From Gemmatimonadaceae bacterium (GTDB lineage: Bacteria > Gemmatimonadota > Gemmatimonadetes > Gemmatimonadales > Gemmatimonadaceae), in assembly GCA_036504815.1 (NCBI GenBank), contig DASXUN010000021.1, positions 310,001-374,000 on the forward strand: DNA of 64,000 nt, read 5' to 3'. Positions 1 to 64,000 of this stretch are shown here, piece after piece. Every line of letters begins with the position of its first letter. Within the stretch, counting starts at the first letter, position 1. A program made the translations under genes and the position numbers. A model generated the notes under the pieces. That model worked only from the letters and a program-made list of their open reading frames with translations, was not told the origin of the DNA and ran no database searches.

Positions 1-204
1 GTGCCGCTGGGCAAGGCGATCCCGGGCACGACCAGCAGCTCGCTGGTGTTCACGGCACAGAACTTCTTCCGCCGGAACTACGGCCTGCCGATGTTCGATC
101 CCGAGCAGTCGGGGAACGACGGCTACAACGTGGCCGCGCGCTACATCTCGGAGCATATCCCCGCTCCGGCGGTGTTCCTGACCTCACTGCGTGTTTCCTT
201 CTGA
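1..204 (+). CDS. TonB-dependent receptor, SusC/RagA type (C-terminal fragment)
   Basis: Only the last 67 residues are inside the window; the gene begins upstream, in frame 1. The segment reads like the final strands of an outer-membrane beta-barrel and ends in phenylalanine (RVSF-stop), the usual C-terminal signal of such barrels. The main support is position: eleven bases downstream lies a SusD/RagB lipoprotein, the obligate surface partner of SusC-type TonB-dependent transporters. The pair would import oligosaccharide or peptide nutrients across the outer membrane. The substrate cannot be judged from this fragment. Confidence 0.75.
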   Translation: MPLGKAIPGTTSSSLVFTAQNFFRRNYGLPMFDPEQSGNDGYNVAARYISEHIPAPAVFLTSLRVSF

Positions 205-215
205 GGAGCCGACCC

Positions 216-1472
216 ATGACCAAGCGAATTCTCCTCGTGCTGGCCGGGACGATGCTCACGGCGGGCTGTGAACTGAAGGTGACCAACCCCGGGCCCGTGA
301 ATGCGGACTTCCTGAACGACAAGTCGGCGCTTCCGGCCATCGTGAACGGCGCCGGGCGCGACCTCGCCGACGCGCTGAACTGGACGTTGTACACGAGCGC
401 CGCCGCGGCGCGCGAAATCTGGCCGGCCGGATCGACCGGCAGCTTCGGCATCAGCGTGAACGTGCAGAACGGGCGACTCACGGAAGACGAAAGTGGCGAT
501 TACTGGGACCGCGGACAGCGAGCCCGCTGGACGGCGGAACAAGGCGCCGTCCGCCTCAAGACCGTGCTCGGCGACGCGGACTACGCCAAGAGCGCCCAGG
601 CGGCGCAGATCCTCGTCTGGGCCGGCTTCGCCAACCGGCTGCTCGGCGAGAACGTGTGCACCGGTGTCATCGATGGCGGCGCCGCGCAGGATTCGAAGGT
701 GTACTTCACGCGCGCCGAGGCGAACTTCACGGACGCCATGACGATCGCGACCGCGGTCGGGAACACCACGCTGGCCACGGCCGCGCTTGCGGGGCGCGCG
801 TCGGTGCGCCTGAACCTCAACAACCTGGCGGGAGCCACGGCCGACGCCGCGGGGGTGGCGAACACCTTCGCGTACCGGATGCCGTACTACACCAACGAAC
901 AGGCGCAGTACAATCGCATCTACTTTGCCAACGCCAACCAACCATACCGGGCGTACACACAACGCTGGACGTGGGTGGAGGCGTATCGCGCGACCACCAA
1001 GGATTCGCGCGTTCCCTACGACAGCAGCGCCACCCTTCGGGAAGGCGATGGCGCCGTGGGCGGTCAGCCGGACGGCACGTCGGGCAAGGTGCGCTGGTAC
1101 TTCCAGACGAAGTATCCGGCGCAGAACGCCAACGTGAACCTCGTCACCGGCTGGGAGATGCGCCTCATCGAAGCCGAGGCAAAGCTCATTGGCAACGACG
1201 TCCTGGGTGCCGTGGCTATCATCAACGCGCGGCGCGCGGCGGTGAACGTTCCGCTCGTGACAGCTATCACGAGCGCCGATGCCTGGACGGCGTTGAAGCG
1301 GGAGCGTGCCATTGAACTCTGGCTCGAAGGGCGACGCCTGGGCGACCTTCGCCGGTGGAAGGCGGCCAGCCGTCCCGGCGCCTTCGACGCCCGCGAGGAC
1401 CTGGCCACCCGTGACCTCTGTTTCCCCGTCTCGCTGCAGGAGAAGCAGTCGAACACCAATCTCAGGCCCTGA
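216..1472 (+). CDS. RagB/SusD family nutrient-uptake outer-membrane lipoprotein
   Basis: A 418-residue surface lipoprotein that would bind substrate and cap the SusC barrel encoded just upstream. The N-terminus is a lipoprotein signal with lipobox LTAGC, so Cys18 would be the lipidated residue. The C-terminal third carries the SusD family signature around ELWLEGRRLGDLRRW, followed by a short tail ending in NTNLRP. A strong GAGGAG ribosome site lies eight bases before the ATG and overlaps the end of the SusC gene, indicating a two-gene operon. It is somewhat shorter than Bacteroides SusD proteins (about 500 residues), as is usual in Gemmatimonadota. Substrate unknown. Confidence 0.9.
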   Translation: MTKRILLVLAGTMLTAGCELKVTNPGPVNADFLNDKSALPAIVNGAGRDLADALNWTLYTSAAAAREIWPAGSTGSFGISVNVQNGRLTEDESGDYWDRGQRARWTAEQGAVRLKTVLGDADYAKSAQAAQILVWAGFANRLLGENVCTGVIDGGAAQDSKVYFTRAEANFTDAMTIATAVGNTTLATAALAGRASVRLNLNNLAGATADAAGVANTFAYRMPYYTNEQAQYNRIYFANANQPYRAYTQRWTWVEAYRATTKDSRVPYDSSATLREGDGAVGGQPDGTSGKVRWYFQTKYPAQNANVNLVTGWEMRLIEAEAKLIGNDVLGAVAIINARRAAVNVPLVTAITSADAWTALKRERAIELWLEGRRLGDLRRWKAASRPGAFDAREDLATRDLCFPVSLQEKQSNTNLRP

Positions 1473-1491
1473 ACCTCCGGGAGTGGCAGCG

Positions 1492-1532
1492 CACAGAACC
1501 GGGGGGACGCCAAGCGCCCCGCCGGTTCTGTG
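1492..1532. terminator. Bidirectional hairpin between convergent genes
   Basis: CACAGAACCGG pairs perfectly with CCGGTTCTGTG, and the loop has additional GGGG/CCCC pairing. It sits between the SusD stop and the stop of the convergent lipoprotein gene, so it can serve both strands. There is no long T-tract. Confidence 0.75.
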
Positions 1533-1546
1533 TTCCGGGCGATGCC

Positions 1547-2041
1547 CTATTCCGGTGGTCCGCTGCCGGGTCCGGAGCGCGAGGAGCCGCTGGAACTCGC
1601 CTGCTTGATGGCCGCCACGACCACCGCGACGAACGCCGTCGTGGCGACGACCGCAAACGTTCGCGTGCGCCGACGGTCCAGCGTACGCCGTTCAATCGCC
1701 GCAATCGCACGAATGGGGACAGTCACTCGCCCGCGACGCCAGGCGACGGTGGCGCCGGCCTTGGTCGTCACGTCATCGATCAGGAGCACGACACTGGAGT
1801 CGCCAATCGTCTCCTGCACGGCACCCGCGATGCGTCCCACGTCGGGGCCAAGCATCGGCTGAAGCGCCACACTCCCTTCGCTCGACAACACCAGGCGGAC
1901 GTCATCCGATGCCTTCAGGGCAGACGGCGCGGCCGGACGATAGCTGTAGCAGGCGGATTGCGAGAACAGCGCGCCGGCGGCAACCCAGACAAACGGGCGA
2001 CGGAGCGACGGACGACGCATCAACGAAACGAGGGAGGACAT
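1547..2041 (-). CDS. Small hypothetical lipoprotein
   Basis: A 164-residue protein with a lipoprotein-type signal: basic start, hydrophobic stretch, then SQSAC near residue 31. The mature part is beta-rich (VRLVLSSEGSVALQP, SSVVLLIDDVTT) followed by WRRGRVTVPIRAIAAIERR, a basic TM-like helix (FAVVATTAFVAVVVAAI) and a Ser/Gly tail. This small-lipoprotein architecture is frequent in Gemmatimonadota, but I do not recognise a named family. The start is uncertain: ATG at 2041, or ATG at 2020, which gives a cleaner 24-residue signal. Neither has a good ribosome site. Divergent from the acyl-CoA synthetase gene. Confidence 0.7.
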   Translation of the reverse strand: MSSLVSLMRRPSLRRPFVWVAAGALFSQSACYSYRPAAPSALKASDDVRLVLSSEGSVALQPMLGPDVGRIAGAVQETIGDSSVVLLIDDVTTKAGATVAWRRGRVTVPIRAIAAIERRTLDRRRTRTFAVVATTAFVAVVVAAIKQASSSGSSRSGPGSGPPE

Positions 2042-2189
2042 GCGCACGGGGCCGAGGAATGAGCACTCATAGATAGGGAAGCGCCGGCCATCCCGCCACC
2101 ACTCTGCCCCAATCCCCAACCAGCTGTCCCGGCCGTGCCGCTGCCCGCGAACCTCACTCGACCGTTGGGTGCGCAGTAACTTCTGCGGC

Positions 2190-3668
2190 ATGCATCTCGT
2201 CGAACTCTTCGACCTGTCCCTGCGCGACAGGCGCCAGATATGCGCGATCACGTACGATCATCCTGCCGCCAGCGTCGAGTCACTGACCTTCGGTGAACTC
2301 GACCGGCGCAGCGACCAGCTGGCGCAACTGCTCGTAACGCTCGGGCTTCATGCGGGTGACCGGTTGGCGTTCTACCTGGCAAACCGGGTGGAGATCATCG
2401 ACCTCTGGATTGCGTGCGCCAAGCTGGGGGTGATCGTGGTGCCCATCAACGTGCTGTATCGCGAACGCGAGATCCGGCACATCATGGGCGATGCCGAGCC
2501 GAAGGCGGTGGTGACGACGCCGGCACAGGCGGCCGTCTTCCCGGCGGGCACGACGTGCTGGGACGTGGAAGAACTCTCGTCGAAGGCGGCGCGATTGGAC
2601 GCGGTGCGGCCGGTGGTCGCAGTTTCGGCGCAAACTCCCGCCGCCCTGGTCTACACCTCGGGAACCACCGGCACGTCGAAGGGCGCGATCCTGACGCACG
2701 GGAACTTCGTGGCGAACGGCCTGTCGCTGGTCGAAAACTGGCGCATCACGAGCGATGATCGGTATCTCGCCGCGCTGCCGCTCTTCCATGTCCACGGACT
2801 GGGCAACGGCCTGCACGTCTGGCTGGCGAGCGGGTGCCATATGCGGCTCGTCGAGCGATTTGACCACGCCACGGCCGCCGAGTTGTTCGAGACGTACCGC
2901 CCAACGCTGTTCTTCGGCGTGCCGACGATGTACGTGCGCCTGCTCGAGGTGCCGGACGATCGCGCACGGCGCATTGGTACGGCAGCGCGGCTCTTCGTGT
3001 CGGGCTCGGCGCCGCTGCCGGCGCAGGTGCTCACGGCGTTCGAGGCGAAGTACGGGCACGTCATTCTCGAGCGATACGGAATGACCGAGACGCTGATGAA
3101 CATCAGCAACCCGTACGATGGCGAGCGGCATCCCGGAACCGTCGGTTTCCCGCTGCCACATGTCGCCGTGAAGATCCTCGATGAAGACGGGAAGGATGTC
3201 GGCGTGGAGGCAACGGGCGAGCTGTGGGTCAAGGGACCCAATGTGTGCGACGGCTACTGGAAGCGGCCCGATGCCACCGCGGCATCCTGGCGCGACGGAT
3301 GGTTCCGAACCGGCGACATGGGGCGCATCTCGGCCGACGGTTACATCACGCTCGAGGGGCGGCGCAGCGACCTGATCATCTCGGGCGGATTCAACATCTA
3401 CCCCCGCGAGATCGAAGAACTGCTGCTGGAGCACGAGGGGGTGCGCGAGGCCGCGGTGGTGGGCGTTGCCGACCCGCTGCGCGGCGAAGTGCCCATTGCC
3501 TATCTCGTGACGGACGGACCGGTCGATGACGCCGCGGTGCTGGCCCAGCTCCGCACGCAACTGGCGAGCTTCAAGATCCCGCGCGGCATCGTGCGCGTGG
3601 AGGCCCTGCCGCGCACGGCGCTCGGCAAGGTGCAGAAGCACCTGCTTCCCAAACCCGCCTCGGCGTAG
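2190..3668 (+). CDS. Acyl-CoA synthetase, malonyl-CoA synthetase-like
   Basis: A 492-residue ANL-superfamily adenylate-forming ligase that activates a carboxylic acid with ATP and joins it to CoA. Visible motifs: P-loop YTSGTTGTSKG (155-165), YGMTET (296-301), the GELWVKGPNV/YW region, RTGDMG and GGFNIYPREIEE, and the C-terminal catalytic lysine region (PRTALGKVQKHLL). The segment ERYGMTETLMNISNPYDG followed by HPGTVGFPLP closely resembles MatB-type malonyl-CoA synthetases, so malonate or methylmalonate is the likeliest substrate (inference). Start: ATG at 2190 is preferred over an in-frame GTG at 2169. Next to a convergent MFS carrier that could supply the acid. Confidence 0.85.
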   Translation: MHLVELFDLSLRDRRQICAITYDHPAASVESLTFGELDRRSDQLAQLLVTLGLHAGDRLAFYLANRVEIIDLWIACAKLGVIVVPINVLYREREIRHIMGDAEPKAVVTTPAQAAVFPAGTTCWDVEELSSKAARLDAVRPVVAVSAQTPAALVYTSGTTGTSKGAILTHGNFVANGLSLVENWRITSDDRYLAALPLFHVHGLGNGLHVWLASGCHMRLVERFDHATAAELFETYRPTLFFGVPTMYVRLLEVPDDRARRIGTAARLFVSGSAPLPAQVLTAFEAKYGHVILERYGMTETLMNISNPYDGERHPGTVGFPLPHVAVKILDEDGKDVGVEATGELWVKGPNVCDGYWKRPDATAASWRDGWFRTGDMGRISADGYITLEGRRSDLIISGGFNIYPREIEELLLEHEGVREAAVVGVADPLRGEVPIAYLVTDGPVDDAAVLAQLRTQLASFKIPRGIVRVEALPRTALGKVQKHLLPKPASA

Positions 3669-4931
3669 CTACGACGGAAGCTGCTGCCCCTTCGTCTCGA
3701 TGGCGAACGGGATGATGAGCAGTCCGACCAGGAAGGCCGCGCCGGTCCAGGCGACCGGGGTGCCGAGCGTTCCCGAGCGCAGCACCGCGCTGCCGAGCAC
3801 GAAGTTGACGCCGGCGCCGATGAACCGTCCGACCGACGTCGAGAACGCGAAGGCGGTGGCACGCACCCGTGTGTCGTACTGCTCGGGAAGCCAGAGGCTG
3901 AAGACGGCGAAGTTCCCGCCGGCGAATCCGAGGAAGAAGAGTACCGTGATGAACGGCACGAGCCCCTGCTCGAGGTAGAAGGCCCACCCAAACGCGGTCG
4001 GGATGCTCACCATCATGCCAGTGAAGTACAAGGCGAGGGTTCGCTTGCGGCCGATACGTTCAGCGATCGCTGGCAGCGCAATGCAGCCAAGGATGGTGCC
4101 GATCGAGAGCACGGCGGTGCCCACCGACACCATGCGGGCCGCGGCGGGCGCGTCCATCCCGGCCCTCTTGGCGAGCTGGGTGATGGCGGCCGGTTCATAG
4201 ACGACGCCTGCCCAGAGGCCAATGATGGCGACGGTGAGGAGCAGGGCGTTGACGATGGTCCGGCGGCGATACTGGTCTCCAAAGATCTCGGCGAGTGGAT
4301 GCGCGCGCTTCGCCTCGGCTTCGTGCGCCTTCCAGCGCGGCGGTTCCTGCACCTTGGCCATGGTGAGAAATGCCACCACCATCGGCGCCAATCCGCAGAG
4401 GAACATCGCCCGCCAGCCGAACTGTGCCCCCACCGTGTAGTTCAGCGCGGCTGCCATGAAGAAGCCGAAGTAGTACCCGGTCTGCAGGTAGCCCGCTCCC
4501 ATCTTGCGGCGGTCCTCGGGCCACGCCTCGGCGACGTAAGTGCCGGCCATCGCCCACTCGCCACCTACGCCAATGCCGGCGAGCAGGCGGAAGATGCCGA
4601 GCTGCCAGATGTCGGTGGCAAAGGCGGCGGCTCCCGTAAAGAGAGCGTAGACCAGAATGGTGGCGGCCAGCGCCCGTGACCGGCCGTACTTGTCGGCGAT
4701 CGGACCCCAGATGAACGAACACCCCCACCCGACGAGGAAGAGGGCGAACATGATGGACCCAATGAAGCCGATGCGCGCCGGCGTGGCTTCATAGCCCGAG
4801 GCGGGAAGCAGTTCCGTCAGCGCCGGCGCCATGACGAGGGCATAGATGACCGAATCCATGCCATCGAGCGTCCATCCGGCCCACGCGGCCCAGAAGCCGA
4901 GGATCTGCTGGCGATTGAGGGGAGTTCTCAC
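3669..4931 (-). CDS. MFS transporter, metabolite:H+ symporter type
   Basis: About 420 residues and 12 predicted membrane helices. TM1 holds the acidic motif WTLDGMDSVIYALV typical of the aromatic-acid/sialate symporter branch. The loop-2 motif GPIADKYGRSRAL and the GGEWAMAGTYVAEAWPEDRR segment after TM4 match the sugar/metabolite symporter group. The likely start is a GTG at 4931 (VRTPLNRQQ), which gives a normal-length N-terminus; the frame stays open further upstream but that stretch is low-complexity. There is no ribosome site: a 7-base repeat array lies immediately upstream. It is convergent with the malonyl-CoA-synthetase-like gene and stops right beside it. An organic-acid substrate is plausible but not shown. 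Confidence 0.85.
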   Translation of the reverse strand: MRTPLNRQQILGFWAAWAGWTLDGMDSVIYALVMAPALTELLPASGYEATPARIGFIGSIMFALFLVGWGCSFIWGPIADKYGRSRALAATILVYALFTGAAAFATDIWQLGIFRLLAGIGVGGEWAMAGTYVAEAWPEDRRKMGAGYLQTGYYFGFFMAAALNYTVGAQFGWRAMFLCGLAPMVVAFLTMAKVQEPPRWKAHEAEAKRAHPLAEIFGDQYRRRTIVNALLLTVAIIGLWAGVVYEPAAITQLAKRAGMDAPAAARMVSVGTAVLSIGTILGCIALPAIAERIGRKRTLALYFTGMMVSIPTAFGWAFYLEQGLVPFITVLFFLGFAGGNFAVFSLWLPEQYDTRVRATAFAFSTSVGRFIGAGVNFVLGSAVLRSGTLGTPVAWTGAAFLVGLLIIPFAIETKGQQLPS

Positions 4932-4939
4932 GGGATAGT

Positions 4940-4974
4940 GATGGCAGATGGCGGACGGCGGATGGCGGATGGCG
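4940..4974. repeat. Heptanucleotide tandem array (five GATGGCG-type units)
   Basis: Units read GATGGCA, GATGGCG, GACGGCG, GATGGCG, GATGGCG, a strict 7-base period. The array starts 9 bases upstream of the MFS start codon, so it would lie in that gene's 5' leader, where a ribosome site is expected and absent. Confidence 0.8.
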
Positions 4975-5036
4975 GGAGAAGATGGGTCGAAGGGGTGCGG
5001 AGCGTGAGGGGGAGGGAAAAACGGAGGGTCGCCCCC

Positions 5037-5065
5037 TTGGCCCAAGGCCTTGGCCTGACTACAAT
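5037..5065 (+). promoter_or_regulatory. Probable sigma-70-type promoter of tRNA-Phe
   Basis: TTGGCC at 5037-5042 and TACAAT at 5060-5065 are separated by 17 bases. The -10 box is a 5/6 match to consensus and the -35 is 4/6. The transcript would begin a few bases before the tRNA at 5076. Confidence 0.6.
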
Positions 5066-5075
5066 TACGGACTGC

Positions 5076-5148
5076 GGCCAGGTAGCTCAGTTGGTAGAGC
5101 AGCAGACTGAAAATCTGCGTGTCGGCAGTTCGATTCTGCCCCTGGCCA
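5076..5148 (+). tRNA. tRNA-Phe (anticodon GAA)
   Basis: A complete cloverleaf: acceptor GGCCAGG pairs with CCTGGCC, D-arm GCTC..GAGC, anticodon stem GCAGA/TCTGC with loop CTGAAAA (anticodon GAA at 5109-5111), T-arm GGCAG TTCGATT CTGCC, discriminator A. The 3' CCA is not encoded. An excellent promoter-like sequence lies just upstream and a repeat-built hairpin just downstream. Confidence 0.97.
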
Positions 5149-5156
5149 TACAAGCA

Positions 5157-5286
5157 GAGAAACAACAGAAAGACAACAGAGAAACAACAGAGAGACAACA
5201 GAAGACGGGGCGAAATTGGCTCCCGGGTCTGTTGTCTCTCTGTTGTTTCTCTGTTGTTTCTCTGTTGTTTCTCTGTTGTCTTTCTG
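5157..5286. repeat. Inverted pair of 12-base tandem arrays downstream of tRNA-Phe
   Basis: The left arm (5166-5201) is a run of GAGAAACAACA-like 12-base units. The right arm (5229-5286) is its reverse complement, longer by two units. The 36-base left arm pairs essentially perfectly with the outer and inner parts of the right arm around a loop of about 27 bases. The structure begins eight bases after the tRNA ends, so it would be transcribed with the tRNA precursor and could act as its terminator or processing signal (inference). Confidence 0.85.
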
Positions 5287-5629
5287 CGCCACCTGTGGCG
5301 TTCGCGTCCACGGCAACGCCGGCGAGCAGGGGGTGAACGTCGCGGTCGTCTCGCCCATCGTCTCCGGCAGGTCGACTTACGCCAGAATTGCGACTGAGCA
5401 AAGTTCGGTGTTTGCGGATTGACCGCGTCGGAACGAATGTTTGCGCGTGCGTTCGGCGGTTGTTGGCGAGACGCTCGGCAACCTTGGGTCGTCCCCCCGG
5501 TGTCTGAGGTGCGGCGAACAGCAGCGGGCACGGGAAATGTCATCGATCATTCATCATCCGCTAATGTGTTCGCAAGCAAAGACTTAGGAAGTGGCTGCAC
5601 CCTGTTGTCATCCTCCACCAGGACTCTTC
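5287..5629. other. Gene-free stretch before the barrel-like gene
   Basis: No open frame with credible codon use, no RNA gene and no clear promoter was recognised here. It is locally AT-richer around 5540-5590, which could hold the promoter of the next gene. Confidence 0.5.
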
Positions 5630-6955
5630 ATGCGATCAGGCCGCACGATGCTGGCGTCCGGAGCAGTCGCGCTGTTGCTGTTGGCCAATCCGTTGTCCGC
5701 ACAAAACCCGGTGGGTCCCGCCCGCGATACGGTGCAGAACGCGGCGTTGCGAGCCTATCTGGATTGTCAGGAATGGGGATGCGATCGCGACTTCCTGGTC
5801 ACCGAAATGAAGTGGGTGAACTGGATGCGCGAGCGGCTGGACGCCGAGATCCACGTGCTGGTCACGTCCGCCGCGACCGGCTCGGGGGGACGCCAGTTCA
5901 CCGTGGTGACAATCGGGCAGAAGCAATATGCCGGCGTCGCCGACACGCTGACGTATACGGCCAATGCGAACGACGCGGATGACACCCGCCGGCGCGGGCT
6001 GCTGCGGGTGATCAGCCAGCTGCTGCTCCCGTACGCGGCACGCACACCGCTGGGACCCCGGCTGAGCGTATCGTTTGCGGCTCCGGCGACGAATGATGCC
6101 GCGCCGGGCGCTGCGGCGCGGGACAAGTGGAACTTCTGGACCTACAGCATTTCCGCGAACGGCTATGGGAGCGGCGAGAAGCGGCAGTCTTTCGAGAACC
6201 TCTGGAGCAGTCTCTCCGCCAACCGCACGACCGAGACGTGGAAGATCAGGCTCAGCGGAAATTTCTCGTATGACCAGTCGTCGTTTTCGTTCAGCAACGG
6301 CACGAAGTACTCGACGCTGCAGCGCAGCTTCGGCCTGAGCAGCATCGTCGTGCGGAGCCTCGGCGCCCACTGGTCCATGGGCGGCAAGGCGCAGGCGGAC
6401 CGGTCGGATTACTACAACACGAATGCCAACATCGTGGCCGGGCCGGCCGTCGAGTGGGATTACTACCCGTACAAGGAGTACACCCGGCGCCGGCTGACCG
6501 TGCTTTATTCGGTGGCCGTGCAGCACTACGACTACCGGGAAACGACCATCTACAACCGGGACCGCGAAACGCGGCCGATGCACTTTCTCGCGGTGGGGCT
6601 CAGCAAGCGGCAGCCATGGGGATCGGCGAGCGCCTCACTGACGGGTTCGCAATTTCTCAACGCGCTCAAGCACTACAACGCGAGTCTCAACGGCGGCGTG
6701 GATGTTCGGCTCGGCAAGGGCTTCAGCGTGAACCTGTACGGCAACCTGGCGCGTGTCCGCGACCAGCTCTACCTCCCGCGCGGCGAAGCAACCGACGCGG
6801 ATGTCATCGCCCGGCAGCAGGCGCTGTCCACGAACTATCGCTACTACGTCATGGCGGGGTTGCGCTACCAGTTTGGTTCGATCTTCAACTCGGTGGTGAA
6901 CCAGCGGTTCGGCGCGTTCGGGGGCGGGGGGAGCACGATGGTCATGAGTTTCTGA
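5630..6955 (+). CDS. Exported hypothetical protein, probable outer-membrane beta-barrel
   Basis: A 441-residue protein with a classical signal peptide (MLASGAVALLLLANPLSAQ). An N-terminal domain (about 30-150) holds the paired cysteines of YLDCQEWGCDRDFL and alternating strands (AEIHVLVTSA, RQFTVVTIGQ). The C-terminal two-thirds is rich in aromatic residues and alternating polar/hydrophobic strands (YYVMAGLRYQFGSIFNS), as in outer-membrane barrels. No named family recognised. Start: ATG at 5630 gives the signal peptide; an upstream GTG in frame does not. A 10-base tandem repeat begins five bases past the stop. Confidence 0.75.
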   Translation: MRSGRTMLASGAVALLLLANPLSAQNPVGPARDTVQNAALRAYLDCQEWGCDRDFLVTEMKWVNWMRERLDAEIHVLVTSAATGSGGRQFTVVTIGQKQYAGVADTLTYTANANDADDTRRRGLLRVISQLLLPYAARTPLGPRLSVSFAAPATNDAAPGAAARDKWNFWTYSISANGYGSGEKRQSFENLWSSLSANRTTETWKIRLSGNFSYDQSSFSFSNGTKYSTLQRSFGLSSIVVRSLGAHWSMGGKAQADRSDYYNTNANIVAGPAVEWDYYPYKEYTRRRLTVLYSVAVQHYDYRETTIYNRDRETRPMHFLAVGLSKRQPWGSASASLTGSQFLNALKHYNASLNGGVDVRLGKGFSVNLYGNLARVRDQLYLPRGEATDADVIARQQALSTNYRYYVMAGLRYQFGSIFNSVVNQRFGAFGGGGSTMVMSF

Positions 6956-6960
6956 ACGGC

Positions 6961-7040
6961 AGAGTACGACAGAGTACGACAGAGTACGACAGAGTACGAC
7001 AGAGTACGACAGAGTACGACAGAATACGACGGAATACGAC
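6961..7040. repeat. Tandem array of eight 10-base units (AGAGTACGAC)
   Basis: Six perfect AGAGTACGAC units (6961-7020) are followed by AGAATACGAC and GGAATACGAC, so the array decays at its right end. It fills most of the gap between the barrel-like gene and the aminotransferase. Confidence 0.97.
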
Positions 7041-7118
7041 GGACGTAGCGTGAACATCGGCGCAGGGGTTGCCGGCGTACGTGCGAGTTGGCACGTTCCG
7101 CGTACGAGGATTCCAACC

Positions 7119-8453
7119 ATGACGACCCCTGCACTGACTCACGATCCGGCGCTTGAAGCGCTGTGGATGCCATTCACCGCCAACAAGGCGTTCAAGGCGC
7201 GCCCGCGACTGCTCGTGGGCGCCAAGGACATGCACTATCGGTCCGACGACGGCCGCGAGATTCTCGACGGCACGGCGGGTTTGTGGTGCGTGAATGCCGG
7301 CCACTGCCGCACGCCGATCATCGAGGCCATCAGCCGCGCGGCGGCCTCGCTCGATTTTGCCCCGGGCTTCCAAATGGGCCATCCGTGGAGCTTCGAGCTC
7401 GCCACGAAGCTCACGGGCCTCCTGCCGAAGGGCATTGACCACGTCTTCTTCTCCAACTCGGGGTCGGAGGCCGTCGACAGCGCGCTCAAGATCGCGATGG
7501 CATACCACATTGCGCGCGGCGAGCCGCAGCGCACGCGGTTCGTGGGACGCATCCGCGGCTACCATGGCGTCGGTTTCGGCGGCATCTCCGTGGGCGGCAT
7601 CGAGCCGAACAAGAAGGCGTTCGCCGCGCAACTCCTGCCACAGGTGGACCACCTGCCGCACACGCACGACCTGGCGCACAACGCGTTCGCCAAGGGACAG
7701 CCGGTGTGGGGTGCGCATCTGGCCGACGCCCTCGAGGAGATCGTCGCGCAGCGCGGCGCCGACACGATCGCCGCGGTGATCGTGGAGCCGATGGCGGGGT
7801 CGACGGGCGTGCTGATTCCGCCCGTGGGCTACCTGGAGAAACTCCGCGCGCTGTGCACCAAGCACGGGATCCTGCTGATCTTCGACGAAGTGATCACCGG
7901 CTTTGGACGACTCGGCACGCCGTTTGCCGCGCAGCACTTCCGCGTGACGCCCGACCTGATCACGCTGGCCAAGGGCGTAACCAATGCGGCGGTGCCCATG
8001 GGCGCGACCTGCGTGCAGGGGAAGATCTACGACACGGTCATCAACGCGACCGAGCAGGGGATCGAGTTCTTTCACGGCTACACCTACAGCGGGCATCCAC
8101 TGGCCGCGGCGGCCGGACTGGCGACGCTCGACCTGTACGCCGCCGAAGGGATCTTCGCGCGCGCGGCCGCCCTGGCGCCGAAGTGGGAGCAGGCGGTGCA
8201 CTCATTGCGCGGCGCGAAGCACGTGATCGACGTGCGCAATCTCGGCCTAGTGGCCGGCGTGGAACTCGAATCGAGGGCCGGACGCCCCGGATCGCGCGCG
8301 TATGACGTGTTCGTCGATTGCTTCTTCAACCAGAACCTGCTGGTGCGCGTGACCGGCGACATCCTCGCGCTGTCGCCGCCGCTGATCATCAGCGAGGCGC
8401 AGATCGACGAGCTGGTGGCGAAGCTGCGTCGGGCGCTGGAGGCCACGGCTTAG
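7119..8453 (+). CDS. Omega-amino acid:pyruvate aminotransferase (class III, PLP)
   Basis: A 444-residue class III aminotransferase moving an amino group from a terminal amine such as beta-alanine to pyruvate. Visible: the substrate/PLP region NSGSEAVDSALK (113-124), GYHG near 148, DEVITGFGR (256-264, the PLP-N1 aspartate) and the Schiff-base lysine K285 in TLAKGVTNA. The GLWCVNAGH and HGYTYSGHP segments match the beta-alanine:pyruvate branch. ATG at 7119 has GAGGA nine bases upstream, so the longer frame from 7050 is rejected. It faces the semialdehyde dehydrogenase gene tail to tail. Together they would convert beta-alanine to malonate semialdehyde and then acetyl-CoA. Confidence 0.93.
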   Translation: MTTPALTHDPALEALWMPFTANKAFKARPRLLVGAKDMHYRSDDGREILDGTAGLWCVNAGHCRTPIIEAISRAAASLDFAPGFQMGHPWSFELATKLTGLLPKGIDHVFFSNSGSEAVDSALKIAMAYHIARGEPQRTRFVGRIRGYHGVGFGGISVGGIEPNKKAFAAQLLPQVDHLPHTHDLAHNAFAKGQPVWGAHLADALEEIVAQRGADTIAAVIVEPMAGSTGVLIPPVGYLEKLRALCTKHGILLIFDEVITGFGRLGTPFAAQHFRVTPDLITLAKGVTNAAVPMGATCVQGKIYDTVINATEQGIEFFHGYTYSGHPLAAAAGLATLDLYAAEGIFARAAALAPKWEQAVHSLRGAKHVIDVRNLGLVAGVELESRAGRPGSRAYDVFVDCFFNQNLLVRVTGDILALSPPLIISEAQIDELVAKLRRALEATA

Positions 8454-8482
8454 TAGCGTATTGATACTAAATGGCGCCACGC
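8450..8482. repeat. TTAGTA-n9-TACTAA element, copy 1
   Basis: TTAGTA (8450-8455) and TACTAA (8465-8470) form an inverted repeat followed by AATGGCGCCACG. Nearly the same 32 bases recur at 20281. This copy contains the aminotransferase stop codon. Confidence 0.75.
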
Positions 8483-8666
8483 TGGGCTTTTTCATTACGG
8501 AGGCACGGAGGAAAAGCCGAGGGCCACGGAGGAACTGCAACTTCTTGGGGGAACAGCGCGCGCCACGCAGAGTTTTGCGTGGCGCGATGTCGTTCTCCTT
8601 AGTTGTGGTGGTTCTCCGTGGCCCTCTGGCAGTTTTCCGTGCCTCCGTGGTGAAAAACCCAGCGCT
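8482..8666. repeat. Long imperfect palindrome between convergent stops
   Basis: The arms of roughly 85-90 bases pair with a few mismatches. The outer arms carry GGAGGCACGGA and GGGCCACGGAG with complements CCGTGCCTCC and CCGTGGCCC. The centre is a perfect 11-base stem CGCGCCACGCA/TGCGTGGCGCG. It fills the whole space between the aminotransferase and dehydrogenase stop codons and could terminate both transcripts. CACGGAGG-type repeats, read as HHGGTE in translation, are scattered in many genomes from my general knowledge. Confidence 0.9.
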
Positions 8667-10163
8667 CTATCGCAAAACCGGCATCGTAAACGATGCGGCG
8701 TCGGCCGCGGCGGGCCAGCGTGACGTGACGGTCTTCACGCGCGTGAAGAAGCGCACGCCGTCCATGCCGTGCTGGTTCTGGTCGCCGAAAGCGGAGTCCT
8801 TCCAGCCGCCGAAGGAGTAGAAGGCAAGCGGCACGGGAATGGGCACGTTGATGCCCACCATCCCGCACTGCACGCGGTGCGCGAACTCGTGCGCCGCACC
8901 GCCGCTGCGCGTGAAGATGGCGACGCCATTGCCGTAGCGATGCGTGTTGCAGAGCGCCAGCGCCTCGGCCGCCGTCGCCACCCGCACGACACACAGCACG
9001 GGCCCGAAGATCTCCTCCTGATAGATGGTCATGTCCGCGGTGACCCGATCGAAGAGCGTCCCGCCGAGGAAGAACCCCGCACCGTCGGCAAGCGGATGAG
9101 CTCGACCGTCCACGACGAGCGACGCGCCCTCGCGGACGCCGTGCTCGATGTAGCCGCGAATTCGGTCGCGGTGCGCGGAAGTCACGAGCGGTCCCATCTC
9201 GCTGGCGGGATCGGTGGGCGCCCCGATGTGCAGCCGGTGCACGCGCTCGGCGAGCCGCGGGAGGAGGGCATCGGCGGTCGCGTCGCCAACGACCACGGCC
9301 ACGGAGATGGCCATGCAGCGCTCGCCCGCCGATCCATAGGCGGCGCCCATCAGCGACTCGACCACCTGGTCGAGATCGGCATCGGGGAGCACGACCAGAT
9401 GGTTCTTGGCGCCGCCCATCGCCTGCACGCGCTTGCCGTGACGGGCAGCGGTCTCGTAGACATGGCGGGCGACGGGGGTGGATCCGACGAAACTCACCGC
9501 CTGAACGCGCGGATCCACCAGAAGCGCATTGACGGCCTCGGCGTCGCCGTTGAGCACGTTGAGGACACCGGGCGGCCCGCCCGCCTCGACGAACAGTTCC
9601 GCCAGCCGCAGCGGGCAAGACGGGTCGCGCTCCGACGGCTTGAGGACGACCGCGTTGCCGCAGGCAAGCGCCGGGGCGACCATCCAGAGCGGCACCATCG
9701 CCGGGAAATTGAAGGGCGTGATGGCAGCGACCACGCCGAGCGGCTGCCGCAGGGAGTGCATGTCGATGCCGGGCGAGACGCCATCGCTGAACTCGCCCTT
9801 CATCAGGTGCGGGATGCCGACGGCGAATTCGACCACCTCGAGTCCGCGCTGCAACTCGCCGCGGGCATCGGCGAAGACCTTGCCATGCTCGCTGCTGATG
9901 AGCGTGGCGAGCTCATCGGCGTGCGCGAGGCAGAGTTCGCGGAACCGAAACAAGACGCGGGCCCGATCGAGCGCGGAGCGTTCGCCCCACGCCGGGGCAG
10001 CCGCGTAGGCGTCGGCAATGACGCGGTCGATGTCGGCCGCATCGGCAAGCGGAACGTTGGTGGCTTGCAGTCCGGTGGCTGGATTGTAGACCGGAGCCAC
10101 GCGCGCGGAGTGAGCGCCAGCGCGAACTCCGCCGGCAAAATGCGTCAGCAGGTGAGGCGTCAT
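8667..10163 (-). CDS. mmsA: CoA-acylating methylmalonate-semialdehyde dehydrogenase
   Basis: A 498-residue aldehyde dehydrogenase of the MMSDH branch that oxidises malonate or methylmalonate semialdehyde to acetyl- or propionyl-CoA with NAD+ and CoA. Motifs: TPFNFP (150-155), the MMSDH-type MGGAKNH (249-255) in place of the usual ELGGK, catalytic Cys283 in GERCMAIS, and the EEIFGPV segment. Absence of the general-base glutamate of hydrolytic ALDHs is a known trait of this branch. The start is ATG at 10163. It converges on the omega-aminotransferase, fitting beta-alanine catabolism; valine breakdown is an alternative role. Confidence 0.93.
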   Translation of the reverse strand: MTPHLLTHFAGGVRAGAHSARVAPVYNPATGLQATNVPLADAADIDRVIADAYAAAPAWGERSALDRARVLFRFRELCLAHADELATLISSEHGKVFADARGELQRGLEVVEFAVGIPHLMKGEFSDGVSPGIDMHSLRQPLGVVAAITPFNFPAMVPLWMVAPALACGNAVVLKPSERDPSCPLRLAELFVEAGGPPGVLNVLNGDAEAVNALLVDPRVQAVSFVGSTPVARHVYETAARHGKRVQAMGGAKNHLVVLPDADLDQVVESLMGAAYGSAGERCMAISVAVVVGDATADALLPRLAERVHRLHIGAPTDPASEMGPLVTSAHRDRIRGYIEHGVREGASLVVDGRAHPLADGAGFFLGGTLFDRVTADMTIYQEEIFGPVLCVVRVATAAEALALCNTHRYGNGVAIFTRSGGAAHEFAHRVQCGMVGINVPIPVPLAFYSFGGWKDSAFGDQNQHGMDGVRFFTRVKTVTSRWPAAADAASFTMPVLR

Positions 10164-10179
10164 GTCACCAAGCTACGAT

Positions 10180-10197
10180 GGCTCGCCGAAGCGAGCC
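10180..10197. terminator. Short hairpin after the ATP-grasp gene
   Basis: GGCTCGC-CGAA-GCGAGCC, a 7-base perfect stem with a tetraloop, lies between the stop of the ATP-grasp gene and the mmsA start. It could end the upstream transcript or attenuate readthrough into mmsA. Confidence 0.55.
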
Positions 10198-10209
10198 ACC
10201 GAAGCCGGT

Positions 10210-11220
10210 TCACGGACGCTGCCGGAGGCCAAGGCGCAAGATACGCTCGAGCAGGTCGGAGTATGCCACTCCCGCATGGCGCGCGGACGAAGCGAATTCC
10301 TCACGCTCGGCGATTTCGGGGTTCGGATTCGCCTCGAGGAAGTAGAGGTCGCCGTGCGCGTCGAGGCGAAAATCGAGGCGCGCGTAGCCGCTGAGTTCCA
10401 GAATGCGGTAGATGCGCTTGCTGACGTGCGCCGCTTCGGCCGAAAGATCGGGCGGCAACTCGGCCGGCCGGATGTCGATGCCGTGACGTTCCTGATAATC
10501 CAGGTCATGCTTGGCGCGCGCCGTCGCGATCAGCGGTTCGTCGGCCGACCGTTTTTCGGCGACCAACTCGAAGGCGGGGTACGCCACCAGCCGTTCATTG
10601 CCCATGACACTCACGTACAGCTCGCGCCCGTCGATGAACTGCTCGGCAATGGCGTCCGTGCGGATGCGCTCGTGCACGAACCGCACGCGCTCGGCCAGCT
10701 TGTCGTCCGAGTCCACCACCGACGCCTTGGCGATGCCCACCGAGGCGTGCTCGATGAGCGACTTCACGATGAGCGGGTAATTCAGGTGCGAGGGCCGTCG
10801 CACCTTGCGACCCATCGGGAAGACCGCAAACTCGGGCACGCGGATGCGGTGGTACGCGCAGAGCTTCTTGGAGAGCGCCTTGCCGCGCGAGAGGATCATG
10901 CCGCGCGGGTTGCACCCGGTGTACGGGATCTTCAGGAGTTCGAGGTAGCTGACGACGTTGTGGTCGAAGACCACCTCGCCGTGGAACTCCTCCAGCAGGT
11001 TGAAGACGACGTGCGGCTGGAACTGTTCGACGGCGTCGCGGACGGGCGCGAGTTCATACTGCACCCCCAGCGGCCGCACTTCATGACCGCACGCGCGCAG
11101 ATGGCTGACCACGTCGAATTCCGTCTTCCACAGGTTGATGTCCTTGTCGCTCTGTCCCTCGAGCGAGTCGGGCGGCACCAGCTGCGGATGCATGAGGGCG
11201 AGCACACGGTGCTTCTTCAT
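10210..11220 (-). CDS. ATP-grasp carboxylate-amine ligase (D-Ala-D-Ala-ligase-like)
   Basis: A 336-residue ATP-grasp enzyme. It shows the N-terminal preATP region, NLLEEFHGE, the central ATP-binding lysine strand (YPLIVKSL), and the C-terminal Mg2+-binding signature LDFRLDAHGDLYFLEANPNPEI. Such enzymes form amide or peptide bonds through an acyl-phosphate. The sequence departs from housekeeping Ddl, so its substrate is open. ATG at 11220 overlaps the stop of the metallopeptidase gene (ATGA), implying translational coupling. The pair may make and trim, or make and release, the same small peptide (inference). Confidence 0.85.
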   Translation of the reverse strand: MKKHRVLALMHPQLVPPDSLEGQSDKDINLWKTEFDVVSHLRACGHEVRPLGVQYELAPVRDAVEQFQPHVVFNLLEEFHGEVVFDHNVVSYLELLKIPYTGCNPRGMILSRGKALSKKLCAYHRIRVPEFAVFPMGRKVRRPSHLNYPLIVKSLIEHASVGIAKASVVDSDDKLAERVRFVHERIRTDAIAEQFIDGRELYVSVMGNERLVAYPAFELVAEKRSADEPLIATARAKHDLDYQERHGIDIRPAELPPDLSAEAAHVSKRIYRILELSGYARLDFRLDAHGDLYFLEANPNPEIAEREEFASSARHAGVAYSDLLERILRLGLRQRP

Positions 11221-12251
11221 ACGGCGATCCAGTCGCGACGGCCGTGCTTGGACAGAAATTCCATGGTGCGGGCCGTGAGGAGCACCATGAAATCCATGAG
11301 CAACTGACGCTCCCGGCCGACGACGCGCAGCCTGAGCTGACGGCAACGGCCGATCATGTCGTGCAGGACCTGGTCGAGGGTGAATTGATACTCACCCGTC
11401 CAGCGGGAGACGACGCGCCGAATCTCCTTGCGGTGCCGGCGCAGGAAACTGCCGGCCGCCTCGCGCGCGCGGTCGCGCGGCGCATCGGAGAAAAGGCGCA
11501 AGAGATCCTCATCGTAGGTCGTGGGATGCTCCACGGAGTAGAGCGCCCGCCGGTAGGTGTAGTGCTCGAACAGCGTGCGCGTGAGCGAGCGCGCCGGATC
11601 GATGACGGTGCGGGTGGTGACGCGCGGCCGGTGGCCGGCGAGCTCGGCCATGAGCTGGTCCACGTACTGCAGCTTCTGCAGCGCAAACCAGCCGGCGTAA
11701 CGGCGCCGCCAATCGGCGCGCGGCGCCAGCCAGACCGCAAACGTCTCGGCAAAATCCTCGTCGGGATGGCTTTGGGCGTACCACCGGCGCAGGTGCTGCA
11801 CGTACTTCTTGCTGGCGGGATTGGGCCGGTACGACTCTGGGTATTTCGTGGAGGACTTGCCGAACAGGCGCTGCCATTCGCGGCGACGATGGATCTGGAA
11901 GGCATGCTGCACGGCATGCCCGCACTCGTGCCGCAGGATCTGCATGCACTCGGCGTAGGTCCCACCCTCGACCTCGAGCAGCTGCGAGCGCTCGAGCTTC
12001 ATCAGGCGCGGATGGGTGAGGTAAAACGGGATGGCAATGCCGGGCACGTTGCCCGGTGAGAACCACTCGTCGCTGATCCAGACATGCGGATGCACCCGCA
12101 ACCCACGGGCGTCGAGCTCCGCGTAGAGATCGTTGACGCACCCCTCCAGCCAGGTCCCCTCGATGCTGACACCGAGGTCCTTGATGCGCAGTTGGAGCAG
12201 TTCCTTGGAGGGCCAGTTGGCCCACGGGAAACGGCGGGAGCGGGAAGGCAT
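11217..12251 (-). CDS. Putative zinc metallopeptidase (HExxH-type)
   Basis: A 344-residue protein with HECGH at 108-112 (a zincin HExxH) and a plausible third ligand, Glu169 in DEDFAETFAVWL, matching the family of putative zinc-binding metallopeptidases seen beside ATP-grasp ligases. No signal peptide or membrane segment, so cytosolic. The C-terminal half is basic and helical (HRKEIRRVVSRWTGEY). ATG at 12251 is chosen because the frame further upstream runs through a G-rich repeat. First gene of a two-gene overlapped unit, divergent from an MFS exporter. Substrate unknown. Confidence 0.8.
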   Translation of the reverse strand: MPSRSRRFPWANWPSKELLQLRIKDLGVSIEGTWLEGCVNDLYAELDARGLRVHPHVWISDEWFSPGNVPGIAIPFYLTHPRLMKLERSQLLEVEGGTYAECMQILRHECGHAVQHAFQIHRRREWQRLFGKSSTKYPESYRPNPASKKYVQHLRRWYAQSHPDEDFAETFAVWLAPRADWRRRYAGWFALQKLQYVDQLMAELAGHRPRVTTRTVIDPARSLTRTLFEHYTYRRALYSVEHPTTYDEDLLRLFSDAPRDRAREAAGSFLRRHRKEIRRVVSRWTGEYQFTLDQVLHDMIGRCRQLRLRVVGRERQLLMDFMVLLTARTMEFLSKHGRRDWIAV

Positions 12252-12280
12252 GCGCGCAGAGCGTACGGCGTTGAACCCCA

Positions 12281-12400
12281 GAGTGCAAGGGAACGGGCAC
12301 GGTGGGGTGCAGGGGCACGGGCACGGTGTGGTGCACGGGAAGGGGCACGGTGTGGTGCGCGGGCGCGGTGTGGTGCGGGGGGTGGGGGGAGGGGGGTAAA
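12281..12400. repeat. G-rich tandem repeat (GGGCACGGTGTGGTGC type) in a divergent gap
   Basis: Repeated units such as GGGCACGGTGTGGTGC recur four or five times with drift, ending in a GGGG-rich tail. The tract occupies the space between two divergently transcribed genes. Closely related sequence is found at 45164-45215. Confidence 0.85.
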
Positions 12401-12408
12401 CTTCGGGC

Positions 12409-13731
12409 GTGACTATCACCCCCACCGGCCCGTATGCGGCGCTGTTGCACCCCAACTTCCGGCGATACGTCGTGGGGCTGCTGGCCTTCACGATGGCCGT
12501 GCAGATCCAGGGAACCGTCGTCGGGTGGCAAATCTACGAACTGACCCACGACAAGCTGGCACTGGGCCTCATTGGACTGGCCGAGGCGCTGCCGTTCATC
12601 GGGTTTGCGCTGTATGCGGGGCACGTGGCCGACCGGCACGACCGACGTCGCGTGGCGATCCTGGCACTCTCGGTGCTAGTGCTGTGCTCCGTGGCGCTCC
12701 TCGTGCTGCCGATGGCCCTGCCGCACAGCCCGCGCCGGGTGACCACGCTGATCTACGTGACTATGGTGGCCAGCGGTGTGGCGCGGAGCTTCCTCCAGCC
12801 GGCGCGCCAGGCGTTGAGCCAGGAGCTGGTGCCGCGCGCGCTCTTCCACAACGCGGTCACCTGGCGCAGCGGGACATGGCAGTTGGCGGCGGTGATGGGT
12901 CCGGCCATCGGCGGCGCGCTCTACGCCGTTGGCGGAACGACGGTGGCGTATGCCGGCGACGTGCTCCTCATCGTCATCGGGTTGCTCGCCATCGTCTCGA
13001 TCCAGCATCGGAGCGTCATCAATCGTGATCACACCAATGATGTGGGTGAGAGTCTCGGCGAGGGGCTTCGGTTTGTCTTCCGTGAGCCCATCCTGCTGAG
13101 CGCACTTTCGCTTGACCTGTTCTCGGTCTTCTTCGGCGGCGCGACCGCGCTGCTTCCTGTCTTTGCGGACGACATCCTCCACGTTGGACCGCAGGGATTG
13201 GGGATGCTGCGGGCCGCGCCCGCGCTTGGCGCCGTCGTGACGTCACTGATCATCGTGCACCGTCCGCCATTCGAACGTGCGGGGCGCACGCTGGCGCTGG
13301 CCGTGTGCGGATTCGGCGTCTTCACGATCGGGTTCGGGCTTTCCACGTCATTCTGGCTGTCCGTCCTGATGCTGGCGCTGGCCGGGGCGTCGGACATGGT
13401 GAGTGTCTCGATCCGTTCGAACCTGTTGCAGACCATCACCCCGACACATCTTTTTGGACGTGTGTCGTCGGTGAACAGCGTGTTTGTGGGTTCGTCGAAC
13501 GAGATCGGGATGTTCGAGAGCGGTGTCACGGCGCAGCTGTTCGGCACGGTGCCGTCGGTGCTGCTCGGCGGCTTCGCGACGCTGCTCGTGGTGGCCGTGA
13601 TCTTCACGCGGAATCCGGCGTTGCGCGGGCTCCGGCGGATCCATGAGCTGGGGGAATGGTCAGGGGCCGTACCCGTCCTGGAACGATCAGGAGGGACGAC
13701 GGCGCGCGCGTCGCCGCGAAGGGGCGCGTAA
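12409..13731 (+). CDS. MFS exporter (EntS/MFS_3-like)
   Basis: A 440-residue, 12-helix major facilitator. The N-terminal HPNFRRYVVGLLAFTMAVQIQGTVVGWQIYELT-type region (start and TM1), AGHVADRHDRRRV after TM2 and ARSFLQPARQAL near TM4 match the drug/enterobactin exporter branch (EntS-like). The hydrophilic C-terminal tail ends in Arg-rich residues. A GTG at 12409 follows a GGAGGGGGG tract that can act as ribosome site. Divergent from the metallopeptidase/ATP-grasp pair and separated from it by a G-rich repeat, so it may export their product, though this is only positional. Confidence 0.88.
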   Translation: MTITPTGPYAALLHPNFRRYVVGLLAFTMAVQIQGTVVGWQIYELTHDKLALGLIGLAEALPFIGFALYAGHVADRHDRRRVAILALSVLVLCSVALLVLPMALPHSPRRVTTLIYVTMVASGVARSFLQPARQALSQELVPRALFHNAVTWRSGTWQLAAVMGPAIGGALYAVGGTTVAYAGDVLLIVIGLLAIVSIQHRSVINRDHTNDVGESLGEGLRFVFREPILLSALSLDLFSVFFGGATALLPVFADDILHVGPQGLGMLRAAPALGAVVTSLIIVHRPPFERAGRTLALAVCGFGVFTIGFGLSTSFWLSVLMLALAGASDMVSVSIRSNLLQTITPTHLFGRVSSVNSVFVGSSNEIGMFESGVTAQLFGTVPSVLLGGFATLLVVAVIFTRNPALRGLRRIHELGEWSGAVPVLERSGGTTARASPRRGA

Positions 13732-13744
13732 GGAGCAACACGAA

Positions 13745-13771
13745 CGGGGCGTCGCATTACGCGACGCCCCG
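13745..13771. terminator. Bidirectional hairpin between MFS exporter and transketolase
   Basis: CGGGGCGTCGC-ATTAC-GCGACGCCCCG, an 11-base perfect stem, lies between two convergent stops. Confidence 0.85.
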
Positions 13772-13790
13772 CTGCTTGCCCGGTGACCGA

Positions 13791-15803
13791 TCAGTTGACC
13801 AGCGACTTGACGGCGGTGACCACGGCATTGGCGGTGATACCGTACTCGGCGTAGAGCTTGGGCGCCGGCGCCGATGCGCCGAAGGTCTCGATGCCGATCA
13901 CCTTGCCACGCTCGCCGACCCAGCGGTACCAGCTCATCGGGTGACCTGCTTCGATGGCGACGCGCGGAATACCCGTGGGCAGCACGGCTTCGCGCCACTT
14001 GGGTTCCTGCTGCGCGAAGAGTTCGAGCGACGGCGCGCTGACGACGCGCACCGAAATGCCATCGTCCGCCAGCATCTGCTGTGCGGCCAGGGCGATCGAC
14101 ACCTCCGACCCGGTGGCCATCACGATGGCCTTGGGGACGGTGCCGTCGAGCGTGTTGCCCAGCACGTACGCGCCACGGGCGGCGTGCACCGCCGCCGTGC
14201 GATTGGTACGGTCGATGAAAGGGAGCTTCTGCCGCGACAGGATCAGCGCGACCGGGCCGTCCTTGTGTTCAAGCGCGACGCGCCACGACTCGGCGACCTC
14301 ACTCGCGTCAGCCGGGCGCACGACCAGCAGGTTGGGAATGCAGCGCAGCGACGTGATGTGTTCCACGGGCTGATGCGTCGGGCCGTCTTCGCCCAACCCG
14401 ATGGAGTCGTGCGTGAAGACATAGATGACGTGCTGCTTCATCAGCGCTGCCAGGCGAATTGCCGGGCGCATATAATCGGCAAAGACGAGGAACGTTCCGC
14501 CGTACGGTATAAACCCGCCGTGCAGCGCCATGCCGTTCATGATGGCGCCCATCGCGTGCTCGCGAATGCCGAAAAACAGGTTGCGACCATCAGGGTGCTC
14601 GGCGGAGACGCCGGCAGCACCCTTGACCATCGTGAGGTTCGAGCCCGCGAGGTCGGCGGACCCGCCGAGCAGTTCCGGCACGTGCGGGGCAATGGCGTTG
14701 ATGACCGCGCCGCTTGCCGCCCGGCTGGCCACGGCCCCGTTCTCGGCGGTGAAGACGGGAAGATGGGTTCCCCAGTTGGCCGGGAGATCCCCATGCCAAC
14801 GCCGGCCCAGTTCCTTGGCATCCTCGGGATTGGCCTTGGTGAAGAACATGAACCGCTTCATCCAGTCCTGCTGTGCGGCCTCGCCGTGGGCGACCACCTG
14901 GGCGCGCCAGTGGGCCACCGCCTCCTCCGGCACAACGAACGGTTCGGCATGGGGCCAGCCGAGCGCCTTCTTGGTGAGCGCAATTTCGTCCTTCCCCAGC
15001 GGTTCGCCGTGAGCCTTGGCCGTTCCAGCCCGATTGGGCGAACCGAAGCCGATGACACTCCGGGTGATGACGAGCGTGGGGCGCTTCGTCTCGGCCTTCG
15101 CCTCGGCGACGGCACGGTCGATCGCGGCCTGATCGTTGACGTCGGCGATGTGCAGCACCTGCCAGCCGTAGGCCTCGAAACGCTTGGCGGCATCGTCGCT
15201 GCAGGTGAGGTCGGTGCGCCCGTCAATGGAGATGCCGTTGTCGTCAAAGAAACCGATCAGCTTGCCAAGCTTCTGGTGGCCGGCAAACGAGGCCGCCTCG
15301 TGCGAGATCCCCTCCATCAGGCAACCATCGCCGGCGATGAACCACGTATGGTGGTCGATAATTTGGTGACCGGGCTTGTTGAAAGTCGCGGCAAGCGTTC
15401 GTTCGGCCAGCGCCAAGCCCACCGCGTTGGCAATGCCCTGGCCGAGCGGCCCCGTGGTCGTCTCCACCCCGGCCGTGTGGCCCACTTCGGGATGTCCGGG
15501 TGTCTTGCTCCTCCACTGCCGGAAGTTCTTGAGGTCATCGAGCGTCAGCTCGTACCCGGACATGAACAGGGTGCCGTAGAGCAGCATCGAGGCATGGCCG
15601 GCCGAGAGGACGAATCGGTCGCGATCCTGCCAGTGCGGGTTCGACGGCGCGTGGCGCAGGTGCCTGGTGAAGAGCGCGTAGGTCAGCGGGGCAAGCGCCA
15701 TCGGCGTCCCGGGGTGCCCGGAATCCGCGGCTTGCACCGCGTCCATGGCGAGGGTGCGGACCGTATTGATGGCGAGGCGATCAAGGGCGTCGGAAGCAGC
15801 CAC
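13791..15803 (-). CDS. tkt: Transketolase
   Basis: A 670-residue cytosolic thiamine-diphosphate enzyme of the pentose phosphate pathway. Motifs: SGHPGTPMALAPL near the N-terminus, SAGHASMLLYG, the TPP motif GDGCLMEGISHEAA through FFDDNGISIDG, and the pyrimidine-domain glutamate in FFGIREHAMGAIMNG, then HDSIGLGEDGPTHQPVEH. Length is typical of the family. A GTG start at 15803 is selected because GGAG lies nine bases upstream and the N-terminus (VAASDALDRLAINTVRTLAMDAVQ-like) then aligns with known transketolases; the longer in-frame extension is Arg/Pro-rich. Monocistronic. Confidence 0.97.
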   Translation of the reverse strand: MAASDALDRLAINTVRTLAMDAVQAADSGHPGTPMALAPLTYALFTRHLRHAPSNPHWQDRDRFVLSAGHASMLLYGTLFMSGYELTLDDLKNFRQWRSKTPGHPEVGHTAGVETTTGPLGQGIANAVGLALAERTLAATFNKPGHQIIDHHTWFIAGDGCLMEGISHEAASFAGHQKLGKLIGFFDDNGISIDGRTDLTCSDDAAKRFEAYGWQVLHIADVNDQAAIDRAVAEAKAETKRPTLVITRSVIGFGSPNRAGTAKAHGEPLGKDEIALTKKALGWPHAEPFVVPEEAVAHWRAQVVAHGEAAQQDWMKRFMFFTKANPEDAKELGRRWHGDLPANWGTHLPVFTAENGAVASRAASGAVINAIAPHVPELLGGSADLAGSNLTMVKGAAGVSAEHPDGRNLFFGIREHAMGAIMNGMALHGGFIPYGGTFLVFADYMRPAIRLAALMKQHVIYVFTHDSIGLGEDGPTHQPVEHITSLRCIPNLLVVRPADASEVAESWRVALEHKDGPVALILSRQKLPFIDRTNRTAAVHAARGAYVLGNTLDGTVPKAIVMATGSEVSIALAAQQMLADDGISVRVVSAPSLELFAQQEPKWREAVLPTGIPRVAIEAGHPMSWYRWVGERGKVIGIETFGASAPAPKLYAEYGITANAVVTAVKSLVN

Positions 15804-15987
15804 GGGCCGAAGCTCCGGCAGTCTGGGGTGAGGGCGCGCGGCGTGATGCGGCGCAACACAGAAAAGTAGCCGACCGACGCCTGCGGTGCGATGCGGATAT
15901 GGCGCCGGAGAAGCACAGCCGCTTCCCCGGCGCCCCGGCGAGCGGCTCCTTCCACGGCCTCTGGCCGAGGGACATATTCCCGTCGTG

Positions 15988-18066
15988 ATGAGCCGCCTCA
16001 CGACGGTTGGCGAATCGGCCACCCTTTCGCGCGATCTCTCGGACTTTCTGATCGAGTTTTCGATCGGTCTGCACAAGAACGCGATCTATCCCGCCGGCCA
16101 TCCGCTGCGGGAATCCGCCGCCGATCTCATCACCCGCCGGCTCAGCGCGCTGCTGCTCGTTCGGCCGACGCTGTCACTCGGCGTCGCCCGCCACCAGTTG
16201 ATCATCGAGGGGGTGGCGACCGAGGAGAACAACCCGGTGCTGCGCGATCTCGCCTTGCGCCTGCACCGGCACCATCTGGGCGCGGTGAAATTCAGCGAGG
16301 GAGTCACCACCGATGAGGTTGCGGACGTCCTGGCCACCCTGGCGGTCGAGGCCGGGCGACGCCCGCGCCCCCTTGGCCTCGAAAATGAGGATGTGCTCGC
16401 CCAGTGGCCGCACATTCGGCTGTTTCCGCTGACGTTCGAGCAGCTTCAGCTGCTGGAAGAGGAAAACGACCAGGAGGAAGACAAGGCCGAAATGCGCGGC
16501 AGCCGCAGCCGCGCCGCGCAGCTGTGGATCGGCCTCGCCCGCGCCGCGCTCGCGCGGGACCTCGACGAGGCGACGGAGCTCGACGCCGCGGATTCCGCGG
16601 ATCCGGTGGTGGTCGCCAAGGCCATCGACGATCACAAGCGCGACGCCGCGTATGACCAGGTGGTGGTGGGCTACCTGCTGCAAATCGCGGAAGAGCTCAA
16701 GGCGAAGGGCGGCAAGGAGGCGGCTGCGCTGCAGAAGCGCATCTCGCGGCTGGTCTCCACGCTGCAGCCGGAGACCCTGCACAACCTGATGCACATGGGT
16801 GGCGACGTGATGCAGCGTCGCAAGTTCGTGCTTGATGCGACGCAGGGCATGGCCGTCGAAGCGGTCGTCGACCTCGTGCAGGCCGCCGCCGAGTCGTCGC
16901 AACAGACGATCTCGCACTCCCTCGTCCGCATGCTGTCGAAGCTGGCGGTGCATGCCGACGACGGGAGTCCCCTGGCACGACCGGCGGCGGACAGCGCGCT
17001 GCGTGACCAGGTGCACAAGCTGGTGAGCGGATGGAATCTCGAGGATCCGAACCCGGACAACTACCGCAAGGCGCTCGAGAAGATGTCGCAAATGGCGCCG
17101 AGCTTTCGTGGCGAGGACAGTTTCCCGGCCGAACCTGAACGATTGCTGGCGATGGGCCTGGAGATCGAAGTCCTCGGCGAACCGGTCTGGCGCTCCATCG
17201 ACCAAATGACCGCGCGCCAGGATCTCACGCCATTGCTGGATCTGCTTGATGCCGCCAACGACGGATGGATGCGGGAGGCGCTCTGGCGACACGTGGCCAC
17301 CCCGGAACGGCTGGAGGCGCAGCTCGAGCACTTCCCCGCAACCAGCAAGGCGGTCGAACGGCTGGTTGCCCGCATGGGACTGGCGGCCGTCGAGCCGCTG
17401 CTGGCCGCGCTCGCCCGCGAGAGCGAGACCTCGGCCATCCCCCTCGTCGACCTGCTGGGTTCGATTGGTCCCGAAGTCGGACCGCTGATCGTGACCCGCC
17501 TCAGTGTCTCGCGCTGGCCGATGGTGCGGCACCTCCTGGCGGCGATCAATCGCATGGAGCAATGGCCGGAGGGCTTCGATGCGCGGGACTTCACGCGTCA
17601 TCCCGACGCCAGTGTCCGGCGGGAGGCGGTGCGCCTGCTCATCAAGCAGCCGGCGTATCGCGAGCAGGCCATCACGGCCGCCCTGGCCGACGTGGATGAA
17701 CGCAACGTGCGCCTCGCGCTGGGGGCCGTCATGCAGGGGTGCACGGCGGCGCAGGCTTCCGTCCTGATGGCGCGCGCCGACGACACGTCGCTGTCGCCCG
17801 ATTTGCGCGCGCTCGGCATCCGCGCCGTTGCCACTCATCGGTCGATGGAGACGCTGAACTTCCTGCTTGGCCGCGTCGCGGGCAGCAAGGTCCTGATGTT
17901 CCGCCGCACCCTGGCGGCGAAGTCTCCCGAGATGCTTGCGGCGTTGACCGGCCTGGCGGCCCACTGGGCATCGGAGCCGGCGGCCAAGGAAGTCCTCGCG
18001 CAGGCCAGCAAGAATTCAGATCCCGAGATCAGCGACGCCGCGACGCGTCGTGGAGGGGCGCGGTGA
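15988..18066 (+). CDS. Helical-repeat protein of a c-di-GMP cassette
   Basis: A 692-residue cytosolic protein. The N-terminal domain (about 1-130) contains IYPAGHPLRESAADL and VKFSEGVTTDEV, and resembles the N-terminus of the HD-GYP protein encoded next. An acidic linker (LLEEENDQEEDKAEMRG) follows, then a long all-helical region. The second half looks like HEAT-type repeats (PLLAALARESETSAIPLVDLLGSIG, then HPDASVRREAVRLLIKQP). No catalytic motif, so a scaffold or sensor role is inferred. ATG at 15988 (an adjacent GTG at 15985 is an alternative). Its TGA overlaps the next GTG by four bases. Confidence 0.8.
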   Translation: MSRLTTVGESATLSRDLSDFLIEFSIGLHKNAIYPAGHPLRESAADLITRRLSALLLVRPTLSLGVARHQLIIEGVATEENNPVLRDLALRLHRHHLGAVKFSEGVTTDEVADVLATLAVEAGRRPRPLGLENEDVLAQWPHIRLFPLTFEQLQLLEEENDQEEDKAEMRGSRSRAAQLWIGLARAALARDLDEATELDAADSADPVVVAKAIDDHKRDAAYDQVVVGYLLQIAEELKAKGGKEAAALQKRISRLVSTLQPETLHNLMHMGGDVMQRRKFVLDATQGMAVEAVVDLVQAAAESSQQTISHSLVRMLSKLAVHADDGSPLARPAADSALRDQVHKLVSGWNLEDPNPDNYRKALEKMSQMAPSFRGEDSFPAEPERLLAMGLEIEVLGEPVWRSIDQMTARQDLTPLLDLLDAANDGWMREALWRHVATPERLEAQLEHFPATSKAVERLVARMGLAAVEPLLAALARESETSAIPLVDLLGSIGPEVGPLIVTRLSVSRWPMVRHLLAAINRMEQWPEGFDARDFTRHPDASVRREAVRLLIKQPAYREQAITAALADVDERNVRLALGAVMQGCTAAQASVLMARADDTSLSPDLRALGIRAVATHRSMETLNFLLGRVAGSKVLMFRRTLAAKSPEMLAALTGLAAHWASEPAAKEVLAQASKNSDPEISDAATRRGGAR

Positions 18067-19355
18067 GCGAACCGGCACGATTCCTGACGTCACTGGCGCA
18101 GGCGCTGTCCACGATGACGCTGTACGCGGACGGCCATCCCGCCCGCGAACGCGCCATCGACCTGGCGTTCGAGCAACTGCGCGCACTGCAGGCGGTCGAC
18201 TCACATCCGCAGTTCTCGTTCCTCGGCTACGATGTCGTCTACGGCAACGTCGCGTTGCGCGAGTTGAAGGAGTGGGACTGGGGGGTGCGCCTGGCCAACG
18301 CCGGCATCCAGCGCCTCGAGTTCAGCTACGACGTGACGCGCGACGACTTCGAGGTCTTCCTCGACGAATGCCTGGCGCGACTGACCCTGCAGTTCATCGA
18401 CTCGGCCACACGAAGTCCGGAACGAAAGACGGCCATCCGGTTTGGCGCGATCGGCGTGAAGGGCGCAGAAGGCATGATAAGGCCGGAGGACCTGCTGCCG
18501 ACGGCGACCATCGCCTATTCCCTGCAGGAAGAGGCCGACACCATCCGCTGGCTGCACGACGAAGTGGAGGTGCGCGGCGAACTCCCGCTGCTGGAAGCGG
18601 AGTCAGTCGTGAAGTCGCTGTCCGTGGCGATGCACGGAGACCGGGAGATCGTGATTCCGCTGCTGCAGTTGAAGGAGTTCGACCAGTACACGACCACGCA
18701 CTCGCTCAACGTCTCGGTGCTGGCGATGGCGTTGGCCGAGTACATGGGGATGGGCCCCAAGGACGTGCGCGGCTTCGGCGTGGCCGGGCTGCTGCATGAC
18801 CTCGGCAAGGTGCGCATTCCGAAGGAAGTGCTCACCAAACCCGGCAAGCTGACGGACGACGAGTGGACGATCATGCGGCGGCATCCGGTGGACGGCGCCA
18901 AGATCATCTACGAGAGCGATCGCCAACTGGATCTCGCGTCGGCGGTCGCGTATGAGCACCACATCATGATCAACGGCGGCGGCTATCCGAACCGCCACTT
19001 CCAGCGGGACTGCCACAAGGCGAGCAAGCTGGTGCACATCTGCGACGTCTACGATGCGTTGCGCACCAACCGGCCGTATCGCGAGGCGTGGGACGCCGAA
19101 CGCGTGCTCTCGCAGATCGAGAAGGGAATCGGCTGGGACTTCGACGAGGAGCCAGCGCGCGCCTTCATCCAGATGATGGGACAATGGGAGCGTCGCGTCG
19201 CGGTCGTGGACGACAAGACGCCGCTGCCGCAATACGCCGCGGCGATGGCCGCGGCGGCCAGCGAGGCGGGGACGGCGGCGACGCCTCCCGCCGGTTTCCC
19301 GGCGGTGCCAGATTCACCGGACGCCGCTGCCCCAGGCGCACCACCCGCCCCATGA
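18063..19355 (+). CDS. HD-GYP domain phosphodiesterase (predicted c-di-GMP hydrolase)
   Basis: A 430-residue protein. Residues 1-110 share the N-terminal domain of the preceding protein (LYADGHPARERAIDL, GIQRLEFSYDVTRDDF). The HD-GYP domain follows: HSLNVSVLAMALAEYMG (213-229), HD at 245-246 in LLHDLGK, EHH at 298-300 and GYP at 307-309 (NGGGYPNR). The canonical HHExxDGxGYP is varied to HHIMINGGGYP. The last 50 residues are Ala/Pro-rich and unstructured. It lacks a receiver domain, so the N-terminal domain or the neighbour protein may supply input. GTG at 18063 and TGA at 19353 overlap both neighbours by four bases. Confidence 0.92.
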   Translation: MSEPARFLTSLAQALSTMTLYADGHPARERAIDLAFEQLRALQAVDSHPQFSFLGYDVVYGNVALRELKEWDWGVRLANAGIQRLEFSYDVTRDDFEVFLDECLARLTLQFIDSATRSPERKTAIRFGAIGVKGAEGMIRPEDLLPTATIAYSLQEEADTIRWLHDEVEVRGELPLLEAESVVKSLSVAMHGDREIVIPLLQLKEFDQYTTTHSLNVSVLAMALAEYMGMGPKDVRGFGVAGLLHDLGKVRIPKEVLTKPGKLTDDEWTIMRRHPVDGAKIIYESDRQLDLASAVAYEHHIMINGGGYPNRHFQRDCHKASKLVHICDVYDALRTNRPYREAWDAERVLSQIEKGIGWDFDEEPARAFIQMMGQWERRVAVVDDKTPLPQYAAAMAAAASEAGTAATPPAGFPAVPDSPDAAAPGAPPAP

Positions 19356-20236
19356 CGTCACCGAACGATCCGACGGCCCGCTTCCGGTCGCTGAAGCATC
19401 CAGGCGCGCTTCTCGCGCTGATGGAGAACCTGCGCGAGTCGTTCTACATCCTGAACGCCCGCGGCGAAGTGGTGGACGCGAACCCGGCCTTCCTTTCCAT
19501 GCTCGGCGTCCGCGCCCTCGATGACCTGCGCTCGTATTCGTTGTCGGATATGGTGGCCGACCCGCGGAGGCGAATGGAGGAACTCGAGACGCTCGATACC
19601 ACAGGGTTCGTGCGCGACTTCGAGATCGAAATCGTGCGTCCCGACGGCGCCGAGCGCACGGTGCTGGACAGCTGCTACGTGTGCGTTGACGCGGCCACCA
19701 ACGAGCCGTTCTACCACGGCGTGATGGTGGACATCACAGACCGCAAGCGGCAGGAAGACGCGTTGCGCGAACAAAGCGTGCGCGATCCGCTGACCGGCTG
19801 CTATAACCGGCGCTACCTCGAGCAGATCGAACCGGAACTGGAGAGCTCCGAGTCGCCCTTCGGCTGCATCTTCATCGACATCGATCATTTCAAGCAGTAC
19901 AACGACCTGCACGGCCATGCGATGGGCGACACCACGCTCGTGCGCATGAGCCGGTTCCTGATGCGTCAGGTGCGGGCGGAGGAGCCGGTGATTCGCCTGG
20001 GCGGCGATGAGTTCCTGCTGGTGCTGAATCCAGCGGATGAAGACGCGGTCGAGATGGTGGCGCGCCGCCTGCAGCTGGCGGCCATTCGCACGGCGCCGGT
20101 GCCGTTCAGCCTGGGCTGGAGCGCCCGGCGGCCGGGCGAATCGGTGCAGGACACGGTGAACCGGGCGGACCAGCGCCTGCTCTCGGTGCGCGTGATGGAG
20201 CGTTCGGGCAAGCGGAGCGCGACTCCGCCGGAGTGA
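19352..20236 (+). CDS. PAS-GGDEF diguanylate cyclase
   Basis: A 294-residue cytosolic protein: a PAS domain (about 20-130; FYILNARGEVVDANPAFLSMLG, ending MVDITDRKRQ) then GGDEF (140-285) with DPLTGCYNRRYL, FIDIDHFKQYND and an intact RLGGDEF active site (GGDEF 217-221). It should make c-di-GMP from two GTP. The product-inhibition I-site position reads RAEE (208-211) rather than RxxD, so feedback may be weak. ATG overlaps the HD-GYP stop (ATGA). The cassette therefore encodes both a synthase and a hydrolase, with a scaffold-like protein upstream. Confidence 0.93.
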   Translation: MTSPNDPTARFRSLKHPGALLALMENLRESFYILNARGEVVDANPAFLSMLGVRALDDLRSYSLSDMVADPRRRMEELETLDTTGFVRDFEIEIVRPDGAERTVLDSCYVCVDAATNEPFYHGVMVDITDRKRQEDALREQSVRDPLTGCYNRRYLEQIEPELESSESPFGCIFIDIDHFKQYNDLHGHAMGDTTLVRMSRFLMRQVRAEEPVIRLGGDEFLLVLNPADEDAVEMVARRLQLAAIRTAPVPFSLGWSARRPGESVQDTVNRADQRLLSVRVMERSGKRSATPPE

Positions 20237-20280
20237 CTGCCGCGGCGTGCACGACGCGGGGTCAGGTCGGCGATGACTAT

Positions 20281-20327
20281 TTAGTAGCGATATGGTACTA
20301 AATTGCGCCACGGTGACTTCTCCGTGG
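20281..20327. repeat. TTAGTA-n9-TACTAA element, copy 2, with hairpin
   Basis: TTAGTA (20281-20286) and TACTAA (20296-20301) plus AATTGCGCCACGG match the copy at 8450 over about 32 bases. CCACGG (20308-20313) pairs with CCGTGG (20322-20327) just after it. Located between two convergent genes. Confidence 0.75.
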
Positions 20328-20364
20328 GAAAAGAGTCCGGCGTCTCTCCATATGGGCGTCGCGG

Positions 20365-20790
20365 TCAGCCGGTCTCGTCAGGAAAGTGCGTGGGGACCAG
20401 CCGTGCGCAAGCGACCAAGGCCTTGGCGGCACCCGCGTGCAGCAAGAGCGTGGTCAGCGAGCCCTGCAGCGACACCTGACGCAGGGCGACGGCCATCACC
20501 GGATCGAGCGCACCGCGCACGATACGCTTCCACACGGCGTACGGCGCCCGCAGGACGAACGGCGCGGTGACCCCCGACGGATCGACGACGCGCGCGTCGG
20601 TGCAGGTGCCCCGCTCCAGCATGAACTGGACCGCCGTGTCGGCGTGATAGTCGAACTGGGGCGCCGCCTCGAGCACCAGCGCGATGGGCCACGTCCATCC
20701 GACGGCTGCGGCCCGGTACGCCGCATTGCCGTTGATGGCGTTGCGCAGGGCATCAGCCCAGGTCTGCGTGAAGGGGCGGAGAAGGGTCAC
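20365..20790 (-). CDS. SCP2-like (sterol carrier) domain protein
   Basis: A 141-residue single-domain protein. The pattern around APYAVWKRIVRGALDPVMAV and QVSLQGSLTTLLLHAG matches the C-terminal half of SCP2 folds (the G-x-L-DP-x-A ... L-x-G-x-L motif), which bind lipid or hydrophobic ligands in the cytosol. The start overlaps the end of the upstream membrane-protein gene by 38 bases, so the two are co-expressed. Ligand unknown; the SCP2 call is from motif resemblance only. Confidence 0.6.
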   Translation of the reverse strand: MTLLRPFTQTWADALRNAINGNAAYRAAAVGWTWPIALVLEAAPQFDYHADTAVQFMLERGTCTDARVVDPSGVTAPFVLRAPYAVWKRIVRGALDPVMAVALRQVSLQGSLTTLLLHAGAAKALVACARLVPTHFPDETG

Positions 20791-21784
20791 GGCGGGATTT
20801 CTTTGCGGCGCCGTTGATCGCCCGAAGCACCGTTGTGCCCGCGACGATCGCGCCGGCGATCAAGTAGATGTAGAACGAGTAGAATCGCCACCAGACCAGC
20901 GCGCCGGCAAGTTCCGACGGACCGAGCACGTTTCGCAGGCCGACGGCGAAGGCGAACTCCACCGCGCCGCCGCCCGCCGGCGCCGGCGCGAGGGCGCCGC
21001 CGTACAGCAGCAGGAGAGGCCAGACGATGAGCGGCGTCCAGGGAGCGGAAACCCCGCTGCCGAGCACGATGACGGGCAACATGGCGATCCGCAGCGCCAC
21101 GTGCGCCATGGACAGCGCGAAGGCGACGAGCATCGCACCGGGGCGCGCCCGTCGCAGTCCGTCCATGCCGGTGCGCACATGCCGCAGCGCGCGGCGAATC
21201 GCGCGCCAGCGACCGGCATGAATGCCGAGCAGGCGCAGCCAGCGAGGCGGCGGGCCAATGGTGCGTCGGCTCGCGATCACGAACGCCGCCACGGCAACAC
21301 CGATGAGGAACAGTGCGTAACCGCCAATGACGCCAATCATGCCGCCTGCCAACGCCCCGCTCTCGGTGAAGACGGCGAGGATCGCGCAAACGACCACGAG
21401 CGACACTAACTCGAGCGCGAGCTCGAAAAAGAGAATGAGCAAGGCGGGGCCGGTGGACACGCCGCCTTCCGCGAGCATCAGGAACCGCGCCGGCTCGGCG
21501 CCGGCGCGCGATGGCGTGATGGAGGCGCCAAAGTCACCGCCGACGCTGACGCGGAACGCCGTCATCCAGCGCAGTGGAATGCGCAGCGCCTTGGCTCCCC
21601 ACTGCACCTTGGTCGCCCTCGCGAGCACCTCGAAGGCGAAGACGAGAAACGCCGCCACGTGCACATACCACGGGAGCACCGGCGTGTTCCCGTCATGCCG
21701 CCAGCCACGCCAGACCACCGCCGTCGACATGGCGATGGCGGCGAAGAACGACAGCGCGACCAGCAGCCAGCGCTTGCGGCTCAC
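20753..21784 (-). CDS. Flippase-like integral membrane protein (LPG synthase TM / YbhN family)
   Basis: A 343-residue protein with about eight membrane helices, starting with a signal-anchor. Family cues: an early FRVSVGGDFGASITPSRAGAEPARFLML segment (the T-P-x-R-x-G-E loop of the lysylphosphatidylglycerol synthase membrane domain) and LLLLYGGALAPAPAGGGAVEFAF near the C-terminus. Such proteins flip or sense lipids. GTG at 21784 overlaps the upstream TGA (GTGA). Operon partners are a phosphoesterase lipoprotein and an SCP2-like protein. Confidence 0.8.
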   Translation of the reverse strand: MSRKRWLLVALSFFAAIAMSTAVVWRGWRHDGNTPVLPWYVHVAAFLVFAFEVLARATKVQWGAKALRIPLRWMTAFRVSVGGDFGASITPSRAGAEPARFLMLAEGGVSTGPALLILFFELALELVSLVVVCAILAVFTESGALAGGMIGVIGGYALFLIGVAVAAFVIASRRTIGPPPRWLRLLGIHAGRWRAIRRALRHVRTGMDGLRRARPGAMLVAFALSMAHVALRIAMLPVIVLGSGVSAPWTPLIVWPLLLLYGGALAPAPAGGGAVEFAFAVGLRNVLGPSELAGALVWWRFYSFYIYLIAGAIVAGTTVLRAINGAAKKSRRDPSPPLHADLG

Positions 21785-24249
21785 CGGGCGCGGGCGAGTT
21801 CGAGCAGCGGAATGCGGCGCGCACCGGGATACGGCACCGCCTCTCCCTTGATCGTACGCCAGAGGACGCGGTTGAAGAGGTCTTCGTCCGCAATGTCCTC
21901 GAAGCGCAGGTCAAGCCGGGCCGACTCGCGGGCCTCCCGCGTGTTGGGCCGGTTGACTTCATCGAAGTTGATGCCAGGCACGATGGCCACGTACGGGCGC
22001 AAATCGGGGTCCTTGCGCCAGATCTCGCGCAGCGGCTGGCCGAAGTAGTCGAACTGGCTCAGCGAGCCGAGCCCCAAAATCTCCTCGATCGTCAGGAGCA
22101 CATCGGTCGTGTTCGCGAACCGGTGAATCACGCCGCCCGCCGAGTAGGGCGATATGACGAACAGCGGCGACCGGTGCGAGTCGACGTGGTCGGGGCCATT
22201 CTGCGCGTCGTCTTCGAGCACGAAGACCACGGTGTTCTTCCAGAAAGGCGACGAGGAGAGCGCCTCGACGACACGGCCCAACGCGAGATCGTTGTCTGCA
22301 ACGTGTGCCCGCGGCGTCGGCGCCCCGGCACGCGCGCCCGACGTATGATCGTTGGGCAGGCGCATGATCTGCAGGCGCGGCATGCTGCCACGCTTGACCC
22401 ACCCGGTAAACTCGCCGAGCCAGGCGTCGACGCGTCGCTGATCGCGGATCTCGAGGTCGTACGAGGGATAGGTGGGACTCGTATGCGCGCGAAGGAAGGG
22501 CTTGTTCCCCTTGTAGCCCGTGGGCATCGGGTCGTCGCGGTCGACGTTTGCCGGAATCACGAACTCGCCGAAGTTGCGGAACGAGATGCCGGCGCGCTGC
22601 GCGAGATTCCACAGATATCCATTCGCGGGTTCGGCGACGTCGTCGTCGTTCTCGGGCACCCGTCCGCGGTTCGTCCCTTCCCAGTCGTAGGTCCGCCCCC
22701 GGCTGGAGTAGTTGGACGGCACGGTCTTCTGCAGGTAGTCGGTGGTGTACGCCGCCATGGACCAGTTATGCCCGTCCGGGCTGACCTCCGCGTTCACGAG
22801 GAAGCGATCGAAGAGGCCAAACCGTTCAGCCAGTGCGTGATGGTTGGGCGAGACGGCGCGCGGGAAGAACGTGAGCGACGTATCCCCGTCACCCTGCGGC
22901 AGGTCGCCGAGCACCTGGTCGTAGGTGCGGTTCTCCTTGATGATGTAGATCACGTGCTCCAGGGGCGGGTACGAGAACTTCTCGCGCGGCCCCCCCCAGC
23001 GATTCGCCCGCGCCACGCGCGCCGACAACGGCCCCAAGCCGACCACGTCCGCGCGTGCCACCAGCGACGTGACCAATGAACCCGTGGTCTGGCCGAGTGT
23101 GTATTGGGTCTTGTCAAAGCCGGCGTCATCACGCCCGCGTCCTGGACGCGGACCTTCCCGGTTCGGTCCCGTTCCGTGCCCCTTCCCGGTCAGCGTGAGC
23201 AGGGAATCACCGCGCACGATGACGGCGGTCGGATACCATTCCACGGGGACGCGGCCTGCCACGGTATCCGCGCCAGTGGCATCTGGCACGCCGGCGGTTT
23301 CCGAGGCCAGATCGATCAACGCCACGGCATTGTTGTCGGCCTCGGCCACGAACAGGCGACGACCATCATCGGAAAGCGCGAGCGCGTTGGGTGTCGAGCC
23401 CTCACCAGGTCCGCCCGGTGGCGTGACGACAATGCTGGTGATCAGGCGACGCCGGCGAGGGTCCAGCACCGTGATGCGATCCGTGGAACCGGAGGCGACG
23501 AAGAGTCGGCTGCCGTCGCGATTGAGCAGCAGGGCCGACGGATGCCGCCCGCCGCTCATGCGTCCTGCCGGGGCGAGCCCATCGAGAGTCGGCGTGAAGG
23601 CGGCGACCGTCGAGCCACCCCACGATGACACATACACCCTGCCTTGGGCATCAACGACGACCGCATACGGGTAGCGCTCGACACCGAGCCGCTGCACGAC
23701 GCTCGCGGTGGCCAGGTCCACCACGGCCAGTGAATCGGTGAGGTTCTCGGCGACATACAGGCGCGCGCCGTCGGGCGAGAGCGCGATGCCGGCTGGATAG
23801 CGCTTGCCGTTCTTTCCCGGCGCCTTTGGCTCGATGACGATCGAGTCCGTGAGCGTAGCCCGGCCGTCGGCCCAGGCATAGCGGTAGACGACATCCTGAT
23901 TGCCGCCGCTCGCATATAGCGTGCGACCGTCGGGTGAGAATGTGAGACCCAGGAAGGCCGCCGCCTGCGGCAGCGTCTGCAGAATGCGACCTGAGGTCCG
24001 GTCCACGACCTGCACGCCCTGCTCCCGCCAGCCGTTGAGCAGAACCACGACTTCACGACCGCTCGGCGACAGCGTCATGGCCAGCGGCATGGAGCCGACG
24101 GGCCACACCGTGCCGTTCGGGTCGAGTACCCGGCCGGTTGGAAGCCGCCGGGGCCCCTCATCCAACGTCGTGGATGTGGGCTTCGAGTTCGGCGTCGGGG
24201 TGCAAGCCGAGAGAACGGCCAGCGAGAGTACGAGAGCGAAGGGGCGCAT
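21781..24249 (-). CDS. Lipoprotein: YncE-like beta-propeller fused to a phosphoesterase domain
   Basis: An 822-residue lipoprotein (signal ending LSAC, Cys16). Residues about 40-370 form a seven-bladed propeller of repeats such as MTLSPSGREVVVLLNG, LTFSPDGRTLYASGG and IALSPDGARLYVAENL. Residues about 430-800 form a phosphoesterase of the phospholipase-C/acid-phosphatase kind (alkaline-phosphatase fold): VIYIIKENRTYDQVLGD with the nucleophile-bearing NRTYD, FLVNAEVSPDGHNWS, VFVLEDDAQNGPDHVDSHR (metal-binding Asp/His cluster). The ATG follows a 7-base repeat array and has no ribosome site. It could release phosphate or diester head-groups in the periplasm. Confidence 0.88.
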   Translation of the reverse strand: MRPFALVLSLAVLSACTPTPNSKPTSTTLDEGPRRLPTGRVLDPNGTVWPVGSMPLAMTLSPSGREVVVLLNGWREQGVQVVDRTSGRILQTLPQAAAFLGLTFSPDGRTLYASGGNQDVVYRYAWADGRATLTDSIVIEPKAPGKNGKRYPAGIALSPDGARLYVAENLTDSLAVVDLATASVVQRLGVERYPYAVVVDAQGRVYVSSWGGSTVAAFTPTLDGLAPAGRMSGGRHPSALLLNRDGSRLFVASGSTDRITVLDPRRRRLITSIVVTPPGGPGEGSTPNALALSDDGRRLFVAEADNNAVALIDLASETAGVPDATGADTVAGRVPVEWYPTAVIVRGDSLLTLTGKGHGTGPNREGPRPGRGRDDAGFDKTQYTLGQTTGSLVTSLVARADVVGLGPLSARVARANRWGGPREKFSYPPLEHVIYIIKENRTYDQVLGDLPQGDGDTSLTFFPRAVSPNHHALAERFGLFDRFLVNAEVSPDGHNWSMAAYTTDYLQKTVPSNYSSRGRTYDWEGTNRGRVPENDDDVAEPANGYLWNLAQRAGISFRNFGEFVIPANVDRDDPMPTGYKGNKPFLRAHTSPTYPSYDLEIRDQRRVDAWLGEFTGWVKRGSMPRLQIMRLPNDHTSGARAGAPTPRAHVADNDLALGRVVEALSSSPFWKNTVVFVLEDDAQNGPDHVDSHRSPLFVISPYSAGGVIHRFANTTDVLLTIEEILGLGSLSQFDYFGQPLREIWRKDPDLRPYVAIVPGINFDEVNRPNTREARESARLDLRFEDIADEDLFNRVLWRTIKGEAVPYPGARRIPLLELARAR

Positions 24250-24253
24250 TACG

Positions 24254-24295
24254 GGCAGACGGGAGACGGGAGACGGGAGACGGGGGACGGAAGAC
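24254..24295. repeat. Heptanucleotide tandem array (six GGGAGAC-type units)
   Basis: GGCAGAC, GGGAGAC x3, GGGGGAC, GGAAGAC: strict 7-base period, 42 bases, starting 5 bases upstream of the phosphoesterase start codon on the minus strand. Confidence 0.9.
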
Positions 24296-24315
24296 GGTCA
24301 GGGGCCGGCGAGGGT

Positions 24316-25251
24316 CTACTTGCTGGCACCCAAGCTGATGAACACCACCTTGCCGTCGTTGAACAGCGGGACCGCTACGCGTTGACGCTTCGGATCGTAG
24401 CCGATGTCCGCCGGACTCGGCAGTCCCTTGAGGAGTGTCGTCGAGGTGCCGTTGGCGAAGACGCTGAGCGAGGAGTCGGCCCAACTCGTATACAGCGCGC
24501 GGCCGTCAGGCAGCACTTCAAGGCCATCGCCGGCACCAGCGCCCACACCCACTGAGTCGGCGGTGGCCATCCCGGGCTTCCAACTGAAGAAGTTCGCACT
24601 GGCAAACGCATTCACGAGAAAACGATGATTTGCGGCGTCGTAGGCGATGCCGTTCGGGCCCGGCGCTCCGGCGAACCCTGCCACCGCCTTGTACTGGCGG
24701 CCGATTACCCGCACGATGCGATCCGGTCCCGGGTGGGTCATCTGCCCCTTCTCGTCAAACCGGACGCCGGTGTCGGTGATGTAGACCGATCCGTCGGGGC
24801 CGGCAACGACATCGTTGAGGAACGCCGAGTCCTTGATCTCGATGGAGGCAAGCGGTGCACCGGTCCTGGTATTGAAGGCGCGCACGGCGGTGATGTCGGC
24901 CACCCAGAGCGTATCACCGACAATGGCCATCCCCTTGGGGGCGTTGAGCGTGACCCCTTTCTTGCCGCCCTCGATGAACGGCGTCGAGTCCATGGCGGCG
25001 CCATCGGCCGTCAGGCGCACGATGAAGCCGTTGCCGTCGACCTGCGAAGGGTTGCCGTTGATGTTGGTGACGAACCAGAGATCCTGCGCGGCGTCATACC
25101 GGACCGACTCAGGGACTTTCATGCCGGCCGCTTCGCCGATGCGCTGCGGCCCAGTAGGCGCTGCCTGCTCGGCGGCGGGCTTCTGATCCGGCTTGGCACA
25201 TCCCGTGGCGAGCACGGCGGACAAAATGAGAATGCGGGTGGAGGTTTTCAT
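24316..25251 (-). CDS. SMP-30/gluconolactonase-like beta-propeller lipoprotein
   Basis: A 311-residue lipoprotein (lipobox LATGC, Cys18). Propeller-like repeats include APKGMAIVGDTLWVADITAV, FLNDVVAGPDGSVYITDTG, GPNGIAYDAANHRFLVNAF and GDGLEVLPDGRALYTSWAD, the N-D and P-x-G-x-A pattern of SMP-30/gluconolaconase or NHL-type six-bladed propellers. It may hydrolyse lactones or simply bind ligand; catalytic residues cannot be assigned with confidence. Sixty-six bases upstream of the phosphoesterase gene on the same strand, so probably co-transcribed. Confidence 0.8.
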   Translation of the reverse strand: MKTSTRILILSAVLATGCAKPDQKPAAEQAAPTGPQRIGEAAGMKVPESVRYDAAQDLWFVTNINGNPSQVDGNGFIVRLTADGAAMDSTPFIEGGKKGVTLNAPKGMAIVGDTLWVADITAVRAFNTRTGAPLASIEIKDSAFLNDVVAGPDGSVYITDTGVRFDEKGQMTHPGPDRIVRVIGRQYKAVAGFAGAPGPNGIAYDAANHRFLVNAFASANFFSWKPGMATADSVGVGAGAGDGLEVLPDGRALYTSWADSSLSVFANGTSTTLLKGLPSPADIGYDPKRQRVAVPLFNDGKVVFISLGASK

Positions 25252-25392
25252 GGTGGGCGGCCCGTGGTGGTTTTCGTGGGGGACTCTCGCCTCGGATGGC
25301 GCGAGTGGCCAACTTTACTGAATGTACGAGGTCCGGCCAGCGTGTGCTGTCACGCGCCGGCGCTGCCCCGCCCGACTTTGTGAGGACTCCCC

Positions 25393-28300
25393 ATGCTGCT
25401 GTTCTCCCGCCGGATGATTGCCGCACCCCTGTTGCTCCTGCTGCCGGCCGTGCTCGCCGCGCAGTCCTTCGATTCCACCACCTTTGCGGCATTGCGTTGG
25501 CGTGAGATCGGGCCATATCGCGGCGGCCGATCCGTGGCCGTCGCCGGTTCGGCGAAGCGCCCATACGAGTACTGGATGGGGACCACCGGCAGTGGCGTGT
25601 TCAAGACCACGGACGGTGGGATGAGCTGGCAGCCGGCAACGGACAGGTTCTTCGGCGGCACGGTGGGCGCCCTGGCCGTGTCGGAGTCGAATCCCGACAT
25701 CGTCTGGTCGGCGGGCGGTGAAGGGGACATTCGTGGCAACACGGCACCCGGCGATGGCGTCTGGGTGACCAGGGACGCCGGCAAGAGCTGGTCTCGCATC
25801 ACGTACTTCGACGTCAAGAATCATGCTCGCCGGATCATCGTCCATCCCACGAACCCGGACATCGTCTGGATCGGCGTCCTCGGCCATGCCTTCGGGGCCA
25901 ACGAGCAGCGCGGGGTCTTCAAGACGACCGATGGCGGCGTGACGTGGCACAAGGTGCTGTATCGCGACGCCAACACGGGCATTTCGGACATGGCCATCGA
26001 CCCGAATGACCCGAACGTGCTGTACGCCGCATTCTGGCATGCATACCGAACGCCATGGTCGATGAATTCCGGCGGTCCGGGCGGCGGCATCTTCAAGAGC
26101 ACCGATGGCGGCGAGACGTGGACGGAGCTGACGTCCAACCCCGGACTGCCCAAGGGCGTGCTCGGGAAGATCGGGCTCACGGTCTCGGGTGGAAAGTCGA
26201 ATCGCCTCTGGGCGCTGATCGAGGCGGATGAAGGCGGGGTGTACCGCTCGGATGATGGCGGTGCCACGTGGACCAAGCTGAATGACGAGCGCAAGCTGCG
26301 GCAGCGCGCCTGGTACTACTCGCGCATGGTGGCCGATCCCAGGGACTCCAATGTCGTGTATGCGCTGAACGTGCAGTGGTTCCGGTCGCGTGACGGGGGC
26401 AAGACGTTCCCGCAGAACATGCCGGTGCCCCACGGCGACAACCACGACCTGTGGATCGCGCCCAACGACCCGAACCGAATGATCGAGGCGAACGACGGCG
26501 GGGCCAACGTGTCGTTCAACGGCGGGCGCGCGTGGACGAACCAGGCGTATGCCACCGCCCAGATGTACCACGTGACCACCACGAATCACTTCCCGTACCA
26601 GGTGTGCGGTGCACAGCAGGACAACAGCACGCTGTGCGGGCCGTCGCGCAAGGAAGGCGGCATGACGATCGCCGACTTCAAGGATGCAGGCGGTGGCGAG
26701 TCGGGATACATCGCCTCGAATCCAGTGAAGCCGGACATCATCTTTGCCGGCAGCTACGGTGGCCTGTTGACGCGCAAGGACCTGAGTACCGGGCTCGAGC
26801 GCAACGTCAGCCCGTGGCCGGACAACCCGATGGGTTATTCCTCGGAAGACATCCAGTACCGCTTCCAGTGGACGTTCCCGATTATTTTCTCGCCGCACAA
26901 CCCGAACATCCTGTACGCGGCGGGGTCGCAGCTCTTCAAGACGACGACGGAAGGCGAGAGCTGGACGATCATCTCACCACCACTCGCGCGCCGTGACCCG
27001 AAGACGATGGGTGCGTCGGGCGGCCCGATCACGAAGGACCAGACCGGCGTCGAGACGTATGGCGTGATCTTCGCGCTGAGCGAGTCGCCCATCACGCCGG
27101 GGCTGATCTGGGCAGGAACGGATGACGGCCTGGTGTGGATCACGCGCGACGGCGGGGCGCACTGGACGAACGTGACGCCCAGGGACATCGGCGACTTCAC
27201 GCGCGTCTCGCTCATTGACGCGGGCCACTTCAATGCCGGCACGGCGTACCTGGCCGCGAACCGCTATCAACAGAATGACTTTGCGCCGATCCTCTACAAG
27301 ACGAATGACTTCGGCAAGACGTGGACCAGAATGGTGACCGGTATTCCGGGCGACGAGTTCACGCGTGCCATTCGTGAAGACCCCAAGAAGGCAGGCTTGC
27401 TGTACGCGAGCACCGAGAAGGGCGTCTGGGTTTCCTTTGACGACGGTGCCCACTGGCAGTCGCTGCGCCGCAACATGCCCTCCGTGCCGGTGCACGACCT
27501 GGTCATCAAGGACAACGACCTCGTGCTGGGAACGCACGGCCGGTCGTTCTGGATCATGGATGATATCTCACCGTTGCGGCAGCTCGCCGCCGCGGTGACC
27601 GAGAAGAAGGCGCACCTCTACAAGCCGTCGGACGCGTATCGCATCGACTGGGGCGGTGGCTTCCGCATTCCAGGGGCGGGGTACGGCGGCGAGACGCCGA
27701 CCGGCCAGAATCCGCCGTCGGGCGCGGTGATCTACTATCAGCTGAAGGAACCCGGCACACGCGTAACGCTCGAGTTCCTCGATGCGAAGGGGAACCTGAT
27801 CAAGACCTTCACCAGCGACTCGGTGGCTGCTCCGGCGCCGGCCGCCGGTGGGGAAGGCGAAGGGGGCCGCGGCGGCCCGCCAAGGCCGCAGCGCGTGGCC
27901 AACAAGGCGGGGCTCAACCAGTTCAACTGGAACCTGCGCTATCCCGACGCCACACGGTTCGATGGCATGATCTTCTGGGCTGGCAATGTCACCGGGCCGC
28001 TTGCCCTTCCCGGCACGTACACCGTGCGCATGACGGCCGGCGGCGAAATGCAGGCACAGACCTTCACGGTCAAGGCCGACCCGCGGTTCAAGGTGCCGAT
28101 GGCGGATCTTGTGGCCCAGTTCGACTTCCTCATCCAGGTGCGGGACAAGGTGAGCGAAGCCAACGAAGCCGTGGTCACCGCGCGCGATGTAAAGGCGCAG
28201 GTGAATGACCGCCTGAAGCAGGCGCCGCAGCTTGGCGATCAGGGCAAGGCGCTCAAAGGCAAGGTGACCACCGTGGAGGGCGAGATCTACCAGATCAAGA

Positions 28301-28569
28301 ACCAGAGTTCGCAGGATCCGCTGAACTACCCGATCAAGCTGAACAACAAGATTGCTGCGTTGCTCGGTATGGCCGGGTCCTCACCGGGCCGTCCGCCGGC
28401 CCAGGCCATGCAGGTCTTCAAGGAACTGAATGGCAAGCTCGACGTGCAGACCAAGCGCATGGAGAAGGTCTATGCGGAGGATCTCAAGGGCTTCAATGAA
28501 CAGCTCAAGAAGCTGGGGCTGCCGGAAGTGACGCCCAAGAAGAAGGCGCCGAAGGTGGCCGCTGACTGA
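25393..28569 (+). CDS. Secreted sortilin/VPS10-type BNR-repeat protein
   Basis: A 1058-residue exported protein (signal ending VLAAQ). Many Asp-box (S/T-x-D-x-G-x-T/S-W) motifs: TTDGGMSW, TRDAGKSW, TTDGGVTW, STDGGETW, SDDGGATW, TRDGGAHW, marking one or two ten-bladed propellers like Vps10/sortilin and xyloglucanase families. The tail (about 780-1058) has a beta domain and a coiled helical region (LVAQFDFLIQVRDKVSEANEAVV) and a Lys-rich end. GAGGA lies just before the ATG. Commonly annotated as glycosyl hydrolase, but no catalytic residue supports that here. Single gene with its own terminator. Confidence 0.9.
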   Translation: MLLFSRRMIAAPLLLLLPAVLAAQSFDSTTFAALRWREIGPYRGGRSVAVAGSAKRPYEYWMGTTGSGVFKTTDGGMSWQPATDRFFGGTVGALAVSESNPDIVWSAGGEGDIRGNTAPGDGVWVTRDAGKSWSRITYFDVKNHARRIIVHPTNPDIVWIGVLGHAFGANEQRGVFKTTDGGVTWHKVLYRDANTGISDMAIDPNDPNVLYAAFWHAYRTPWSMNSGGPGGGIFKSTDGGETWTELTSNPGLPKGVLGKIGLTVSGGKSNRLWALIEADEGGVYRSDDGGATWTKLNDERKLRQRAWYYSRMVADPRDSNVVYALNVQWFRSRDGGKTFPQNMPVPHGDNHDLWIAPNDPNRMIEANDGGANVSFNGGRAWTNQAYATAQMYHVTTTNHFPYQVCGAQQDNSTLCGPSRKEGGMTIADFKDAGGGESGYIASNPVKPDIIFAGSYGGLLTRKDLSTGLERNVSPWPDNPMGYSSEDIQYRFQWTFPIIFSPHNPNILYAAGSQLFKTTTEGESWTIISPPLARRDPKTMGASGGPITKDQTGVETYGVIFALSESPITPGLIWAGTDDGLVWITRDGGAHWTNVTPRDIGDFTRVSLIDAGHFNAGTAYLAANRYQQNDFAPILYKTNDFGKTWTRMVTGIPGDEFTRAIREDPKKAGLLYASTEKGVWVSFDDGAHWQSLRRNMPSVPVHDLVIKDNDLVLGTHGRSFWIMDDISPLRQLAAAVTEKKAHLYKPSDAYRIDWGGGFRIPGAGYGGETPTGQNPPSGAVIYYQLKEPGTRVTLEFLDAKGNLIKTFTSDSVAAPAPAAGGEGEGGRGGPPRPQRVANKAGLNQFNWNLRYPDATRFDGMIFWAGNVTGPLALPGTYTVRMTAGGEMQAQTFTVKADPRFKVPMADLVAQFDFLIQVRDKVSEANEAVVTARDVKAQVNDRLKQAPQLGDQGKALKGKVTTVEGEIYQIKNQSSQDPLNYPIKLNNKIAALLGMAGSSPGRPPAQAMQVFKELNGKLDVQTKRMEKVYAEDLKGFNEQLKKLGLPEVTPKKKAPKVAAD

Positions 28570-28592
28570 GGTGGCGCCAAGGTCCGGATGTG

Positions 28593-28622
28593 CGAAGGGA
28601 GCGGCCGAGGCCGCTCCCTTCG
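28593..28622. terminator. Strong hairpin terminator between convergent genes
   Basis: CGAAGGGAGCGGCC pairs with GGCCGCTCCCTTCG (13-14 bp stem with a small loop), followed by TTGTTTT on the plus strand. It ends the sortilin-like gene and can also serve the minus-strand operon. Confidence 0.92.
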
Positions 28623-28636
28623 TTGTTTTCGCCTGC

Positions 28637-29245
28637 CTACCTGGCGCCCTTTCGCTTCGCGGGCGCGCCGACCTTGAACTGATCCTCGAGTATCACCCAG
28701 GCGTTGATGTCCTTGCGCGCTCGCACCACTGCGCTGTACTGCCCGCGTTCAATCACCGAATCCTTGGGCGAACGCCTGAGCACCATTTGGTAGATGCCGC
28801 TGTCCGCGAGCGTCGAGTCGTCCATGATCCGCTGGCCATGCGAGATGCGCTGGAAGTCGGCAAGCGACTTGGAGCGCGCGTAGGTGATGAGGTGATGAAC
28901 GACCTCGGTGCTGCCGCGGACAGTGGAGTCGGGGGCATGCAGCACGGCGTTGAGCGCATACAGCTGGCTCAGCATCCGGCTATCCTGGTTGATCATGGTG
29001 GCCGTGACGAGCGCATAGAGCGCGGAAATGGCCCGCATGCGTTCACGATCATCGGCGGGAATCAGCGGGGACTTCCTGGTGGTATCCGGCGCGTCGCTCG
29101 CAAGCCGGGGAAGATTCAGCGGCACGCTGACGACGGCAGGATCGGTCGCCGGTGCCTTCGGGTCAGCGGCAGGCGCATCCTGCCGCGCGGGTGCGCCGCA
29201 GGCAACGAGACCCGCGGCGGTAATGACAAGAAACAGACTGCGCAT
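28637..29245 (-). CDS. NTF2/SnoaL-like lipoprotein
   Basis: A 202-residue lipoprotein (signal with LVACG, Cys16), a Pro/Ala-rich linker, then an alpha+beta domain (DRERMRAISALYALVTATMINQDSRML... EVVHHLITYARSKSLADFQRISHGQRIM) consistent with the SnoaL/NTF2 cone fold. No catalytic residues assignable. Last gene of the ETF operon, nine bases after the enoyl reductase, although its product is exported and the others are not. Confidence 0.65.
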   Translation of the reverse strand: MRSLFLVITAAGLVACGAPARQDAPAADPKAPATDPAVVSVPLNLPRLASDAPDTTRKSPLIPADDRERMRAISALYALVTATMINQDSRMLSQLYALNAVLHAPDSTVRGSTEVVHHLITYARSKSLADFQRISHGQRIMDDSTLADSGIYQMVLRRSPKDSVIERGQYSAVVRARKDINAWVILEDQFKVGAPAKRKGAR

Positions 29246-29254
29246 GATGACTCT

Positions 29255-30178
29255 TTATGTGCGTGATGTGAGATCCGGGAAATCGGGGGGCATTGCCACC
29301 GCCATGCCCATGGCGTTGTACCCCTTGTCCACGTAAGTGGTTGATCCCGTGATGCCACTGCTCAACGGCGAGCAGAGAAACGCGGCGGCGTAGGCGACCT
29401 CGGTGGCGGTCAGCACTTCGGGAAGGGGTGAGTTGAGCTTGTAATAATCGACGAGCGTCTCGACGATCCCGATGGCGCTGGCAGCCCGCGATGCCATGGG
29501 TCCCGCCGAAATGGTATTCACGCGAATGCCAAACCGCCGGCCCGCCTCGAAGGCCAGCGTGCGCGTATCGCTTTCGAGCGCGCCCTTGGCCGTCGACATG
29601 CCACCGCCATATCCGGGGATGACCCGCTGGCCGGCGAGATATGAGAGCGAGATCACCGCCCCTTCGCGTCGCATCAGCGGGCCGAGGTACGACAGCATCG
29701 ACACGAGCGAGTACGACGAGATGCTCAGCGCCGTGAGGTAACCGGCCCGACTGGTGTCGAGCAGTTGCTTCTTCACTTCGGGGCCATTCGCCAGCGAGTG
29801 CACAAGAATATCGAGCGACTGTTCGCCGTAGTCGGCCTGGTATTGCCTGGCGAGGCCTTCAATGGAGAAGTCACCGAGGTCCCGATACCGCTTGTTCTCG
29901 CGCACCTCTTGCGGGACGTCAGCCATCGTGTCGTACGCGGCGTCCAACGGGTAGATGTGCTCGAAGGTGAGCATGGAGCCATCGGAGAGCGTGCGCGACT
30001 CATCGAGCTTGCCGCGCTCGAGGAGGTTCCGGAAAATGTTCAGCGCCGGCGGCCACGTGGCCACGGTGATGCTGGCGCCAGCCTCGGCCAGCGCCTTGGC
30101 AATGGCGAAGCCAAAACCATTGTCATCCGACACACCGGCGACGAGCGCCCGCTTCCCGCGAAGATCGATGTTCAGCAT
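29255..30178 (-). CDS. fabI: Enoyl-[acyl-carrier-protein] reductase, plant/apicomplexan-like FabI
   Basis: A 307-residue NADH-dependent SDR that reduces enoyl-ACP in the last step of fatty-acid elongation. N-terminal [21 protein letters not shown] is the FabI-type nucleotide site. Catalytic residues: Tyr180 (SLSY), Tyr190 and Lys198 in [17 protein letters not shown], a Y-x7-K spacing as in plant and Plasmodium enzymes rather than the Y-x6-K of E. coli. It also has the extra loop after TWPPALNIF found in the plant type, making it about 45 residues longer than E. coli FabI. Thirty bases downstream of the ETF alpha gene. Confidence 0.93.
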
Positions 30179-30208
30179 GAAGGGAACACTAGGGGGGCTC
30201 GGCTATCC

Positions 30209-31234
30209 CTACAAGAGTTCGGTGACTTTCCTGACAAGCTCGAATGCATCGGCCACGTAGAGCACATCGGCCTTGCCCTGCGCCCAACCGCAGTTGGTGT
30301 CGAGGTTTATGGCGCGACGTTCGCCGATAAACCGCCACCCCACCACGTGCGGTTCCTCACCATGGCAGCAGGTGGAGAGCCCCTTGGGATGGCGGGGCGT
30401 CGAGCCGGTCTGCCCGACCTGGTTGAGATGGCTCATGAATGAGAAGACGTTCTGCCCTTCGCTGGACTGGTCCACGAGCGACTTGCTGCTGCCCAGCGAC
30501 GCGTTGGCCTTGTCGAGGAAGCCGAGAATGGTCGTGGCGGCGTCGTCCAGATGCACCTGGCCGTCGCCCTGCTTCTTGGTCCAGCCCACACCGGCCACGA
30601 AGAGCAGCTTGGCGTCCGGACGAATGGTCTGGGCATTGGCCAGCGGTGCCTTGAAGCCGACCACTTTGGTTTTTCTCAATTCGTCGCCGACAGGGACAGT
30701 CAGCGACTGAATCGGCACGGTCGCCGTCGCGCCCTCCCACCGCGGGAAGACGCCGCCGTCCACAGTCAGGAACCAGGGACGCACGGTACGGCTGAGCGTG
30801 GCGATCATGCGCTGGCGATAATACCCGCGCTGAATCCGGAGTTCCGCGCCGTTCACGACAAATCCGCCCACATGCGTGTCGATGCGTCCGCCGAGCCGCT
30901 GCGCGACCCCGGGGAGCACGCGATTGAAGCGCGCGGTGGCAGGGGCCACGACGATGGTCGCCCCCGCCGCACGACAGATGGCGTCGAGCGCAGCAGCGTC
31001 CGTGGCATATCGGGACACGGCAAAGTCTGAACCCGCAACGGCATAGAAGGCACTGGCGCCACATCCGGACACCGCGGTGGCGGCAGCCGATACCTCGCCG
31101 CCGATGATTCCCACGGCGAAGGTGGCGGTGCTCATTTGCCGGTGGAGATCGGTCGCTCCGGACAGCGCCTCGAATGCCGCGCGCCCCAGTGAGCCGTCGT
31201 CTTCGGTATGCGCAAGAAACAGGATGGTTTCCAT
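30209..31234 (-). CDS. etfA: Electron transfer flavoprotein alpha subunit, divergent
   Basis: A 341-residue ETF alpha/FixB-type protein: N-terminal ETF domain (ILFLAHTEDDGSLGRAAFEAL... ATIVVAPATARFNRVLPGVAQRLGGRIDTHV) and C-terminal FAD domain with NQVGQTGSTPRHPKGLSTC and the final RRAINLDTNCGWAQGKADVLYVADAFELV, where canonical proteins have INKDP..IF..AD. It accepts electrons from acyl-CoA dehydrogenases and passes them to ETF-QO. ATG at 31234. Eleven bases after ETF beta; same operon as both partners. Confidence 0.85.
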   Translation of the reverse strand: METILFLAHTEDDGSLGRAAFEALSGATDLHRQMSTATFAVGIIGGEVSAAATAVSGCGASAFYAVAGSDFAVSRYATDAAALDAICRAAGATIVVAPATARFNRVLPGVAQRLGGRIDTHVGGFVVNGAELRIQRGYYRQRMIATLSRTVRPWFLTVDGGVFPRWEGATATVPIQSLTVPVGDELRKTKVVGFKAPLANAQTIRPDAKLLFVAGVGWTKKQGDGQVHLDDAATTILGFLDKANASLGSSKSLVDQSSEGQNVFSFMSHLNQVGQTGSTPRHPKGLSTCCHGEEPHVVGWRFIGERRAINLDTNCGWAQGKADVLYVADAFELVRKVTELL

Positions 31235-31245
31235 GATCGTCGCCC

Positions 31246-32055
31246 CTAGGCCTTGATCCATTCGGCGATTTCCTTCGCCATGTCGTCAAGCGGCACGTCC
31301 TTCACGATGCGCGTCTTGCGTTCCTGCCTGGGAAGCTCGACGCCCATGAAGGTGGTTCCCTGCGCGGCAAGCTTCACCGCCGGTGCCTTCTGCAGCGCGG
31401 GCATGATGGTGCGCATGTTCATCATGCCGACCTGCGGGTTGTTGGGCGGCTCGGGCAGGTTGCCGGTGGCCCACGCGATCGCACAGGGAGGACCCGACAC
31501 CTCCGACACGAGATACTTTCCGCCCTCGACGCGCTCGAGCACGGTGAGCGTCCCATCCGCCGAGACGGTCAGTTCATCAGCCGAGAGGAACTGGTCGGCG
31601 ATAGCGAGCCGTTCGCCCACCATCTGTACCGTGGTGCCCGCATCACGCGACGCCGAGGCGCAACCGCCGAACAGGAGCAGGCGCGACCGGTCGAGGGCGG
31701 GAATCCTCTCGATGGCGCCCGCGAGCGCCTCGGCGACCTCGAAGGAATCGGTGAAGCCGCTCGCCGAGCCGTCCACCGCCACCAGTTCGAAGGGGACCTT
31801 CTGCGCGATGCTCATCATGAGCTGGTGCAGCTTGGCCTTCGGGCCGAGGCTGACAAGCCAGACCTTGCTGCCGGGGTGCCTGGAGGCGAGGTGCGCCGCT
31901 TCGAACAGCGCGTGCCCGGCCCACGGATCGAGCACGGCGGGAAGCATCAATTCGTTCTTGAGGGCGGGGCCAGTGGGGCCCTGCACCGGCTCCAGAGTCT
32001 GCAGGAGGTCCGGTACCAGGCTGCCAAGGACAACGACGTGAAAACCCGTGGACAT
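31246..32055 (-). CDS. etfB: Electron transfer flavoprotein beta subunit, divergent
   Basis: A 269-residue ETF beta-like protein. The conserved N-terminal pattern is recognisable as LDPWAGHALFEAAHLASRH (canonical NP.D..A.E.A..L), followed by KVWLVSLGPK and a C-terminal helix. It forms the heterodimer with the adjacent alpha subunit. Twenty-seven bases after the ETF-QO stop, with a GGGAG-type ribosome site region in the gap. Divergence from textbook ETF beta matches the divergence of its partner. Confidence 0.83.
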   Translation of the reverse strand: MSTGFHVVVLGSLVPDLLQTLEPVQGPTGPALKNELMLPAVLDPWAGHALFEAAHLASRHPGSKVWLVSLGPKAKLHQLMMSIAQKVPFELVAVDGSASGFTDSFEVAEALAGAIERIPALDRSRLLLFGGCASASRDAGTTVQMVGERLAIADQFLSADELTVSADGTLTVLERVEGGKYLVSEVSGPPCAIAWATGNLPEPPNNPQVGMMNMRTIMPALQKAPAVKLAAQGTTFMGVELPRQERKTRIVKDVPLDDMAKEIAEWIKA

Positions 32056-32082
32056 CGCTTCGCGCTCCCTGTGGGGCGTTGG

Positions 32083-33930
32083 CTAGTTGATGGGCGAATG
32101 GAGGCCGCCCGACCCGGCGGCGAATCCAACGTTGCTGCGTTCCGGGTCGGCCGCATGCGGCTTGGAGCAGTTCCACATGCAGACGCCGCAATGAATGCAC
32201 TTCTCCCGGTCGAAGAGCGGGATGCCGCCAGGACCCGGCATGATCGCCTGGCCTGAGCAGCCATCGATGCACACCTGCTCCCCGCACCCGGCGCACGTCG
32301 ACGTGTTCAGGAAGGTTACGTGATCGGCGAAGCCGCCAGCAGCCTGCACCTTGCCGCCCATGAGCAGGGCGTCCTGATGCGAGACGAGCAGCGCGCCATC
32401 CAACTCGATCTTTGGCCAACCTGACCGATCCATCAGCGCATCGTGCACCGGCATGCCTGTTGCCTGGCACTGACGGCGGATGTCGCGCACTTCGGCGGGC
32501 GGGATGCGGTCTCCGAAGTACGCTTCGAGCGACGGGAGCCGGTCATGCGGCGGTTTCACCCGGCCCGGCATGTTGACGAGGCCGCGCGTCATCCCGGTGA
32601 GGCCCATGCCAATGAGTCCGCGCAGGAAGCCGGCGTTGAAACCGTCGCGCGCCTTCTCGGCGACCTTCGACTCGCGGTCCACCCAGCTCGCGCGGCGGCG
32701 CGCGACGTACGTGGCGTCGAGGTTCTCCCGGGTGAACGGCTTGTCCGCCTTGGCGAGTTTAATGACCGCTTCCGCGAGCTGCACGCCGGTGGCCCACGCT
32801 TCGTCCACCCCGGAACCGGTGAGCACATTCGTGCTCCCCGAGCCTTCACCGATGCGCGCGTAGCCATCGCCGACGAGATAGGGCTCGCCCCGCCGGCCGC
32901 TCTCCTGGAGCGTCCTCGCGCCCCACGAGCGCATCGTGCTCCCCTTGAGGTGCTTCCAGAGACGCGGGTGCGTCATCCAGTGCTGGAGATAGCGATAGGC
33001 CGTGCGCGCCGGGTTGTCGAACCACGACGGAATGAAGATGCCGGCCGACGCCATGCGGTCGGGGTGCACATAGAGGAAGCCGAAGATCTCGGGCTCGGGA
33101 TAGCCGAACGTGTGCAGCACGGCGCCGGGTTCGAGATCGCAATCCGGCGCGAGCTCGACCACGGCCTTCATGCCGATGGCCCATTCCCGCTGGTGATGCC
33201 CCTCTGGGAAACCGAACCGCTGGTTGAGCTGCTGGCCGACAGGACCGATGGGACCGTCGCCAACGACGGTCAATGCGGCATGCACGTCCATGCCAGGCAT
33301 GAACGCGCCCGTTGGCGTGCCATCCTTCTCGACGCCCTGATCGACGAGCCGCACGCCAATGACGCGATCGCCGTCATACAGCGGCTCGCGGACCGGCATT
33401 CCCGGCCAGATCTGCACCAGTCCCGATCCCATGAGCTGCGAGCCGACCCACTGATTCAACTGACCGAGCGAGAAGATCATCCCGTCGTGCTTCTGCAGGA
33501 ACGGCGGAATCCACGGCAGCGCAATGGCATGATCAGTCCAGGGAAGCGCCCCTTTGAGCGCTCCAATCACCGCATCAAGCGCCCGCACGCCGGAGGATCG
33601 CCGGCTCGCGCCAATGGGATCCTGCAGGTAGAGCACCTCTTCACGCTTCACGAGCGTCGACATGGGAACTTCGGCCAGCTGCTCCGGCGTGAACGAGGCG
33701 CGAATGCTGCGCGCCGGTGTCACCACGCCGGAGACGCCGAAGGAAATGTCATCCGCACGTTCGTAGCAGAGCACCTGCAGCGGCATGCCGGGCATCACGC
33801 GGCTCTCGAGCAGGGTGTTACCCTGCTCGTCCACCAGCGCGCGCGACAAGGTCGTGAGGAATCCGCCCGTGGCCGGGCCGAATCCGACACAGACGATATC
33901 GGTTTCCATGGTGCTGCGCAGGTCGGTCAT
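32083..33930 (-). CDS. ETF-quinone oxidoreductase-like flavoprotein with ferredoxin-type C-terminus
   Basis: A 615-residue FAD protein: Rossmann start TDIVCVGFGPATGGFLTTL, FAD-binding VVGDGPIGPVG near the middle, GYARIGEGSGSTNVLTGSGVDEAWATG in place of the usual AGDAAGF..P..IKG.H.A..SG, then a C-terminal iron-sulphur region. That region carries two cysteine groups: CAGCGEQVCIDGC (546-558) and CIHCGVCMWNC (578-588), eight cysteines in all, whereas canonical ETF-QO binds a single [4Fe-4S]. It would pass electrons from ETF to the quinone pool at the membrane. Encoded between acyl-CoA dehydrogenase and ETF beta. Confidence 0.85.
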   Translation of the reverse strand: MTDLRSTMETDIVCVGFGPATGGFLTTLSRALVDEQGNTLLESRVMPGMPLQVLCYERADDISFGVSGVVTPARSIRASFTPEQLAEVPMSTLVKREEVLYLQDPIGASRRSSGVRALDAVIGALKGALPWTDHAIALPWIPPFLQKHDGMIFSLGQLNQWVGSQLMGSGLVQIWPGMPVREPLYDGDRVIGVRLVDQGVEKDGTPTGAFMPGMDVHAALTVVGDGPIGPVGQQLNQRFGFPEGHHQREWAIGMKAVVELAPDCDLEPGAVLHTFGYPEPEIFGFLYVHPDRMASAGIFIPSWFDNPARTAYRYLQHWMTHPRLWKHLKGSTMRSWGARTLQESGRRGEPYLVGDGYARIGEGSGSTNVLTGSGVDEAWATGVQLAEAVIKLAKADKPFTRENLDATYVARRRASWVDRESKVAEKARDGFNAGFLRGLIGMGLTGMTRGLVNMPGRVKPPHDRLPSLEAYFGDRIPPAEVRDIRRQCQATGMPVHDALMDRSGWPKIELDGALLVSHQDALLMGGKVQAAGGFADHVTFLNTSTCAGCGEQVCIDGCSGQAIMPGPGGIPLFDREKCIHCGVCMWNCSKPHAADPERSNVGFAAGSGGLHSPIN

Positions 33931-33942
33931 GAGCGCATCCCG

Positions 33943-36069
33943 CTATACCGGATAGTCCAGCACTTCGGGAATCATCACGTGCGCCAGCGATTCCGCCGCG
34001 CGATCCTTGGCGAGCTTCGACCCAGCGAGCGAGGCATCCACCTTGGTTCGCAGCGCAACGAACGGCGCGACGTCGCTGAACGCATCCGCGCCCGGCACGC
34101 TGCCCGGCGCCTCCGGCTCGGCTCGATAGCCAAAGACGAGTTCGGCGCAGATCCTGGTTGCCTCGCCCGCGGCCGTGGCGCAATGAATGTGCGTCAGGTC
34201 CGAGTAGAAGCTCACCAGGCCGTCGATGCCCTCGGCAAGGGCGGCGTTCTCGGGTCCCTTCTGCTTGAGCTCGATCACATCGAGCACCAGGTGGTACGTC
34301 GCAACCAACCAGGCCAGTGCATCAGCCAGCGGATAGGTGACGCCATGTCGCTGGTTGGAATAGAGATCGCGGCCGTGGGCATCCTTGGCCGACGAGAGAT
34401 GCTCGCGCGACCAGAACCAGAGTTCCATGGCCGACGCCAGCGTGCCGGCGCCAAGCGTTGGATGCGCCCTGGCCACCTCGCGCAGGTGCGCAATCCACTG
34501 CTGGAACTGCTGCAGGAAGATCGGGCGCGACATCGTGACGGAGAGCTGGCGGCGCTGCACGACTTCGGGCCCTTCGTAAGTCGCCTCGAGCTGGCCATCG
34601 ATCCACTTGGTGCCGAGGAAGCCGGGGCAGTCCTCGGTAATGCCGTAGCCGCCCATCATGCTGACGGCTTCGCGCATCATGTTCACGCCATGACCGGTGT
34701 TCCAGAGCTTGGCCGACGGAATCAGCACGCTCGACAGCGACTCGGTGACGATGAACTTGACCACGGCGTCGGCGTCGAGCGCGGCCAGACGCGCCGACTC
34801 TTCGGCCGTTGGCGACCGCTTGTACGCCAGCGCCACGTACTCCGCGGCGTCCTTCTCACGGGCGCGCAGCGCCTTGAGTTCGGCGCGTCCGCCCGCGATG
34901 CCCTGCTGGGCGAGCACCTGGGCCTTGGCCTTCTCGATGGCGTCGTACGTGTCCAGCAGGCGCGACGTCTCGAATCCGAGCGATGCGCCCGCCTCGCCCG
35001 CCGCCCAGACGTCGAGCAGGCGGTGCAGCGCATCTTCCTTCTGCTGCAGTCCCATGTCGAACCGCGGCGTCCCTTCGGTGATCCCCGCCGCGCCGCGGAA
35101 CCGCCGCCGATGGTAGCGAATGACCGGCTCCACGGCGGAAAGAAGCTTCGCCGATGTCATGATGGCCGGCGTGGCGCGCGTGCGCGTGAACACGGCCTCG
35201 ATGACATCGGCGTGGCTGTAGTTCGGGATGATGACGCCGTCCTTGACCGTGTACCCGCCGATGATGCGGCTGGCCGGCACCTGCAGGCTGAAGACCGGAT
35301 CGCGCGTGGACGAGAGTTGGTGCGCGAGCTTCTTGGTGGGGATGCCGCGGTCCCACGTGCCCGGGTCGGTCTCCTCGAGGATGATCATGCAGCTGCCCTT
35401 GATCCTCGGATCGCCAGAATCCACGGCCGCTGTCACGAAGTTGGCCGAGCCCATGTTGGTGATGAAGCGACCGCGCTTGTCGACGTGCAGCAACGGCTCC
35501 TCACCATCTCGCCACTCGGTCACGCGCACGCGGCCGCTCAGGACGCCCGTGTCCACGCCCACGTACGGGATGGACTCCGTCAGCGCAAAGGCGCCGCGCC
35601 AGATCTTGCGATCCTCGCCCGGCTGGGGCGGCACGGAGGCCGACATGTACTTCTGCTTCTGCTCCGGGGTGCCGCGCTCGTGAATTGGCGCCAGGGCCAG
35701 TGTGTTGGCCATGCTCGAGGTGCCGGACCCGGCATCCACCCAGGCCAGCTCAAAGGCGAGCAGGCCGAGGACGAAGTTCTTGGGACCTTCGAGGAAACCG
35801 CCAAATTCGGGGTCGATCGACGCCGCCGTAATGCCCGCCACATCGAACTCGGTCAGCAGGGCCGCCTTGTCCTCGGTCCACTCGTGCGTATTTCGCGCGC
35901 CCTTGGCGACCGCCCGTGCCACCGGGCCACGGGCGACGGCGCGCGCCGACTGGACGACCATCTGGTAGTCGAATCGCTCGGCAAAGCGCCACATGATCTG
36001 CCGAACGTCGTCCCCGGGGAGCGTCTGCAGCAGCGCCGGCGGTTGATTCGACGAGCCGTCCTGATTCAT
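33943..36069 (-). CDS. Acyl-CoA dehydrogenase, long form
   Basis: A 708-residue FAD-dependent dehydrogenase for fatty-acyl-CoA oxidation. Visible: N-terminal helical domain, ALTESIPYVGVDTGVL (FAD/substrate strand, canonical ALTEP.AGSD), the middle beta-domain FITNMGSANFVTAAVDSGD, and MMGGYGITEDCPGFLGTKWIDGQLEATYEGPEVVQRRQLS, the classic GG.GY...P..R..RD......YEG.....Q stretch. The C-terminal extra helical part (about 550-708) is longer than in short-chain ACADs, as in very-long-chain forms. AGGGA precedes ATG 36069. First gene of the ETF operon. Confidence 0.93.
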   Translation of the reverse strand: MNQDGSSNQPPALLQTLPGDDVRQIMWRFAERFDYQMVVQSARAVARGPVARAVAKGARNTHEWTEDKAALLTEFDVAGITAASIDPEFGGFLEGPKNFVLGLLAFELAWVDAGSGTSSMANTLALAPIHERGTPEQKQKYMSASVPPQPGEDRKIWRGAFALTESIPYVGVDTGVLSGRVRVTEWRDGEEPLLHVDKRGRFITNMGSANFVTAAVDSGDPRIKGSCMIILEETDPGTWDRGIPTKKLAHQLSSTRDPVFSLQVPASRIIGGYTVKDGVIIPNYSHADVIEAVFTRTRATPAIMTSAKLLSAVEPVIRYHRRRFRGAAGITEGTPRFDMGLQQKEDALHRLLDVWAAGEAGASLGFETSRLLDTYDAIEKAKAQVLAQQGIAGGRAELKALRAREKDAAEYVALAYKRSPTAEESARLAALDADAVVKFIVTESLSSVLIPSAKLWNTGHGVNMMREAVSMMGGYGITEDCPGFLGTKWIDGQLEATYEGPEVVQRRQLSVTMSRPIFLQQFQQWIAHLREVARAHPTLGAGTLASAMELWFWSREHLSSAKDAHGRDLYSNQRHGVTYPLADALAWLVATYHLVLDVIELKQKGPENAALAEGIDGLVSFYSDLTHIHCATAAGEATRICAELVFGYRAEPEAPGSVPGADAFSDVAPFVALRTKVDASLAGSKLAKDRAAESLAHVMIPEVLDYPV

Positions 36070-36293
36070 GGTGCCGTTCCCTGTGTAATAAGTCCAAAGG
36101 CCGAATGCGACAGCCCGCGTGCCGGCGCCGCGAACGAGCGGCGCCGCAGCAGCGGCAGGCAGTACCTCGGGGGGCGGCAGCACCTCTGCTACGATGCGGC
36201 AGGAAAGATGCCCTCGGGGCACGCTCCGAGCCAGCGTTTTCGCGCGCCGGTTGCGCTTCCTTGTGGCACGACCGTGCCGCACCTTCCATCTGA

Positions 36294-37517
36294 ATGCCCA
36301 CACCGCTCGAACCCTCTGATCCGCCCCAGTGGCCACCGCCGGCTGGCCCGTCGGCCGGCGTCAGCTTTGCCCGCGGGCTCTGGCGTGTTGCGGCGGCGGA
36401 CGTGTCGGCCGGCAATCACCCGGTGCTGCTGCGCGATGGGGCCGCGGCATTCGAGGCGATGCTGACGATGATGCAACAGGCGCGATATACGCTCGATCTC
36501 GAGTGCTACATCTTCCGCGGCGCCGACGAGGTGGGACAGCGGTTCGTGCAGGCCCTCATCGCCGCCGTCCAGCGCGGTGTTCGCGTCCGTCTGCTCGTGG
36601 ACTGGATCGGCGGCCGTGGCACCCCACGGCGTGTCTGGAAGGTCCTGCGCGCGGGCGGCGTGAACGTTCGCATCTTCAGTCCCGTGGGATTGCGTGCCTG
36701 GCTCGGCCTGCTGCCGCGCGACCATCGCAAGGTGCTCGTAGCCGACGGCAAGGTGGGGATTACCGGGGGGATTGGCATCGGCGAGGAATGGCGCATGGGA
36801 GCCGTGGGCCCGAAGCGCCGTCCGTGGCGCGACACCGCCGTGCTGATCCAGGGCCCGGCCGCCGAGGCGATGGAACGCGCCTTTGACACCATGTGGCTGC
36901 GCGCGGTGGGGCAGGGCCCCACCCGCCGACAGCAGCGACGCATGGTGCGGGCGGCGCGCAATTCGTGGATGGATTTTGCCGATGCACCCCCGGCGCTCGT
37001 GGGCATCGTCGAAGGAGAGCCCGGGCGGTTTCGCATCTCGCGCGCGCTGGAAGTGCAGGCCGCCGCCGCACGCGAACGGCTGTGGATTGCCACCGCGTAC
37101 TTCATTCCCGCCTTCGGCGTGGTGGAATCACTGAAAGGGGCGGCGCGGGACGGCGTCGACGTGCGCGTGCTCGTCCCCGGGAGCAACGACCATCCGTGGG
37201 TGAACAGCTACGCGGCCAGTTACTATTCGTCGCTGCTGCAGAACGGCGTGCGCATCTGGGAATGGCAAGGCGAGATGATGCACGCCAAGTCGACGGTGAT
37301 GGACGGCGTGATCACCCGCATCGGTTCCACCGATTTCAACCCGCTCGGCGCGGCCATCAACTACGAACTCGACGCCATCATCGGCAGCCGGGAGTTCGGC
37401 ACCCAGGCGGAGGAGATGTTCCTCTCCGATCTCGAGCATTCAAAGGAAGTGAAGCGGCAGCCGTCGCGGCTGTCGCGCGCGATCAAGGGTGCGCGGCGCG
37501 TCGCAGGCGGTCGTTGA
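36294..37517 (+). CDS. Cardiolipin synthase / phospholipase D family protein
   Basis: A 407-residue PLD-superfamily enzyme with two HKD motifs: HRKVLVADGKVGITGG (first) and HAKSTVMDGVITRIGSTDFN (second). Bacterial cardiolipin synthases join two phosphatidylglycerols. It has no N-terminal membrane helices, so it resembles the ClsB type rather than ClsA. ATG at 36294. Divergent from the ETF operon; a GC-rich inverted repeat (36123-36146) lies in the shared gap. Its end overlaps the 3' end of the convergent Sua5 gene by 35 bases. Confidence 0.9.
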   Translation: MPTPLEPSDPPQWPPPAGPSAGVSFARGLWRVAAADVSAGNHPVLLRDGAAAFEAMLTMMQQARYTLDLECYIFRGADEVGQRFVQALIAAVQRGVRVRLLVDWIGGRGTPRRVWKVLRAGGVNVRIFSPVGLRAWLGLLPRDHRKVLVADGKVGITGGIGIGEEWRMGAVGPKRRPWRDTAVLIQGPAAEAMERAFDTMWLRAVGQGPTRRQQRRMVRAARNSWMDFADAPPALVGIVEGEPGRFRISRALEVQAAAARERLWIATAYFIPAFGVVESLKGAARDGVDVRVLVPGSNDHPWVNSYAASYYSSLLQNGVRIWEWQGEMMHAKSTVMDGVITRIGSTDFNPLGAAINYELDAIIGSREFGTQAEEMFLSDLEHSKEVKRQPSRLSRAIKGARRVAGGR

Positions 37518-38478
37518 CACCGGCCCATTCGGGGCCATCGGGCGGCTCTTCAATGCACAGTACGTCGCACGCCGCGTCGTCGGCGGCATGCAACGCCGCG
37601 TAGAGGGCGTGCGCATAGCCCAGGGGATCGGCGGGCATCCGCTGCACGTGCGCGGCGCCCGCGGCGTCGGCGACGACAACCATCGCGCCGACGCGCCGTC
37701 CGTTGCCTGCCTCGCGCGCGATCACGGCGCCAACGTCGGCCGGCGCCGCCAGCACGACGCGCGCCCGCGGGGCATAGTGCCGATCGATCATCCCGGGCGA
37801 CACGCGGGCTTCGGTGGCATGGGTGGCAGGCGCGGGATCGCGCAGCGGGACGCCGAGTTCCCGTTCGAGGTCGGTGCGCGAGAGGATCCCCGGGCGCAGC
37901 AGCACCGGGATGTCCCCGGAGAGGTCGACCACCGTGCTCTCGATGCCAACCGATGACGGCCCGCCGTCGAGAATCATGTCCACGCGATCACCGAGGCCGC
38001 GCGCCACATGATCGGCGGTCGTGGGACTCACTTCCGTGAAGCGGTTGGCGCTGGGCGCCGCGATGGGACAGTCGGCGGCCGTGATCAGCGCGAGCGCCAC
38101 GGGATGCGCCGGCATCCGCACGGCCACGGTGTCGCGGCCCGCGGTGAGCGCCAGCGGCACGTGCGGCGCGCGAGGCAGCACCATGGTCAGCGGGCCGGGC
38201 CAGAAGCGCGCGGCAAGCCGCGCCGCCGCCTGCGGCCACTGCGTGACGAGTGACTTCGCGTGTTCGATGCTCGCCACGTGCGCGATGATCGGGTTGTAGG
38301 ACGGCCGCCCCTTGGCGGTGAAGATGCCGAGCACCGCCCGTTCACTCAGCGCATCGGCGCCGAGTCCGTAGACCGTTTCGGTGGGAAAGGCCACGAGGCC
38401 ACCGCGCCGGATCACCGCCGCAGCGGCCGAAATGATCTCCAGCGACGGATGCTCGGGATCAACGGCGTGCCGGATCAC
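37483..38478 (-). CDS. L-threonylcarbamoyladenylate synthase (Sua5 type)
   Basis: A 331-residue enzyme making the precursor of t6A37 in tRNA from threonine, bicarbonate and ATP. Motifs: LVAFPTETVYGLGADA (N-terminal YrdC signature), KGRPSYNPIIAHV, RFWPGPLTMVL, APSANRFTEVSPTTADHV. The C-terminal Sua5 extension is present (SPGMIDRHYAPRA). GTG at 38478 overlaps the M20 gene stop (GTGA). Why a tRNA-modification gene terminates an amino-acid operon is not evident; co-transcription may be incidental. Confidence 0.93.
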   Translation of the reverse strand: MIRHAVDPEHPSLEIISAAAAVIRRGGLVAFPTETVYGLGADALSERAVLGIFTAKGRPSYNPIIAHVASIEHAKSLVTQWPQAAARLAARFWPGPLTMVLPRAPHVPLALTAGRDTVAVRMPAHPVALALITAADCPIAAPSANRFTEVSPTTADHVARGLGDRVDMILDGGPSSVGIESTVVDLSGDIPVLLRPGILSRTDLERELGVPLRDPAPATHATEARVSPGMIDRHYAPRARVVLAAPADVGAVIAREAGNGRRVGAMVVVADAAGAAHVQRMPADPLGYAHALYAALHAADDAACDVLCIEEPPDGPEWAGVNDRLRRAAHP

Positions 38479-39659
38479 GAACGACTGGCCACGCGCGCGC
38501 ACTCGGCGAGCACGGCGGCGCCGATGAAGAGCGCTTCCTCCGCCGCATGGAAACGCGGCGAGTGCGCTGCCGTGCGTTCGCCATGGGGCTCGCGGGCGCC
38601 GATGCGCAGGAAGCAGCCGGGGATCTGCTCGAGGTAGAAGGCAAAATCCTCGCCGCCCATGTTGGTGGTGCCAAGCGGGACGATGGCGTCCGCGCCCAGC
38701 ACGCGCGCCGCAGCTTCCGCGGCCCAGCGCGCGCCATCCGGCGAGTTGACGACCGGCGGTGTGCGATGTCCCCACGCAATCGTGGCTTCAAGCCGGTACG
38801 CGGCGGCGACACCGAAGGCGAGCCGGTCCACCTCGCCGACAATCAGGTCACGCGAAGCCGCCGTGGTGGCGCGTACGGTGCCCTGTAGCGCGGCGGTCTC
38901 GGGAATGATGTTGGGTGCAGAGCCCGCGTGGAGCATCCCGACCGTTACGACACCGGGCTGCGCCGGGTCGAGCCGGCGCGACACGATGGTCTGCAGGGCG
39001 GTGACGAGCGCGGCGAGTCCGACCACCGGGTCGGCCGATTCGTGCGGACGCGCCCCATGGGCGCCCGTTCCCGCGAGCGTGATGGTGAACGTATCGGTGG
39101 AGGCGGCCAGCGGCCCCGGTTGGGCGCAGACCTGGCCGACCTCGAAGCGGCGATCCACATGGCCGCCAAAGATGGCCTGCACGCCCTGCAGCGCACCGCT
39201 CTCGAGCACTCGCGACGCGCCCGCGCCGACCTCCTCCGCCGGTTGCAGCACGATGATCACGTCGCCAGCGGCAGGCGCGCGGTGCAGCAGCAGCGCGGCG
39301 CCGATGGCCCAGGCGGCGTGCACATCATGGCCGCAGGCATGCATCACGCCCTCGTGACGGGAGGCATACGGCAGGCCGGTCGCTTCCTGGATCGGCAGCG
39401 CGTCAATGTCGCCGCGCAGCGCGATGACCGGCGCGCCCGGAACCGTCCCCGGCACGCGCGCCACCAACCCCGTGCCGGCGATCCGTCGCACCTCGGCGAT
39501 GCCGATGTGGTGCAGCGCATCCTCGAGCCGCGCCTGGGTGCGGACTTCCTTCCACGAAAGTTCCGGGTGCGCGTGCAGGTCGCGGCGCAACTCGACGAGC
39601 AGCGCGGCATCCGCCTCGGTGAAGAGCGCACGCACGGCTCCGGGGACGTTCACGCTCAT
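38475..39659 (-). CDS. M20-family N-acyl-amino-acid amidohydrolase (candidate desuccinylase)
   Basis: A 394-residue dinuclear-metal hydrolase of the hippurate/N-acyl-amino-acid type: DLHAHPELSWKE, GDIDALPIQEATG, the metal ligands in MHACGHDVHAAW, PAEEVGAGA (catalytic Glu pair), GHVDRRFEVG and a C-terminal TNMGGEDFAFYLEQIPG. In the context of a racemase and an acyltransferase the natural reaction is likely removal of an N-succinyl group from an L-amino acid (inference; the family also contains N-acetyl and hippurate enzymes). Overlaps both neighbours by four bases. Confidence 0.9.
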   Translation of the reverse strand: MSVNVPGAVRALFTEADAALLVELRRDLHAHPELSWKEVRTQARLEDALHHIGIAEVRRIAGTGLVARVPGTVPGAPVIALRGDIDALPIQEATGLPYASRHEGVMHACGHDVHAAWAIGAALLLHRAPAAGDVIIVLQPAEEVGAGASRVLESGALQGVQAIFGGHVDRRFEVGQVCAQPGPLAASTDTFTITLAGTGAHGARPHESADPVVGLAALVTALQTIVSRRLDPAQPGVVTVGMLHAGSAPNIIPETAALQGTVRATTAASRDLIVGEVDRLAFGVAAAYRLEATIAWGHRTPPVVNSPDGARWAAEAAARVLGADAIVPLGTTNMGGEDFAFYLEQIPGCFLRIGAREPHGERTAAHSPRFHAAEEALFIGAAVLAECARVASRS

Positions 39660-40783
39660 GCCGGGGCCCTCATCGTCGCCCGGCGCACCGTCAGCGCGTC
39701 AATGCGGTCGATATCGACATCCACCCCAATGCCCGGCCGGTCGAGCGGAACCGCCATGGTGCCATCGGCGGCCATCGTCCACTCCGGCGTGACGATGTCC
39801 TGCGCCCAGTACCGGCGGCTCGGCGACAGGTCGCCGGGAAGGGTGAAGTTGGGGAGCGAGGCCAGCGCCACGTTGTAGGCGCGCCCGATGCCGCTCTCCA
39901 GCATGCCGCCGCACCAGACCGGGATGCCCTGACGCTGGCAGTAGTTGTGAATGGAAATCGAGGTGTGGAATCCGCCGACCCGCCCCGGCTTGATGTTGAT
40001 GATGCGTCCCGCGCCCAGCGTCACCATGTCCTGCGCCCGCTCGAGCGACGTGATGGACTCATCGAGGCAGATGGCCGTCTTCAGCCGCCGCTGCAGGTCC
40101 GCATGCCGCACGAGGTCATCGTGCGCGAGCGGCTGCTCGATCATCATCAGGTCGAGTGCGTCGAACTCGGCCAGGACCGCGGCATCGGCGAGCGTGTACG
40201 CATTGTTGGCATCGGCCATCAGTTCGGCGCTCGGGAGCGCCTCACGCGCCGCGCGCACGAACGCCACGTCGCGGCCGGGCTCGACCTTGATCTTCACCTT
40301 CTGGTAGCCCTCGGCGATGGCCGCGCACGCCTTGTCGGCGAGCGCCTGCGGCGATGCCTGGATGCCCAGCGAGATGCCGACGGCGATGCGTTCCCGGACG
40401 CCGCCGATGAGCTGGGCGAGCGGGACGCCCGCCTGCGCGGCGGCAACGCCCCAGAGGCCCATCTCCACCGCGGCCTTCGCCATCTGGTGCCCGCGGAAGT
40501 CGCGCTCGAACAGCGCGTGCGCGTCGGCCGGCTTGTCGATGCGCACGCCAAGCACGCGCGGCGCCACGTACGCCTCGATGGCCAGCCAGGCGGTGTCGAT
40601 GGTCTCCGACGAGTAGTTGGGCCACTCGCCGGCGACGCACTCGCTCCACGCTACGGCGCCGCTCGCGTCGTGAAGCTCGAGCAGGCAAATGCGGCGCTCG
40701 GAGACGGACCCCGAGGAAATGCGGAACGGTTCGCGCAGCGGGAGACGGATCTCGCGCAGCGTGAGGCGGTCGAGGCGGATCAT
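39656..40783 (-). CDS. N-succinylamino-acid racemase / o-succinylbenzoate synthase (enolase superfamily)
   Basis: A 375-residue muconate-lactonising-subgroup enolase. Active-site residues align with Amycolatopsis-type NSAR/OSBS: KxK at K164/K166 (KVKIKVEPG), metal ligands D191 (MADANNAY), E216 (MIEQPL) and D241 (CLDES), and K265 in NIKPGRVGG. In menaquinone makers this enzyme forms o-succinylbenzoate; in the company of a GNAT and an M20 amidohydrolase it more probably epimerises N-succinyl-amino acids. No menaquinone gene is nearby. ATGA overlaps on both sides. Confidence 0.92.
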   Translation of the reverse strand: MIRLDRLTLREIRLPLREPFRISSGSVSERRICLLELHDASGAVAWSECVAGEWPNYSSETIDTAWLAIEAYVAPRVLGVRIDKPADAHALFERDFRGHQMAKAAVEMGLWGVAAAQAGVPLAQLIGGVRERIAVGISLGIQASPQALADKACAAIAEGYQKVKIKVEPGRDVAFVRAAREALPSAELMADANNAYTLADAAVLAEFDALDLMMIEQPLAHDDLVRHADLQRRLKTAICLDESITSLERAQDMVTLGAGRIINIKPGRVGGFHTSISIHNYCQRQGIPVWCGGMLESGIGRAYNVALASLPNFTLPGDLSPSRRYWAQDIVTPEWTMAADGTMAVPLDRPGIGVDVDIDRIDALTVRRATMRAPA

Positions 40784-41631
40784 GTCAGGGGCCTCGTGAG
40801 CACGTAGGACCCGTCGCCATCCGGCGCCGGGTGGAAGGAGCTGATTTGGTAGCCAAGTGCGAAATAATGCATAAACGCCGCGTGCGAATGGCGGCGGTAC
40901 GCCGCGGCCGCGGCCGGGTCGGTCGCCAGCAGCGCGGGGAAATCGCGCGGGATGTCCACGCGCACGGCGGGGGCATCGAGCCAGGTGGCGGGCGGCGGCG
41001 CGCCGGGCCCGCCAGCGGCCAGTGGCAGGCTCGCCAGCGTCGGCGCATCGTCCGCCCGCGCCGCGAGGCGGCGGGCGATCATGACGTGGTCGAGTTCCCA
41101 TGCCGCCACGAACCGGTCGGTCGGGAGCGGCCCCATCTGGGAGCTATCGGTGACGCCGTACATGTTCTCGACGAACTCGTCGACGCGCGCGCCCAGCTTG
41201 TTGAGGTTCAGGTGGGAGTTGCGCGAGACGAGCGGATCCCAGGTCCAGTAGATGACCCGGACGCCCATCTCCTCGCAGCGGGCGCGCTGCCAGGCCTTGA
41301 GTCGCGCGCCGATTCCCGTGCCGCGCAGTTCGGGGACGACGGCCAGCATGTCGCTCCAGTGGGCGAGCACGCCGTGGCGGATGCCGGTGAGGCCGAAGAC
41401 GAACGCCACGAGACGTCCCGATTGGTCGAAGGCGCCGGCGGTGATGCCCCCCACCTTGGGACCCACCTGCAGGATGGCCGGCGGGACGAGTTCACTGAAG
41501 TCGGCCCCCCACGTCGCCTCCTGCAAGGCGACGCACTGGCGGCGATCCTCGTGGGAAACGAGGTCGCGAATCTGCAGCCCGGCAGGGGGCGCGGCCGCGG
41601 CGGTGTCCATATCCTTAATCTGATGCGACAT
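40780..41631 (-). CDS. GNAT-family N-acyltransferase (NSAR-associated)
   Basis: A 283-residue acyltransferase of the kind found beside NSAR genes: LQEATWGADFSELVPPAIL, GRLVAFVFGLTGIRHGVLAHWSDMLAVVPELRGTGIGARLK, with the CoA-binding R-G-x-G-I-G/A loop, and YWTWDPLVSRNSHLNLNKLGA. In characterised systems the partner acylates D-amino acids with succinyl-CoA. ATG at 41631 is preferred because AAAGG lies six bases upstream; ATG at 41610 is an alternative that would avoid overlapping the divergent PAP2 start. First gene of a four-gene overlapped operon. Confidence 0.85.
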   Translation of the reverse strand: MSHQIKDMDTAAAAPPAGLQIRDLVSHEDRRQCVALQEATWGADFSELVPPAILQVGPKVGGITAGAFDQSGRLVAFVFGLTGIRHGVLAHWSDMLAVVPELRGTGIGARLKAWQRARCEEMGVRVIYWTWDPLVSRNSHLNLNKLGARVDEFVENMYGVTDSSQMGPLPTDRFVAAWELDHVMIARRLAARADDAPTLASLPLAAGGPGAPPPATWLDAPAVRVDIPRDFPALLATDPAAAAAYRRHSHAAFMHYFALGYQISSFHPAPDGDGSYVLTRPLT

Positions 41632-42462
41632 CACGACCTTTACCAACGTGCGTGGCGACACGTCACGAACTCAGCGGCCACGGCCCTCCGGGTTTCGGCG
41701 GCCTTGGGGGCTGGGGTCGCCATCGCCGGGGCGCAAGCGACGATCGCCCCGCCGGCGCCAGCCGCCGCGGGGCCGGCGACGCACGCGCCGTCTCCTGTAA
41801 CGTGGAAGGATGCCCGGCTGCTCGGCGCCTTCACGCTCGCATCCGTCCTCGTGATGCCGGCGGACCGCGACGGCCAGCGATTGATGCAACGGCGGTGGGT
41901 GCAGGAATCGCCGTTGTTCTCGCACGGGGCCGACCTCTTCAATGCGTACGGCAGCCCTGGGGTCATCGCCGGTTCGGCCGTGCTCTATGCGGCCGGCTGG
42001 GCGACCGGGCGTTCGAACGTTGCGCGCTTGGGGATGCGCGCCGGCGAGGCCGTCGTGCTGAGCGGCATCGTCACCGGGGGGATCAAGGGTTTCGCCGGGC
42101 GGGCGCGGCCATTTGCGAGCCCGGGAGAGCCCGGCAATTTTCGCCTGCTCTCGGGCGTGCATGACGCCACGCGGCAGTCGTTTCCGTCCGGACACACGAC
42201 CGCGGCATTCGCGTTCGCGAGCGCCGCATCGCGCGAACTGCGAATGTCGCATCCCTCCACCACACGCTGGGCCGCGCCGGCGCTGTACACGGCGGCCGCA
42301 CTCACCGGTCTGGCGCGGATGCATGCCGACAAGCACTGGGCCAGCGACGTCATCCTCGGCGCCGGGATCGGCGTGGTGAGCGGCCGAGTGATTGCGCGCT
42401 ACCACGCCGATCGCCCCGGCAACTGGCTCGACCGGCACCTGCTGCCGCGCGACCCGCGATGA
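41623..42462 (+). CDS. PAP2-family phosphatase, exported
   Basis: A 279-residue vanadium-haloperoxidase-like acid phosphatase with all three signature motifs: KGFAGRARP (K-x6-RP), SFPSGHTTAAF (PSGH) and ARMHADKHWASD (SR-x5-H-x3-D type). The N-terminus is a weak signal or anchor (ATALRVSAALGAGVAIAGAQA). It would dephosphorylate lipid pyrophosphates or phosphatidate at the outer face of the membrane. ATG at 41623 lies inside the divergent GNAT start region; no better start was seen upstream. Its TGA overlaps the next gene (ATGA). Confidence 0.88.
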   Translation: MRHHDLYQRAWRHVTNSAATALRVSAALGAGVAIAGAQATIAPPAPAAAGPATHAPSPVTWKDARLLGAFTLASVLVMPADRDGQRLMQRRWVQESPLFSHGADLFNAYGSPGVIAGSAVLYAAGWATGRSNVARLGMRAGEAVVLSGIVTGGIKGFAGRARPFASPGEPGNFRLLSGVHDATRQSFPSGHTTAAFAFASAASRELRMSHPSTTRWAAPALYTAAALTGLARMHADKHWASDVILGAGIGVVSGRVIARYHADRPGNWLDRHLLPRDPR

Positions 42463-42992
42463 GCACCAACGGCATCTTCATCACCGCGGAACTGGTGGGA
42501 CCCGTTGGGGAGCGCCTGCGCGAACTGCAGCGCCGATTCGACCCGAAGCTCGCGAACGAACTGCCGCCACACATCACGCTGCTCGGATCATCCGGAGCCG
42601 GCCCCATCCGCGCCGACACGCCGAAGGAGGAATTGCGTGCCGCGCTCACGCCGGTTGGCGCGGAAACGCGACCGCTGCACCTGCGGTTCGAGGTGCCGTA
42701 CCGTTTCATCGGACGCGAGATCGTGGTGCTTCCCGTCGACCCACACGGCCCCATTCGGGCGCTGCATGAGCGGCTGAAAGGGACCGGGCTATCGTATGAA
42801 CTGGCGCGCTATCCGTTCACGCCACACTGCACGCTCAGTTTCTATCCCACGCTCACGCCCGACAACGTACGCGCCCTGATGGCGGTGCGCGTGGATGAGC
42901 CCTTTGTGATCGACACGCTGCGCGTGTATCACACCCGTGCGCCGCAAGCCCCGGTGCACCTGCTCGATATTGCGCTGACCGGCAGCGCCTGA
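42459..42992 (+). CDS. 2H phosphoesterase superfamily protein (2'-5' RNA ligase-like)
   Basis: A 177-residue cytosolic protein with the two family motifs spaced as expected: PPHITLLG (first HxT) and TPHCTLSF (second HxT). Such proteins hydrolyse or ligate 2',3'-cyclic phosphodiesters in RNA or small nucleotides. Overlaps the PAP2 gene by four bases, so the two are translated together, though no shared pathway is obvious. Confidence 0.85.
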   Translation: MSTNGIFITAELVGPVGERLRELQRRFDPKLANELPPHITLLGSSGAGPIRADTPKEELRAALTPVGAETRPLHLRFEVPYRFIGREIVVLPVDPHGPIRALHERLKGTGLSYELARYPFTPHCTLSFYPTLTPDNVRALMAVRVDEPFVIDTLRVYHTRAPQAPVHLLDIALTGSA

Positions 42993-43000
42993 CCGCCGCC

Positions 43001-43018
43001 GGACGGCATTTGCCGTCC
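43001..43018. terminator. Short hairpin after the 2H gene
   Basis: GGACGGC-ATTT-GCCGTCC, a 7-base perfect stem between convergent stops. Confidence 0.6.
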
Positions 43019-43037
43019 CATCGCAAGTCGTCGCGGT

Positions 43038-43931
43038 CTACGGACGTTCAGGTGGCGGGGACTCGCTCACCGGCAGGTCGGTACGCAGGCGCTGCACGAA
43101 CGCCCCGGCATGTCCCCAGAAATGCGCGCTGTCATTCAGGAATGCGCGCATATGCCCGCCCTTGAGTTCCACCCACTCCTTGGGGGCGCTGGCCGCCGCG
43201 AACAGGCGCTGACCGTGCGCGTAGGGGACGATGCGGTCGTCGCTCGCGTGCATGATCAGCTTGGGCACGGCGACGCGGGCGATCTTGTCGAGATTGTCGA
43301 AGCGCTGCGACGCGATCAGGCGCACGGGAAACCACGGATACATCGCGGCGCCGATGTCGGGCGCGGACGTGAAGGCCCCTTCGATGATCAGGCCGCCCGC
43401 CTGCACGTGCAGGGCCAGTTCGGTGGCGACGCCGGATCCCAACGAATGCCCGTAGATGATGATGCGTGCCGCCGGAATGCCGCGCGTGACGCGCAGCCAG
43501 TCGTACGCGGCGCGGGCATCCGCGTACGTCCCCTGCTCGTCGGGCGCGCGCGATTCGCTCTCGCCAAAGCCGCGGTAATCGATGGCCAGGATGTTGAGGC
43601 CCAGCGCATGCCACCGCTTGTAGAACTGGGGAAGCACCGACGACGTGACGTTGCCGGCATTGCCGTGCAGGTAGAGCAGCCACTGGGCCGCCGTGTCCGT
43701 GGCGGGAATGACGAGGCCCGTGATCTTTGCGCCGTCGCCGCTCGTCAGCGTCAATCGGTTCGATACGAGGCCGAGCGAATCGGGGAGCGGCAGCACCGTG
43801 CGCCCGCCAAATGCCTCGGGCTGGAAGACCATGCGCTTCTCGTTCGCCATCAGGTACACGATCGGCGTGGTGTAGCCCACGCCGGCGAGCACGGCGACCG
43901 CAACGACGCCGCGGCGCACGGCCCTGGTCAT
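43038..43931 (-). CDS. Alpha/beta hydrolase, membrane-anchored
   Basis: A 297-residue hydrolase with an N-terminal helix (VVAVAVLAGVGYTTPIVYLM) and the alpha/beta fold: WLLYLHGNAGN (oxyanion), nucleophile elbow GHSLGSG (Ser), HASDDRIVPY (Asp) and KGGHMRAF (His). It resembles the Bem46/FrsA-like esterases (ABHD13 group). Two starts are possible: GTG 43934 or ATG 43931; the stop of the TlpA gene overlaps both. Follows TlpA and CcdA, suggesting one operon. Confidence 0.85.
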   Translation of the reverse strand: MTRAVRRGVVAVAVLAGVGYTTPIVYLMANEKRMVFQPEAFGGRTVLPLPDSLGLVSNRLTLTSGDGAKITGLVIPATDTAAQWLLYLHGNAGNVTSSVLPQFYKRWHALGLNILAIDYRGFGESESRAPDEQGTYADARAAYDWLRVTRGIPAARIIIYGHSLGSGVATELALHVQAGGLIIEGAFTSAPDIGAAMYPWFPVRLIASQRFDNLDKIARVAVPKLIMHASDDRIVPYAHGQRLFAAASAPKEWVELKGGHMRAFLNDSAHFWGHAGAFVQRLRTDLPVSESPPPERP

Positions 43932-44443
43932 CACATCGCCTTCTTGATGGCCGCGTCGAGATCCTGTTGCGCACCGAGCCCGGTGTAGACCACCACCCCC
44001 GCCTTGTTCACGACGACCACGAAGCCGGTGGCCGGCACTTCATACGCGTCCACCGCCTTGCCGCGCCGGTCGAAGAAGTGGGTCATCCTGGGCGAGTGCT
44101 TTGCGGCAAACGCCTGCACCGCACGCGGGCTCTGGTTCACGCTCACCGCGACGCCCACGAACGTGACCTTGCCGGCGTACTTCTGCTGTGCGGCCTGCAT
44201 TGCCGGCTCCATCGCCTTGCAGGTGGGGCACCATGTGGCCCAGAACTGGATGAGCACGGGACCCTTGCCGAGCACGGAGGAGAGATCCGCCGCCTGCCCG
44301 CTGAGCGTCTCAACCGCGGCGGCGGGCGCCTTGGAGCCCACCTCAATGCCGCTATCCTGTGCCCGTGCCTGTGCCCCCGGCGCGAGGAGCGCAACAATCG
44401 CCGCCATCACCAATCCCCACCGCGCCCCGTAGTTCAAAACCAT
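43931..44443 (-). CDS. TlpA-like periplasmic thioredoxin
   Basis: A 170-residue thioredoxin-fold protein with a signal peptide (LVMAAIVALLAPGAQARAQ) and active site FWATWCPTCKAM. It would reduce disulfides in the periplasm with electrons supplied by the CcdA-like protein upstream (10-base overlap). Codons for the signal-peptide end contain a copy of the dispersed CCTGTGCCCGTGCC repeat, so the AQARAQ region looks repeat-derived. Confidence 0.9.
   Translation of the reverse strand: MVLNYGARWGLVMAAIVALLAPGAQARAQDSGIEVGSKAPAAAVETLSGQAADLSSVLGKGPVLIQFWATWCPTCKAMEPAMQAAQQKYAGKVTFVGVAVSVNQSPRAVQAFAAKHSPRMTHFFDRRGKAVDAYEVPATGFVVVVNKAGVVVYTGLGAQQDLDAAIKKAM
44356..44378. repeat. GGGCAC-type repeat inside the TlpA signal-peptide coding sequence
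   Basis: CCTGTGCCCGTGCCTGTGCC, the same 14-base core (CCTGTGCCCGTGCC) as in the CcdA gene at 44995-45008, and complementary to the GGGCACG tracts at 12281 and 45164. Confidence 0.7.
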
Positions 44444-45147
44444 CCCTGACCTGCCTTGATGAGGTAGTACTCGGCCGCACCGATCATCGCGAAAGCGAAG
44501 AGCCGCTTGACCCAGAGCATCCATGCGCCAGCGCGCGGCAGTCGGCTGACCGAGCCGCTGAAGAGGCCGACGATGACGAGCAGGGTGCACATGCCGAGCG
44601 AGAACGCGAACAGATAGGTAAACCCCAGGGCCGCGGACTTCGTTCGCGACACCCAGGTGAGGACCGCGGCCATCACCGGGGCAGAGCACGGCGCCGCCAC
44701 GAGCCCTGAGGCGGCGCCCATCAGGAAGGCCCCGCCGACACGACCGCTCTCCCCCACCGTGGCGGACCTGGCCGTGACGGCGGCCGGCAGGCGGACGGGA
44801 ATGACGTCGAGCATCGCCAACGCGGCGAGCAGGAGCAGGTTGGCCATTCCGAAGAGGAGCCAGGGGTTGGCACTGACCGACCCAAACAGCGTCCCCGAAA
44901 GTCCCGCGAGCAATCCGAGGAGCGAATAGACCAGCGCGAGACCGATAACGTACGACAGGGTGAGGAGGACGACCCGCTTTCGACCGTTCTCCGTGCCTGT
45001 GCCCGTGCCGCCGACGATCGCGGCGGTAATGGGAATCATCGGGTAGATGCACGGCGTGAGGCTGGTCAGCACCCCGGCGGCAAAGAGCACCGGAATGGCG
45101 GTAACGGGGCTCTGGGAGAGGCGATCGGCGATGCCGGAGAAGTCCAC
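44434..45147 (-). CDS. CcdA/DsbD-like thiol-reducing membrane protein
   Basis: A 237-residue six-helix protein of the DsbD transmembrane-domain type. The two helix cysteines that shuttle electrons are visible in LTSLTPCIYPMIPITAA and GLVAAPCSAPVMAAV. It carries reducing power from cytosolic thioredoxin to the TlpA-like protein next to it. A loop after the first helix reads GGTGTGTEN, encoded by a dispersed GGGCAC repeat. First gene of the operon; start ATG 45147. Confidence 0.9.
   Translation of the reverse strand: MDFSGIADRLSQSPVTAIPVLFAAGVLTSLTPCIYPMIPITAAIVGGTGTGTENGRKRVVLLTLSYVIGLALVYSLLGLLAGLSGTLFGSVSANPWLLFGMANLLLLAALAMLDVIPVRLPAAVTARSATVGESGRVGGAFLMGAASGLVAAPCSAPVMAAVLTWVSRTKSAALGFTYLFAFSLGMCTLLVIVGLFSGSVSRLPRAGAWMLWVKRLFAFAMIGAAEYYLIKAGQGWF
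44991..45010. repeat. GGGCAC-type repeat inside the CcdA-like coding sequence
   Basis: CCGTGCCTGTGCCCGTGCCG encodes the GTGTGTE loop. Same repeat family as at 44356 and 45164. Confidence 0.7.
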
Positions 45148-45163
45148 GGTGCGGACGGAAGAA

Positions 45164-45215
45164 GTGTGTGGTGCAGGGGCACGGGCACAGTGAGGTGCAA
45201 AGTGCAGGGAACGAC
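45164..45215. repeat. G-rich GTGCAGGGGCACGGGCAC tract in a divergent gap
   Basis: The sequence GTGTGGTGCAGGGGCACGGG and the following GCACAGTGAGGTGC match the tract at 12304-12340 over about 35 bases with few changes. Lies upstream of the CcdA-like gene and of ettA. Confidence 0.75.
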
Positions 45216-45313
45216 CCCTCCCCGTACGGTAGCTTCGTTGGGTGACGTTTGGCGAGCGGGGGTGGGTTATTCTTCATGATTACCCCCGCACCCCCTTTAG
45301 CGAGCGTTCGACC

Positions 45314-46987
45314 GTGGCCCCACAGTTCATCTATGTAATGAAAGGACTGCGCAAGGTGGTTCCCCCACAGCGCATCATCCTCGACGATATCTGGCTGTCG
45401 TTCTACCCCGGCGCGAAGATCGGCGTCATCGGCCCCAATGGTTCCGGCAAGTCGTCGCTGCTGAAGATCATGGCCGGCCTCGACAACGAGTTTCAGGGCG
45501 AGGCGTGGCCGCACAAGGGGACGAAGATCGGCTACCTGCCGCAGGAACCGCAGCTCGACGAGACGCTCGACGTGCGCGGCAATGTCGAACTGGCCCTCCA
45601 GGAACAGCGCGCCAAGCTCGACCGGTTCAATGCCATCGCCATGGAGTTCGCGGAACCCATGGACGACGACAAGATGAACGCGCTGCTCGACGAGCAGGGG
45701 AAGCTGCAGGAATACATCGACCACCACGACCTGTGGAACCTCGACAACAAGATCGAGGTGGCCATGGACGCGCTGCGCCTGCCGCCTCCGGATGCCGATG
45801 TGAAGGTGCTGTCCGGCGGCGAGAAGCGCCGTGTGGCGCTCTGCCGCATCCTGCTGGAAGAGCCCGACATGCTGCTGCTCGACGAACCCACCAACCACCT
45901 GGACGCCGAGTCGGTGGCGTGGCTGGAGCATCACCTCGAGCGCTTCCCCGGGACGGTGGTGGCCATCACGCACGACCGCTACTTCCTGGACAACGTGGCC
46001 AAGTGGATTCTCGAGCTCGACCGCGGCCGCGGCGTGCCGTACGAGGGGAACTACAGCGGCTGGCTGGAACAGAAGCGCGCCCGCCTGGCGATCGAGGAGA
46101 AGCAGGCCGGACAGCGACAGAAGACGCTCGAGAAGGAACTCGAGTGGGTGCGCATGTCGCCCAAGGCGCGGCAGGCCAAGAACAAGGCGCGCCTGCAGAA
46201 CTACGAAGAGATGTTGAGCGAGGCGCAGCAGGAAAAAATCACGCAGAACGAAATTGTCATTCCGCCGGCGCCGCGGTTGGGCAACGACGTGGTGATCGCC
46301 AAGAAGCTCAAGAAGGGATACGGCGACAAGCTGCTCTTCGAGGATTTGTCGTTTGACCTGCCGCGCGCGGGCATCGTGGGGATCATCGGGCCCAACGGCG
46401 CCGGCAAGACGACGTTGTTCCGGATGGTCAACGCCGTTGAGAAGCCTGATGCGGGCGAGCTGAAGATTGGTGAGACCGTCCAGATCTCGTATCAGGATCA
46501 GGACCGCACTCTCGAAGGCAAGCGTACCGTCTGGGACGAGATGACCGGCGGCCGCGAGATGCTCCAAGTGGGCAAGAAGGAGATCAACTCACGCGGCTAC
46601 TGCTCGGCGTTCGGCTTCAAGGGGGCCGACCAGCAGAAGCTCGTGGCCAACCTTTCCGGCGGCGAACGGAACCGCCTGCACCTCGCCAAGACGCTGATGC
46701 AGGGCGGCAACCTGCTGCTGCTCGACGAACCCACCAACGATCTCGACGTCGACACGCTGCGCGCGCTGGAAGAGGCGGTGCTCGACTTCAGTGGCTGCGC
46801 GGTGATCATCTCACACGATCGCTGGTTCCTGGATCGTGTGGCGACGCACATCCTCGCCTTCGAGGGTGAGTCGGAGGCCGTCTGGTTCGAGGGGAACTTC
46901 CAGGCGTACATCGAGGACCTGAAGAAGCGGAAGGGTCCCGACGCCGACCAGCCGCACCGGATCAAGTACAAGAAGCTGGTGCGGTAG
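45314..46987 (+). CDS. ettA: Energy-dependent translational throttle protein EttA (ABC-F)
   Basis: A 557-residue soluble ABC-F ATPase that binds the ribosomal E site. Two ABC domains: Walker A GPNGSGKSS and GPNGAGKTT, signatures LSGGEKRR and LSGGERNR, Walker B LLLLDEPTNHLD and LLLLDEPTNDLD. The N-terminus APQFIYVMKGLRKVVPP is the EttA hallmark, and length equals E. coli EttA (555). GTG at 45314 gives this N-terminus; the longer frame from 45242 is not conserved in EttA. Ends at a strong terminator. Confidence 0.95.
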   Translation: MAPQFIYVMKGLRKVVPPQRIILDDIWLSFYPGAKIGVIGPNGSGKSSLLKIMAGLDNEFQGEAWPHKGTKIGYLPQEPQLDETLDVRGNVELALQEQRAKLDRFNAIAMEFAEPMDDDKMNALLDEQGKLQEYIDHHDLWNLDNKIEVAMDALRLPPPDADVKVLSGGEKRRVALCRILLEEPDMLLLDEPTNHLDAESVAWLEHHLERFPGTVVAITHDRYFLDNVAKWILELDRGRGVPYEGNYSGWLEQKRARLAIEEKQAGQRQKTLEKELEWVRMSPKARQAKNKARLQNYEEMLSEAQQEKITQNEIVIPPAPRLGNDVVIAKKLKKGYGDKLLFEDLSFDLPRAGIVGIIGPNGAGKTTLFRMVNAVEKPDAGELKIGETVQISYQDQDRTLEGKRTVWDEMTGGREMLQVGKKEINSRGYCSAFGFKGADQQKLVANLSGGERNRLHLAKTLMQGGNLLLLDEPTNDLDVDTLRALEEAVLDFSGCAVIISHDRWFLDRVATHILAFEGESEAVWFEGNFQAYIEDLKKRKGPDADQPHRIKYKKLVR

Positions 46988-47008
46988 GCCGCCGGCAACG
47001 GAAATGTC

Positions 47009-47040
47009 CGTGGTGGCAATGCCTGTGCATTGCCACCACG
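47009..47040. terminator. Perfect hairpin terminator after ettA
   Basis: CGTGGTGGCAATGC-CTGT-GCATTGCCACCACG, a 14-base perfect stem with a 4-base loop between convergent stops. Confidence 0.92.
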
Positions 47041-47050
47041 ACAATGCGCG

Positions 47051-47608
47051 CTACTTCGCCAACCCCATCTGCCTCATGAAGTCCTGGCTGTCCCAGAACA
47101 GCCACTCATGATCCATGCGACCGTTGGCACCCCAGTGGCCGATGGTCGCCATGCTGATGGCGAAGCGCTTGCCGGTGGGCTGAATGAACTTGCCGTCGCC
47201 AATGGGCATCGGCTTGCTGAACGTACCAGTCATCACGCCCGTGGCGGTGGTCCAGCTGCCTGAGCCGAATCGGATCGGGTGCACCTTGATCGTGATGTCC
47301 GGCGCGTAGACGAACATCTCCTTCAGGTCCGCCGTATGCTTGGTGAGGCCCACCGTCTCATGACCGTCAGGCCAGGTGACGACGATGTTCTGGTCATGGC
47401 TTTCGCCAAGACGGTCCCACTTCTGGCCGCTGAACACGTCAAAATCAAGGACGTCGAACACCTTGAGATGCCGTTCAACCGCGGGAGCCTGCTTTTCATG
47501 TGGGGGCGCCGGATGCCCGGGCTTCTCGGCGGGAGTCTGGGCGTGGATGGTCGCCGCGGCGAAGATCGCGCCGGTGGCCGTGATGAAACGGCGGATGGAA
47601 CCGGTCAT
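47051..47608 (-). CDS. Exported SnoaL-like polyketide-cyclase-fold protein
   Basis: A 185-residue protein with a signal peptide (FITATGAIFAAATIHAQ) and a SnoaL/ester-cyclase-type domain (VFDVLDFDVFSGQKWDRLGESHDQNIVVTWPDGHETVG... HWGANGRMDHEWLFWDSQDFMRQMGL). Members often act on small cyclic substrates, but most exported ones are uncharacterised. A good AGGAG lies eight bases before the ATG. A TTAGTACTAA palindrome lies about 80 bases upstream and may be an operator. Confidence 0.8.
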   Translation of the reverse strand: MTGSIRRFITATGAIFAAATIHAQTPAEKPGHPAPPHEKQAPAVERHLKVFDVLDFDVFSGQKWDRLGESHDQNIVVTWPDGHETVGLTKHTADLKEMFVYAPDITIKVHPIRFGSGSWTTATGVMTGTFSKPMPIGDGKFIQPTGKRFAISMATIGHWGANGRMDHEWLFWDSQDFMRQMGLAK

Positions 47609-47680
47609 TGGGGGGCTCCTTGGTCTGGTACGGGACGTGCGGCGCGGTGGGGGAGCAGCAGCTCTCGCTGGCCGTGATAA

Positions 47681-47695
47681 TTAGTTTAGTACTAA
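47681..47695. promoter_or_regulatory. TTAGTACTAA palindrome, possible operator
   Basis: TTAGTACTAA (47686-47695) is a perfect 10-base palindrome, preceded by another TTAGT at 47681. The AT-rich surroundings contrast with the local GC, and it lies upstream of the SnoaL-like gene. It resembles the half-sites of the two TTAGTA-n9-TACTAA elements elsewhere in the window. The regulator is unknown. Confidence 0.5.
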
Positions 47696-47724
47696 GATAA
47701 TATTCCGCAAGGGGTCCCGGGCGC

Positions 47725-48648
47725 TCACCGCACGAATTCCACCGCCCGCTTCTCCCGCTCGTCCACGCTCAGCGTGAAGACGTCCGGTCGCGCGTAGTGG
47801 CCGACGACGTCGAAGTCGAAGCGTGCGCCGGCAATCTGGGCGGTGTCGATGGACGCCGTGAGCAGTCCCGTCTGGTTGAGGAGCGGGCCCGCCAGCACGT
47901 CTCCCAGCGGGCCGACGATCACGGAACCGCCGCGAATCAACGGGCGATCGGCCTCCCAGCCGGGAACGAGGACGCCGAGGGCCTTCGGTGATGGCTGCAC
48001 CTGACAGGCGCTGACGACGAAGCACCGCCCCTCGTGGGCGATGTGCCGCATCGAGCATTGCCAGATGTCGCGTTCGTCCACCGTGGGTGCGCACCAGATC
48101 TCCACGCCCTTCGCGTACATCGTGGTGCGCATCAGCGGCATGTGGTTCTCCCAGCAGATGGCGGCGCCGAGGCGCCCTGCGGGAGAATCGACGACGGGGA
48201 GCGTGGAACCATCGCCCTGTCCCCAGATCAACCGTTCGGTGCCGGTCGGCATGAGCTTGCGATGCTTGGCCGCCAGGCCACGCACCGCATCAAAGAACAG
48301 GGCGGTGCAGTAGAGCGTACTGCCGTCGCGCTCGATGACGCCGACCACGATGCTCGCACCAGTGCGCTGCGACAGATCAGCCAGCGCCGCCGTCTCCGGC
48401 CCGGGCACGTCGATGGCGTTGCCATAATAGTGCGCGAACGCGTCCCGGCCCTCCGGCAATCGGTATCCCAAATGGGTGCCGAAGAGTTCTCCTTTCGGAT
48501 AGCCGCCGAGCAGTGCCTCGGGCATGACGACCAGTCGAGCACCGACGGCCGTGATCTCGCGCTCGAACGACAGGATGCGGGAAAGGGTCTCGCTCATTCC
48601 GCCGGCAGCGGAGCCGACCTGAAGCGCGGCGATTACGGACTGTGGCAT
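47725..48648 (-). CDS. Nitrilase-superfamily carbon-nitrogen hydrolase
   Basis: A 307-residue enzyme with the nitrilase catalytic triad: Glu in [13 protein letters not shown], Lys in [20 protein letters not shown] and Cys in [14 protein letters not shown]. The last two sequences match true (branch 1) nitrilases, which turn nitriles into acids plus ammonia, rather than amidases. Cytosolic; ATG 48648. Sixty bases downstream of the arginase on the same strand, so it may be co-transcribed. Confidence 0.9.
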
Positions 48649-48707
48649 GGCGGTGGCCTGAAAGGTGGCGGCTGACGGCGGAAGTCATGCGATGGTTCCG
48701 AATCTCG

Positions 48708-49610
48708 CTACAAGATCCGCTCGCCGAGCGCGCTTGCGATGAGTCCCACGGCGAGTTCGGCGGTGCGGTTGGCGACGTCGAGAATCGGGTTGACCTCCAC
48801 GAGGTCAAGCCCGACGAGCAGCCCCGAATCGGCGACCATTTCCATCACCAGGTGTCCTTCGCGCCACGAGAAGCCGCCCGACACCGGCGTGCCGACGCCC
48901 GGCGCATGCACGGGATCCTGCACGTCCACATCGTACGACACCCACAGTCCGCCCGTGCCGATGCTGGCGAAGACGAGCGCCTCTTCCATCACGTCCGACA
49001 AGCCGCGCCGGTCGACGTCGTGCATGGTGAAGACGTGCACGCCGTAGGAACGGAGGTGTGCCCGTTCACCGGGATCGAGATCGCGGATGCCCACGAGGAC
49101 GGTATGCTCGGCGAGCACCGCCGCCCCGGTCGTGAAGTGAAGGCGTGGGTCACCGTGCCCGAGCAGATGCGCCACCGGCATGCCGTGCACATTTCCCGAC
49201 AGGCTCGTTTCGGGCGTGTTGATGTCACCGTGCGCATCCACCCACACGAGTCCCAGGCGCTCGCCGCGCGCGTGCAACGCACGCGACGCACCGGCCACCG
49301 ACCCGGTCGCCAGCGAATGATCGCCGCCGAGGACGACCGGGAAGTGGCGTTCCTGAACGGAAGCTTCCACACGCGATGCCAGGTCGCCGCAGATGGCGGC
49401 GATGGTTGGCAGGAAGTCCGCGCCCCGGGCATCGGGGGGAAAGGTGCCGCGGTCGGGCACCGGCAGGTTCCCGTGGTCGCGCACATCGTGACCAAGGACC
49501 GCCAGCGCGTTGCGCAGTCCGGCGGCGCGTACCGCATACGGTCCCATGTCAACGCCACGGCGGCTGGCACCGAGGTCGAGGGGAACGCCCATCAGGTCGA
49601 TCAAGGTCAT
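48708..49610 (-). CDS. Arginase (ureohydrolase family)
   Basis: A 300-residue binuclear manganese enzyme converting arginine to ornithine and urea. Motifs: [38 protein letters not shown] (Asp-x-His-x-Asp ligands and substrate loop) and the C-terminal [25 protein letters not shown]. The SGNVHGMP loop indicates arginase rather than agmatinase. ATG at 49610; the leader is a GTGCAGGG repeat without a clear ribosome site. Confidence 0.93.
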
Positions 49611-49718
49611 GAGTGCAGGGTGCAGGGAACAGGGGGCATATGAATTGATCCCGGGGGTTCCCCGGCTGGCAAGCGGCCGCCGGTGCGCGAAGATGCGCGT
49701 CCCGTGCATGGCGATGCG

Positions 49719-49743
49719 CGGGACACTCGGTCAGGGTGTCCCG
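49719..49743. terminator. Hairpin between DUF5916 gene and arginase
   Basis: GGGACAC pairs with GTGTCCC across a 10-base loop, downstream (minus strand) of the DUF5916 gene stop at 49758. Other overlapping inverted repeats lie at 49698-49724. Confidence 0.5.
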
Positions 49744-49757
49744 CCCGATATGCAGCG

Positions 49758-52016
49758 CTACTGTCCCGTGCCGAACTGCCGCGTGAACTTCACCGTCAGC
49801 GACCGCGCCATTGGACGCTGCCAGTTGAAGAAGCTGTCCGCCTGCTCCCCGTCATTGAGCACGATGAACAACCCCGTGGCGGCGGTGTTCAGCCAGCCAA
49901 ACCGCACATTGGTCGTCCACGCCGAGGCCTGATCGTTGAACTGTGCCAGCGACTGCACGAACACGTGCGGCGTGAAGAAGTACGCGACACGCGCGCCGAT
50001 GATCGACTTGATGAAATGCCCCTGGTCGAGCGTGACGTCATTGTAGTCGAGGAGCAGCGACGAGGTGATGGACGCGCCGCGCCGGTACGTGACGGTCATC
50101 GTGCCGCCGGAGCGGGTCCCGTTGTAGAACCCGGCAAAGTCGCCGCGCAGGACCATCGACAGCGGGGCCGCGGCGTTCGTTTCCCAGTCGAGGCCGATGT
50201 TGGTGTAGTCGTAGCTCCCGACGGGAAGCGTGACGCCCTTGGCGATCTGGAACGGCCGCTGCAGCCCCTCGTGGTACAGGTTGACTTCGGGGCCGAAACG
50301 TCCGCCATTCTTGAACGACACCTCACTGACGTCGATATGCAACTGTCCCGACTGGTGAAAGCCGTCGAATCCGTAGTACTCGCGGTACGTCACGTGCGGA
50401 TTCCACTCGCGCACATGCCGCCAGCTCTCACGGCGCACCATGCGCATGACCTGCACTTCACGGAAGGTGTACCCGGGGGTGCGGCTGACGAATCCAACTT
50501 CGGGGTTGAAGTCGGCGCCAACGCGCAGGAAGCGGGCGCTGCCGTTCCAATTGCGGGTCAGGTAGACCGCGCGGGCACTGCCCGAGTAATCGTCACCCGA
50601 GCGTCCGGGCGTCTCCGTCTTCGCCGCCCAGGCATCAATGGTCCAGGCGTCGCCGAGGCCAAGGCGGCCATCCACGCCGAAGGTGCGGTTCACGTCTTCC
50701 GGTAGGGCGGGGCAGCCGGTGCACATCGGTCCCACGCGGTCCCCAAGACCAAGGCGCTGGACGCCGATGACACCCACGCGCGAGCGACGACCGACCTCCT
50801 TGATGGCCCGCGCCACGGAGAACGACTGCGCGCTCTGCACGCCCTTATGCTCGGCCGTGAAGATCTGCATGAGGCCCACGGTCATGCCGCCCACGCGTCC
50901 CGTCAGCCGGCCGCCCCCGCGGATCTTCACGGGCTGGCCCAGCGAATCGATGCCGATGCGCCGCGTGAAGAACAGGTCCACGGCCTGTGGCGTTCCGGCC
51001 GCAAACGTCCCCGCGTTCTCGAGGAAGAAGGGACGCTTTTCCGGGAAGAAGAGCGGGAATCGGGTCAGGTTGGTGCGCTGCTCGTCCACCTCGACCTGCG
51101 CGAAGTCGGTGTTGACGGTGAGATCGAGGGTGAGACTGGGCGTCAGGCCGTACTTCGCATCCACGCCCACCTGCCCGGAGGTCACGGGATCGGTACTCGT
51201 GGCGAAGTTGCGGGTGACGGCGCTGAGGATGTACGGCGTGATCGTGGCCACGCGTCGCACCGGAACCTGCAGGCCGGTGAGCGTGCCGCCCTGCGACATG
51301 CGGTACAGGTTGAACTGGCGCGAGATGGGCGACCAGAAGGCTTCCTCGTTGCGGCGGCGGATCATGCGCACGAGGTTGAGTCCCCATTCCTGTTTGGCGC
51401 CCCCGCCATAGCGGAGCGTCGAGAAGGGAATGCGGAACTCGGCATACCACCCCGCCGAGTCGCGGGAGGTCATCACCTTCCAGGAGCCGTCCCAGTTCAG
51501 GTTGAAGCCGCCGAGCGCCCCCGACTGCGCCCGGTTCTGGCCCGTCATGGTGACGCCACCACCTTCGCCTTCGCGGATGATCTGGCCGTCGTACTCCACA
51601 CCAGCCGGCGTGGTGGCGAAGAGGAAGCCGTTCTGCCGGTCCTTGTAGGTGTCGAGCAGGATGCCGAAGTAGTCGCTGTTGGTCAGCGTGACGTCGCGGA
51701 TCTTCTCGCCAGCCACGATCGCGGACGCATCGCGGTCGTACATCCAGGCGCCGATGTAGAGCGCTTCGCCGTCGGTGAGCAGCCGCACTTCGGTGCGTTC
51801 ACTGACGGTGGTTCCTTCGTGGGGTTCGCGCTGAACGAAGCCGGAGAGAACGGCGGCGCCCCGCCAGGCGTCATCGTTCAGACGGCCGTCGATGACCGGC
51901 GGCTTGCTGATGGCGGTGGCCGTGCCGGTGCGAACGGACGGACCCTGCGCCGACAGCACGAGGGGAAGCGAGGCGAGCGCCAGCGACAGCGTGCGCGACA
52001 GAGGAAAGCGCGTCAT
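49758..52016 (-). CDS. DUF5916 outer-membrane protein with CBM9-like N-terminal domain
   Basis: A 752-residue exported protein (signal ending VLSAQ). Residues about 35-225 form a CBM9-like beta-sandwich (PPVIDGRLNDDAWRGAAVL, TEVRLLTDGEALYIGAWMYD) and the rest is the DUF5916 beta-barrel-like domain (LNLVRMIRRRNEEAFW, RFPLFFPEKRPFFLENAGTF, a very characteristic signature). The family is common in Bacteroidota and Gemmatimonadota and of unknown function. ATG 52016; the gene stands alone. Confidence 0.93.
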   Translation of the reverse strand: MTRFPLSRTLSLALASLPLVLSAQGPSVRTGTATAISKPPVIDGRLNDDAWRGAAVLSGFVQREPHEGTTVSERTEVRLLTDGEALYIGAWMYDRDASAIVAGEKIRDVTLTNSDYFGILLDTYKDRQNGFLFATTPAGVEYDGQIIREGEGGGVTMTGQNRAQSGALGGFNLNWDGSWKVMTSRDSAGWYAEFRIPFSTLRYGGGAKQEWGLNLVRMIRRRNEEAFWSPISRQFNLYRMSQGGTLTGLQVPVRRVATITPYILSAVTRNFATSTDPVTSGQVGVDAKYGLTPSLTLDLTVNTDFAQVEVDEQRTNLTRFPLFFPEKRPFFLENAGTFAAGTPQAVDLFFTRRIGIDSLGQPVKIRGGGRLTGRVGGMTVGLMQIFTAEHKGVQSAQSFSVARAIKEVGRRSRVGVIGVQRLGLGDRVGPMCTGCPALPEDVNRTFGVDGRLGLGDAWTIDAWAAKTETPGRSGDDYSGSARAVYLTRNWNGSARFLRVGADFNPEVGFVSRTPGYTFREVQVMRMVRRESWRHVREWNPHVTYREYYGFDGFHQSGQLHIDVSEVSFKNGGRFGPEVNLYHEGLQRPFQIAKGVTLPVGSYDYTNIGLDWETNAAAPLSMVLRGDFAGFYNGTRSGGTMTVTYRRGASITSSLLLDYNDVTLDQGHFIKSIIGARVAYFFTPHVFVQSLAQFNDQASAWTTNVRFGWLNTAATGLFIVLNDGEQADSFFNWQRPMARSLTVKFTRQFGTGQ

Positions 52017-52079
52017 GAGCTTGCGGGGTGGGGAGAACGCAACGCGGGCCCGGCATCAACCGGGCCCGCGCGAAATCTA

Positions 52080-53510
52080 TCAGGGTACGGGAACGCTTGA
52101 GGAGAGCAACCGCGTGAACTGGTACAGGAACTCCTGCGCCTTGTAATACCACTCGATGCGCACGCGCTCGTCACGGCCATGGGCGCGCGCGTCCACCGTG
52201 GGATCGCTGAAGAGCCCCGACACGCCAAAGGCGGGGACGCCGAGTGCGCGGAAGTAGCGGGAGTCCGTGGCGCCCGTGGACATCGTCGGCACGACGGGAA
52301 TGTCGCCGTACATCTCGCGCGTGAGTTTCTCCACCGGTCCCATCACTTCGGGGCGCATCTCGGACGGCGGTGACGCGCGGTTCTCCGAACTGGTGTCGAG
52401 CACAGCCACGACTTTGGGATCGCCCGCCACCTTCTGCAGCGCCGCCTGCACCGATGCCTTGGTCGACGTCGGCGCCATGCGGCAGTTGACGTTGGCCTCG
52501 GCCAGCTGCGGGAGCGCATTCACGGCATGTCCGCCCTTGAGCATCGTGGCCACGCAGGTGGTGCGCAGCATCGAGGCGTACCGTGGATCCTTCGAGATGA
52601 CCGCCGCCGCGGCCTCGTCGGTCGGGTCCTTCGCGATGGCGGCCATCGCGGCGGCCATCTCGGGCTTCTCGACCCTCGCCGTTTGCTCGAAGAAGGCGCG
52701 CGAGACGGGATTCAGTTCGACCGGGAATTGGAACTTCGACAGCCGCGCCAGCGCTTCCGACAGCTGGTAGATGGCATTGTCGGGGCGCGGCACCGACGAA
52801 TGGCCGCCCGGATTCGTGACGCGGAAGGTGAAGTCGTTGTAGACCTTCTCCGCCGCCTGCACCGACTGCAGCAGCGGCTTGCCGTCGCGCAGGGCCCCGC
52901 CGCCCCCCTCGTTGATCACCCACGCGGCGTCCACCAGGTCGCGATGGTTCTTGATGAGCCAGTCCACGCCGTTGTACGCGCCGCCTTCTTCATCCGCGGT
53001 GAGCGCGACGATAATGTCGCGTTGCGGCACGTACCCTTCCTGCTTCAGGCGAAGGACCGCCGCGACGAAGAGCGAGGCCATCGCCTTGTCGTCCGACGTG
53101 CCGCGCCCGTAGTAGAAGCCGTCACGCTCGGTGAACTTGAACGGGTCGAGGTTGTCGGACCAGTCGGCCTTCAACGCCTCGACGACGTCGAGGTGCGCCA
53201 GCAGCAGCACCGGCTTCGGAGCGCCGACACCGTCCTTGCCACGGAAGCGGACCACGAGATTGTGCTTCCTCTCCGTAGGGCCGCCGACGAAGATGTCCTT
53301 CTCGGGGAAGCCCGCGTCGCGGAACCGCTTGGCCATCGCGTTGGCCGCCGGTGTGGTGCTCCCGGTCCAGACCGAGGTGTTGATCTCGACGAGTTCCTTG
53401 TAGATGTCACGCGCCAGAAGCTGCGTCGGGGTGAGCGGCTTCTGCTGCGCACCAAGGGAGACGGCGGCGCTCAGCAGCGCCGCCCCTGCCATTACCTGGA
53501 TGAATCTCAC
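52080..53510 (-). CDS. Exported M20-family peptidase
   Basis: A 476-residue zinc peptidase with signal ending LGAQQ. M20 motifs: VLLLAHLDVV (ligand His, Asp), YGRGTSDDKAMASL (bridging Asp), TADEEGGAYNG (catalytic and ligand Glu), the lid-domain NPGGHSSVPRPDNAIY and the C-terminal ligand region. It resembles dipeptidases or carboxypeptidases (M20/M25/M40 group). GTG at 53510 overlaps the amidohydrolase stop (GTGA), placing it last in a four-gene operon of exported hydrolases. Confidence 0.92.
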   Translation of the reverse strand: MRFIQVMAGAALLSAAVSLGAQQKPLTPTQLLARDIYKELVEINTSVWTGSTTPAANAMAKRFRDAGFPEKDIFVGGPTERKHNLVVRFRGKDGVGAPKPVLLLAHLDVVEALKADWSDNLDPFKFTERDGFYYGRGTSDDKAMASLFVAAVLRLKQEGYVPQRDIIVALTADEEGGAYNGVDWLIKNHRDLVDAAWVINEGGGGALRDGKPLLQSVQAAEKVYNDFTFRVTNPGGHSSVPRPDNAIYQLSEALARLSKFQFPVELNPVSRAFFEQTARVEKPEMAAAMAAIAKDPTDEAAAAVISKDPRYASMLRTTCVATMLKGGHAVNALPQLAEANVNCRMAPTSTKASVQAALQKVAGDPKVVAVLDTSSENRASPPSEMRPEVMGPVEKLTREMYGDIPVVPTMSTGATDSRYFRALGVPAFGVSGLFSDPTVDARAHGRDERVRIEWYYKAQEFLYQFTRLLSSSVPVP

Positions 53511-54847
53511 GGCCGGTCCTTGAATTTGTCGTTGAGGTCGGTGTGCTTGGTGTCGAGCGGCACCATCCGGCCGTCGATGAAGAGATACTTCGTACTGGTC
53601 TTGGCCTCGAGCAGGTCGCCGTCGGTCACGACGAGGTTGGCCACCTTGCCCGGCTCGAGCGTGCCGAAGCGATCGGCAATGCCGAAGATCTGCGCCGGCC
53701 AGAGTGTCACCGACTTGAGGGCGTCCTCACGGCTGAGGCCGAAGGCGGCCGCCATGCCGGCGGTATACGGCAGGTTGCGCGCGTCCGCCCCCGCATCGCC
53801 CGACGTGATGGCGAACCGTACGCCGCCCTGCGCGAGCTTGCCCGGCGCGCCGTAATTCACGTCGTACGGATCGTCCTCAAGCGTCGGCAGGTCCATCACC
53901 GAGGTGATCAGCACCGGGACATCGTGGTCCTTCAGGAACGACGTGATCTGCCAGGCGTCGCGTCCGCCCACGATGATGGGGCGCAGCTTGTTCTCCTCGG
54001 CGAAGCCGACCGCTTCCTTGATGTCGTTCACGCGGTCGGCCACCATGATCACCGGCATCTGGCCGCGCACGACCGGCACCAGCGAGGCCAGCACGACGTC
54101 GTGCTTCGGACGCGGCAGCGTCTTGTCCTTCGCGTAGGCGTCCATCGCCTTGCCGTACGCCTCGGCGTCGCGAAGCATCGTGCGCAGGGAATCGAGCTGA
54201 CGCTGGCGCGTGCGGTTGACGTCCTGCGTGCTCGACGGCCCCTGCGCGGCGGCGAAACCGCCGAAGCCACGCCCGCCGAAGCCGCTCCGTGGCAGCTCGA
54301 TGACCGTCGCGATGGCGCGGTTCACGGCCATCTGCGGCGCCGTGGACCCTGCCAGGTTCACCAGCGCGGCCTGCCCGGAGAGAATGCCGCCGGTTGGGCG
54401 GGTGATGACGTGCGTGATGCCCACCACGCGCGTGACACCAATGTGCGCCGAATGCGGATTGAGGCCGTAGTAGGCCATCGCGTTGGGGTTGAAGCTCCCC
54501 ACCTCACTGATGTCCACCGTGGCATTGGCACCCTGGCCAATTTCCGAGAGCCCAATCGAGGTGCCGGCATCCATCATGCCGGGGTAGACGTACAGCCCCC
54601 TGGCGTCGATAACTTCCGCGCCACTGGGCACGGCGACGGAACTGCCGACGGCTTGGATCTTGCCGCCGCTGATGACGATGGTGCCGTTCGCGATTTCCGG
54701 CCCGCTCACCGGCACGATGTGCGCGTTGGTGATGGCGACTGTCTTCTGCGGTCCGGGCGGCGGATTGAACGAGCCCAGCTGGGCGCGGGCGGGCAAAGCC
54801 GCCAGCGCCACGAGTGCCGTCACGGCGACGATACGAATGCGCATCAT
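53507..54847 (-). CDS. Exported amidohydrolase-family protein A, metal site lost
   Basis: A 446-residue protein with signal ending LPARA and an amidohydrolase composite domain (AITNAHIVPVSGPEIANGTIVISGGKIQAVG). The position of the canonical PGLIDxHxH reads YPGMMDAGTSIGL, so the first two metal ligands are missing. A second typical His pair is not obvious. The Gly-rich insert RSGFGGRGFGGFAAAQ is odd. Probably a binding or structural paralogue of gene B. One base after gene B. Confidence 0.87.
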   Translation of the reverse strand: MMRIRIVAVTALVALAALPARAQLGSFNPPPGPQKTVAITNAHIVPVSGPEIANGTIVISGGKIQAVGSSVAVPSGAEVIDARGLYVYPGMMDAGTSIGLSEIGQGANATVDISEVGSFNPNAMAYYGLNPHSAHIGVTRVVGITHVITRPTGGILSGQAALVNLAGSTAPQMAVNRAIATVIELPRSGFGGRGFGGFAAAQGPSSTQDVNRTRQRQLDSLRTMLRDAEAYGKAMDAYAKDKTLPRPKHDVVLASLVPVVRGQMPVIMVADRVNDIKEAVGFAEENKLRPIIVGGRDAWQITSFLKDHDVPVLITSVMDLPTLEDDPYDVNYGAPGKLAQGGVRFAITSGDAGADARNLPYTAGMAAAFGLSREDALKSVTLWPAQIFGIADRFGTLEPGKVANLVVTDGDLLEAKTSTKYLFIDGRMVPLDTKHTDLNDKFKDRP

Positions 54848-54848
54848 G

Positions 54849-56243
54849 TTAGCGCTCCTCCTGCGGCAGGACCGGCTGCACCCCGCGGCGAGCCGCCGGT
54901 GCCTGATTGGCCTCGGCCTTCTCGAGTTCGGCGCGCTCCTTCGCCTTCTGGTCGCGCATCGCCAGGTCCTGCTGGCGGTCGAAATAGACCTTGCCGTCCA
55001 CGAACGTCTTGTCGACCGCGGCGTAGACGCTCAGCGGATGGTTGTTCCACAGTCCCAGGTCGGCATCCTTGCCGACCTCGATGGAGCCCACCTTGTCGGC
55101 GACGCCGAGCTGCTTGGCGCCATTGATGGTGATCGTGGCGAGCGCCTCGTCTTCGGTGAGACCGCCGTACCGCACCAGCTTGGCAGCGTCGATGTTGAGG
55201 CGGCGCATGCGCTCGTCGCTGTCGGAGTTGAGGGTGGCGACGACGCCGTGGCGCAGGAGGATGGCCACGTTGTACGGAATGGCGTCGTACGCCTCGATCT
55301 TGTACGACCAGCTGTCGGCGAAGGACGACAGTCCCGCGCCGTGCTTTGCGATTTCCGACGCGATCTTGTACCCCTCGAGGCCGTGCTGCAGCGTCTGGAT
55401 CCTGAAGCCGAACTCATCGGCAAGATTGAGCAGCATCAGCATCTCGTCGGAACGGTACGAATGGGCGTGCACCAGCCGCTTCCCCTCGAGCACCTCGACC
55501 AGCGGCTCGAGCTCGAGATCCCGGCGCGGCGGGACGAGGTTCTTTTCGCCCTTCGCCACGCGTGCCTTGTAGTCGTCGAGCGTCGCCTTGTAGTCGCGGG
55601 CGCGCACGAACGCATCACGCACCACCTCTTCCTGCCCCATGCGCGACACCGGGTAGCGACGCGTCATCGGCTGCCCCGGAATCACGATCTGGTTCATGTT
55701 CTTGCGCGTCACGTTCTCGCCAAGGGCGAACTTGATGCCCGGGGGCGCGCCCGGGAACATCATCTGGTCGACGCTCTCGCCCCACTTGAGCTTCACCGTC
55801 GCGTTCTGCCCGCCGATGGTGTTGGCCGAGCCGTGCAGGATGTTGATGCTCGTCACGCCGCCCGCGAGGGCGCGGTAGATGTTCACCGCCGTGGGGTTGA
55901 GCACATCCTGAATGCGGACCATCGAAGTCACCGAGAGCGACCCCTCGTTGATGGCGTCGCTCATCGTATGCGTATGCGGGTCGATGATGCCGGGCATCAG
56001 GTACTTGCCGGTGGCGTCAATGACCGTCGCCCCGGCCGGAGCGGTGATGTTCGGCCCGACTTGCGCGATCTTGCCATTCTGGATGAGGACGTCGGTGTTC
56101 TTGAGCGTCCCCTTGGTGACCGTGAGCACGGTCGCATTCCGGATCAACGTGGCGCCAGCGCCGGCCGCCGCCGGATTCGCCTGCGCACTGAGTGAACCCG
56201 CAGCGAGCGTGAGCGACGCCGCGAGCAGCAGAGTCCTCTTCAT
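54849..56243 (-). CDS. Exported amidohydrolase B (intact HxH)
   Basis: A 464-residue exported (signal ending SLSAQ) amidohydrolase with the metal motif PGIIDPHTHTMSD, further ligand candidates HAHSYRSDEMLML and QHGLEGYK, and the late Asp region LNSDSDERMRRLNIDAAKLVRYG. This is the only one of the three paralogues with the full set. Similar to imidazolonepropionase/dipeptidase-like secreted enzymes; substrate unknown. ATG at 56243; the longer frame is discarded because it runs into gene C. Confidence 0.92.
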   Translation of the reverse strand: MKRTLLLAASLTLAAGSLSAQANPAAAGAGATLIRNATVLTVTKGTLKNTDVLIQNGKIAQVGPNITAPAGATVIDATGKYLMPGIIDPHTHTMSDAINEGSLSVTSMVRIQDVLNPTAVNIYRALAGGVTSINILHGSANTIGGQNATVKLKWGESVDQMMFPGAPPGIKFALGENVTRKNMNQIVIPGQPMTRRYPVSRMGQEEVVRDAFVRARDYKATLDDYKARVAKGEKNLVPPRRDLELEPLVEVLEGKRLVHAHSYRSDEMLMLLNLADEFGFRIQTLQHGLEGYKIASEIAKHGAGLSSFADSWSYKIEAYDAIPYNVAILLRHGVVATLNSDSDERMRRLNIDAAKLVRYGGLTEDEALATITINGAKQLGVADKVGSIEVGKDADLGLWNNHPLSVYAAVDKTFVDGKVYFDRQQDLAMRDQKAKERAELEKAEANQAPAARRGVQPVLPQEER

Positions 56244-56281
56244 GGAAACCTCGAGCGGGCTGGTCGTGGATGGGCGTCGCA

Positions 56282-58012
56282 TTAGCGGCCTCCGTTCGGC
56301 GTGCGCGGAGCACCCGCCGCCGACGGTGGGCCGGCCGGCGATTCGCCCGCACGCTGCGGTCGCGTGCCGGCAAACGTTCCCGGGGTGTGGCCGACGATCG
56401 CCATGCGGCCGCGCACGGCGTTGCCGTCGAGCGTGCCAATGAACGTGGCCTCTTCGGTTCCTTCCTTCAGCGTGATGGACGCGGTGAAGCGCAGCTCGTT
56501 GTCCACGCCCATCGTGCCATTCTGGATTTCCATCGTGCCCAGCGTCCCCTGGATCGAGCCCAGCAGGCGCGTGCCGTCCTGCCGAAGCGACCACGTGGTG
56601 GGGTAATCGCTGCCGTCGAGGGAAACGGTGACGGTCCATGTGCCGGTGATGCCGGCTGCCGCCGTGCCGGTCGCCACCGGCGCGCGCACGGCCACCGGGC
56701 GCCCATCAATGAAGAGCTGGGTGACGCGTCCGCGGTCGAGCAGGTCACCGCGGGTGATGGTGAGGTTCGCGATCTTGCCCGTCTCGAGCGAGCCGAGCCG
56801 GTCACTGACGCCGAGGATCTCGGCCGATTGCAGTGTGAGCGCCCGGAGCGCGGCATCGCCACTGAGGCCGTTCTCGACGGCCTTCTGCGCGTTGCCGGTG
56901 AAGTCCGACCAGGTAGACAGGCCGCCCGACTGGAAGGCGAACTTCACGCCTGCCTGCGCCAGCCGGCCAGCCACCTTGGGGGCGTCGGCCCGCTCGCGCA
57001 GCACGCGAAGCGGCTCGGGGTCGGCGTCAGCTGACGGCGCCGTCGTGCGGCGCGGAAAGTTGAGCGTCAACAGCACTGGCACGTTCTCGGCCTTGAGGCG
57101 CGCCGCCACCAAATGTGCTTCGTTGCCGCCGGCGATGATTGACCGCAGGCCGAACTCCCTGGCCAGGTCGAGCGCGCGTTCGATCTCGCGCTCGGTGGTG
57201 GCGTACATCACGACCGGCTGCGTGCGCGCGAGCACCGGGAGCAGCGCCTCGAGCGACGGATCAAACTCCGGACGCGTCATCCCGCGCGGATTCCTGTCAT
57301 ACGCGGTCTTCACATCGCGATAGTGCTGCGCGTCGAGCAGCTGCTGGCGCAGGGCGGCGAAGACGCCCATCAGCGAGTTCGGAAACCCGCCGCTGCGCAG
57401 CGGCGAGAAGCCAATGTGCTGCGCGACGGGCGCCTTGACGACCATCGCATTCACGTCGGTCCCGGCGAGGTTGATGACCGCCGACTGGCCCTGGAAGATG
57501 CCGCTCCCCGACGCAGTGAGCGCGGTCGTGATACCGGCGCTGGTCGGGCCGCTGAACGCCTCTTCGTCCGCCTTGAGCAGTTCGAGCACCGAGAGTTCAG
57601 GCTGCAGCCCAGCCGGGTAGTTGGAGTTGGCCGCGACACGGACCGGCGCGGCACTCGGGCCGCCAAACCCGCCACCGCCACGGCCTCCGCCACTCGGCGC
57701 CGCGGGCGCGTTCGGCACGCCGAGCGTGCCGTAGGCGTCGATGAGTCCCGGGTAGACCGTCAATCCGGTGCCGTCGATCACGCGGGCATCGCCGGGAATG
57801 GCGACATTCGCGCCGATGGCGGCGATCAGCCCATCGCGCACGACGATCGTTCCCTTGTCGATGACGGGTGATGAAACCGGCACGAGCCGGGCGTTGGTGA
57901 TGGCGTAGGTCGCCGGGATGCTGCGGGGCGACGCGAGCTGGGCGGCGGTGGGGGGAGCGGCCAGGACGCTGGCCGTGAGTCCCAGCGCCAATAGGCGGCG
58001 TGGTGCGTTCAT
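56282..58012 (-). CDS. Exported amidohydrolase-family protein C, metal site lost, extra C-terminal domain
   Basis: A 576-residue exported protein (signal ending TAAQL). N-terminal composite domain (ATYAITNARLVPVSSPVIDKGTIVVRDGLIAAIG) but the metal motif reads PGLIDAYGTLGVP, so HxH is absent. A Gly-rich stretch follows (GGGRGGGGFGG). The last 130 residues (GITGTWTVTVSLDGSDYP... GTFAGTRP) form a beta-rich domain not present in A or B. First gene of the operon. Confidence 0.87.
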   Translation of the reverse strand: MNAPRRLLALGLTASVLAAPPTAAQLASPRSIPATYAITNARLVPVSSPVIDKGTIVVRDGLIAAIGANVAIPGDARVIDGTGLTVYPGLIDAYGTLGVPNAPAAPSGGGRGGGGFGGPSAAPVRVAANSNYPAGLQPELSVLELLKADEEAFSGPTSAGITTALTASGSGIFQGQSAVINLAGTDVNAMVVKAPVAQHIGFSPLRSGGFPNSLMGVFAALRQQLLDAQHYRDVKTAYDRNPRGMTRPEFDPSLEALLPVLARTQPVVMYATTEREIERALDLAREFGLRSIIAGGNEAHLVAARLKAENVPVLLTLNFPRRTTAPSADADPEPLRVLRERADAPKVAGRLAQAGVKFAFQSGGLSTWSDFTGNAQKAVENGLSGDAALRALTLQSAEILGVSDRLGSLETGKIANLTITRGDLLDRGRVTQLFIDGRPVAVRAPVATGTAAAGITGTWTVTVSLDGSDYPTTWSLRQDGTRLLGSIQGTLGTMEIQNGTMGVDNELRFTASITLKEGTEEATFIGTLDGNAVRGRMAIVGHTPGTFAGTRPQRAGESPAGPPSAAGAPRTPNGGR

Positions 58013-58137
58013 GTGAACACTCTCCGGAGGGGCAATGCTTGCGCCCGCGGGGAAGGCGAGGACCCGCGGGCGCCAATCAGTCGTATGATTACGATATCGC
58101 CCGGCCCGGCGTTGCGGAGGATGCCTAGATTACAGAT

Positions 58138-58722
58138 GTGACCACGCCGCCAACCCCGACCCCCAGCCCACGCCGTCCTCGCTGGCGAGTCCCGCTCAAC
58201 ACGATCGCGACCCTCCTGGTCGTGCTCTGGCTGGGCCCGCGGTTCCTGCCGCATCTGGGGGCGATCTTCGGCGTTGAGAGCGGTGATCATCAGCGGCCGG
58301 TCTTCGCCGTGGCGACTCTCACGGGCGCACCGGTCAGCGACAGCACGCTCCGGGGGCACGTGGTGCTGGTCAACTTCTGGGCCACGTGGTGCCTGCCGTG
58401 CCGCGCCGAAATGCCGCTGTTGCAGGCCATGGCCAACCGCCACAAGGCGGCGGGGCTCGTCGTGCTCGGCCTCTCGGTGGATCGCACCGCTCCGGAAACC
58501 GTGACGCAGTGGCTGCGCGAACGGGACATCACGTATCCGGTGGCGATAGTGGGCCGAGATGCCGAAACCGCCTTCGGCGGCGTGCAGGGATATCCAACGT
58601 CGGTCCTGCTCGACCGTACCGGCACGGTGCGCTACAAGGTGCTTGGCCCGCTCGCCATGGCCTCGCTCGAGCCGGCGGTCCGCCGGTTGCTCAACGAGTC
58701 GACGGCAGACCCCGCGAAGTAA
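58138..58722 (+). CDS. Membrane-anchored TlpA/ResA-like thioredoxin
   Basis: A 194-residue protein: Pro/Arg-rich start, a membrane anchor (TIATLLVVLWLGPRFL), then a thioredoxin fold with FWATWCLPCRAEMPLLQ, GYPTSVLLDRTGTV (cis-Pro). It acts in periplasmic disulfide reduction, possibly cytochrome c maturation. GTG at 58138; an ATG is not available in frame. Convergent with the lipoprotein gene that follows. Confidence 0.88.
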   Translation: MTTPPTPTPSPRRPRWRVPLNTIATLLVVLWLGPRFLPHLGAIFGVESGDHQRPVFAVATLTGAPVSDSTLRGHVVLVNFWATWCLPCRAEMPLLQAMANRHKAAGLVVLGLSVDRTAPETVTQWLRERDITYPVAIVGRDAETAFGGVQGYPTSVLLDRTGTVRYKVLGPLAMASLEPAVRRLLNESTADPAK

Positions 58723-58734
58723 ACGCTGGCGCGG

Positions 58735-59253
58735 TTACTTGAATGTCAATTTGAACGGTGTCGTTTCGGCGATCAGCGCCAGCATCATCTGATCGACCCG
58801 AATGGTCGATGCCGTGCCAATCGGATACGGGCTGGCCGTCACGATGGACCAGGTAAAGACATCGCCCCCGTGCTCCGCGATCACCTTCGACTTGTCCTTC
58901 TGCGCGGCGCGCGCCTTCTCCCACGCGGCCTTCTTGTAGGCGCGAATGACCAGCAGCAGGCGCGGCGGCACACCGGCTGCCGAGTCCGCCGTGTAGTGGA
59001 ATTCGACGGCCCGGTACCCGCCGAACGTGGTGTCGGGATGATCGATCATCCGATAGCCGTATTTCCAGACGCCGGGGAAGGTGGCTTCGGCCTTGATCGA
59101 GGCGATCTCCTGCTGGAAAGGCGGAAGCTCCGCGGGCGGTGTCGCGACGACGCTCACCTCGGCCGTCTTCTGTTCAGCCGGGCCGCAGCCGACCGCGACC
59201 AGTAGGGTGAATACGACGAGCAGGCGGATCGTGCGAGGCGAACTGGCGGGCAT
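58735..59253 (-). CDS. Hypothetical lipoprotein
   Basis: A 172-residue lipoprotein (VAVGCGP, Cys near 23). The mature domain mixes strands and helices (YGYRMIDHPDTTFGGYRAVEFHYTADS, PPRLLLVIRAYKKAAWEKARAAQ). Family not recognised. The gene faces the thioredoxin-like gene and is divergent from the metal-efflux operon. Confidence 0.7.
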   Translation of the reverse strand: MPASSPRTIRLLVVFTLLVAVGCGPAEQKTAEVSVVATPPAELPPFQQEIASIKAEATFPGVWKYGYRMIDHPDTTFGGYRAVEFHYTADSAAGVPPRLLLVIRAYKKAAWEKARAAQKDKSKVIAEHGGDVFTWSIVTASPYPIGTASTIRVDQMMLALIAETTPFKLTFK

Positions 59254-59495
59254 CGAGGATGGGGAGATGAGGAAATTGCGGGCCGTTTGATCGCCCGTCG
59301 AAGATACTCTCGCGCCATCCCCCGCAGCGCCTCCTCCGGCGTCGCCATCCTCCTATGGCTGCTTGGCGGCCAAGAAAGACTGGAAATCGTGTCCCGTGTT
59401 TCCCTTTCAGGCAAAACCTTACATCTTCCACATCGAACCCCGATTGGCGACAATTCGCACCACAGGACATTTCGGGTGTACGAATCGGTTCACGA
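59254..59495. other. Gap upstream of the metal-efflux operon
   Basis: About 240 bases without a credible gene; probably holds the promoter of the efflux operon, but no boxes or operator could be called with confidence. Confidence 0.4.
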
Positions 59496-59849
59496 ATGAC
59501 CCTCGCTTTCCGCCTCCTTCGCGTCGCCGTTGCGGCCGTGACACTCCATCTCACGATGGCGTCGCCGGCGCAGGCGTGTGACCAGATGGAGCATGCTTCT
59601 GCTCCGATGACGCATGCCGGTCATCAGATGCCGATGCCCGAGGCTCCTTCGCCTAGGCACAACGAACCGCCGTGCTGCCCGACCATGCCGGCAGGCTGCA
59701 CGAGTGCGGCGTGCACGGTTGCGGCCGTCGAAGTGCTGACGCTGGTGACGTCGTCCGTCACGACCGTGATCACCGCGCCCCGCCCGGCCTACGCCACGTG
59801 GGGTCTGTCGGTCTCCAACGCTCCGGAGCCACCGCCTCCGCGTGCCTGA
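59496..59849 (+). CDS. Small exported Cys/His/Met-rich protein
   Basis: A 117-residue protein with a signal peptide (RVAVAAVTLHLTMASPAQA) followed by a metal-ligand-rich stretch: DQMEHASAPMTHAGHQMPMP, then CCPTMPAGCTSAAC with four cysteines, then a hydrophobic segment. The composition and place (first gene before a Cus-type operon) suggest periplasmic copper or silver binding. No family name can be given. ATG 59496. Confidence 0.7.
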   Translation: MTLAFRLLRVAVAAVTLHLTMASPAQACDQMEHASAPMTHAGHQMPMPEAPSPRHNEPPCCPTMPAGCTSAACTVAAVEVLTLVTSSVTTVITAPRPAYATWGLSVSNAPEPPPPRA

Positions 59850-59927
59850 GGTGAGTCACGCCCGCGCCTGACGCGGGCGAGAGCCGCGCGCCCCATCGCG
59901 CCGGCTGACCTGCACTCCCTCAGTTCC

Positions 59928-61295
59928 ATGTCAACTTCGATCAAACCCATCGCGCGACGCGGTGCGGCACGTGGCTATCTCTGGATGGTCAGCGCCCTTG
60001 CGTTCGCTCCCCTGTCGCTCGTTGCGCAGGATCCCGCCGTCCCGACACCGGCCGCGGTCAGCCGCCCCGGGAGTGTCCTGCTCGGCGACCTCTACACACA
60101 GATACAGCGCGCGAATCCGCGCGCGGCGGCCTCCCGGTCGCTCGCGCAAGCGGCGGTGGCGCGCGTGCCCGGCGCCACGCGGCCCCCTGACCCGCAAGTG
60201 CAGCTCGGGTTCATGAACTACACACTCCCGTCGCTGGCACCGATGGCGACGCTGGGCATGCGGCAAGTGCAGGTGATGCAGATGCTGCCGCTGGGCGGCA
60301 AGCTCGCGCTGGCGGGCCAGGTGGCCGGTGCACAGGCATCCGCGGCCGGCGAGCGCGCCGAAGAGGTGACGTGGGAACTTCGCAGCGAAGCGGCGATGTC
60401 CTTCTACGACCTGTACGCGACTGACCGCCGCCTCGACGTGATGCGCGAGACCGTGCGCCTGCTGCAGGACATCGAGAAGACGGCCGCATCGATGTACCGC
60501 GTCGGCGAAGGGCGACAGACCGATGTGCTGCGAGCGCAGGTCGAAATTGCGCGGATGGTCGAGGACACGCTGCGCATGCTGGCCATGCGGGAAACCATGG
60601 TGGCCAAGCTCAATGCGTTGCTCGATCGCCCAGCCGACACACCCATCGGCAACCCGGCGCTGCCGCAGTTCCCGGATTCGATGCCGCCACGAGCCCGGCT
60701 TGATTCGCTGGCGTACGGCAATCGCCCGATGATCCGCGCTGGGCTCGAGGAGGTTCGGGCGGCCGAGGCCTCCGAGAAGCTCGCGCGCAAGGAGATCTGG
60801 CCCGACCTGCAGGTTGGCGCGCAATACGCGCAGCGGGGCGGCGACATGGGCGGCACCGAGCGGATGGGAAGCCTGATGGTCGGCGCGACGGTCCCCATCT
60901 TCGCCCGGAGTCGGCAATACCGGATGCGCGAAGAGACCTTCGCGATGAAGCGGATGGCCGAAGCAGATGTGGCGCAGATGCGCGCCGAGACGCGCGGCAA
61001 GATTGGTGAAGCCTATGCCAATCTCGTGCGCGCGCGGAACCTGGCGCAGCTGTACCGCAGCACGGTGCTGCCGCAGGCGGGGGCGGCCGTGGCATCGGCG
61101 CTTTCGGCGTACCGGGTTGGCAGCGTCGACTTCATGACGCTGCTCGACAATCAGATGACCGTGAACAAGTACCGGCAGGAGCTCTTCGCGCTCGACGCCG
61201 ACCAGGGCAAGGCCTGGGCGGAGCTCGAGATGCTGACCAGCCGGGTGCTACTCGACTCGAACAAGGTTTCCGCGGCGACGCGAGGTGACAAGTGA
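59928..61295 (+). CDS. TolC-family outer-membrane factor (CusC-like)
   Basis: A 455-residue exported outer-membrane channel of the metal-efflux branch: PLSLVAQDP signal end, then the duplicated helical-barrel repeats (ANPRAAASRSLAQAA... MYRVGEGRQTDVLRAQVEIARMVEDTLRML; AEADVAQMRAETRGKIGEAYANLVRARNLAQLYRSTVLPQA). Its TGA overlaps the next GTG (GTGA). It completes the tripartite CusCBA pump. Confidence 0.92.
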   Translation: MSTSIKPIARRGAARGYLWMVSALAFAPLSLVAQDPAVPTPAAVSRPGSVLLGDLYTQIQRANPRAAASRSLAQAAVARVPGATRPPDPQVQLGFMNYTLPSLAPMATLGMRQVQVMQMLPLGGKLALAGQVAGAQASAAGERAEEVTWELRSEAAMSFYDLYATDRRLDVMRETVRLLQDIEKTAASMYRVGEGRQTDVLRAQVEIARMVEDTLRMLAMRETMVAKLNALLDRPADTPIGNPALPQFPDSMPPRARLDSLAYGNRPMIRAGLEEVRAAEASEKLARKEIWPDLQVGAQYAQRGGDMGGTERMGSLMVGATVPIFARSRQYRMREETFAMKRMAEADVAQMRAETRGKIGEAYANLVRARNLAQLYRSTVLPQAGAAVASALSAYRVGSVDFMTLLDNQMTVNKYRQELFALDADQGKAWAELEMLTSRVLLDSNKVSAATRGDK

Positions 61296-62656
61296 CGGGC
61301 CACATGACTGAACCCACGCACCGCGCGACGCCGACGACCGGCCTGACGCTCGTGCGCGGCCTCATCTACCTGGGCGTGCTGGCGCTCGCCGCCGCCGGCG
61401 CCTGGTTCGCCACGCGGGGGCGTGGCACTCCCGCGCCAACGGCCGCGGGTCACAATCACGGTGCGGCGGCGACCGGCGCCGGTGCGGCCACGCCGGTGAT
61501 GATGTCGGCCGCTGACCAGCGGCGCATCGGCGTCACCTTCGCGGTGGCGACGCTAGGCCCGCTGGCGAAGGAAGTTCGGACCGTCGGCCAGGTGACGTTC
61601 GACGAAACGCGCCTGCGGACGATCTCCCCGAAGATCGACGGATGGGTCGACCAGCTGTTCGTCAACGCCACCGGGCAGTTGGTGGCATCGGGTGAACCCC
61701 TGCTCACCGTCTACTCGCCAATGCTGGTCAGTGCGCAGGAGGAGCTGTTGCTGGCCAAGCGGCTCGCGCACGATGTCACCGCGGCGGGTGCGGATGCGCG
61801 GCAGAATGCCGCCGACCTGCTGGCCTCCGCGCGACGGCGCCTCTCGTACTGGGACATTCCGGCTGGCGAGATTGCGGAGATCGAACGCACCGGACAGGTG
61901 CAGAAGACGCTGACGCTGCGTGCTACGGCCAGCGGCTACGTGCTGCAGAAGAACGTCGTCGCCGGGCAGAAGATCATGGCCGGCGATGCGCTGTACCGGG
62001 TGGCCGACCTCAGCACCGTCTGGGTGGAAGGCGAGGTCTTTGAGCAGGACATGGCGAACGTGCGCACGGGCCAGTCGGTGCACGCCGATTTCGACGCGCT
62101 CACCGGCCGGCACCTGATGGGACGGATCTCGTACATCTATCCCACGCTCGACCCCCAGACCCGCACCGTGCGCGTGCGCGTCGTGCTGGCCAACCCCGGC
62201 CTGCAGCTCAAGCCGGGGATGTATGCCACCCTCCTGATTGCGGGCACCGCACGCCCTCGGGTGCTGACCGTGCCGCGCACGGCGGTGCTCTCGACCGGCG
62301 AACGCAGCATCGTCTTCGTGCGCGACACGTCGGGTCATCTCACGCCGCGTGAAGTGGCGCTGGGCGCATCCAACGACGAGCGCGTCGAGATCCTGCGCGG
62401 ACTCGAAGCGGGAGAAACCGTGGTGTCTTCGGCGACGTTCCTCGTCGACGCGGAATCGAACCTTGGCACGGCGCTTGGCGGCATGGGCAACATGCCGGGC
62501 ATGGAGATGACGACACCGCCCAAGCGGCTCGACGCGGCGCCATCGGCCACCAAGCCGCCCGGCACCGCGCCCACGAAGACGAAGGATCCGATGGCCGATA
62601 TGCCGGGAATGGAAGGCATGGATCACTCGGCGCACACCGCTCCCAAGAAGCCCTGA
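61292..62656 (+). CDS. RND efflux periplasmic adaptor (CusB-like)
   Basis: A 454-residue membrane-fusion protein with a signal-anchor (LIYLGVLALAAAGAWFA) and the lipoyl/barrel-sandwich halves (EVRTVGQVTFDETRLRTISPKIDGWVDQLFVNATGQLVASGEPLLTVYSP, FEQDMANVRTGQSVHADFDALTGRHLMGRISYIYPTLDPQTRTVRVRV). The N-terminus has HNHG and the C-terminus a Met/His tail (ADMPGMEGMDHSAH), supporting copper or silver handling. GTG 61292. Confidence 0.93.
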   Translation: MTGHMTEPTHRATPTTGLTLVRGLIYLGVLALAAAGAWFATRGRGTPAPTAAGHNHGAAATGAGAATPVMMSAADQRRIGVTFAVATLGPLAKEVRTVGQVTFDETRLRTISPKIDGWVDQLFVNATGQLVASGEPLLTVYSPMLVSAQEELLLAKRLAHDVTAAGADARQNAADLLASARRRLSYWDIPAGEIAEIERTGQVQKTLTLRATASGYVLQKNVVAGQKIMAGDALYRVADLSTVWVEGEVFEQDMANVRTGQSVHADFDALTGRHLMGRISYIYPTLDPQTRTVRVRVVLANPGLQLKPGMYATLLIAGTARPRVLTVPRTAVLSTGERSIVFVRDTSGHLTPREVALGASNDERVEILRGLEAGETVVSSATFLVDAESNLGTALGGMGNMPGMEMTTPPKRLDAAPSATKPPGTAPTKTKDPMADMPGMEGMDHSAHTAPKKP

Positions 62657-62666
62657 GGCGACGACC

Positions 62667-64000
62667 ATGCTCAAGCGCATCATCGAGTGGGCGGTCGCCA
62701 ACCGGCTGATCGTCGTGCTCTTCACCATCGCCGCGGCCATCGGCGGTGTGATTGCCATCCAGCGCACGCCGCTGGAGGCGCTCCCCGACCTGTCGGACGT
62801 GCAGGTCATCGTGCAAGCCGATTACAACGAGCAGGCGCCGCGGATCGTCGAGGACCAGGTCACGTACCCCATCGCCGCGGAGATGCTGAAGGTGCCCGGC
62901 GCGCATGCGGTGCGCGGGTACTCGTTCTTCGGCGTCTCGTTCGTCTACATCATCTTCGACGACGGCACCGACCTGTACTGGGCGCGGTCGCGCGTGCTCG
63001 AGTACCTGAATGGCATCAAGGGGAAGCTGCCGGCGACGGTGACCCCGACGCTTGGCCCCGACGCGACGGGTCTCGGCTGGGTCTATCAGTACGCACTGGA
63101 GGACACGACCGGACGGCTCAACCTCGCCGAGCTGCGAAGTGTGCAGGACTGGTACCTGCGCTACGCGCTGACCGCCGTGCCTGGCGTCTCGGAGGTGGCG
63201 AGCATCGGCGGCTACGAGAAGCAATACCAGGTGGACATCGATCCGGCGAAGCTGCTGGCCTTCGGCATCCCGGTGACGCGCGTGATGGCGGCGCTGCAGA
63301 ACGCGAACAACGATGTCGGCGCCATGACCATGGAGCTCTCGGAGCGCGAGTACATGGTGCGCGGCCTCGGATACCTGAAGTCGATTGCCGACATCGAGAA
63401 CGTCGTGGTCGGGGCGACGCGCGACGGCACGCCCATTCGCGTGCACGAGCTGGGGCGCGTGAGCGTGGGGCCGGCCATTCGACGCGGCGTGGCGGAACTG
63501 GACGGGCGCGGTGATGCCGTGGGCGGCATCGTGGTGATGCGCTTCGGCCAGAACGCGCTGACTACCATCCAGAACGTGAAGGCAAAGCTCGCGAGCGTGC
63601 AGAAGGGCCTGCCGCCGGGGGTCATCGTGCGCCCCGTCTACGATCGCAGCTCGCTGATCGAGCAGGCCATCGAGACACTCAAGGGGAAACTGTTCGAGGA
63701 GTCCGTGATCGTCGCGCTCGTCTGCGTGCTCTTCCTGTTCCATGCGCAGTCGGCGCTGGTGGCCATCCTCACGCTGCCGATCGGCATCCTGATGGCGTTC
63801 ATCGCGATGCGGTGGGTTGGTGTCAATGCCGACATCATGTCGCTCGGCGGCATCGCCATTGCCATCGGCGCCATGATCGATGGTGCCATCGTGATGATCG
63901 AGAACATGCACAAGCACCTTGAGCGGGCGGTGGAGGCGAGGGAAGGTCCGTCGGTGGGCGGCCAACGCCCCGCGTCCTTCAACTCGTCGGTGCTCACGAC
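62667..64000 (+). CDS. Heavy-metal RND transporter (CusA-like), 5' part
   Basis: The first 444 residues of a heavy-metal-efflux RND pump; the gene continues beyond the window. Typical start IIEWAVANRLIVVLFTIAAA (TM1), then the CusA/CzcA signatures LSDVQVIVQADYNEQAPRIVEDQVTYPI and YIIFDDGTDLYWARSRVLEYLNGI, and the first TM bundle ending at GGIAIAIGAMIDGAIVMIENMHKHLE (TM4 with the proton-relay-type acidic residue). ATG 62667, 10 bases after the adaptor gene. Copper/silver is the favoured substrate. Confidence 0.95.
   Translation, partial: MLKRIIEWAVANRLIVVLFTIAAAIGGVIAIQRTPLEALPDLSDVQVIVQADYNEQAPRIVEDQVTYPIAAEMLKVPGAHAVRGYSFFGVSFVYIIFDDGTDLYWARSRVLEYLNGIKGKLPATVTPTLGPDATGLGWVYQYALEDTTGRLNLAELRSVQDWYLRYALTAVPGVSEVASIGGYEKQYQVDIDPAKLLAFGIPVTRVMAALQNANNDVGAMTMELSEREYMVRGLGYLKSIADIENVVVGATRDGTPIRVHELGRVSVGPAIRRGVAELDGRGDAVGGIVVMRFGQNALTTIQNVKAKLASVQKGLPPGVIVRPVYDRSSLIEQAIETLKGKLFEESVIVALVCVLFLFHAQSALVAILTLPIGILMAFIAMRWVGVNADIMSLGGIAIAIGAMIDGAIVMIENMHKHLERAVEAREGPSVGGQRPASFNSSVLT

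What the first reader, a model, noticed from the sequence alone, without database searches (positions are those of the whole stretch)
5157..5286. Inverted pair of 12-base tandem arrays beside tRNA-Phe
Seen: a 36-base run of GAGAAACAACA-like units, a short spacer, then the reverse complement run, longer by two units. Copy-number asymmetry between arms shows each arm expanded or contracted independently while the sequence stayed matched, which is hard to explain by simple slippage alone. It starts eight bases after the tRNA. Inference: transcribed as a long hairpin that ends or processes tRNA-Phe, or it marks a site where a tandem array was inverted by template switching.
Basis: partly seen in the sequence, partly recalled or inferred. 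Interest (0 to 1): 0.62.

Follow-up and report, generated by a model that had tools for sequence, protein, structure and literature searches.

The report
Repeat-armed hairpin after tRNA-Phe gene
Right after a tRNA gene lies a long DNA hairpin whose two arms are tandem copies of one 11-letter word; it is one of dozens of such hairpins that sit at gene ends throughout one bacterial genus, probably to stop transcription, and related species use different words at the same spot while keeping the two arms matched.

Summary
The inverted pair is real but is misdescribed. The unit is 11 bp, the arms are 48 nt (5155-5202) and 59 nt (5228-5286), so they differ by one unit, and the left arm starts 6 nt after tRNA-Phe. 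It folds far better than shuffles (z -14.7). It belongs to a family: about 180 unit hits in this genome, found only in one Gemmatimonadota genus (6 of 298 phylum genomes sampled). Arrays with 7- and 10-bp units share the architecture. The arrays abut transcript 3' ends (60 of 83 11-mer arrays within 20 nt; 8% expected), including several tRNAs. All 63 inverted pairs put the purine-rich arm first. Arms match in unit family in 58 of 63 pairs (permutation maximum 38). At orthologous sites, species carry different units, yet both arms match. The tRNA-Phe core hairpin covaries. Best reading: a two-way 3'-end hairpin, probably a terminator, whose stem is built from tandem repeats. Termination is untested, and the 7-mer relatives lack a U-rich arm. 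Arm-to-arm template switching is not supported at fine scale. The closest known kind is the Xanthomonas/Nostoc GGGNATC repeats, which also prefer four units, sit after stop codons and pair inversely. Here the four-unit preference appears in a unit that cannot form a G-quadruplex.

The parts
5037..5065 (+). promoter-like site of tRNA-Phe (TTGGCC-17-TACAAT)
   Evidence: consensus scan, 1 found vs 0.3 expected; a similar TANAATTACGG-type motif lies upstream of tRNA-Phe in the related species. Inferred promoter.
5076..5148 (+). tRNA-Phe (GAA)
   Evidence: ARAGORN; Rfam RF00005, 73.2 bits
5155..5202 (+). left, A/purine-rich arm: 4 units of CAGAGARACAA type plus CAGA
5203..5227 (+). spacer/core; remnant of the GC-rich terminator-like core seen in orthologues (weak hairpin in this species)
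   Evidence: fold; orthologous cores aligned
5228..5286 (-). right, U/pyrimidine-rich arm: reverse complement of 5 units plus 4 nt
6956..7040 (+). second array of the same general kind: 10-bp unit ACGACAGAGT, 8.5 copies, starting at the stop codon of ORF 5648-6955, no second arm

Best explanation
The feature is one copy of a genus-specific family of hairpins whose arms are short tandem arrays. They are placed directly after the 3' ends of transcription units, both protein genes and tRNAs. Here it marks the end of tRNA-Phe and most likely acts as its terminator and 3'-end hairpin. RNA polymerase first transcribes the A/purine-rich arm, then the core, then the U-rich arm. As the U-rich arm emerges it pairs back with the A-rich arm, which pulls the transcript off its weak U-rich hybrid, and the repeated U-rich units offer several release points. 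Because the reverse strand reads the same way (A-rich arm first, U-rich arm second), the element works in both directions, which suits the convergent gene pairs where the 11-mer form is most often found. Shown: anatomy, family, fixed polarity, 3'-end adjacency, arm-family matching, core covariation, genus restriction. Inferred: transcription, termination, two-way action.
For: Position: 60 of 83 11-mer arrays begin within 20 nt of a sense 3' end (2 of 83 antisense; 8.1% of random intergenic 48-mers). Arrays directly follow tRNA-Cys, tRNA-Phe and tRNA-Leu here, tRNA-Gly in G004 and tRNA-Phe in G001. Polarity: purine arm first in 63 of 63 pairs; the reverse layout is found 0 times in the whole genome. 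Arm family matches in 58 of 63 pairs; permutation mean 25.2, maximum 38. 17 of 32 paired 11-mer elements lie between convergent genes. At the tRNA-Phe and DEAD-box-helicase sites, related species carry different units, but the arms match each other wherever both are present. The tRNA-Phe core is 97% paired with 8 two-sided changes vs 3.2 in shuffles, and sliding by one column drops pairing to 45-53%. 14 of 28 11-mer cores beat at least 95% of their shuffles. In some copies the A-rich array precedes an ordinary GC hairpin plus T-tract (G004 C21 76963 and 104270).
Against: No RNA data. The consensus scan found no canonical terminator at this element, and the U-rich arm holds only about 5 T in 8. 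The 7-bp-unit relatives (GATGGCG...CGCCATC) share the layout but have no U-rich arm, so intrinsic termination cannot explain the whole class. A few arrays stand alone without a hairpin (window 6956-7040; C21 479618 and 543129), and two lone T-rich arrays lie between same-strand genes (C21 162803; G005 L227). Some orthologous 3' ends have no array at all (G003, G007, G009).
Confidence: 0.62

Rival explanations
1. The element does not end transcription. It is a 3'-end protection hairpin (REP-like) that blocks 3' exonucleases or aids tRNA 3' processing, with termination elsewhere.
For: Very stable stem at the 3' end. The 7-mer relatives have a similar layout but no U-rich arm.
Against: U-rich 3' arm in the 11-mer copies; conserved terminator-like GC core at tRNA-Phe; nearest + strand gene 362 nt on, with no other + strand terminator seen in between.
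Confidence: 0.2
2. DNA-level role: cruciform or protein-binding site between convergent genes (supercoil relief, nucleoid or uptake signal like the Neisseria DUS), with no RNA function.
For: Dispersed repeat with species dialects, as DUS has; DUS pairs also act as terminators (PMC2397512).
Against: Strong sense-strand bias at 3' ends and single sense arrays after genes; units are tandem and variable, unlike a fixed recognition word; absent from whole species of the genus (G002, G007).
Confidence: 0.1
3. Neutral by-product: slippage and fold-back template switching at pre-existing terminator hairpins inflate their stems, with no added function.
For: Unit counts differ between orthologues; cores are ancestral while arms are young. 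One locus, G006 next to the DEAD-box helicase, carries the same ACTACAG variant in the inner units of both arms, as arm-to-arm copying would give.
Against: The same unit recurs around dozens of unrelated cores, which local slippage does not give. Copy number peaks at 4.4 units for both 7- and 11-mers instead of decaying. Little fine-scale arm-to-arm likeness.
Confidence: 0.2

Closest known systems
GGGNATC heptamer repeats of Xanthomonas and Nostoc (Rehm et al. 2015, PMC4692102)
   Same: Dispersed intergenic tandem arrays; preference for four units; sense strand close to stop codons; scarce between divergent genes; 70-75 inverted pairs in each Xanthomonas genome; unit differs between lineages
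   Different: The 11-bp unit here has no G-tract, so the authors' G-quadruplex reason for four units cannot apply; arrays also follow tRNAs; several unit families in one genome; arms co-replaced between species; an ancestral GC core lies between the arms
Cyanobacterial STRR (short tandemly repeated repetitive sequences)
   Same: 7-bp-type tandem repeats between genes; one described near a gene's 3' end as a possible hairpin terminator (PMC2670836)
   Different: In what I read: single arrays; no matched inverted pair around a core and no strict polarity reported
Neisseria DNA uptake sequences in inverted pairs as Rho-independent terminators (PMC2397512)
   Same: Dispersed genus-specific word, inverted pairs acting as terminators, species dialects
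   Different: Single copies per arm, not tandem; an uptake function is known there, none tested here
Bidirectional intrinsic terminator between convergent genes
   Same: Position, A-rich side then U-rich side, GC core
   Different: Stem extended to about 50 bp by tandem units; U-tract interrupted; 7-mer relatives lack U

Membership tests
GGGNATC-type four-unit intergenic repeats (Rehm class) | dispersed intergenic tandem arrays with a preference for four units | tested here: met
   11-mer arms: 27 of 62 are 47-49 nt (4 units + 4); 7-mer arms: 31 of 51 are 30-33 nt; TRF copies peak at 4.5 for both
[quoted passage not shown]
GGGNATC-type four-unit intergenic repeats (Rehm class) | G-tracts able to form G-quadruplexes | tested here: not met
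   the unit CAGAGARACAA holds no GG
Intrinsic (Rho-independent) terminator | hairpin at a transcript 3' end with conserved pairing | tested here: met
Intrinsic (Rho-independent) terminator | uninterrupted U-tract directly after the stem | tested here: not met
   scan finds none at the element; about 5 T in 8 inside the right arm
Intrinsic (Rho-independent) terminator | RNA 3' ends at the site | not testable with these tools
   no transcript data held
DNA uptake sequence (DUS/USS) | fixed word promoting DNA uptake | not testable with these tools
   no uptake data
Curated Rfam RNA family | covariance model match over the element | tested here: not met
   only the tRNA matches in the window

The most novel reading that the evidence does not exclude
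A dedicated copying process writes arrays of about four sense-oriented units after transcript ends, using existing arrays elsewhere in the genome as template, and rewrites both arms of a terminator hairpin in the genome's current unit 'dialect'. That would give concerted replacement of dispersed non-coding repeats between species while the hairpin core stays.
Probability: 0.13. Interest if true: 0.85.

Novelty: new variant of a known kind. Interest (0 to 1): 0.56.

Why it matters
Four-unit intergenic arrays beside stop codons were explained in Xanthomonas and Nostoc by the four G-tracts of a G-quadruplex. Here a unit without G-tracts shows the same copy-number preference, position and inverted pairing in an unrelated phylum, so that explanation is incomplete and the cause of the 'rule of four' becomes testable. 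The genus also offers a natural experiment: orthologous gene ends with different repeat words in matched arms, and some with none.

Tried and rejected
Canonical terminator scan: nothing at the element. Rfam: only the tRNA. Local arm-to-arm copying as the reason for matched arms: hardly any signal. Single mobile element: rejected because cores differ from locus to locus and arrays abut different genes without constant flanks. Assembly artefact: rejected because the family recurs in separately assembled genomes, although some contigs do break inside the hairpin (G010:C73, G000:C15 end). Heptamer-run counting of units (first part) mixed in off-phase matches and is not used; TRF lengths are. My LepB query carried a few wrong residues at its start; the matches begin after them.

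Full report
Observation. The sequence holds tRNA-Phe at 5076-5148, then a 6-nt gap, an array of 11-bp units at 5155-5202, a 25-nt spacer, and the inverse array at 5228-5286. Unit and arm sizes in the finding need correction (11 bp; 48 and 59 nt; one unit difference). As RNA the element folds at -94.1 kcal/mol; shuffles reach -38.0 +/- 3.8.

It is a family. The pattern ACAACAGANANACAACAGA occurs 88 + 92 times in the 3.5-Mb genome. In 298 genomes spread over the phylum it occurs only in this genus: G000 180, G005 304, G004 172, G008 167, G001 17, G003 1, none in G002 and G007, none in any genome of another genus.

Layout. In about 2.2 Mb read from five species there are 63 inverted pairs of purine-rich arrays. 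All have the purine-rich arm first and none the reverse; whole-genome patterns agree (20 forward and 20 reverse matches to a palindromic pattern against 0). Unit families are 11-, 10- and 7-mers. The two arms belong to the same family in 58 of 63 pairs; permuting right arms within species gives a mean of 25.2 and a maximum of 38 in 10000.

Position. 60 of 83 11-mer arrays start within 20 nt of the 3' end of a gene on the purine strand (median 3 nt), against 2 of 83 on the other strand and 8.1% of random intergenic pieces. Several tRNAs are followed by an array in the same way, so the rule concerns transcript ends, not stop codons. The bias is weaker for 7-mers (13 of 31 against 2 of 31). In convergent pairs the two arms abut the two stop codons and fill the gap.

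Comparison of species. Behind tRNA-Phe, G010 has the same unit as the window (its contig breaks after the core); G001 has AGAGAGAAAGC-type units in both arms; G002 and G005 have ACGACAG-type units upstream of the core; G003 and G006 have degenerate 7-mers upstream of the core. The core hairpin between them is homologous in G002, G003, G005, G006 and G010 and covaries (97% paired cells; 8 two-sided changes vs 3.2; six short sequences, so modest evidence), though in the window it has decayed. In G001 the element fills the gap to a convergent gene ending RAAAMDPIEALRYE*, a typical MacB/FtsX permease end (own reading of the sequence). Behind the DEAD-box helicase, G000, G005, G008 and G010 use ACAACAG in both arms, G001 and G004 use GAGAAAAAGCA in both, G002 uses GAGCGCAC in both, G006 has ACAACAG outside and ACTACAG inside in both, and G003, G007 and G009 have no array. 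So arms are replaced together while the place and the hairpin stay. At fine scale, however, arms of one element are barely more alike than arms of different elements.

Copy number. Arm lengths peak at 47-49 nt for 11-mers (27 of 62) and 30-33 nt for 7-mers (31 of 51): in both cases about four units plus a few bases. A rule in units, not in bases, is unexpected under free slippage. The same preference for four is published for GGGNATC repeats in Xanthomonas and Nostoc, where it was ascribed to G-quadruplexes (PMC4692102). The present unit has no G-tract.

Mechanism. The most economical reading is a two-way terminator and 3'-end hairpin whose stem was extended by tandem units: A-rich arm, core, U-rich arm on either strand. 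Transcription and termination are inferred, not shown. The 7-mer elements, which lack a U-rich arm, mean that either two functions share one layout or the shared function is hairpin-based 3'-end definition or protection. How one unit comes to surround dozens of unrelated cores is not explained by slippage and remains open.

Verdict. The element works like a bidirectional terminator. As a repeat it is a new variant of the four-unit, stop-adjacent intergenic repeats; it is not a member of the G-quadruplex class as defined, because the G-tract test is not met.

Noticed in passing
window 8454-8666 and about a dozen other convergent gaps on G000:C21 (e.g. 251409-251638, 265309-265553, 394048-394275): A second dispersed family: near-perfect palindromes of about 190 nt (CACCACGGAGGCACGGAGG...GCGCCACGC / GCGTGGCGC...CCTCCGTGCCTCCGTGGTG) filling gaps between convergent genes, folding at about -0.65 kcal/mol per nt. 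Their arms contain repeated CACGGAG words, so they may be another dialect of the same architecture.
   Followed up: partly
window 6956-7040: Array of 8.5 copies of ACGACAGAGT starting directly at a stop codon, with no second arm and no hairpin.
   Followed up: partly
window 12283-12381: 24-bp array (GGGCACGGTGTGGTGCA type) in a gap between divergent genes, the opposite context from the 11-mers; similar arrays recur on C21.
   Followed up: no
window 4940-4975 and 24251-24297: 7-bp arrays (GATGGCG; ACGGGAG) of the same families that elsewhere form inverted pairs.
   Followed up: no
G000:C21 530271-530335: A predicted beta-lactamase-like gene reads into the array, giving a protein tail KTTEKQQRDNR encoded by the repeat.
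   Followed up: no
G010:C73 and G010:C4 starts; G000:C15 start: Contigs break inside these hairpins, so draft genomes will under-count them.
   Followed up: no
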